Source: a virus. From it: a stretch of 25,676 bases of DNA. Location of the stretch: IMG/VR virus record IMGVR_UViG_3300029953_000143, positions 1 to 25,676 of that record. One strand, given 5' to 3'. Made by a program: the position numbers and the translations under genes. A model generated the notes under the pieces. That model was given only the letters and a program-made list of their open reading frames with translations, ran no database searches and was not told the DNA's origin. Below are positions 1 through 25,676 of the stretch, piece by piece (within the stretch, counting starts at the first letter, position 1; every line of letters begins with the position of its first letter).

Positions 1-1859
1 TTCCCCGAGGGGGCTATGAACACCGTATCCTCATTGGCAGGGTAGACATCCGACTGGGGCGTGGCTACTATGGCATTGGCCACCCCCACAACACCTAGCA
101 CTGTCTGGATGAGCTGAGAGAAGTTGGCGGGCAAACCGGGCACCAGACCATTAACGTAGGCGTCCACAGCCGTTTTAACAGCCTGGGCGACGTTACTTGC
201 GTTGTTGCCCGGGGCTACCAACACCTGGCAGGAGAAGGGTAGAGCCTGGGAACTTCCTTCAGCCAGGAGAACGTAATCGGTAGCCATTGCAACTGACTGG
301 AGATAGTTCTGCAAATCGCTCTGAAGAGGACCTGTCACAGGAGTTAAACCTCCTCCTGCCGTGGTTGTCCAGGCATAGACGAGCATGAGGTTTCCCTCCA
401 AGAAGTTGTTACCACCCCTGGTGGCAGCCCGGGCGAAGCTCACCGTTCCATTTGAACTGGAAAACTGACCCGCCAAGGTTTCATAGTCGGAGCGGGTGAC
501 TGCTCGCTGACCTGTGGAGATGCTGGCGGGTATGTTCTGGCGAGCGGACTGCACGGTCTCTGCATCCGTGCCCCCACTGGCGGGCTGCTGATTAAGCATC
601 GCAGCGGTGTACTGGCCTCCTGTCAGGGTACCCACCACCGTGACAGTGACATCAACCGCTCCAGAGGCTATGTTACCTGAGGTACCCCCACCCACCCTAT
701 AGGTGATGGTGATGTTGGCCTGAGAAGGTACTAGCGCCCCTGTAACCCCATCTCCAAAGAGGATGATGGAACTTTCCGTGGAGGGTAGCAGCAGCACCTG
801 AAAGACATTATCTGTTGCACCGTTAAGACCCAGGGATTGAGTTTGGGTCCACATATTCGAACCTACAGTGACGGTTACGGAACCGTCTATAACAGGGCTA
901 CCCGTGAGCGCGAGCGACATTCCCGCGGTGTTTACAGGAGCGATTTGCGTGTTGGTGTAGGTTTGACCCTGTATGAGAGTGACGCGGGTTTCATACACCT
1001 GAGCTGTCCACGCCCCTGTGTTTCCAGTCCACGGACTGTACAGCAGCAGTGTGTCGTAGTTCCCGTTCGAATCCGTGATGATGGACTGCACCACGGCTGT
1101 GGAAGCTGTCCCATCATCGGGGTCAACCAACTGCCCTGGTGTGATGTAGGACTGAAGATTTACTGTACTGTCCAAACACACCGCCGTGCTGCTACCTTGA
1201 GTAAATTGGAGAAGTGACACCACATTTCTGCCTGTCGGTATGCTTGGGTTGAAGCTCACCACAGGTATGAGCGGCCAGAGTTGCCCCGTAGGAATCGTGT
1301 AGTCTTGGTACACCTCGAAAGTCTGGGAGGGTGACCCCGTCTTAACAGGTGTGAGAGCGGCGAGTACCACCGGCTCAGGGGCTGGGGACAATAGTTGAAT
1401 CGCACACAGAACCGTTGAAGGGGTGGGTTGGGAGAGCGGATAGTTTACAAGATTGCCCAGCCTCACCGCACTTTCCCTAAGCTGAAGGGTGCTGATGAAA
1501 TTTTCTGCTACCAGCCGATTTATGGTGTAGGCCTGAAGAGCCAGAGACCAAGATGCGATGTCCAAGAAAATGGTACCAAAATTGCCACTGGCAAAGTCGT
1601 TCCATCCTGTGGGGTACCGAGCCTGAATGCGCTGGATTAGGGCGTCGTAGTGCGACTGGAAATCCAACTGCAAGTATTGCAGGGCGTTCGCACTGGTTGA
1701 TGAAGGTGTGGCCACGCTATAACTGGTGTCAATTCTAGATACTCTGTGAGGATAGCCTACAGCCTTTTTCTCAACGACAATCTCATCTGCCAAGTTCGCT
1801 GTGTGGATGGGGGCTTGAATTTGCCCCCTCCCCGACTCAGTTCCTCTTGGCTGAGGCAC
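1..1859 (-). CDS. Baseplate J/gp6-like protein (partial, runs off left edge)
   Basis: An open minus-strand frame runs from about 1859 to the window edge, so the C-terminus is missing. It would form part of the baseplate wedge ring that joins the tail tube to the fibres, as T4 gp6 and P2 gpJ do. The N-terminal part contains QLRESAVRLGNLVNYPLSQP, the pattern seen near the start of J/gp6-like proteins. Further on are a VDVTVTVVGTLTGG strand segment, GGTDAETVQSARQNIP, then TRSDYETLAGQF, both hallmarks of the baseplate J family. About 619 residues are visible. The start is probably GTG at 1857-1859 (V-P-Q-P-R-G): an in-frame stop lies about 18 bases upstream, there is no ATG between, and no clear ribosome binding site is seen. 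It points away from the other structural genes, although gp25 and J genes usually lie side by side in one direction. Confidence 0.85.
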   Translation of the reverse strand, partial: MPQPRGTESGRGQIQAPIHTANLADEIVVEKKAVGYPHRVSRIDTSYSVATPSSTSANALQYLQLDFQSHYDALIQRIQARYPTGWNDFASGNFGTIFLDIASWSLALQAYTINRLVAENFISTLQLRESAVRLGNLVNYPLSQPTPSTVLCAIQLLSPAPEPVVLAALTPVKTGSPSQTFEVYQDYTIPTGQLWPLIPVVSFNPSIPTGRNVVSLLQFTQGSSTAVCLDSTVNLQSYITPGQLVDPDDGTASTAVVQSIITDSNGNYDTLLLYSPWTGNTGAWTAQVYETRVTLIQGQTYTNTQIAPVNTAGMSLALTGSPVIDGSVTVTVGSNMWTQTQSLGLNGATDNVFQVLLLPSTESSIILFGDGVTGALVPSQANITITYRVGGGTSGNIASGAVDVTVTVVGTLTGGQYTAAMLNQQPASGGTDAETVQSARQNIPASISTGQRAVTRSDYETLAGQFSSSNGTVSFARAATRGGNNFLEGNLMLVYAWTTTAGGGLTPVTGPLQSDLQNYLQSVAMATDYVLLAEGSSQALPFSCQVLVAPGNNASNVAQAVKTAVDAYVNGLVPGLPANFSQLIQTVLGVVGVANAIVATPQSDVYPANEDTVFIAPSG

Positions 1860-1885
1860 CTCATTTTGTGCGCGTTAGTTACTAG
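1860..1885. promoter_or_regulatory. Short divergent intergenic region
   Basis: Only 26 bases separate the minus-strand baseplate gene from the plus-strand gene at 1886, so any promoters for both must lie here or inside the coding sequences. The region holds GTTAGTTACTAG, related to the CTAGTTAG words seen before other genes in this window. No convincing -35/-10 pair is visible on either strand. Confidence 0.3.
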
Positions 1886-2305
1886 GTGAACAAGCCAGTA
1901 CGCGAAATAGACAACGACCCGGGATCACCAGGTCTACCGAGCCGACAAGAGGCCTTTCTATCCGGCGTGCTCTTGGCTTTCTGTAAACAGAGTCCTGCGA
2001 TGTACGCCTACCTCAGGGACGCAGAGGTAGGTTCAGATGGTAAGTGCTGGCTCATCTTTTTCAAACTCCCTCCGGACGTGGTGAGAAACCTCGCCCAAGT
2101 GGTGAACGTGGAAAAGAAGAAAGCTTACGAGTTTCAGCAGCATGGGGTCTTTTTCACTGCTCTCAGCATGGAACCCTCGGAAGAGGAGATGCGCACCCTC
2201 CAGCACCATTACCATGACAAGGAGGATGAAGGTAAGAAACCCGTGGTAGGACCCGATGAACAAGGAAATAGCACAACTGATAGGCTGGCAGGAACCCGAG
2301 CCTGA
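1886..2305 (+). CDS. Hypothetical protein, 139 aa
   Basis: I do not recognise this protein. It starts with GTG at 1886 (V-N-K-P-V-R-E) and has a globular-looking core (about residues 20-100) with hydrophobic stretches such as FLSGVLLAFC and CWLIFFKLP, followed by an acidic and lysine-rich tail (DKEDEGKKP). No membrane segment or catalytic motif is clear. Its 3' end overlaps the next gene by 50 bases, which is long for this genome, so one boundary may be wrong. The GTG start lacks a good ribosome binding site; the nearest alternative is the ATG at about residue 39. It is the first plus-strand gene after the divergent baseplate gene. Confidence 0.6.
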   Translation: MNKPVREIDNDPGSPGLPSRQEAFLSGVLLAFCKQSPAMYAYLRDAEVGSDGKCWLIFFKLPPDVVRNLAQVVNVEKKKAYEFQQHGVFFTALSMEPSEEEMRTLQHHYHDKEDEGKKPVVGPDEQGNSTTDRLAGTRA

Positions 2306-2537
2306 GGCTGCTCCTAGCTGGTTGGCGTCCCGCTTGGCACCCCACAGTGCACAGTTTATCCGTCAGCAACCTGAACACCTAGAGATTAACACGCTTAGGG
2401 TAGAGTCAGTATCTGGCAACCACGTCGCCTTCGCTGTTGACGGGTATGCCGCAGATCACGAGTCCACGAGTGTCTTCAACACGACTGTGCGGGGGAAGTA
2501 CGACGTTACTACCGGAGAGATAAAGAGGACAGACTAA
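2256..2537 (+). CDS. Hypothetical protein, 93 aa
   Basis: This is a small unknown protein. The ATG at 2256 is preceded by TAGGAC at a suitable distance for a ribosome binding site, which supports this start despite the 50-base overlap with the gene before it. Residues 1-35 are Trp-, Pro- and Ala-rich (IGWQEPEPEAAPSWLASRLAP). The second half alternates hydrophobic and polar residues (ESVSGNHVAFAVDGYAADHE, FNTTVRGKYDVTTGEI), which looks like a small beta domain. Its stop overlaps the stop of the convergent minus-strand gene at 2534. Function unknown. Confidence 0.6.
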   Translation: MNKEIAQLIGWQEPEPEAAPSWLASRLAPHSAQFIRQQPEHLEINTLRVESVSGNHVAFAVDGYAADHESTSVFNTTVRGKYDVTTGEIKRTD

Positions 2538-2737
2538 CCTTCGGGCGTTACCTGTCGGTCGGCAGGATTTGTGTAAACAAGTTTCCCTATGAGATAATCA
2601 ATGATTATCTTACGGGCGAATTGATCCTCCGTATTGATGCTCCTCAGTTTCTGCGAGGAGTGATCTTCCACCAACTTATCGAAGTGTGACCTGCGAAGGC
2701 GGAAAATGACTACCTCTGTGCGTGCTTCTTTTGGCAT
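2534..2737 (-). CDS. Small ribbon-helix-helix-like protein, 67 aa
   Basis: A minus-strand frame fills the gap between the plus-strand gene ending at 2537 and the portal gene at 2780. The chosen start is the ATG at 2735-2737 (M-P-K-E-A-R); a longer form starting at 2797 would overlap the portal gene. The layout is a basic N-terminus, a beta-like TEVVIFRLRRSHFDKL, a helix, then FARKIIIDYLIGKL. This order of strand, helix, turn, helix with a hydrophobic final helix is typical of Arc/MetJ/CopG ribbon-helix-helix DNA-binding proteins. If so it may be an autoregulatory repressor. The fold assignment is inference from pattern only. No good Shine-Dalgarno sequence is seen. Confidence 0.5.
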   Translation of the reverse strand: MPKEARTEVVIFRLRRSHFDKLVEDHSSQKLRSINTEDQFARKIIIDYLIGKLVYTNPADRQVTPEG

Positions 2738-2779
2738 GATGTAATAGAACAGGGGGTTTGTTCTTAGGTAGTTAACAAA

Positions 2780-4681
2780 ATGCCCGCGATTAATCAACTG
2801 CTGAAGGTACTAGGAATAGTGGGAAGCGGCGTGTCCCGGGACACGCTTTCCCCCATGCTCAGGGGACCTACTGCGGGGGAGGAGCAGCAGCGAGAGTGGG
2901 AGAAAGCAGGACAAGTCCAGAACCCTGAGGTATGGGGTGTTTACGGAAACTACATGCAGCAGCCTGAGACGCTGGACCAACAGATGCAGCTATGGCACGA
3001 GATGTTGAACTGGGACCTCGTGGGTGCGGCCCTGAAGGAACTCTCTGAGGAGGCTACCCAGCCCGACTTCGTCACAGGTCACACGCTATGGTTTGAGAGC
3101 ACGAACAAAGCTCTGGAGAAAAAGTTGATGAAGCTGAGGGATGCTCTGGGTGTGGAGGAGCATCTGCCTTCTCAGGTTTGGCATGTGGCAGGTTACGGAA
3201 ACAACTTTGAGAAGCTTCATTACGAGACTGGACAGGGAATCACAGGGATAGGCTTCGCACACCCGATCGACGTTCGAAGGTACTGGCTGGCCAAGAACCG
3301 GCAGTGCATAGGTTTCATGTGGAAGGCAGAGGACCCACCCCAAACCGAGAACTTCCAAGTTAATGGAGCCACCTTTGTTCGAGGCACCATCACAGGAGGG
3401 GGAGCCGCCAATGTGCCAAAGAACCTTTGGTTCCCTTGGGACTTTCTGCACATGCGCAGGATGCAGCGCAGCCGTATCAATGAGCACGGCGAGCCCATAT
3501 TCAAGGAGGCTCAAGGCATCTACAAAAAGCTGCGTGTGGCACTGGACCAAATGGTGGTTCACCGTCTTCAGATTCAGCCCGACCGTTACGTGATCAACAT
3601 TGATACGAAGGACCAGCCCCCCGCAGAGCAGATGCGCACCGTGCAGAGGTGGCAGCAGATGATGAGGAAGAAGATGGCATTCGGGGCGGGTCAGAGCCAA
3701 GCCAACCTCACAGTAACGGATTTCAGGAGTCAGTACGACCCTCTAGCCTTGGATACTGTGCTTTACATGCCCATGCCAAGGGACACTCAGCACGCCATTA
3801 ACAAACTGCCGGGGACTCCACAAGTGCCCGATGTGTTCGACATCGAGCTCCTGATGAACCTCTTCTTTTCCATCATGGGGATGCCCCTGTCCTGGCTGGG
3901 CGGAATAAAGGGCGGTGGTGGTGGAGGTGGCGGCGACGGTCAGCCCGCCTCGGGCAAGGCGCTGCTTGCCCAGGATATGCGCTTCCTACGCCAAACCCGA
4001 TCTGTGAGGAAGGCTGTCATCGACGGATACACCTGGATGGCTTATTTCCATGCTTTGCTCCTAGACGAGAACATCGACGACCTGAATATATCAGCTAAGA
4101 TGAGTGATATCAGTGGGTTGGAGGACCAGATAAAACTGGAACTTCTCCAGATGCAAATCGACCTCCTGGACAAGTTAGGTTCGGCCCTGGGAAACATAGG
4201 TGTACCCCCACACGTAATGGTGGACCTAGTGTTTAGACGTTACATGAGGCTTCCGGATGACGTAGTGAACGCAGTGATCACAGCACTCCCCAGTGAGGGT
4301 CCTGCACCGGGTCAACAGGAGAACGTGAATGCCGTAGAGCAGAAGATTCGGCAAGTCATGCTCACTGAGACAGACATGACCAATAAGATAATGGGTCTCA
4401 TAAAGGTGCTCCGAAGCACGGGCGGGGAAATGGAAACCTATCTCAACGAATCTCAGAAACAGCGCGTGATGGATATGCTGCCCAGGAAAAGCACGCTGAA
4501 GTTGATGGAGTCCGTCAGAAGCCAACCCGACCACAAGAGCAACCAGATACTCATGGAGACCAAACTGGACCTGACGGGGAGTATGCCGCCAGCACCTATA
4601 CCTGCGGTGGCCCGCGGCGAGAACATGGCGAGCCCCATAGGTGGGGTACCTCAGTCGGTTCGCGGGTTTTATTCAAGATGA
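2780..4681 (+). CDS. Portal vertex protein (T4 gp20-like), 633 aa
   Basis: The portal is the dodecameric ring at one capsid vertex through which DNA is packaged and to which the tail attaches. The N-terminal region has LWHEMLNWDLVGAALKELSE followed by EATQPDF, matching the W/D-x-D-x-x-x-x-AL-x-x-x-x-D/E-E-A/C-T signature of gp20-type portals. The middle has the basic, Trp-rich stem/wing region (NLWFPWDFLHMRRMQRSRIN), then LLMNLFFSIMGMPLSWLGG with a later FLRQTRSVRKAVIDGY, equivalent to the region around the portal tunnel. A run of eight glycines lies at about residues 378-385 (bases 3912-3935). The length is normal for a myovirus portal. The stop overlaps the next gene as ATGA at 4678-4681, so the two are translationally coupled. 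Confidence 0.88.
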   Translation: MPAINQLLKVLGIVGSGVSRDTLSPMLRGPTAGEEQQREWEKAGQVQNPEVWGVYGNYMQQPETLDQQMQLWHEMLNWDLVGAALKELSEEATQPDFVTGHTLWFESTNKALEKKLMKLRDALGVEEHLPSQVWHVAGYGNNFEKLHYETGQGITGIGFAHPIDVRRYWLAKNRQCIGFMWKAEDPPQTENFQVNGATFVRGTITGGGAANVPKNLWFPWDFLHMRRMQRSRINEHGEPIFKEAQGIYKKLRVALDQMVVHRLQIQPDRYVINIDTKDQPPAEQMRTVQRWQQMMRKKMAFGAGQSQANLTVTDFRSQYDPLALDTVLYMPMPRDTQHAINKLPGTPQVPDVFDIELLMNLFFSIMGMPLSWLGGIKGGGGGGGGDGQPASGKALLAQDMRFLRQTRSVRKAVIDGYTWMAYFHALLLDENIDDLNISAKMSDISGLEDQIKLELLQMQIDLLDKLGSALGNIGVPPHVMVDLVFRRYMRLPDDVVNAVITALPSEGPAPGQQENVNAVEQKIRQVMLTETDMTNKIMGLIKVLRSTGGEMETYLNESQKQRVMDMLPRKSTLKLMESVRSQPDHKSNQILMETKLDLTGSMPPAPIPAVARGENMASPIGGVPQSVRGFYSR

Positions 4682-5385
4682 TAGCATTCTCCACCACTCC
4701 AATGATTACCACGAGTGTGGTAAACAACCAGCCCACGGTAACACTGTCGGCTTCAGTGACGGATACTGCGCTCACTTATGTCTCTGCGACGATAAACTGG
4801 GGCGATGGCACCCAGCAGACCTTTTCCCAGGTACCGAAGCCTCTCAACATCTCCCAGACACACACCTACAATAGCCCGGGGAACTTTGTCATCACGGTGC
4901 TTGCTGGGAACTTCTCCAGCCCCACACCACAGACCACCACCTGGTCTGGAGTGGCTTCATACGCCAACGCAGGGTACCCTGTAGTTTCAGCGTCAGCAAC
5001 CCCGTCCTATGCCTATATCGGACCCATCATGGCAAATGCGGTGGGGTACCCCAACCCCAACCAGTGGGCATGGCAGTTCGGAACGGACAACGCAACGCTG
5101 GTAAGTTCCCTCACCCTTCTCCTGTCCACAGCCCGAGGTGAGCGTCTCATGGACCCCAATTATGGCACCAATCTGCGCCAGCTCATCTTCAGTCTCTCAG
5201 GACCGATTGTGAATGATGCCATCTACAGTGATGTGCAGCAGGCCGTGGCAACATATGAACCGAGAGCTCAGTTGGCTGACTTAGCCTCCACCATATCTGG
5301 TCGAATCATCACTGTTAATGCAGATTTCCAGTCGTTGATAAATGGTCAGGCTTTTTCACTCCCAAGTTTGAACATTACGGCATGA
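4678..5385 (+). CDS. Baseplate wedge protein: PKD domain fused to gp25/GpW domain, 235 aa
   Basis: Residues about 8-78 form a PKD-like immunoglobulin fold, with INWGDGTQQTF and later THTYNSPGNFVITV, the usual W-x-F/D-G-D-G and H-x-Y-x-x-P-G-x-Y/F features. Residues about 140-222 match gp25/GpW baseplate wedge proteins: SSLTLLLSTARGERLMDPNYGTNLRQLIF, then VQQAVATYEPRAQL, corresponding to R-x-G-E-R-x-M-x-P-x-F/Y-G-x-x-L-R and the W/Y-E-P-R motif. gp25 helps start sheath assembly on the baseplate. Most gp25 proteins are about 130 aa with no added domain; the PKD extension may give a surface-exposed or contact module. It starts at ATG 4678 inside the portal stop and ends in an ATGA overlap with the HU-like gene. 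Confidence 0.82.
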   Translation: MIAFSTTPMITTSVVNNQPTVTLSASVTDTALTYVSATINWGDGTQQTFSQVPKPLNISQTHTYNSPGNFVITVLAGNFSSPTPQTTTWSGVASYANAGYPVVSASATPSYAYIGPIMANAVGYPNPNQWAWQFGTDNATLVSSLTLLLSTARGERLMDPNYGTNLRQLIFSLSGPIVNDAIYSDVQQAVATYEPRAQLADLASTISGRIITVNADFQSLINGQAFSLPSLNITA

Positions 5386-5699
5386 AGGATAAATTCAAGC
5401 AGGCTGATTTTGTCCGGGCGCTGAACGAAAGAGGATTAACCTACTCCCAGGCGAGACGTGCTTACACAGCCATGATAGAGGCTTTCGAATCCGCCATGGT
5501 GAACCAGCAGATTATTCGTCTGGGTCACTTGGGGTCCTTTTTCCCCCGGGAAGTTCCAGCCAGGAACTACAAGATGGGGTGCAGAAAGACCAAAGGGGGC
5601 ACCCGAGACCCCAACATCTATGAATTTGAGGTGGGCCGGCGCATCAAATTTGTCTTCAAGCTGAACGAGGCATTTAGCAAGCGCTACGGCTTCAGATGA
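5382..5699 (+). CDS. HU/IHF-like DNA-binding protein, 105 aa
   Basis: The protein has the HU/IHF layout: an N-terminal helical pair (FVRALNERGLTYSQARRAY, then an amphipathic helix), then a strand segment IIRLGHLGSFFPREVPARNY, which matches the G-x-F-x-x-x-x-x-x-x-R-x arm region of HU, a basic arm (KMGCRKTKGGTRDPN), and a C-terminal KFVFKLNEAFSKR. HU-like proteins bend and compact DNA; phage versions may shape the packaged genome or assist replication. It starts at ATG 5382 overlapping the gp25 stop and ends in an ATGA overlap with the next gene, so it is co-translated with structural proteins. This placement fits a role in the virion or in packaging, which is inference. Confidence 0.8.
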   Translation: MKDKFKQADFVRALNERGLTYSQARRAYTAMIEAFESAMVNQQIIRLGHLGSFFPREVPARNYKMGCRKTKGGTRDPNIYEFEVGRRIKFVFKLNEAFSKRYGFR

Positions 5700-5914
5700 A
5701 AATCAAACCCCTAGTGGTGAAGGTACTTGATTGGCGGATCACGGTGGGTTTGTCAGCCCTGAGTTTGGTACTGAACCTAGCCTACTTTTACTGGATGTAC
5801 CATGACTGGCATCAAGCGCTGCGCTTATCTTTCACAAGCTTATTTTGGATAGGTACAACTCACATAGCCCACGTAGCTCACGCAGCCGTGACGCCAGTTA
5901 AGGAGAACGAATGA
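5696..5914 (+). CDS. Small two-helix membrane protein, possibly holin-like, 72 aa
   Basis: Two hydrophobic stretches are visible: about residues 14-34 (ITVGLSALSLVLNLAYFYW) and about 45-66 (SFTSLFWIGTTHIAHVAHA), joined by a short polar loop with His and Arg, and ending in a charged tail VKENE. The N-terminus is basic (MKIKPLVVKVLDWR). Size and topology fit a class II holin or another small phage membrane protein; there is no sequence signature to decide. It is coupled to its neighbours by ATGA overlaps at 5696 and 5911. No endolysin gene lies beside it, which weakens the holin reading. Confidence 0.6.
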   Translation: MKIKPLVVKVLDWRITVGLSALSLVLNLAYFYWMYHDWHQALRLSFTSLFWIGTTHIAHVAHAAVTPVKENE

Positions 5915-7113
5915 GCATATCCACGGGCACACTCACCCAGATAACCCCCCTCAACCTGCCTGATGCAGCGGGTTACGCCTACATGGGTGGGGATGTGCTT
6001 CACCAAGCACCCACAGCATCCATTGACTGGGCCAACCTGTCCTTCACCTCGCGATCACTTGCTGCTAGGGATAACCTCATAGCGGCGAAGGTCGAGGCGC
6101 TGATTGCCCAGGTGAACAATAAGGAGCAACTCATCCCGGTGAACGTTCCGGCGACGTACCTGGCTCCCGGTGCCGTGGAAGTGGTGACAGCGGTTCGCAT
6201 CCCGGCTGGTTTCCAGGGCAGAGTGCTCAATGCAGCGGTAAGCGGAAGCCCACTTTCTGGAACAGTACTACTGCAAGTACTTTATAGTGCTCAATTTGGA
6301 GCAAATACGGGTCAATCTGCGGTGTCCACCTACAACGAGAGTTCGTCGGCCACCAGCTTCTATTCTGCCGGGGAATTTGCCATCACCTTGAGCAATGGAG
6401 GTACCCAGGGAACGACAGCCCTGGCTAGCGTGCTTATAACCATGGAACCTGTTGTTGACCAACAGGGAAGCCTCATAGGACCTGGTGTAGCAGGTCAACC
6501 AGGTCCCCCGGGTCCTCCTGGCTTGGATGGTGAGAGTGGGGGTCCAGGTCCTCCAGGCATCTCTGGTGCAGTTGGAATTACCTGGATGGGGGCCTGGAAC
6601 GCCGGGGCAAATTACGTCAACACCAACGTTGTCTGGTACAACTGGGGCGTCTTGGGCGTTGCTGCTTACTTCTGCATAGCCCCCAACGTTAATCAGGTAC
6701 CTCCAGTGCCGTCCGCAGCCCCCAGTGCTTTTTGGGACCTCATCGCCTACACCCCGCCGAGCACCTATCCTATCCAGGTATCACCCACCTTTACCTGGAA
6801 TGGCAATGCCGCGGTGAACCAGACGTTTGGGTATTTCCAAGCCCCCTTCTCTGGCTACATCGCAACTGCCTCTGTCTCCACTCAGGTAGCTCCCTCTGGC
6901 TCTGTAGGAATGCAGATTGACGTGGTTAATAGCTCTGGGTCTCGGGTGTTTGACACGGTGTATGTTCCCCCCGGGAGCTACTTCTCAGGTACTACCTTTG
7001 CGACACCCCTCACTGCGGTGTCGTCTGGTCAGTATTTCAGAAGCCAGTTCACCCAAGTGGGGAATACCACACCTGGTCAGAATATAAATATCGTTTACAC
7101 GTTCCATCCGTAA
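5911..7113 (+). CDS. Tail fibre/adhesin with collagen-like repeat, 400 aa
   Basis: Residues 1-180 form an N-terminal domain that could attach to the virion or trimerise. Residues about 190-219 are a collagen-like G-X-Y tract (GQPGPPGPPGLDGESG, then GPGPPGISG), which usually forms a rigid triple-helical rod. Residues about 223-280 resemble a small carbohydrate-binding module of the chitin-binding type: W-x-G-A-W-N-A-G-x-x-Y, then VVWY, YFCIAPN and a final FWDLIAY. Residues about 281-400 are a beta-rich C-terminal domain, probably the receptor-facing head. The start ATG at 5911 overlaps the preceding stop as ATGA. Fibre function is well supported by architecture; the sugar-binding role is inference. 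Confidence 0.75.
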   Translation: MSISTGTLTQITPLNLPDAAGYAYMGGDVLHQAPTASIDWANLSFTSRSLAARDNLIAAKVEALIAQVNNKEQLIPVNVPATYLAPGAVEVVTAVRIPAGFQGRVLNAAVSGSPLSGTVLLQVLYSAQFGANTGQSAVSTYNESSSATSFYSAGEFAITLSNGGTQGTTALASVLITMEPVVDQQGSLIGPGVAGQPGPPGPPGLDGESGGPGPPGISGAVGITWMGAWNAGANYVNTNVVWYNWGVLGVAAYFCIAPNVNQVPPVPSAAPSAFWDLIAYTPPSTYPIQVSPTFTWNGNAAVNQTFGYFQAPFSGYIATASVSTQVAPSGSVGMQIDVVNSSGSRVFDTVYVPPGSYFSGTTFATPLTAVSSGQYFRSQFTQVGNTTPGQNINIVYTFHP

Positions 7114-7121
7114 GTTCTAAC
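7094..7121 (+). promoter_or_regulatory. Candidate promoter before the UvsY-like gene
   Basis: TTTACA at 7094-7099, a 16-base spacer, and TCTAAC at 7116-7121, 8 bases before the ATG at 7130. The -10 is poor against TATAAT, but the -35 word, spacer and distance to the start codon are the same as at 13740-13767. The element overlaps the end of the fibre gene. GGGGCC just before the ATG could act as a ribosome binding site if transcription starts further upstream. Confidence 0.35.
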
Positions 7122-7129
7122 GGGGCCTG

Positions 7130-7606
7130 ATGGCTCGCACACTGCCCCGACTCAACCGTCTGAAACTTGGACGGGATACGATCGACCTCGATTACTACCT
7201 GACATCGAGCTACGATAACATTGACGATGCTAGTGGTGAACTGCCCCCTGTGATAGAGTGGGTGAACGAGCAGAATCAGGGCTACGTGGAACGGATGCAC
7301 GTCCTTAAGGGTGAGGTGAAGGAGGCTGAGGCTGCGGCCTATATGCGGCTCTCCACACCAGGTGAGGAGGAAAGTTTCGAATCTCAATTCCCCGGTGTGA
7401 AGCGCACGGCAGACTCCCTCAGCCATGCAGTGGTTTTGGACGCAGAGGTTCGTCAGAAGAAAATCGACCTTGCCCATAACGTTGCTTGGGTGGAGCGCCT
7501 TCGCCAACTCCAGGTAAACCTTACCTCAAAACTTGATATGGTAAGGAGCAGCGAGGCCACCCGGAGAAAGGTGTTCTTAGACCCTCGCGAAGATACTCCA
7601 ACTTGA
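7130..7606 (+). CDS. Putative UvsY-like recombination mediator, 158 aa
   Basis: This is a largely helical protein with coiled-coil character. A central segment IEWVNEQNQGYVERMHVLKG leads into GEVKEAEAAAYMRL, then a helical RTADSLSHAVVLDAEVRQKK, and a C-terminal LTSKLDMVRSSEATRRKVF. The order resembles T4 UvsY: a WLNKH-type helix, a basic helix, a LSADKDVLK-type helix and a C-terminal helix after a K-S-R-type site. UvsY loads the UvsX recombinase onto DNA coated with gp32. The gene directly precedes a gp32-like gene, with a UvsX-like gene two genes on, which supports the idea. Similarity is at the level of pattern, so the assignment is inference; it could be another coiled-coil replication accessory. 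Confidence 0.5.
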   Translation: MARTLPRLNRLKLGRDTIDLDYYLTSSYDNIDDASGELPPVIEWVNEQNQGYVERMHVLKGEVKEAEAAAYMRLSTPGEEESFESQFPGVKRTADSLSHAVVLDAEVRQKKIDLAHNVAWVERLRQLQVNLTSKLDMVRSSEATRRKVFLDPREDTPT

Positions 7607-7613
7607 TTAATCT

Positions 7614-8915
7614 ATGTCCACAAACCCTGATTTCTTAGCTGAACTTGATGCCGAGGCTGACTACGCACGCAAGGGGAGTTTCCCCGACCGTCTGAAGATC
7701 GAGAAGGGCTGCGGTGCCATTGTGCGCTTCCTCCCCGTGCAGATGGGTAAGGCCAAAACTTGGTTCGGCCGTGTCGGTCGTCACTGGTTCAACAGGAAGC
7801 ACATCGGCTGCCCAAAGTGCACAAGCCCGAACATGGGGGGTGATCTGGAGGCACACTGCCCCGTGTGCGCTCTTGCAGAGCAGTTGGTGGCCGATCCCGA
7901 TCCCGCAATCTCCAAGTTGGGAAACAACCTCGCTGTCTGGCCGAAGTATCTTACCTACGTGCTGGAGTTTGAGCGCATCAACAAGAGGAACGAAAGCTTC
8001 CCTCTGGGGAAGGAGCGTTTTGAGGCCAAGACCAACTGGATGTCCAAGGGTGGCTTCGTGGAACTTGACCGTCTTGTGAAGAAGTCCATGGCCACCTCCC
8101 CAGATACCGGATTGGTTGACCCCGTTTTCGGTAACGATGTCGAGATTCGGGTGGATATGCGGAATACCTGGAGACTGGACCTCCTACCCTCCGCACTCCT
8201 CCGCGACGATATGTCAGATGAGGACCTCATCCGGTGGACGACCGATCTGTGCTCCTCCATTAAGAAGGAGGACATCCGCTGCGGTTCCTTTGAGGAACTG
8301 GAGAAGTATGCCAAGCATGTGGAGCGGCAGCTTGACGCCGGTTTCGATGATGAGGCATCACCTGGTGGAGGTCGTTTTGAGTCCGATGAGGGAGAGCCCC
8401 TTCCTTCCCGTCGCAGGGAGTCCGTTGCTCCCACAAGGACGGCAACACCGAGAGCCGCCTCTCCCGCTCCCCGCGCCCCCGCGCCCGCCCCTCGTTCAGC
8501 GCCCCGCGCTGTGTCACAGGTTGAACAGGAATTGGATGCGATCCCCGACGACCAGGCTGTGGCAGAAACGGCTGAGACGGAGGCTCTCCCACCGCCCCGT
8601 ACCCCCACTCCTGCAAGGGTGGCACCCCGCCCGGCTCCTCGCCCTGCGCCCGCTGCTGCACCTGCGCCTGCGCCCGTTAGGCGTGCGCATACTGCACCTC
8701 CCGGTATTGGTCGGAGAGCCGCTCCTCCTCCTGAGAGTTCCCCTGAGGACGAGCTCCCTCCAGAGACAACAGACGCAGCTCCTCCTATCTCTGAAGATGT
8801 GGCTGAGGAAGCCCCTCCGAATCCTCCTGTTGCGGCTCCCCGCCCGGCAGCACCCCGCCCTGTCGCACGCCCCGTGAGCAACGCCCTTGCAGCCACCCTC
8901 AGGAGGGGAGTGTAA
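7614..8915 (+). CDS. Single-stranded DNA-binding protein (T4 gp32-like) with long Pro/Ala/Arg tail, 433 aa
   Basis: The core (about residues 1-235) resembles T4 gp32. A short N-terminal helix precedes RLKIEKGCGAIVRFLPV, then a zinc-binding insert with H63, C66-P-K-C69 and C82-P-V-C85, and an OB-fold-like continuation (YLTYVLEFERINKR, VEIRVDMRNTWRLDLLP). gp32 coats single-stranded DNA in replication, recombination and repair. The protein is longer than T4 gp32 (about 300 aa) because of a tail from about residue 240 to the end, rich in Pro, Ala and Arg (repeated PAPRPAP-type units), with an acidic patch (ESSPEDELPPETTDA) and a basic end (ARPVSNALAATLRRGV). gp32 tails are normally short and acidic and bind partner proteins. 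No Shine-Dalgarno sequence is seen before ATG 7614 (GATTAATCT). Confidence 0.82.
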   Translation: MSTNPDFLAELDAEADYARKGSFPDRLKIEKGCGAIVRFLPVQMGKAKTWFGRVGRHWFNRKHIGCPKCTSPNMGGDLEAHCPVCALAEQLVADPDPAISKLGNNLAVWPKYLTYVLEFERINKRNESFPLGKERFEAKTNWMSKGGFVELDRLVKKSMATSPDTGLVDPVFGNDVEIRVDMRNTWRLDLLPSALLRDDMSDEDLIRWTTDLCSSIKKEDIRCGSFEELEKYAKHVERQLDAGFDDEASPGGGRFESDEGEPLPSRRRESVAPTRTATPRAASPAPRAPAPAPRSAPRAVSQVEQELDAIPDDQAVAETAETEALPPPRTPTPARVAPRPAPRPAPAAAPAPAPVRRAHTAPPGIGRRAAPPPESSPEDELPPETTDAAPPISEDVAEEAPPNPPVAAPRPAAPRPVARPVSNALAATLRRGV

Positions 8916-8916
8916 C

Positions 8917-9240
8917 ATGCGCCCCGTATATCCTAGTGAACTCCGAGCTAAAACCGATACAGGTGGTGTGGTGGACACTCCTTCGAAAGAGGTGCTGTCA
9001 CCGATTGAAGTGGCCATCACCGCTAACCGGACAAACATCGCGTGCTTGTCGGATTCCATCGCAGTGCTGGAGCAACGGCTAGGTCCCGTTTTGAAGGATA
9101 AGGCAAGCCCCCCTAGCGACGAGGGCATTAAAGCTGCCTCAGAACCCTATAGGATTGATGAGCACATCGACACTGCAACCCGTAGGTTGCATTCTTTGAC
9201 GATGCGAGTTGAGGAAATCAAAGCCCGACTACTTCTCTAA
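8917..9240 (+). CDS. Small coiled-coil protein between SSB and UvsX, 107 aa
   Basis: The start is ATG 8917 because a strong ribosome binding site, GGAGGGG, lies at about 8902-8909; a longer in-frame form beginning at TTG 8887 is unlikely. The protein has a polar N-terminus, then two heptad-like helices: SPIEVAITANRTNIACLSDS leading into IAVLEQRLGPVL, and HIDTATRRLHSLTMRVEEIK. It has no recognisable enzyme motif. Its stop overlaps the UvsX-like start as TAATG at 9238-9242, so the two are translationally coupled. A role in the recombination complex is suggested only by position. Confidence 0.72.
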   Translation: MRPVYPSELRAKTDTGGVVDTPSKEVLSPIEVAITANRTNIACLSDSIAVLEQRLGPVLKDKASPPSDEGIKAASEPYRIDEHIDTATRRLHSLTMRVEEIKARLLL

Positions 9241-10553
9241 TGGCCACACTACGCGCTAAGGGTCCCAAGGACGTGATGACTCGTGTCCTTACCAAACTCC
9301 AACCGTCCCAAGGTAACGGAAAGAAGCGTCCGTATGAGGTCACCAGGTCCTCCACGGCACCTCTCATGTCTGGGATAAAGTACATCCTCCAGACGGGCAT
9401 TGAGCCCATTGATGAGTACACGGGAGGTTTCCCCTTCGGTCGTATCGTGGAGGTGTACGGCGTGGAAAGCTGTGGCAAGACTGCTCTCTGCCTCAGGTGC
9501 TGCGTCCGCGCCCAACTCCGCTTCATCTACGAGCGGTCAATTGACGCGACCACGAAAGCCATCACCTACAGCCGCATTGATGAGGCGTGTGAGGTGGTAA
9601 TCCTCTACATCGACAACGAGCAGTCGCTAGATGAAGGAGCTAAGGTAATCGTGGACGGCGTGGAAATTGACGCCTTGGTCGCTCGCTGCGATACCGTCGA
9701 TCAACTCTTCAAGATGATTGATGACACCATTAATGTCGTCGAGACAATCACAGAGGAGGCGGTTGCAGCCGCCAAGAAAAAGGCGAAGGACGATGGTACA
9801 GACTACGTTGAACCGCTGCCCACCTTTGTGGTGGTAGTTGTGGACACGATTGCAGGCACCACCACCCAAACCGACCTGGATGCCGAGTGGGGCAGCATGG
9901 ACTACCCGAGGATGCCCCGTCAGTTGAAGCAGGCGTTCTCCCAGATGACGCGGAAGATCAACCGCAACAATGTCCTGTTCATCGCCACCAACCAGGTGGG
10001 CGAATCCTTCAAGCCCAAGAAGAGGGGTTTTGTGAACCCCTACGCACTTGACCTACCCCGGCCAGAGGACTTCACCTCGCCCGGTGGACGCGCACTGAAG
10101 TTTTTCGCCACGATGCGAATCTTCATGTTCCCCGTGAACCTCGCCTTTAAGCTGAGCAAGAGGCACTCCAACCCGGATGGTTTCACCGCAGGCTTCGTGA
10201 CGGTGAAGAACCGTCAGGTGAAACCGTACAGGGAGGGTCGGTTTACCCTGCTCTACGAGGGAGGCTTGGACAATGTCTTCAGCATATTGGAGACCATGTT
10301 CAAGTGTAAGACAGCCGTACGTGGGGAGAAGGGCGTGATAGAGTTTAGGTTCCGCGCCCACAAGATTGAGACCAAGACATTCCCCAAGTTGAAGCCCACA
10401 GAAAACCCCGACCTTACTGAGGGCAATGCCGCATGGCCTGCCTACTATCAGGAGCATCTGGAGGACATGAGAGCCCTCTGGAACAAGACCATTGAACTCA
10501 CATTCAACGAAGTCGATGCCGTAGCGGCCGACGATGATGAGGAAGGAAACTAA
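9240..10553 (+). CDS. UvsX/RecA-like recombinase, 437 aa
   Basis: This is a RecA-fold ATPase for strand exchange. The Walker A motif is GVESCGKT at residues 74-81 (classic RecA has GPESSGKT), preceded by IEPIDEYTGGFPFGRIVEVY. The catalytic glutamate segment is ILYIDNEQSLD (E127, matching the FIDAEHALD region of RecA). Walker B is FVVVVVDTIAG, with D202. NNVLFIATNQVGESF matches the L1/L2-preceding RecA region, and SPGGRALKFFATMRI the PGGxALKFxAxxR segment of RecA-family proteins. The C-terminus is extended and acidic (AVAADDDEEGN). An insertion between about residues 165 and 195 is rich in charged residues (AAAKKKAKDDG). The ATG overlaps the preceding stop. With the gp32-like and possible UvsY-like proteins it forms a T4-type recombination module. 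Confidence 0.9.
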   Translation: MATLRAKGPKDVMTRVLTKLQPSQGNGKKRPYEVTRSSTAPLMSGIKYILQTGIEPIDEYTGGFPFGRIVEVYGVESCGKTALCLRCCVRAQLRFIYERSIDATTKAITYSRIDEACEVVILYIDNEQSLDEGAKVIVDGVEIDALVARCDTVDQLFKMIDDTINVVETITEEAVAAAKKKAKDDGTDYVEPLPTFVVVVVDTIAGTTTQTDLDAEWGSMDYPRMPRQLKQAFSQMTRKINRNNVLFIATNQVGESFKPKKRGFVNPYALDLPRPEDFTSPGGRALKFFATMRIFMFPVNLAFKLSKRHSNPDGFTAGFVTVKNRQVKPYREGRFTLLYEGGLDNVFSILETMFKCKTAVRGEKGVIEFRFRAHKIETKTFPKLKPTENPDLTEGNAAWPAYYQEHLEDMRALWNKTIELTFNEVDAVAADDDEEGN

Positions 10554-10559
10554 TTTACT

Positions 10560-11366
10560 ATGAGTACTACTAACCCGCCACATGTTAACTTCATCAAGGC
10601 CAATTTGGTTCTGAATTACCTTGCGAAGGACACCGACCTCTCACAGGCCCTCGGGCCTGATGACGTGGTCATCAACAAGAAGTCCACGAACGAGGATTTT
10701 CTTTTCCCCCAGGAGGTCATCACCGTGCTCACCCACATGGGTGAAAAGGGTATTGATCCCACCAAGGTGACCAAGGACTCTATCCTCACTATTGCCAGGG
10801 AGGTTCTCCTTGGCGTAGCCCCGGCCCCTGAGGCTGAGGCTGAGCCTGCTGTTGAAGCAGAGGCTGAAACTGAGGTCGAGGTAACGCCCCCGCCTCCCCC
10901 GAGGCCCGCACCCCGTCCCGCCCCGAGGACCCGCACCGCTCCTGCGGCTGTGATTCCTGCTGCTGCACCCGCTGCCCCAGTGGTTGCACCTGCGCCGGTT
11001 GTGGCACCCGCAGTTGCCCCCGCCCCCGTGGCCCCCGTGGTCCCTGCGGTCCCTGTGTCAACGCCCCCGAGGACCCGCACCGCACGCCCCGCCCCCGTAG
11101 CAGCGGCACCTGTGGCACCTGTGGCACCTGTGGCACCTGTGGCAGAGGTGCAGCAGCCTCCCGAGGTGGTCGAGGTCAAGACGGAGAATGCATCTGCCCA
11201 GAGCGTTGCCGACCAGCAGTTGACCAACAGCGCCTCCACGGTCATCTTCCAGCTTCTCGCTGGCGCACAGCACTTCGCCCTGCGTTTTGACACGGCACCG
11301 GGCTTCGAGGCTCGCCGGGAGAAGTTTAAGGCGCTGTACACTGAGTACGGCACCTTTATCAAGTAG
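10560..11366 (+). CDS. Pro/Ala-rich protein with conserved end domains, 268 aa
   Basis: Function unknown. Residues 1-80 form a helical N-terminal domain (FIKANLVLNYLAKDTDL, then EVITVLTHMGEKGIDPTKV). About residues 81-200 are a low-complexity Pro/Ala/Val/Arg linker that includes acidic EAEAEP units and PRPAPRTRTAP units like those in the SSB tail. The C-terminal domain ends ALYTEYGTFIK. The 213-aa protein at 15932 has a similar N-terminal LTHLTEKG segment and ends ILYTEFGLRE, so the two look like diverged paralogues. GGAAGGA at about 10541-10547 may serve as ribosome binding site. It follows UvsX by 6 bases, so it belongs to the recombination operon. Confidence 0.75.
   Translation: MSTTNPPHVNFIKANLVLNYLAKDTDLSQALGPDDVVINKKSTNEDFLFPQEVITVLTHMGEKGIDPTKVTKDSILTIAREVLLGVAPAPEAEAEPAVEAEAETEVEVTPPPPPRPAPRPAPRTRTAPAAVIPAAAPAAPVVAPAPVVAPAVAPAPVAPVVPAVPVSTPPRTRTARPAPVAAAPVAPVAPVAPVAEVQQPPEVVEVKTENASAQSVADQQLTNSASTVIFQLLAGAQHFALRFDTAPGFEARREKFKALYTEYGTFIK
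11105..11140 (+). repeat. 9-bp tandem repeat, four copies, in the Pro/Ala linker
   Basis: The unit GGCACCTGT is repeated four times without mismatch, coding for APV in tandem. Being in frame, copy-number change would lengthen or shorten the linker by three residues per unit. Slippage variation is plausible but not shown here. Confidence 0.9.
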
Positions 11367-11367
11367 T

Positions 11368-11381
11368 AAGTGTAAACACTT
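11368..11381. promoter_or_regulatory. Inverted repeat before the sigma-like gene, possible operator
   Basis: The word AAGTGTAAACACTT has 6-base arms (AAGTGT/ACACTT) around a 2-base centre. It lies just after the stop at 11366 and about 30 bases before the ATG at 11413. It could be an operator or a chance palindrome; it is too small and lacks the T-run of a terminator. Confidence 0.3.
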
Positions 11382-11412
11382 CTAGCACGGTTCTTAAGGG
11401 GTGGTTGGTCGT

Positions 11413-13728
11413 ATGACCGATCACCCCTTTCCCATGGACGACACCGAAGACACCACAACACCTGAAAAGCCCAAGGCACCCTCAGGTCAACATATCTTTG
11501 ATAACGACCGCCTGGAACAGGTAGCCAAGGACTGGAAGAAAATGGTGGCGGAAGGTCGCCGGAATGAGGCGATGCCCCTCCTGGAGGAGCTCATAAAGGG
11601 GTGCCAGGACATGTTGCCCCGGCTGGCTCAGTACGAGGGCTTCCACCTCACCGTTGATGTGGACACCCTGATTGCGGGAGCAAGTGCCAAGATAGAGGCG
11701 TGGTTGATGGCATGGAAGCCCGACTACAAAAATGCGGCTACCCAGAAGGCGGCTGCACACGGGCTCTTCAGCTTCCTCTCAAAATGCACATCTGGAGACA
11801 CTAGAATAACTTACGCAAATGGAGAGAGACACAGAATAGACGAAATAGTAGAAAATAAACTCACGCCTGAAATTTTGGCCTACGACGAGGTGCTAGACAA
11901 GATTGTCACCGCTCGTGTGGTAGACTGGCACAAAAACCCAGCCGTGATGGAGGAGTGGCGTAAACTCCAGGTGAAGTGGACCACTCGTAGAGGCAAGACT
12001 CTCTACGTGACCGGCGAGCACCCGATGTACACCCAACGTGGCTGGGTAGCCGTCGATGACCTAGTAGCGTCCGACACCCTGCACATGGGTACCTCCCAGT
12101 TCACTCCTCCAGGGTGGAGTGCTATTGTGGGAATGTACCTGGGCGATGGCCACCTACGGCCAGATGGCTGTCTCGTGGTTGGACACGGTGACAAGCAGCA
12201 CGCCTATGTGGAGCACCTAGCAGAGAAGTTTAACCAAGTGCAGTTCGAGTCTACTGTAGTACACAACTTCGGAGGGTCTACCCGAGACAACACTCGCGTC
12301 TATGACGTTTCAAAGGTGACCATTTCTCTCAAGGAGAGGTCTAGCATCTGGCATAATCTGGTGGAGAACGTTGGTGACATGTCCATGGAGGCAATGAAGA
12401 AGGCCAACTGGAAAAAGTGCGTCACGCCATGGGTCATCTCCCAGCTTAACCCAGTAGCTCTGGCCTACTGGTACATGGATGATGGCTCGACTCACCACAG
12501 CCCAGAGAATAGCGACAAGCCAGTGACAGAAGTAACTCTCCATACGGAGAACTTTTCCATAGGAGAGGTAAAGATGTTGCAAGATTACCTGCTCACCTTG
12601 GGAGTAAACACGGCATTTCGCAGGCGTAAATTGAGCGATTACGGTTACCTGTACATCACGGCAGCCTCACGGGATACCTTCTTCACCCTCGTTGCCCCCC
12701 ACGTTATTCCTTCGATGCGGTACAAGTTGCCTGAGGAGTACCGCGACAGGCTTTATGAAGACCTTGATTTCGTAGAAACGAAAGTAGTTCCTTGTTCCAG
12801 TTGGAAGATTCGGGTCTGCAAGGGTCACGCCAACAACCACCGTGTCAACCGCACCGATGGACCTCCTGAGCGGCTACGCCGTGACAAGGACGGTCACACC
12901 TGGTTCACACCTGACTGGAAATGGAAGTACAACATCGAGGTGGACGGCCCCAACACTTACATTGCCGAGGGCATCGTTGTGCACAACTGTGCCAAGAACG
13001 CCTTCAGAAGCGAACTCTCCAAGGTTAACCAGTACCGCAGGCACTTTCATGCCAGCGGCGAGAATCTTGAGAAGTTTTACGGCGAGGTGGACTACCAGAA
13101 GTACAAGGATGAAGCCACCCAGGAGGTTCGCAACAACCTGAAAGACCTCACGGTAAGATGGGGGGCCGAACAGGAGATTGGCTGCGTTCGGTTCATCGTG
13201 GAGAGCATCACGGAAGAAAAACCCCCCGGTGTGGACGAGGAAGAGAGCGCCACGGAAACTAGGGAACGCATTACCAGGAGTGCGGCGTACGCCTGGTGCG
13301 TCAGCCCTGATATGGCGAAGTTTTTCTACAGTTGGGCGGTTTACGCCCTTCGTGACTCGATGTACAAGCGGGCGTACATCCCTTTCACCGAGGAAGATGT
13401 TCTGAGACACGCTGAGACCTACACCCATCTTCCAGACCTGATGGACATCATCGGCTGGGATAAGTTCAAGCGTGTGATAGCCACGTTAGGAGGCACTCGA
13501 CTGAAACTGCCCACGATGCAGCAACTCGGGAAACTCCACGAAAATTATCGGCTTGCCCATGCCATCCAAGAGGAAGGTGATGATCCAGAAACCGTGGAAC
13601 GTGTAGGAAAAAGGTTTAACAGAAGCCAGAAGACCGCCCAACAGGTTTACGTGGAAGTTAGCGAAATGATTGATCATAGGAGATGTGGGGAACACTCCTT
13701 GTTCAGTGATGACGACTCTTCGGAGTAA
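11413..13728 (+). CDS. Putative late sigma factor (T4 gp55-like) interrupted by an intein; 771 aa precursor, 370 aa after splicing
   Basis: Without the intein, the host protein reads GLFSFLSKCAKNAFRSELSK across the junction, in a context AWLMAWKPDYKN that resembles sigma-70 region 2 and the T4 gp55 segment with ITQACFNAFVQRIKKE. gp55 directs RNA polymerase to late promoters. The C-terminus ends HSLFSDDDSSE, similar in style to the gp55 end (SLDFLYE) that binds the sliding clamp. A helical segment near the C-terminus (VERVGKRFNRSQKTAQQVYV) could be a DNA-binding helix-turn-helix. The start is ATG 11413, with AAGGGG about 12 bases upstream; GTG 11401 would leave no room for a ribosome binding site. 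It is about twice as long as T4 gp55, so extra domains exist. The family call is inference from motif similarity. Confidence 0.65.
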   Translation: MTDHPFPMDDTEDTTTPEKPKAPSGQHIFDNDRLEQVAKDWKKMVAEGRRNEAMPLLEELIKGCQDMLPRLAQYEGFHLTVDVDTLIAGASAKIEAWLMAWKPDYKNAATQKAAAHGLFSFLSKCTSGDTRITYANGERHRIDEIVENKLTPEILAYDEVLDKIVTARVVDWHKNPAVMEEWRKLQVKWTTRRGKTLYVTGEHPMYTQRGWVAVDDLVASDTLHMGTSQFTPPGWSAIVGMYLGDGHLRPDGCLVVGHGDKQHAYVEHLAEKFNQVQFESTVVHNFGGSTRDNTRVYDVSKVTISLKERSSIWHNLVENVGDMSMEAMKKANWKKCVTPWVISQLNPVALAYWYMDDGSTHHSPENSDKPVTEVTLHTENFSIGEVKMLQDYLLTLGVNTAFRRRKLSDYGYLYITAASRDTFFTLVAPHVIPSMRYKLPEEYRDRLYEDLDFVETKVVPCSSWKIRVCKGHANNHRVNRTDGPPERLRRDKDGHTWFTPDWKWKYNIEVDGPNTYIAEGIVVHNCAKNAFRSELSKVNQYRRHFHASGENLEKFYGEVDYQKYKDEATQEVRNNLKDLTVRWGAEQEIGCVRFIVESITEEKPPGVDEEESATETRERITRSAAYAWCVSPDMAKFFYSWAVYALRDSMYKRAYIPFTEEDVLRHAETYTHLPDLMDIIGWDKFKRVIATLGGTRLKLPTMQQLGKLHENYRLAHAIQEEGDDPETVERVGKRFNRSQKTAQQVYVEVSEMIDHRRCGEHSLFSDDDSSE
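11785..12987 (+). mobile_element. Intein with LAGLIDADG homing endonuclease, 401 aa
   Basis: Numbering is from ATG 11413. The first intein residue is C125 in CTSGDTRI (splicing block A). T200-G-E-H203 is the block B TxxH. The end is EGIVVHN (H524, N525), followed by C526 as the +1 residue, so all splicing residues are present. Between them are two LAGLIDADG endonuclease motifs, IVGMYLGDGHL (D245) and LAYWYMDDGST (D356/D357), both with catalytic acids. The intein therefore looks able to splice and to home. The first 100 bases are AT-richer than the flanks and use AGA and ATA codons, a sign of separate origin. Removal rejoins LSK and CAKNAF in the most conserved-looking helix of the host protein, as is usual for inteins. 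Confidence 0.95.
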
Positions 13729-13738
13729 TCCTTTTTTT
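13715..13738 (+). terminator. Weak candidate terminator after the sigma-like gene
   Basis: A 4-bp stem ACTC/GAGT closes a TTCG tetraloop (13715-13726), overlapping the stop codon, and is followed by a run of seven T at 13732-13738. The cUUCGg loop is unusually stable, but the stem is short and the T-run starts 5 bases after it, so efficiency is doubtful. Confidence 0.4.
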
Positions 13739-13739
13739 G

Positions 13740-13767
13740 TTTACATTTTATGTTGTACCTCTATTTT
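13740..13767 (+). promoter_or_regulatory. Promoter candidate before the 401-aa gene
   Basis: TTTACA at 13740-13745, a 16-base spacer, and TATTTT at 13762-13767. It is part of a longer word TTTTGTTTACA that also occurs before the gene at 20568. Transcription would start about 7 bases past the -10, essentially at the ATG 13776, which would make a leaderless or almost leaderless mRNA. If transcription came from upstream instead, AAAGGGG before the ATG would serve as ribosome binding site. Confidence 0.55.
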
Positions 13768-13775
13768 AAAGGGGT

Positions 13776-14981
13776 ATGACAAAACGAAAACGAATCCTAT
13801 GGTCGTTGTCGGAAGTTAAACTTGTCGTTGACAAGGTTCTCCAACTCCTGAACACGAACCGGGTGGTTACGATCACTGAGAGGGACCTGATAGAAAAACT
13901 AGCGGTGGCACAGATACTTGTGCTGCCTGTGGATAGGCAGAGAAGTTTCGACAAGGTGCGAAGCTTCTGGTCTGCCGCCCACCGACCAGCCACGAAAAGA
14001 GCACCCTACGGGGGTGACCTTGTAGGGAGTCTTAGAGCCGCACTAACCTCCAATGGGTGGAAATTAGCGGACGGGGTGTACCATAAGCTTGGAGAGTCGG
14101 GCATCCTTCGGGTGAACAAACTCACCCGAATCGAACTCCCCGTTCGAGAAAGCACAGTGTGGGAGTTCGCGGAGGCAGGGGCATCCACAGTGAAACCACC
14201 CGAGGTGCGGCAAACAGAAATCCCTCTCGCAGCCACTGTGTCACCGGAGGAACTGCCCGACATTCCAGGACGCAGCTTGACCGAGGCGAGAGCCTTTGAG
14301 AGGTGGTACGCTGATAACCAATCGTCTCGGGGGTCTGTGACGGAATCGTGTGCCGCATGGAAAGCAGGAATAGCCCATGCTAGAGAGGAGCAGGACAGCC
14401 CTCCAGCGCCTAAGAGCATGGGAGCCCTCTGGGAGAAGGTGGGAGAGCAACTCTTTTCTGCTCTAGACCTTCTGAATAGTCGCCTAGACAAGGTAGAAGC
14501 CAATCAGGAACGCATCCTCGGAGAACTGAACAACACCAGTGACTTCGACACCCTCCTTACGGATGAGGTGGACGAGTTGCGCAAGGAGGTTCAACAGATC
14601 AACGAGGGCGTGAAGGTGGAACTGAAGACACCTCCGAGGGCAGACCAGTGGCGGGCGGGAAGCAATGTGGTGGCTGTCACCATCATCGGACTGAGGGACA
14701 GGGATACTGCCTTGGTAAACGCCAAACTCAAGGGCGTGCCGGGTGCTGAAAACCTCAACCTGAGGTTCATCCCTGCAAGCCGTTCACCATGCCCGCTGAG
14801 TGCAGACTACGCTCTCGTCATGCGCTGGGTTTCCCATCCGTGGTACAACCAAGCGAAGGAGGCGGTGAAGGATAAGGCCAACTGCATATTCCTCAGCCAC
14901 AGCGGAATTTCCAGCGTGGTGCAGGAACTCAGCAAGATAGTGGACGTAGAGAGCCAGCGGCGAAACCAACGCACTAGTTAG
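13776..14981 (+). CDS. Coiled-coil protein with DUF2325-like C-terminal domain, 401 aa
   Basis: Function unknown. The N-terminus (LWSLSEVKLVVDKVLQLL, then TITERDLIEKLAVAQILVLP) is helical and basic, possibly DNA-binding. Residues about 115-195 are a low-complexity linker. A coiled coil lies at about 215-280 (LFSALDLLNSRLDKVEANQE, then DEVDELRKEVQQINEG). The C-terminal part, about 295-390, reads VVAVTIIGLRDRDTALVNAK, then ADYALVMRWVSHPWYNQAKE and ANCIFLSHSGISSVVQELSK, with the nucleotide-fold-like pattern of DUF2325 domains (an S-H in the middle and a gxssl near the end). It stands alone between its own promoter candidate and a strong terminator. The domain match is from memory of the pattern. 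Confidence 0.7.
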   Translation: MTKRKRILWSLSEVKLVVDKVLQLLNTNRVVTITERDLIEKLAVAQILVLPVDRQRSFDKVRSFWSAAHRPATKRAPYGGDLVGSLRAALTSNGWKLADGVYHKLGESGILRVNKLTRIELPVRESTVWEFAEAGASTVKPPEVRQTEIPLAATVSPEELPDIPGRSLTEARAFERWYADNQSSRGSVTESCAAWKAGIAHAREEQDSPPAPKSMGALWEKVGEQLFSALDLLNSRLDKVEANQERILGELNNTSDFDTLLTDEVDELRKEVQQINEGVKVELKTPPRADQWRAGSNVVAVTIIGLRDRDTALVNAKLKGVPGAENLNLRFIPASRSPCPLSADYALVMRWVSHPWYNQAKEAVKDKANCIFLSHSGISSVVQELSKIVDVESQRRNQRTS

Positions 14982-15003
14982 TGCGGGGTACGAAGCAGCA
15001 GTG

Positions 15004-15042
15004 AACGGGCGGTCTTCTTAGTGGGACCGCCCGTTTTTCTTT
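15004..15042 (+). terminator. Strong intrinsic terminator
   Basis: A perfect 11-bp stem (AACGGGCGGTC at 15004-15014 pairing with GACCGCCCGTT at 15025-15035) with a 10-base loop, followed by a T-rich tract. It ends the plus-strand transcript of the 401-aa gene. It lies between convergent genes, but on the minus strand the hairpin is not followed by a T-run, so it should work mainly in the plus direction. An outer CAGCAG/CTGCTG pair could extend the stem. Confidence 0.9.
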
Positions 15043-15071
15043 CTGCTGTGAGGTGCTCGGGCTCGACTACC

Positions 15072-15497
15072 TCAAGCTTCGTCAGCTTCCGTGGGGGCAT
15101 CGTCAAAGGACAAACCCACAGCACGCTGCCGCCCCGCCCGGTGGCGTTCGGCGCTGCGCTGGGCTTCCACAGTACACCTGGCGAAAGGCAGCGCCTCTAA
15201 TCGGGCGACAGGAATTAGCTCACCTGTCATTTCGCAGATTCCGTAGGTTCCTCTAGTGAGCCTGCCAAGGGCTTCGTCAATGTCCTTAAGCGTGTCGTAC
15301 GTCATCTCGTTGACGTTCATGTCCAAGTTGCTTTGCTCATCCGCTAGAGCTATGTCTCCGAAGTCCTGTCCTGATGATTTGTCGAAGGGAGTAATGATGC
15401 GCAACTGCTCATACACTTGTCGCTTCAGGGCAAGCAACGCCTGCCTCTGGCTCGCAAGAAACTTAAGTGTATGACTCGGATTCGATGGGCGGGGCAT
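15072..15497 (-). CDS. DksA/TraR-like protein with degenerate zinc finger, 141 aa
   Basis: The order fits DksA: an N-terminal helical region (LKFLASQRQALLALKRQVYE), a central NVNEMTYDTLKDIDEALGRL coiled-coil tip region, then GTYGICEMTGELIPVARLEA and LPFARCTVEAQ. DksA-type proteins reach into the RNA polymerase secondary channel and change promoter choice. Two of the four zinc cysteines are missing: C88 and C108 remain, but the second and fourth positions are T91 and E111. Similar cysteine-poor forms (CE-T-G, RYTVEAQ type) occur among cellular DksA homologues. It is the last gene of a three-gene minus-strand set, and its start at 15497 lies within the end of the previous gene. AGGT upstream is a weak ribosome binding site. 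The C-terminus is acidic. Confidence 0.8.
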   Translation of the reverse strand: MPRPSNPSHTLKFLASQRQALLALKRQVYEQLRIITPFDKSSGQDFGDIALADEQSNLDMNVNEMTYDTLKDIDEALGRLTRGTYGICEMTGELIPVARLEALPFARCTVEAQRSAERHRAGRQRAVGLSFDDAPTEADEA

Positions 15498-15726
15498 GGA
15501 ATGTAACCTGAGAAGAACCGATAGCTATCTTCGCACTTCCTACTTCAAATGAGATGTAGGTAAGACCAAACTCTCCTAGGTCGTCTGCTATTGCCTGAAC
15601 GTCAGGCCTGATGCTATCTAGGCGGGCTGCTATCCGCGATCTGACGTTTGAGGGCAGTTCAGTTTGAGGAGTCACTTGGTAGATACTGGTCTCGGGTTCG
15701 TGTTGAAGAACACCGAAGAAGTACAC
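15463..15726 (-). CDS. Hypothetical protein, 87 aa
   Basis: Not recognised. It has an N-terminal stretch MYFFGVLQHEPETSIYQVTP, a helix (RSRIAARLDSIRPDVQAIAD), and a beta-like second half (LTYISFEVGSAKIAIG). It begins 5 bases after the stop of the holin-like gene (15732) and overlaps the DksA-like start by 35 bases. The tight spacing on both sides supports that it is expressed, even though nothing matches a known family. Confidence 0.55.
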   Translation of the reverse strand: MYFFGVLQHEPETSIYQVTPQTELPSNVRSRIAARLDSIRPDVQAIADDLGEFGLTYISFEVGSAKIAIGSSQVTFHAPPIESESYT

Positions 15727-15731
15727 CAGGA

Positions 15732-15899
15732 CTACTTTATCTTTTTAATCTGGTGCCACAGAGCCAGCACACCCGTCACGATACCCAGAAGTGTAAGAAT
15801 GATTCGAAGAGTCCACTCAATTTGATCCTGCCACGCGAGAATGGCAAAAACATTTGTAAAAATAGCCGCTACTGAAGTGGCGGGAAATTGGCCGTTCAT
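15732..15899 (-). CDS. Small membrane protein, holin-like, 55 aa
   Basis: An ATG on the minus strand at 15897-15899 opens a 55-residue frame ending in TAG at 15732. The sequence has a possible first hydrophobic segment (SVAAIFTNVFAILAW, residues about 9-23), a polar turn WQDQIEW, and a second (TLRIILTLLGIVTGVLALWH), then a basic tail QIKKIK. Such a hairpin with a Lys-rich C-terminus is common in class II holins and small phage membrane peptides. No ribosome binding site is visible. It is first in the minus-strand trio. Another small membrane protein lies at 5696. A holin role is a guess from topology. Confidence 0.65.
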   Translation of the reverse strand: MNGQFPATSVAAIFTNVFAILAWQDQIEWTLRIILTLLGIVTGVLALWHQIKKIK

Positions 15900-15931
15900 G
15901 AAATTGAGTGTGTTCTTAGTTAACTACACGT
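15900..15931. promoter_or_regulatory. Divergent gap between the minus-strand trio and the plus-strand 213-aa gene
   Basis: Only 32 bases separate two diverging genes. The sequence contains TGTTCTTAG followed by GTTAAC, words that also occur directly before the portal gene (2759-2775). No classical promoter pair is seen on either strand, so expression may start from inside the flanking genes or from a non-classical phage promoter. Confidence 0.3.
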
Positions 15932-16573
15932 ATGAGCACATCCACTCCCTTCTCTGACACCAAGACCACGAACGCCGTAGCCAAGCTACTGGCGTTAATC
16001 CTTAACCAGGAAGGATGGGTTAAAGGTGTTGACGAACTTATTGTTACGGGCGATTTGCTCCAAAATTTGCCCGAGTCCACAGATAGCACAGGGGGGGATG
16101 CCGAGGAGTTTAACTTGGTGATGACAGAAAAGCAGTTTAAGGCTGCCAAACACTGCCTCACCCATCTCACCGAAAAGGGCAACATGCTCCCTGGTCAGGA
16201 AGTCCTGGTATTGGCAGGAATACTAGGCTTTACGGCACCCACCACCACGCCTACCGTGGAAATCAAACTGCCCCAGATTGCTGCCAAATACCTATCGGAT
16301 GTCTTCGCGATGCCCGGAAAGATAAAGAAGGTAGAGGACCTCATCTCTCTGTGTCAGGTGAAGGTTCTCCTGCCCAAGTTGGGCTCGGAACTCACCAAGA
16401 AGGAGAATGACGCAGACCTCCGCTCTTGGATGGTGCAGCCCTGCCTGTTGCTCCTCACGGAGCGCCAGAGGGATGTGTGCCGTCAACTCCTGAAGGCTGC
16501 GGCCGACGATGGCGATGTCAGGAGCAACAAGTACATCCCGATTCTGTATACGGAATTTGGTCTTCGCGAGTAG
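15932..16573 (+). CDS. Hypothetical protein, diverged paralogue of the Pro/Ala-rich protein, 213 aa
   Basis: Mostly helical. The N-terminal half has AVAKLLALILNQEGWVKGVD, then FKAAKHCLTHLTEKGNMLPG and QEVLVLAGILGF. The C-terminal half has PCLLLLTERQRDVCRQLLKA and ends IPILYTEFGLRE. The LTHLTEKG and LYTEFG segments match LTHMGEKG and LYTEYG in the protein at 10560, in the same order, but here the Pro/Ala linker is replaced by a folded-looking region (IKLPQIAAKYLSDVFAMPGK). Both have a short start MST. Function unknown; the paralogue sits in the recombination operon, whereas this copy precedes fibre genes. Confidence 0.72.
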   Translation: MSTSTPFSDTKTTNAVAKLLALILNQEGWVKGVDELIVTGDLLQNLPESTDSTGGDAEEFNLVMTEKQFKAAKHCLTHLTEKGNMLPGQEVLVLAGILGFTAPTTTPTVEIKLPQIAAKYLSDVFAMPGKIKKVEDLISLCQVKVLLPKLGSELTKKENDADLRSWMVQPCLLLLTERQRDVCRQLLKAAADDGDVRSNKYIPILYTEFGLRE

Positions 16574-16585
16574 CCTAGTTAGGGT
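16574..16585 (+). promoter_or_regulatory. CCTAGTTAGGG leader, first copy
   Basis: CCTAGTTAGGG directly precedes the GTG start of the PKD gene and recurs directly before the ATG at 16897, followed in both by a start codon and GGCC. TTAGGG may be a ribosome binding site placed very close to the start; the CCTA/TAGG arms may also form a tiny hairpin. See the second copy at 16884-16894. Confidence 0.45.
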
Positions 16586-16870
16586 GTGGCCAGCGTTGTC
16601 TTTAACAATAGTTCTGCGGGAAGCCCCGACTCCTACTACTGGGACTTCGGGGATGGGGGAACCTCCACCCTAGCAAACCCCACGTACAACTACAACTTTA
16701 GCGGAGTGTACGTGGTGAGGCTCACGGCTACTAAGGCCGGTGTGGGGTCCACGATTTCCAAGGCGGTGCCCATACAGGCGGGTCCCATTGCATTCACCCT
16801 GATGGCGAACAACGAGGGCGCTACGCTCGCTACGAACTCAGGTACCCTTATTGCAGCCGTGGTGGGTTAG
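16586..16870 (+). CDS. PKD-domain protein, 94 aa
   Basis: A GTG start is used because an in-frame TAG lies just upstream. Residues about 3-70 form one PKD-type immunoglobulin fold: VVFNNSSAGSPDSYYWDFGDG, then ANPTYNYNFSGVYVVRLTAT, with the W-D-F-G-D-G core and the typical Y-x-Y/F-x-x-x-G-x-Y strand. The rest (about 71-94) is a hydrophobic, low-charge tail. PKD folds on phage particles commonly act as surface decorations or adhesion modules. A second PKD fold occurs in the gp25 fusion at 4678. It lies just before the large repeat fibre, and the two share the same leader, so they are probably partner fibre or decoration proteins. Confidence 0.72.
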   Translation: MASVVFNNSSAGSPDSYYWDFGDGGTSTLANPTYNYNFSGVYVVRLTATKAGVGSTISKAVPIQAGPIAFTLMANNEGATLATNSGTLIAAVVG

Positions 16871-16883
16871 CTGTTTTGGAGTG

Positions 16884-16894
16884 CCCTAGTTAGG
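16884..16894 (+). promoter_or_regulatory. CCTAGTTAGGG leader, second copy
   Basis: Same 11-base word as at 16574-16584, extended here to CCCTAGTTAGGG, two bases before ATG 16897. A related palindrome GCACTAGTTAGTGC occurs at the end of the gene finishing at 14981. The shared leader suggests duplication of a translation start region or a common regulatory signal. Confidence 0.45.
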
Positions 16895-16896
16895 GC

Positions 16897-19140
16897 ATGG
16901 CCACTATTCTGTGTGAAAACCTCCCCACTGTGTCGCTGCTGGTGTCAGTGGACGGTGTCGTTTGTCAGCCGAAGACGGGAGATACTTCGGTCATCACCCT
17001 AAGTTCTCTGGCCAGCTCTCTTCTCACGGTCATAAACGCAGGAGGTAGCAGTGGGTTAAATCTAGGGACTGGCACGGTAGGGAGCATCACTGCGGCTCAG
17101 ATTGGAAGTGTAAACGCCGGGGTTATCGTTGGAAGTGTAAACGCTAATCAGATCGGTTCCGTCAATGCCACCACGATCGTTGGCTCCATTACGGCAACCC
17201 AGATTGGAAGTGTAAACGTAGGCTCCCTTGTGGGGAGCATCACTTCTTCCCAAATCGGCTCTGTGTCGGCAGGCACCATCACAGGATACATCCAGGCGGC
17301 ACAGATTCAGAGCGTCAACGCGACCCAGATAAATGGCAGCATCACGGCGGCACAGATAGGCTCGATCAATGCCTCAGTGATCAATGGCAGCATCACGGCG
17401 GCACAGATAGGCTCGATCAATGCCTCAGTGATCAATGGCAACATCAATGCCTCTAACATCACGAGTGTCAACCCGGGTGCCATCAACGGCGTAATTTCTG
17501 CCAATCTTATTGGAGGCGTGGCTGCGGCAAACATCAGTGGCAACATAACGGCTTCTCAGATTGGAAGTGTAAACGTGGGTGTCCTGAACGGTGTCATCAT
17601 AAGCAGCCAGCTACAGACAGGCATCATCAATTCTCTTAACCTGCTCAGTAACCAGCTGAACATAACGCAGAGTGTCACATCTCTGCCAACGTTGCCCAGT
17701 GCCAGTTACCCGGTTAGTGCCCTGGTATTGAGGACCACGGATAAGACGCTGTGGCAGGTGAATGGCGCGGGCACAGGCTGGGTGCTGACCACAGCCTCAA
17801 GTACCATCACGGGCTCCATCACATCCTCGGACATCACCGGTGTGAATGTGGGCGTGCTTAACGGGCTCATCCTAGCCGCTCAGATTGGAAGTGTAAACGC
17901 TTCTGCAATCTCGGGCAATCTCACCGTAGGTGGTAACATAGGCTCGATTGCCGCAGGACTCCTCACGGGCTCTATCTCTGCCAATCAAATCTCGATCGAC
18001 GGTTCCAACATTACGGGTACTATCACCGCAGGTACCATCACGACCATTGATGCCTCGCAGATCACGGGGCTCCTACAGGCTAACCATATTGGTGGAGTGA
18101 ACGCAAACATCATCACGGGCTCCATCTCGTCAGGTCAGGGTCTCACTATCAATGCAGGTGTAATCAATGGGGGCACCGTAGCCTCCAATGTAACGATTAA
18201 CGCATCAAGTCTCACCGGCACAGTGGGGTCGGGCTCGTGCTCGATATCCTCTGCCTACCTGAGCGGAACCATTTCGGCAGGCCTCATCACCAGCATCAAT
18301 ATCAGCGCCCTGGGGAATGGAACGATTCCTGCCGGGGTGGCTGTACCCGCAGGTCAGATTTCAACGGGCACTCTGCCCGCTAGTGTCACCATCCAAGCTG
18401 GAAGCGTCGGAAGCGTCAGCATCAGTGCTCTTGCTGCGGGCACAGTGGCATCCGGAGTTGTGGTTCCTGCCGGACAGATTGGCACGGGCTCTCTCCCCAC
18501 CACGGTGTCAGTGAGCGCTACAAGCATCGCAAATGTCAATGCGAGTGCCATCAGCACGGTGAATATCGGAGCCATCGGGGGAGGCACATTCAATTCCAAC
18601 ATCACGCTGCCTGCGGGTCAGGTCGGAGCGGGCACACTGCCCTCCAACGTTACAATCCAAGCCGCTAGCATCGGCACTATTAACGCAGGTTCCATCAGCG
18701 GCTACATCAATTCGGGCAACATCAACAGCGTAAACGTTTCAGCCCTGTACGGAACCATCAGTGCGGCTAGCGTAGCAGGCACCTTCAACAACTGTAACTT
18801 CTACGTCGGAAATTACAGCGGTGCAGGAGGTTCTGGAGTAGGGATTAACAGTTCTGGATTTCAGGTAGGTTACGTGTCAATCACTGGAAACGGCACCAAC
18901 CAGAATACCATCAGCATTGGTGGTCCATACAGTTGTTCCATGACGGGTGGCGTGGCAAATTCAGGGTTCTACGTTAGCACAGGAGGCAGCTATAGTGGCT
19001 CGGGTGGCTCTATCAATATGCTAAACGGAGCTCTTAGCTTCCTAGTGAGCCGCGGGACAGGGGTGGGGGGCTTTGTAGGCTATCTCTACTTCTACTGTTC
19101 GGACGGTACACACGCAGCGGTGCCCTTCTACAACTTCTGA
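16897..19140 (+). CDS. Large repeat-rich tail fibre-like protein, 747 aa
   Basis: Residues about 55-620 are built from short repeats of the form GSI-T-A-A-Q-I-GSVNA, alternating G-x-I/V, x-A-x-Q-I and S-V/I-N-A/V. This periodic Ile/Val/Gly/Asn pattern is typical of beta-helical or triple-stranded fibre shafts. The repeats are interrupted near residues 250-300 by a non-repeat domain (LPTLPSASYPVSALVLRTTD, then LWQVNGAGTGWVLT) of a kind found in many phage fibres. A later region repeats IPAGVAVPAGQISTGTLPAS-like units. The last 120 residues, rich in Gly, Ser and aromatic residues (NYSGAGGSGVGINSSGFQVG; VGGFVGYLYFYCSDGTHAAV), look like a distal head domain. At DNA level it contains a perfect 51-bp tandem duplication and four copies of a 19-mer. 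Confidence 0.8.
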   Translation: MATILCENLPTVSLLVSVDGVVCQPKTGDTSVITLSSLASSLLTVINAGGSSGLNLGTGTVGSITAAQIGSVNAGVIVGSVNANQIGSVNATTIVGSITATQIGSVNVGSLVGSITSSQIGSVSAGTITGYIQAAQIQSVNATQINGSITAAQIGSINASVINGSITAAQIGSINASVINGNINASNITSVNPGAINGVISANLIGGVAAANISGNITASQIGSVNVGVLNGVIISSQLQTGIINSLNLLSNQLNITQSVTSLPTLPSASYPVSALVLRTTDKTLWQVNGAGTGWVLTTASSTITGSITSSDITGVNVGVLNGLILAAQIGSVNASAISGNLTVGGNIGSIAAGLLTGSISANQISIDGSNITGTITAGTITTIDASQITGLLQANHIGGVNANIITGSISSGQGLTINAGVINGGTVASNVTINASSLTGTVGSGSCSISSAYLSGTISAGLITSINISALGNGTIPAGVAVPAGQISTGTLPASVTIQAGSVGSVSISALAAGTVASGVVVPAGQIGTGSLPTTVSVSATSIANVNASAISTVNIGAIGGGTFNSNITLPAGQVGAGTLPSNVTIQAASIGTINAGSISGYINSGNINSVNVSALYGTISAASVAGTFNNCNFYVGNYSGAGGSGVGINSSGFQVGYVSITGNGTNQNTISIGGPYSCSMTGGVANSGFYVSTGGSYSGSGGSINMLNGALSFLVSRGTGVGGFVGYLYFYCSDGTHAAVPFYNF
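17098..17899 (+). repeat. Dispersed 19-bp repeat inside the fibre gene, four exact copies
   Basis: CAGATTGGAAGTGTAAACG occurs at 17098-17116, 17200-17218, 17557-17575 and 17881-17899, with a shorter form at about 17129-17143. All are in the same frame (Q-I-G-S-V-N). Codon choice elsewhere in the same protein motif differs (CAGATAGGCTCGATCAAT), so these copies look like recent duplication or recombination rather than protein-level constraint. Confidence 0.85.
17332..17433 (+). repeat. Perfect 51-bp tandem duplication inside the fibre gene
   Basis: Two identical 51-base units (17332-17382 and 17383-17433) encode NGSITAAQIGSINASVI twice. Lack of any mismatch implies a recent duplication or gene conversion. 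The unit is 17 codons, so gain or loss keeps the frame and changes shaft length. Confidence 0.92.
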
Positions 19141-19185
19141 TAAGGACCTCCAAATTCTTAGCAAATAATTGCGTTCTATGGAGGG

Positions 19186-20490
19186 ATGCCAGAACGTAAT
19201 CCTCCTCTTGTTACCAGTTGGGTAGTCGTCACCTTTAAGAAACCGCTCCAGTGGAGCCGTGCCGATGATGAGGTGTGGATGTTTAACCCACATGTCCGGT
19301 ATGTGTTGAACCACCATCAACTAGAGGGCTTGAAGCCCTTCATCGCCACTATCAGTGAACTGAAGACTGGAGGCAACTACAGGCAACTCAACTCCAGCAC
19401 CCCGCTCCAGGGAGCTCGCATCCTCATTGAGCGGTACCGTGATCGAGGCATCGGGGACCTTCTCTTTCTCTCGGGCGTGCTCCAATACATCTATGATATG
19501 TCAGGGAGTACCTCCATCATTGATCTATACGCTCTGACGGACCGGGCGGGTGTACTCAGGTTTCATCCGGCACTGGGCAACTCTGCGGCAGGTGACCCCT
19601 ACGGTCCTCTTGCAGGTCCTATCTTGTACGACAGCCTTCCCCACTACACTGCCCATTGGTTTATCGAGCAGGTGACGGAGTACGTGGAGGAGCCTGATCA
19701 ACTCAACGTCTACGACCAACTTTACCGTCAACTGGGCATCGACCCCAAGAACGTAGCCCCGAAGTACAAGCGACCCTACGTCTACTACTCCCAGTCGGAT
19801 TGGCGGGACTTGGATAGCATCTATGCCACCGCCTACGGCACTCAACAGGTGGACCTGCGGGTGACTCCCTACATCGTACTCTGTCCGGCAGCGTATGGTA
19901 GTCTTCGCAGTGCGCCCTATAGGATGTGGCTTGCGCTCGCACAGGCACTTTCTGACAAGTTCGTGGTGTGCTTCGTGGGTCGCACCTCGGATCAGGGACA
20001 ACTTCCCGCTCCTGATATCACCTTTGGTGAGTTTTACCAAGAGGTGGACGCACTCACCAAGAAGAACCCAAAGCGTATCTTCAATCTCATTGGACCCACG
20101 CCCCTGCGACCCATGATGGCTTTCGTGGCCCGCTCCACAGCCTTGGTATCCTTGGACTCTGGTATGCTCTATGTGGCGCAGGCTGCTCGGGTGCCTGCCG
20201 TGTCGCTTTGGGGTACTCATGCCCCCCACGCACGTCTTCTCTATGACGGTCCCTACATGCGGGGTGCGGTGTGGAAGAGGGAGAGTTGCCCTGCATCACC
20301 CTGTTGGGCGTATGCAGGTTTTCCCACAGACCGATGCCCCCAAGGTGATAACCAGAGAGTGTGCCACCCTCTGGCCACCATCACGGTGAACGACATCCTT
20401 CAGAGTCTTGACACCGTACTCACTGATGTGAATGGTGCGCGGCCTCCTCAGCCCCTCATTGCGTCAGATGCAGTAAAGACTTTGACTTAA
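19186..20490 (+). CDS. GT9-type (heptosyltransferase-like) glycosyltransferase, 434 aa
   Basis: The C-terminal half carries the family 9 glycosyltransferase signature: ARSTALVSLDSGMLYVAQAA, then RVPAVSLWGTHAPHARLLYD, equivalent to the D-S/T-G-x-x-H-x-A and x-x-x-G-x-T/P loops that bind the ADP-sugar in LPS heptosyltransferases; the usual His is Tyr here. An N-terminal Rossmann-like part includes ILIERYRDRGIGDLLFLSGV, matching the R-x-x-x-x-G-D-x-L/v motif. A Cys-rich patch (ESCPASPCWAYAGFPTDRCP, then C) is unusual. It follows the large fibre gene, so it may glycosylate a fibre or virion protein, or alter host surface sugar to block superinfection. GGAGGG abuts the ATG, an atypical spacing. 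Confidence 0.78.
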   Translation: MPERNPPLVTSWVVVTFKKPLQWSRADDEVWMFNPHVRYVLNHHQLEGLKPFIATISELKTGGNYRQLNSSTPLQGARILIERYRDRGIGDLLFLSGVLQYIYDMSGSTSIIDLYALTDRAGVLRFHPALGNSAAGDPYGPLAGPILYDSLPHYTAHWFIEQVTEYVEEPDQLNVYDQLYRQLGIDPKNVAPKYKRPYVYYSQSDWRDLDSIYATAYGTQQVDLRVTPYIVLCPAAYGSLRSAPYRMWLALAQALSDKFVVCFVGRTSDQGQLPAPDITFGEFYQEVDALTKKNPKRIFNLIGPTPLRPMMAFVARSTALVSLDSGMLYVAQAARVPAVSLWGTHAPHARLLYDGPYMRGAVWKRESCPASPCWAYAGFPTDRCPQGDNQRVCHPLATITVNDILQSLDTVLTDVNGARPPQPLIASDAVKTLT

Positions 20491-20533
20491 ATTGCTAGGA
20501 GATACAGGTTAAAGATAGGTTGGTGGAATTTTG

Positions 20534-20561
20534 TTTACAAAATTATCACAGCACTCATAAT
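20534..20561 (+). promoter_or_regulatory. Promoter candidate before the 67-aa gene
   Basis: TTTACA at 20534-20539, a 16-base spacer, and CATAAT at 20556-20561. The -35 lies in TTTTGTTTACA, the same 11-mer as at 13735-13745. The GTG at 20568 is only 6 bases after the -10, so transcription would begin at or next to the start codon. Confidence 0.55.
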
Positions 20562-20567
20562 GGTGCT

Positions 20568-20774
20568 GTGAACCACAAATATCAAGTGATTGTAGGGAAC
20601 ATCGGCACCGTATATTCGGGCGATAGTAAGGAAGCCGCCTACACCCACTACACCGAGTACGTCGATCAGTCCAAGAGCGACTACGGGCGTGCGGCTGGTG
20701 AGGATGTCACCATCATGTGCAAGGACGAGCCCCTTGAGGAGTTCGTCGGCAGCCTAGCCACACTCGCTGAGTAA
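20568..20774 (+). CDS. Small conserved-looking phage protein, 68 aa
   Basis: The start is taken as GTG 20568 (V-N-H-K-Y-Q-V-I-V-G); upstream in-frame codons at 20520-20567 read through the promoter candidate and look non-coding. The protein reads QVIVGNIGTVYSGDSKEAAY, then a helix (HYTEYVDQSKSDYGRAAGED), then VTIMCKDEPLEEFVG. The small alpha/beta layout, with G-x-x-Y/S-G-D, is one I associate with small uncharacterised phage proteins. No catalytic site. First gene of the accessory cluster. Confidence 0.65.
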   Translation: MNHKYQVIVGNIGTVYSGDSKEAAYTHYTEYVDQSKSDYGRAAGEDVTIMCKDEPLEEFVGSLATLAE

Positions 20775-20778
20775 CCTT

Positions 20779-21078
20779 ATGAAACGCTCCCTTCTCAAGC
20801 AACTCTTTGAACCCGGTTTGAGCGGTGCTTTGCTGCACCTCAAGTGTCACCTCATAATGACTGGCAAGCCGAGCCGCAGATGCGACCGTATCGAAAAACC
20901 GGAAACAGTCGTCGTGGACAGGCTTCTGGACATATGCCCCGCAAAAATACTGGCATACGAGAACAACCCCGACGACCTCCTCTTCACGGTACGCACTTAT
21001 GACTACCACCCCGATACTGATACGGTGACCCATCGGGTGATCAAATTTCTGGCATGTGACGCCACCGTCAAGAAATGA
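20779..21078 (+). CDS. Hypothetical protein, 99 aa
   Basis: Not recognised. The first half is basic and helical (KRSLLKQLFEPGLSGALLHL), the second beta-like (KILAYENNPDDLLFTVRTYD, then TVTHRVIKFLACD). It lies 4 bases after the previous stop and overlaps the next start as ATGA at 21075, so it is part of one translated run. No ribosome binding site of its own is clear. Confidence 0.65.
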   Translation: MKRSLLKQLFEPGLSGALLHLKCHLIMTGKPSRRCDRIEKPETVVVDRLLDICPAKILAYENNPDDLLFTVRTYDYHPDTDTVTHRVIKFLACDATVKK

Positions 21079-21368
21079 GCGCCTTCTATGAGATTCCTCG
21101 TCAGGTGCTCTTCGGCAGGCTTAGTCATTTGAAGGCTGAGAACAAGTGTCTCACGGAAGCCATGGCTGAGTACTTGGCTGCCACGGATGCCCGTATGAGG
21201 CTGGGGAGCAGTGACGACAGGCGCGAGGCTAACCTGAGGGTAAGGCGAGCCTACGATGCCTGTTGCGTGCTCGTCCATGGCGGTCCCAAGCCCCCGAGAC
21301 AGGTGCGCTCCACTCTGCGCAGGCTGGACCATGTGATGAAAGGAAGCGACCAACTCACGCTGCTGTGA
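21075..21368 (+). CDS. Hypothetical helical protein, 97 aa
   Basis: A mainly helical, Arg-rich protein (VLFGRLSHLKAENKCLTEAM, then REANLRVRRAYDACCVLVHG), possibly coiled-coil, ending RSTLRRLDHVMKGSDQLTLL. The ATG overlaps the previous stop (ATGA) and the stop overlaps the next start as GTGA, so the reading frame is well supported by coupling. Function unknown. Confidence 0.65.
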   Translation: MSAFYEIPRQVLFGRLSHLKAENKCLTEAMAEYLAATDARMRLGSSDDRREANLRVRRAYDACCVLVHGGPKPPRQVRSTLRRLDHVMKGSDQLTLL

Positions 21369-21586
21369 CCGACATCGCAAGAGTCACCCGAGACGTGTGG
21401 GACAAGGCCAACCCCCAGGTCGCCACCGAACTTAAGCCGCTTATGATACCGCTCGTCCACCCTAAGAAGAAGCGGAGGAATTACGTGAAGGTGCATGGCT
21501 TCCACACGCTCATGGCTGAGATGCACGAGTGTCAGGCTCGCCCCCGGCCCCACGTTCCGAAGCGTCGGTTCACCTTTGATATTTAG
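21365..21586 (+). CDS. Hypothetical basic protein, 73 aa
   Basis: The start is set at GTG 21365, which overlaps the previous stop as GTGA, rather than at an ATG 102 bases upstream that would run through the previous gene. The protein is basic with a KKKRRNYVKVHGF core and ends RPRPHVPKRRFTFDI. It may be a nucleic-acid-binding peptide, but there is no family evidence. Confidence 0.6.
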   Translation: MTDIARVTRDVWDKANPQVATELKPLMIPLVHPKKKRRNYVKVHGFHTLMAEMHECQARPRPHVPKRRFTFDI

Positions 21587-21587
21587 C

Positions 21588-21695
21588 TTGCATATCACCT
21601 CAATCGCCAAGATAAAGGCGCAGCATCCCAATTCGAACGTTCTGAACGACCGTCCCGAGTCCGTGGCACGCGCCATCCTTTCCAAACTCATATGA
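21588..21695 (+). CDS. Possible tiny gene, 35 aa, TTG start
   Basis: After the stop at 21586 no other gene fills the 100 bases up to the ATGA at 21692. One frame here reads L-H-I-T-S-I-A-K-I-K-A-Q-H and ends SVARAILSKLI with a TGA that overlaps the next ATG. In this cluster nearly every start overlaps the previous stop, so a translated frame ending at 21695 is expected. The TTG start is a guess; a longer start upstream is possible. Confidence 0.4.
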   Translation: MHITSIAKIKAQHPNSNVLNDRPESVARAILSKLI

Positions 21696-21946
21696 GCCCC
21701 AAATCCGCACTCGCTGGCACGCTGGGGATGGACTATTCGGACCTGTCCGAGTACCGATACAAGTCCACTCGTACGTCGAAGGCTATCTATGCCATTGACG
21801 ACAGGTATCTGTGTGCGTCTTCGACCAAGCCCACCGATGTGGTGGGCACGCCGTGGGAACTGCACGGAGACCAGTTTTGGGCTGAGAGGGCGCACACCAA
21901 GGTTTGGATGAGCCATGTCCTTAGCTCGCTGGAGGACTTGCCATGA
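21692..21946 (+). CDS. Hypothetical protein, 84 aa
   Basis: A soluble, Tyr- and Trp-containing protein (GMDYSDLSEYRYKSTRTSKA, then AERAHTKVWMSHVLSSLEDL). It begins with ATGA overlap at 21692 and ends with ATGA overlap at 21943, so it is translationally coupled on both sides. Not recognised. Confidence 0.65.
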   Translation: MSPKSALAGTLGMDYSDLSEYRYKSTRTSKAIYAIDDRYLCASSTKPTDVVGTPWELHGDQFWAERAHTKVWMSHVLSSLEDLP

Positions 21947-22122
21947 CGGTACGATACAAGTACCTCGTCGGCAGATACATTAACCCTGAAACAAACAGGG
22001 CTGTAAACATCCACTGCGGTCAACGCAGGGATAACGGCTGCGACGTTCATTTCTTTCTGTACCGAAAGAAGAGGGTTCTGGTGGGTGAAGACTTTCGCAA
22101 ATGGAACAAGCCAAGCTCATGA
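21943..22122 (+). CDS. Hypothetical small basic protein, 59 aa
   Basis: A short frame from ATG 21943, read as MTVRYKYLVGRYINPETNRA, then CGQRRDNGCDVHFFLYRKKR, and ending RKWNKPSS. Strands and basic residues suggest a small beta protein, perhaps nucleic-acid binding. It overlaps the previous gene by ATGA and its TGA at 22120-22122 overlaps an in-frame ATG at 22119 of the next gene. Coupling on both sides makes expression likely. Confidence 0.62.
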   Translation: MTVRYKYLVGRYINPETNRAVNIHCGQRRDNGCDVHFFLYRKKRVLVGEDFRKWNKPSS

Positions 22123-22889
22123 AATTGAAACCCGCCACGGGCGGCCCAGACGATCGCCATCTTTTGGAGGCACCTGAGGGCACTGAGGGTACTCCGGGTG
22201 CCGTCCTGTACCTACCTGTAACCAGACCCTTAACCTTTCAGGAGGTGAAGGACAGGATACCCGAGGCATCTCAGGATCAGTTGCTCATAGCGGAACTCCT
22301 GTGGAAGGGGGCTAACGCAAGCACCATCAGAAAATTGGTTCACACAGGTGATAGCAAGATACAGAAGGTGGCCACCCTCATTGACTGGGACCTCACATGG
22401 CGCAACATCTCTAGGCAGCAGAGGTCGAACCGGAAGACGTTTCGAACGGCAGGCTGTCTTACCACCCCGGAGATAGTGCGGCTCTACCGTGATGAGAAAC
22501 TTACCCTTCACCAAATCGGAGAGAGAGCAGGAGTGTCCCGAGAGCGCGTCCGACAGGTACTGGAGAGCACGGGCCACGATTATCCCACGGAGAGAATCAC
22601 CCAGCGCAAGGCGGCACGGCAGCGGGACCAGGAAGCTCGTCGGACTGAGCATCGGGAAAAGATGCAGGCACTTCGCCGGGCATACTTCATCAAGAAGTAT
22701 GGCATCATGATTGAACTCTGGGATGTGGGTGCCCCCCTCACCGAGATAGCTTCCAAGATAGGGAAAACTGTGGTCCACACAGGTACAATCATCCATCAGG
22801 GGAGACACAAGTGGGGACTTTTCTCCTACCGGAACCCCCCTCAGAATAGTGTTGACTCACCACCGGATAATACTATTGTGAAGTCATGA
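22119..22889 (+). CDS. Sigma-region-4-like multi-HTH protein, 256 aa
   Basis: Residues about 117-150 read PEIVRLYRDEKLTLHQIGER, then AGVSRERVRQVLESTG, which matches sigma-70 region 4.2 (L-T-L-x-E-I-G-x-x-x-G-V-S-R-E-R-V-R-Q-I), the -35-recognising helix-turn-helix. Two more HTH-like stretches occur, LLIAELLWKGANASTIRKLV (about 56-75) and LTEIASKIGKTVVHTGTIIH (about 205-230). There is no visible region 2, so it is not a complete sigma factor; it may be a promoter-binding regulator or work with another factor. The ATG at 22119 gives an ATGA overlap with the previous stop; the alternative ATG at 22101 would overlap more. It has a charged linker about 155-195. Confidence 0.72.
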   Translation: MKLKPATGGPDDRHLLEAPEGTEGTPGAVLYLPVTRPLTFQEVKDRIPEASQDQLLIAELLWKGANASTIRKLVHTGDSKIQKVATLIDWDLTWRNISRQQRSNRKTFRTAGCLTTPEIVRLYRDEKLTLHQIGERAGVSRERVRQVLESTGHDYPTERITQRKAARQRDQEARRTEHREKMQALRRAYFIKKYGIMIELWDVGAPLTEIASKIGKTVVHTGTIIHQGRHKWGLFSYRNPPQNSVDSPPDNTIVKS

Positions 22890-22918
22890 CGATCAAAGCC
22901 AACAAGAGGACCCTATGA
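22886..22918 (+). CDS. 10-codon coupling minigene
   Basis: ATG 22886 overlaps the stop of the sigma-region-4-like gene as ATGA; the frame is MTIKANKRTL and ends in TGA, which overlaps ATG 22915 of the next gene. Both ends use the overlap seen across the cluster, so this may be a small stepping stone that lets ribosomes carry on to the next gene. It may equally be chance, and the ribosome binding site inside it (AAGAGGA) could simply serve the 44-aa gene. Confidence 0.35.
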   Translation: MTIKANKRTL

Positions 22919-23049
22919 AGGACGCCCCGAGTCTCGTCTCAGGTTCAAACAAAATTCAGCGCACCAACAGTGCCCGTACACTGGTGGAGTTTGAACTCAA
23001 CGTCGCTGCGGAGAAACTCTTTGGCTTTGTCTATCGCTACGTTTCCTGA
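22915..23049 (+). CDS. Hypothetical small protein, 44 aa
   Basis: ATG 22915 with AAGAGGA 6-7 bases upstream as a ribosome binding site. Sequence MKDAPSLVSGSNKIQRTNSA, then RTLVEFELNVAAEKLFGFVY, ending RYVS. The second half could form one amphipathic helix. It ends 2 bases before the next ATG. Too short for a family call. Confidence 0.55.
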   Translation: MKDAPSLVSGSNKIQRTNSARTLVEFELNVAAEKLFGFVYRYVS

Positions 23050-23051
23050 TC

Positions 23052-23369
23052 ATGCCTATCAACACACTCAAAGGCATCACCACCAAGGACGGGCTGCTGT
23101 ACCGCAATAGCACCCTGTTGGGGGTCTTTGCGGCTGATGATGCCGCCCAAGGGGCTGGCTACTTGTATGCCGAGCGGCTGGTCGAAGCCCTAGAGAAGAA
23201 CCCCAACCTAGCCGAGGAGCGCATCTACCTCGTCAAGGCTACCAAGGTGTCGGGCGAGACCTATTTCCTCTACCATGGTGCCCTGTTCACACAGGAGCAG
23301 GCACAGAGAGAGGCATCTCAAGCATCTGCCATCTGGTCGGAAATCAAGTACGAGGTGGTGCATGGATAA
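23052..23369 (+). CDS. Hypothetical protein, 105 aa
   Basis: A folded-looking protein with alternating strands and helices (TTKDGLLYRNSTLLGVFAAD, then AERLVEALEKNPNLAEERIY and LVKATKVSGETYFLYHGALF). It lies 2 bases after the previous stop and overlaps the next gene by 8 bases. Not recognised, but codon use and context agree with a real gene. Confidence 0.7.
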   Translation: MPINTLKGITTKDGLLYRNSTLLGVFAADDAAQGAGYLYAERLVEALEKNPNLAEERIYLVKATKVSGETYFLYHGALFTQEQAQREASQASAIWSEIKYEVVHG

Positions 23370-23634
23370 GGCTACCCTCAATGAGTCAGGCACAATGCCA
23401 TCACGAATGTGCATTGGCTGTGGCAAGCCCATCCCGTTTGAGAGGCTGGTTGCCGTGCCCGGTGCGCTTCATTGTGTGCCCTGTCTCCGTGCCAAGGGTG
23501 ATGCACCCAAGGTGAAGGGAACCATGGTTTATGACCAGAAGACAGGCGGTCGATGCGAGGTGATGTCACCAGAAGCCTATCAGAGACTGCACAGCCTCCC
23601 CGATGTGATCGACTCCAGACTCAGCCGACTTTAA
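23362..23634 (+). CDS. DksA/TraR-type zinc-finger protein, 90 aa
   Basis: The start is ATG 23362 (M-D-K-A-T-L-N-E), which overlaps the previous gene by 8 bases; a longer upstream start would run deep into it. Residues 17-41 contain C17-I-G-C20-G-K-P-I-P, R-L-V-A-V-P-G-A, C38-V-P-C41, the full four-cysteine DksA/TraR zinc finger. The long coiled coil of DksA is missing, as in TraR-like small phage proteins. Those bind the RNA polymerase secondary channel region and mimic ppGpp/DksA. The rest (about 50-90) is unlike TraR. A second, zinc-degenerate DksA-like gene lies at 15072. Confidence 0.72.
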   Translation: MDKATLNESGTMPSRMCIGCGKPIPFERLVAVPGALHCVPCLRAKGDAPKVKGTMVYDQKTGGRCEVMSPEAYQRLHSLPDVIDSRLSRL

Positions 23635-23640
23635 TATCCT

Positions 23641-24588
23641 ATGACACCTAAAGTATCCCCCGCCCAGCAGCACATTCTCGAACGCCTCAGCACAGGCTGG
23701 CAGGTAGGCGTCAACATGACCCTTGACAGTAGAAATTGGCTCCAGGACGGCGGTGCGGGGTGCGGTGGTGCCACGGAGAGGGTGTCTGGTGATGATGTGC
23801 ACGCCCTCGTCACCCAGCGTCTTGTTTACCAGTCCAAGCAGTCCTTCCCCACCAGTACCTATGACATCACGGAGTCAGGTAGGGCATTCCTCAAAGGCGA
23901 GTGGACCGATGCCATCCACCAGAAGGTGGCTGCCATCCTGAACGAGAAGGGTGTCCCCCTGAAGGTGGAGCCCGAGGAGCCTGAACTTCCCCCGGCGAAG
24001 CACCCGAGCTACGGCAATGTGAGCATCTCTCATATCTCGGGAGGGCACGACCAACTCTATGGTGCCAGTGTGCGCCACGACCATAAGCTTTGCCTGAGGA
24101 TCGAACACTCCGAGATAGTTCGGGACACGGGCAACGAGTGGTACCATGCAACTGCCAACATCGTTGAGGTGGATATGTCCTACGACCAGTTCGTAAACAT
24201 GCTCTTCAACTCGAACAGGGGTGGCACGCCTTGCACCATCCGCTCCATACAGGGTGAGACCATAGAGTCACCCACCATCACCAGCAAGCGGGGCATCATC
24301 AGCAAGCAGTTCGCTGAGAAGATAAAGGCTGCCACAGATGGTGCTGAGACCCTTCGGGCTGAGGCCAGCCGTATCCTCAAGACGCCGGGCGTGCTCAAGG
24401 CAGCGGATAAGAGCCACCTGCTGGGCATCATGGACCATCTGGTTCAGGACATCCGCTCCAACATCCCCTACGTGGAGACCACCTTCCAGGAGGCTCTGGA
24501 CAAGTCCGTGGGTGAGGTGGAGACACAACTGGCTGTGAGAGCATCCGCACTGGGTGTATCAGGCGCTCCCAAACTCCTAGCACCATGA
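23641..24588 (+). CDS. Hypothetical protein with winged-helix-like N-terminus, 315 aa
   Basis: The first 85 residues look like a winged helix: PAQQHILERLSTGWQVG, DDVHALVTQRLVYQSK, then YDITESGRAFLKGEW, as in many DNA-binding regulators. Residues about 125-215 form a beta domain (GNVSISHISGGHDQLYGASV, then LRIEHSEIVRDTGNEWYHAT and VDMSYDQFVNMLFNSNRGGT) of a type I associate with uncharacterised phage proteins. The C-terminal part is helical. The role is unknown. It overlaps the next start by ATGA at 24585. The bases before the ATG (TTTAATATCCT) lack a Shine-Dalgarno sequence. Confidence 0.68.
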   Translation: MTPKVSPAQQHILERLSTGWQVGVNMTLDSRNWLQDGGAGCGGATERVSGDDVHALVTQRLVYQSKQSFPTSTYDITESGRAFLKGEWTDAIHQKVAAILNEKGVPLKVEPEEPELPPAKHPSYGNVSISHISGGHDQLYGASVRHDHKLCLRIEHSEIVRDTGNEWYHATANIVEVDMSYDQFVNMLFNSNRGGTPCTIRSIQGETIESPTITSKRGIISKQFAEKIKAATDGAETLRAEASRILKTPGVLKAADKSHLLGIMDHLVQDIRSNIPYVETTFQEALDKSVGEVETQLAVRASALGVSGAPKLLAP

Positions 24589-24893
24589 GTACTGAACCCA
24601 CCAAGGTGATGTTCCGCTGGGAACGCGATGGCTCGTACAAGGGTGTACTGGCCCTCTTCCCCGCTGTCGCTGGCAACATGGACCCCTCCACCTGTTCCTG
24701 TTATGCCCATGTGGGTCAGCATAGTGCTGCTGACTATCTGAGTGTGATGGAAAGGTCACGGGCAGCCACGATCGAGGAGTACTCCGACCTGGCGGCCGAA
24801 CTTCGTCGCATAGGCTACAACCTCAAGATTGTCTTCCGGTCATCCCGTGATGATTACGTTGAGAGGTGTAAACAAGTAAGGCGCACAGCCTGA
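24585..24893 (+). CDS. Hypothetical protein, 102 aa
   Basis: Reads TKVMFRWERDGSYKGVLALF, then SCYAHVGQHSAADYLSVMER and IEEYSDLAAELRRIGYNLKI. The order F-R-W, ALFP, HVGQHS and EY-x-x-L-x-x-E-L-x-x-x-G-Y is a pattern I associate with small uncharacterised proteins of phages and plasmids. It starts in ATGA overlap with the preceding gene and is the last of the coupled accessory run. Confidence 0.7.
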   Translation: MSTEPTKVMFRWERDGSYKGVLALFPAVAGNMDPSTCSCYAHVGQHSAADYLSVMERSRAATIEEYSDLAAELRRIGYNLKIVFRSSRDDYVERCKQVRRTA

Positions 24894-24898
24894 CCATC

Positions 24899-24931
24899 AA
24901 TTACTAACGAATTACTAATGAATTACTAATT
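24899..24931 (+). repeat. 11-bp AT-rich tandem repeat, three copies
   Basis: AATTACTAACG, AATTACTAATG and AATTACTAATT follow each other at 24899-24909, 24910-24920 and 24921-24931. They fill most of the gap before the ATG 24947 and are far more AT-rich than surrounding genes. The 11-base period is close to one DNA helix turn, so binding sites would face the same side, as in operators or iterons. Confidence 0.85.
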
Positions 24932-24946
24932 TAAAACTAATGGGCT
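24931..24946 (+). promoter_or_regulatory. TTAAAACTA leader before the 90-aa gene
   Basis: TTAAAACTA (24931-24939) lies 7 bases before ATG 24947. The same 9-mer lies 6 bases before the next gene (25245-25253). Position and AT content suit a -10 region with transcription starting next to the start codon. No consistent -35 is visible. Confidence 0.35.
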
Positions 24947-25219
24947 ATGCAGTTGAGTGACACTAATGTTTCCAAACCCCTAACCATGAATAACCAACCA
25001 AAGCAGATTTCAAATGCGCAAGAACTCCTCCAAGTGCTTGAGGAATGTGTCATGCTCCGCGAGACCACTTACGGAGCGTTCAACATGACTTCCACCGCTC
25101 CACTATTACCAACCCCCTTGCTGGACAGGGCTTGCGCGGCAATCGCTTTTGCAAAGGGCGTAGCCATTGACCGCGTTCCTCGCGCTCACCGCCGAAACCT
25201 TCACGTTCTCGGGGCGTAA
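24947..25219 (+). CDS. Hypothetical protein, 90 aa
   Basis: The N-terminus is polar (MQLSDTNVSKPLTMNNQPKQ) and a second Met at residue 14 is an alternative start. Then helices: NAQELLQVLEECVMLRETTY and LLDRACAAIAFAKGVAIDRV, ending RVPRAHRRNLHVLGA. No family recognised. It is preceded by the 11-bp repeats and the TTAAAACTA word, so it appears to have its own control region. Confidence 0.6.
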   Translation: MQLSDTNVSKPLTMNNQPKQISNAQELLQVLEECVMLRETTYGAFNMTSTAPLLPTPLLDRACAAIAFAKGVAIDRVPRAHRRNLHVLGA

Positions 25220-25244
25220 GCGTGGCACTCAACTGCATAGCCCC

Positions 25245-25259
25245 TTAAAACTATTTAGT
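25245..25259 (+). promoter_or_regulatory. TTAAAACTA leader before the last gene
   Basis: The second copy of TTAAAACTA, 6 bases before ATG 25260, matching the copy at 24931-24939 in sequence and distance. Confidence 0.35.
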
Positions 25260-25676
25260 ATGAATCAAAAACAACGTGAGTTCCTGATAGAAGCCATTGA
25301 TAAGCAGTACAAAAAGGAGAAAGACGCCCTTGACGGTACTCGACCACAAGCACCGTCTTTGAACAACTACCTGACTGCGGCGATTCTGGACGGCTCCTTT
25401 GTGATGAAGTCCCCCGATACTGTTCGTGAGGCAATCAGACAGCGTGTCAGGGACTTGGGCAAAGGCGAAACATTGGTTACTGATGACGGTTACAGCCGTC
25501 GTCACCGTCACTTGGAAGATGATGAAACGGATGCGATAACTGTTCCAGTCCTTCTGCTTTTCGATGAGCCCCCCGAGTATGCGGCGGCCAGAAAGACTTA
25601 CGAGTCCAAGCATCAAGAGTGGGAGAAATCCGAGGAAAGGCTGGATGCTGCCCATAACGCCATGAAGATCAAAATA
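25260..25676 (+). CDS. Hypothetical protein, partial at right edge (139 codons visible)
   Basis: From ATG 25260 the plus frame stays open to the end of the window: MNQKQREFLIEAIDKQYKKE, then PSLNNYLTAAILDGSFVMKS, SPDTVREAIRQRVRDLGKGE, and a charged helical end (YESKHQEWEKSEERLDAAHN). I do not recognise a characterised family. The open reading on the minus strand across the same bases has leucine-rich low-quality sequence and is rejected. The C-terminus is beyond the window. Confidence 0.75.
   Translation, partial: MNQKQREFLIEAIDKQYKKEKDALDGTRPQAPSLNNYLTAAILDGSFVMKSPDTVREAIRQRVRDLGKGETLVTDDGYSRRHRHLEDDETDAITVPVLLLFDEPPEYAAARKTYESKHQEWEKSEERLDAAHNAMKIKI

Follow-up and report, generated by a model that had tools for sequence, protein, structure and literature searches.

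The 747-residue open reading frame analysed here is best explained as encoding a phage tail-fibre or tail-adhesin protein with a shaft of 17-residue units, each probably one rung of a beta-solenoid. One 51-bp unit of this shaft has recently been duplicated without loss of frame. Replication slippage between short direct repeats is the likeliest cause, and four 19-mers in the same gene are probably older traces. We assign this reading a probability of roughly 0.8.

Genomic setting and organization of the putative fibre gene

The window, by which we mean the whole 25,676-base stretch of viral DNA that was analysed, encodes a T4-type portal, a gp25-like baseplate wedge and a UvsX-like recombinase, as judged by family profile matches. 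The features under study are listed in Table 1. A small PKD protein (16586-16870, + strand) is encoded just upstream of the fibre gene, and a family 9 glycosyltransferase frame (19186-20490, +; 82% identity in the relative described below) follows directly after it. Another frame (4678-5385, +) combines a PKD domain with a gp25-like baseplate domain. The frame at 11401-13728 (+) is interrupted by an intein that includes a LAGLIDADG endonuclease; PF03161 matches at E 9.6e-18 and Intein_splicing at E 2.9e-6, the latter under the cut-off. For the interrupted protein the sole other family hint is weak (E 0.0056 to phrog_836, late transcriptional activator). The relative's homologue (L004:18432-19715) is without the intein and continuous across the site after ...FLSK, with 74 and 77% identity on the two sides of the insertion site. 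A Pro/Ala-rich frame (10560-11366) holds a perfect 9-bp array, GGCACCTGT, in 4.4 copies at 11105-11144.

Searches with the 747-residue protein gave no match to Pfam or NCBIfam profiles and one weak match only to PHROG (E 0.09). Its shaft units share a motif around G-x-I-x4-I-x-S-V/I-x-A. Similar units, together with the non-repeat module of residues 232-304, lie within an 1882-residue protein matching central tail fibre J (phrog_31, E 5.5e-21; Phage-tail_3, E 2.3e-9), and related units with the module are also present in the 'host specificity protein J' of DSS3_PM1 and DSS3_VP1. The array is shared in part by a protein on contig L002 that has at its end a weak match to Peptidase_S74 (E 0.005, under the curated cut-off). 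As related arrays occur in J-like proteins, the frame is best read as that of a tail-fibre shaft protein, a reading made by homology and not by experiment.

Table 1. Coordinates of the features discussed in the text (window numbering).
Feature	Position	Strand	Evidence or remark
UvsX/RecA-like recombinase	9240..10553	+	PF00154, E 6.7e-23; phrog_97 UvsX-like, E 1.4e-38
Repeat-rich frame, 747 aa, putative tail fibre/tail adhesin	16897..19140	+	Open frame; 806-aa orthologue in IMGVR_UViG_3300049719_000183
N-terminal non-repeat region, residues 1-61	16897..17079	+	Residues 1-58: 69% identity to relative, gap-free
Shaft 1, ten 17-aa (51-bp) units, residues 62-231	17080..17589	+	Autocorrelation peak at lag 17 aa; pattern-found starts 62, 79, ... 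215
19-mer copy 1 (QIGSVN codons)	17098..17116	+	Exact match
19-mer copy 2	17200..17218	+	Exact match
Duplicated 51-bp block, copy 1	17332..17382	+	Identical to copy 2, 51/51 bases
Duplicated 51-bp block, copy 2	17383..17433	+	Identical to copy 1; exact lag-51 run extends to 17440
AATGGCA, 7-nt exact homology, also opens each copy	17434..17440	+	First mismatch after 7 nt; likely slippage junction
19-mer copy 3	17557..17575	+	Exact match
Conserved non-repeat linker and module, residues 232-304, ...SLPTLPSASYPVSALVLRTTDKTLWQVNGAGTGW...	17590..17808	+	67% identity to relative, gap-free
Shaft 2 and C-terminal repeats, residues 305-626, degenerate	17809..18774	+	Weaker autocorrelation
19-mer copy 4	17881..17899	+	Exact match
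C-terminal region, residues 627-747, possible tip	18775..19137	+	Least conserved, 37% identity to relative; low pLDDT

Predicted fold of the shaft

Modelled alone by AF2, the shaft was predicted to form a beta-solenoid (pLDDT 94.7, pTM 0.90); the model of the full-length frame was poor (mean pLDDT 61.0, pTM 0.42). Two beta-helices were the solved folds closest to the shaft model: first 3p4g, an antifreeze domain (Z 18.3, rmsd 2.1 over 191), then 4i84, the HxuA secretion domain (Z 14.3, rmsd 2.7 over 172). Realignment of the whole model by VIA placed 3p4g (Z 18.5, rmsd 3.6) together with 2odl (Z 16.4, rmsd 3.0) on top. VIA matches to LpxD, GlmU and similar enzymes were set aside for an rmsd above 10. 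Foldseek with the whole model against the PDB returned no match at E 0.001, and no solved structure was found by sequence up to E 1. Against viral structures, the shaft alone reached a TMq of 0.73 (an uncharacterised phage protein) among the 50 matches listed; those to the whole model were uninformative, with TM-scores of at most 0.23 among 50 matches listed. As AF2 is biased toward solenoids for perfect repeats, being reported in the accessible part of one study to give unrealistic ones (PMC11795689), the beta-solenoid stays a prediction.

On this model each 17-residue unit probably corresponds to one rung. The rise of a beta-solenoid is about 4.8 Å per rung. One extra rung would therefore lengthen the shaft by only about 0.5 nm, so that a strong effect on reach from a single event is unlikely.

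Duplication of a 51-bp unit and the 19-mer repeats

The exact run at lag 51 spans 58 nt (17332-17389 against 17383-17440). TRF independently reported the same region (17328-17446, period 51, 2.3 copies, 97% matches). The duplicated segment amounts to exactly one 17-residue unit added to the ten-unit array, with the reading frame kept. As a control for chance, two runs of 1000 permutations each were made in which codons changed places among positions encoding the same amino acid. The longest exact repeats obtained were 29 nt in the first run and 32 nt in the second, compared with the 58 nt observed, a length reached in 0/1000. The original prediction of a perfect tandem duplication at 17332-17433 was thus borne out: the duplication is in frame and in excess of chance.

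The same prediction pointed to four exact copies of a 19-mer, CAGATTGGAAGTGTAAACG, between 17098 and 17899. All four were confirmed on the + strand of the window, with none on the - strand, and in 1000 codon shuffles no 19-mer rose above 2 copies. A 15-nt core of this sequence, TTGGAAGTGTAAACG, has a fifth occurrence at 17129, all five lying in one codon phase. The spacings between the 19-mers (102, 357 and 324 nt) are each divisible by 3. The first two equal 2 and 7 units of 51, so an exchange between those copies would keep the unit register; the third is not a multiple of 51 because the non-repeat module lies between. The four copies are probably older traces of the same process, left by unit duplication or gene conversion. 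When viral_contigs was scanned for the 19-mer, in a search that may omit records very close to the window, one contig matched (L008); it was rejected as a chance hit when tblastn at E 1e-3 found no fibre homology.

Comparison with the nearest relative

Scans of viral_contigs yielded one true relative, IMGVR_UViG_3300049719_000183, with the fibre orthologue at L007:15978-18398. No near-identical strains of the window phage were found in viral_contigs or genome_contigs, scans in which very near records may be left out. The same scans also gave contigs with partial matches (L002 and L003) and a Bryobacteraceae MAG contig (L012), and the window frame at 13776-14981, used as a query against viral_contigs, had no match. 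Between window and relative, dS across 10 genes ranged from 1.41 to saturation (portal 2.48, recombinase 2.13, fibre 2.11), whereas the two copies of the duplicated block show 0 differences at about 13 synonymous sites. As the copies are identical while orthologue dS is near saturation, the duplication is recent relative to the split of the two phages.

Shaft 1 is 45% identical between the two proteins (residues 59-231; other regions in Table 1). In the relative it is without the window's 51-bp duplication and is composed of 18-residue units, 11 in phase and 10 fitting the unit pattern, compared with 10 units of 17 residues in the window. The 18-residue period runs through the whole of the relative's shaft 1 (lag-18 identity 0.68), and the stretch past the conserved module still gives a lag-17 signal, though a weak one of 0.24. 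The first arrays of the window protein and of the related proteins L012, L015 and L016 all consist of 17-residue units. The claim of a recent in-frame expansion in a probable fibre shaft is therefore supported by the identical copies and by a unit number and length that differ in the nearest relative.

The relative has in-frame exact repeats of its own. The longer one (115 nt at lag 156) falls in the region matching shaft 2 and the C-terminal repeats of the window, which there consists of 26-residue repeats; another measures 74 nt at lag 108, and all 10 exact pairs of at least 25 nt in the fibre gene have lags divisible by 3. Direct repeats within 1 kb were also scanned (lags up to 999). In the relative (27.9 kb scanned), the fibre gene accounted for 10 of the 11 exact repeats of at least 25 nt, though any repeat lying across contig position 33165 would have escaped the scan. 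The window's fibre gene likewise held 5 of the 7 exact repeats of at least 20 nt, and outside it the 9-bp array at 11105-11144 was the only other case.

Related shafts in other genomes

Of 237 genomes searched from one bacterial family, three had a match, the query genome G002 being one of them. The shafts L012, L015 and L016 come from genomes of this family (the query contig is titled Bryobacteraceae), and the module recurs in all three when read from their sequences. The 1882-residue J-like frame sits on a 4.86-Mb contig of one of the three genomes, so the array there is presumably in a prophage. An acidobacterial host for the window phage is at most a lead suggested by these matches.

Exact repeats in the related genes were compared with codon shuffles. 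The shaft L015, from genome G147, has an exact run of 169 nt at lag 51, a length reached in 0/500 shuffles, and four of its tandem 17-residue units are identical in protein and DNA. It has four pattern-matching units before the module and eight after, counts taken from reading the sequence as the automatic unit pattern misplaced the module start (496). L016 has 33 nt exact at lag 75, just over the shuffle maximum of 30. The J genes of DSS3_PM1 and DSS3_VP1 (Naomviridae) have 62 and 32 nt exact at lag 204, equal to four units, against shuffle maxima of 35 and 29 (500 shuffles each). Nothing beyond chance was found in L012 (longest exact repeat 17 nt, equalled by 437/1000 shuffles) or L002 (10 nt, 879/1000). 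L012 and L016 have open 5' ends, so the numbers of units counted ahead of their modules are minimum values. The related shafts have acquired similar repeats independently, and unit gain is recurrent among them, though L012 and L002 show none.

The two DSS3 proteins have 32 to 34% identity to the window protein and 39% to the L012 protein, but are far longer (2575 residues) and carry an fn3 domain. Both phages have the same unit number, and their J genes are of the same length at 96.4% nucleotide identity, which counts against rapid change of shaft length as a rule. The check on repeat number in relatives was therefore divided: it differs in the orthologue (10 against 11 units), but the J proteins of the DSS3 pair are equal in length.

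We also asked where the nearest unit to each unit lies among five proteins, comparing the first 48 nt per unit (for L016 its five pre-module units only, for L015 matched units only). The nearest unit was in the same protein for 11/11 units of the relative, 5/5 of L016, 7/10 of the window, 8/12 of L015 and 6/14 of L012, and in another protein for 3/10, 4/12 and 8/14 of those from the window, L015 and L012, respectively. Unit similarity in the window shows no fall with distance between units. As many units are nearest to other proteins and the window lacks distance decay, homogenisation appears weak outside the relative.

Origin of the duplication

Under the favoured reading, short direct repeats of AATGGCA were already present in neighbouring units, replication slippage between them would have duplicated one 51-bp unit in frame, and each such gain would mainly lengthen the shaft by one rung. 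Block-flank homology today is exact over 7 nt; downstream, 18 of 30 nt are alike (those 7 included), and upstream 15 of 30, although the flanks seen now may differ from those at the time of duplication. Replication slippage needs no more homology than a 7-nt flank. Strand exchange by a UvsX-like protein usually requires longer homology, and T4-type recombination prefers about 50 bp or more. With exact homology this short at the flanks, slippage is favoured for the first event. The original prediction held that the phage's UvsX-like protein aids recombination among the repeats; the gene is indeed present, but the short flank points to slippage. Once the first duplication had occurred, recombination, by UvsX or otherwise, could make use of the 58-nt run. 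A literature search combining UvsX with slippage found no paper.

Alternatively, the shaft might be a contingency locus, in which the UvsX-like recombinase often recombines exact repeats and a population of mixed shaft lengths is selected for host range. The UvsX-like gene and the recurrence of in-frame repeats in related shafts are in keeping with this, as are tail-fibre duplications found alongside changed infectivity or host range in EfV12-phi1 (accessible part of PMC6365445) and in OP1 mutants and T4 (likewise PMC2248197). We nevertheless regard it as unlikely, given exact homology of just 7 nt at the block ends and 19 to 23 nt for pairs of 19-mers, the equal J lengths of DSS3_PM1 and DSS3_VP1, and a gain of about 0.5 nm per rung that is small for an effect on reach.

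Tandem repeats can cause assembly errors, as the title of PMC6868369 states, and common de Bruijn k values are near 58 nt. The copy number in the contig, a 25,676-base virus record, may therefore be wrong. This explanation appears less probable still: two copies plus the 7-nt homology come to 109 bp, which would fit one ordinary short read, and similar repeats are present in relatives that were assembled independently. That no recent event occurred, the units being kept alike in DNA by protein constraint and codon bias, is hardly credible even with their shared motif, as 0/1000 codon shuffles reach the observed repeat length and lag-51 blocks of the window outside the duplication agree at just 6 to 12 of 17 nt.

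Relation to known tail-fibre duplications

In T4, duplications of gp37 adhesin domains were reportedly described by Tetart et al. in 1996. Duplication of a small segment of the T4 tail-fibre gene is cited together with expanded host range in the accessible text of PMC2248197. Both there and in the window a small segment of a tail-fibre gene, a putative one in the window, was duplicated in frame; the host range is reported to have expanded in T4, whereas the present case is a sequence observation and its duplicated unit belongs to a shaft array.

The Xanthomonas oryzae phages OP1, Xp10 and Xop411 have tail-fibre domain duplications of unsettled mechanism, and duplications accompany changed infectivity or host range in OP1 mutants (PMC2248197, in the portion available). 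Compared by description, these genes resemble the window frame in that domain copy number varies among related phages and short direct repeats bound the domains, but differ in having three domains in about 118 N-terminal residues. According to the same text, copy number is tied to host range, yet two OP1 types of the same architecture differ in host. A putative tail fibre of EfV12-phi1 has 1.8-kb tandem duplications, with a mechanism stated to be unknown in the part of the paper available (PMC6365445). By that account its unit is far larger than the one described here, was seen arising during coevolution and occurs in mixed copy numbers in long reads.

Domains of crAss-BACON are folded and about 90 residues long, so that the repeated element differs from the 17-residue shaft unit of the window. 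The likeness is that a single domain is serially duplicated in a tail protein, tandem repeats in tail-associated proteins having arisen in this way and an array of eight being called stable (PMC6949934, as far as the accessible text goes). A literature search on tail fibres with tandem repeats and a shaft gave a single paper, on polinton-like viruses. Neither this nor searches on repeat-number variation (15 of 223 matches listed) and on triple beta-spiral shafts (10 of 38 listed) gave anything on growth of phage shafts among the matches listed, judged by title.

In-frame duplication in tail fibres is already a known kind of event, to which the present case adds one more example, and gain of a single unit is an ordinary way for fibre shafts to change length. 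The less usual aspect is that unit length has changed across the whole orthologous array. We tentatively suggest, as a possibility that we think rather doubtful, that unit-by-unit turnover in the shafts of this lineage has gone far enough to replace even the rung length across an entire array. On such a view the shaft would act as an evolvable ruler along which copies of a variant unit spread and displace the adjacent units, a turnover that might contribute to changes in host range. Mixed copy numbers in population reads would turn the array into a natural test of selection on shaft length; reads showing no such mix would point to ordinary repeat turnover. An uncultured phage lineage gains a clean example of single-unit shaft growth, together with a relative in which the period of the array has changed.
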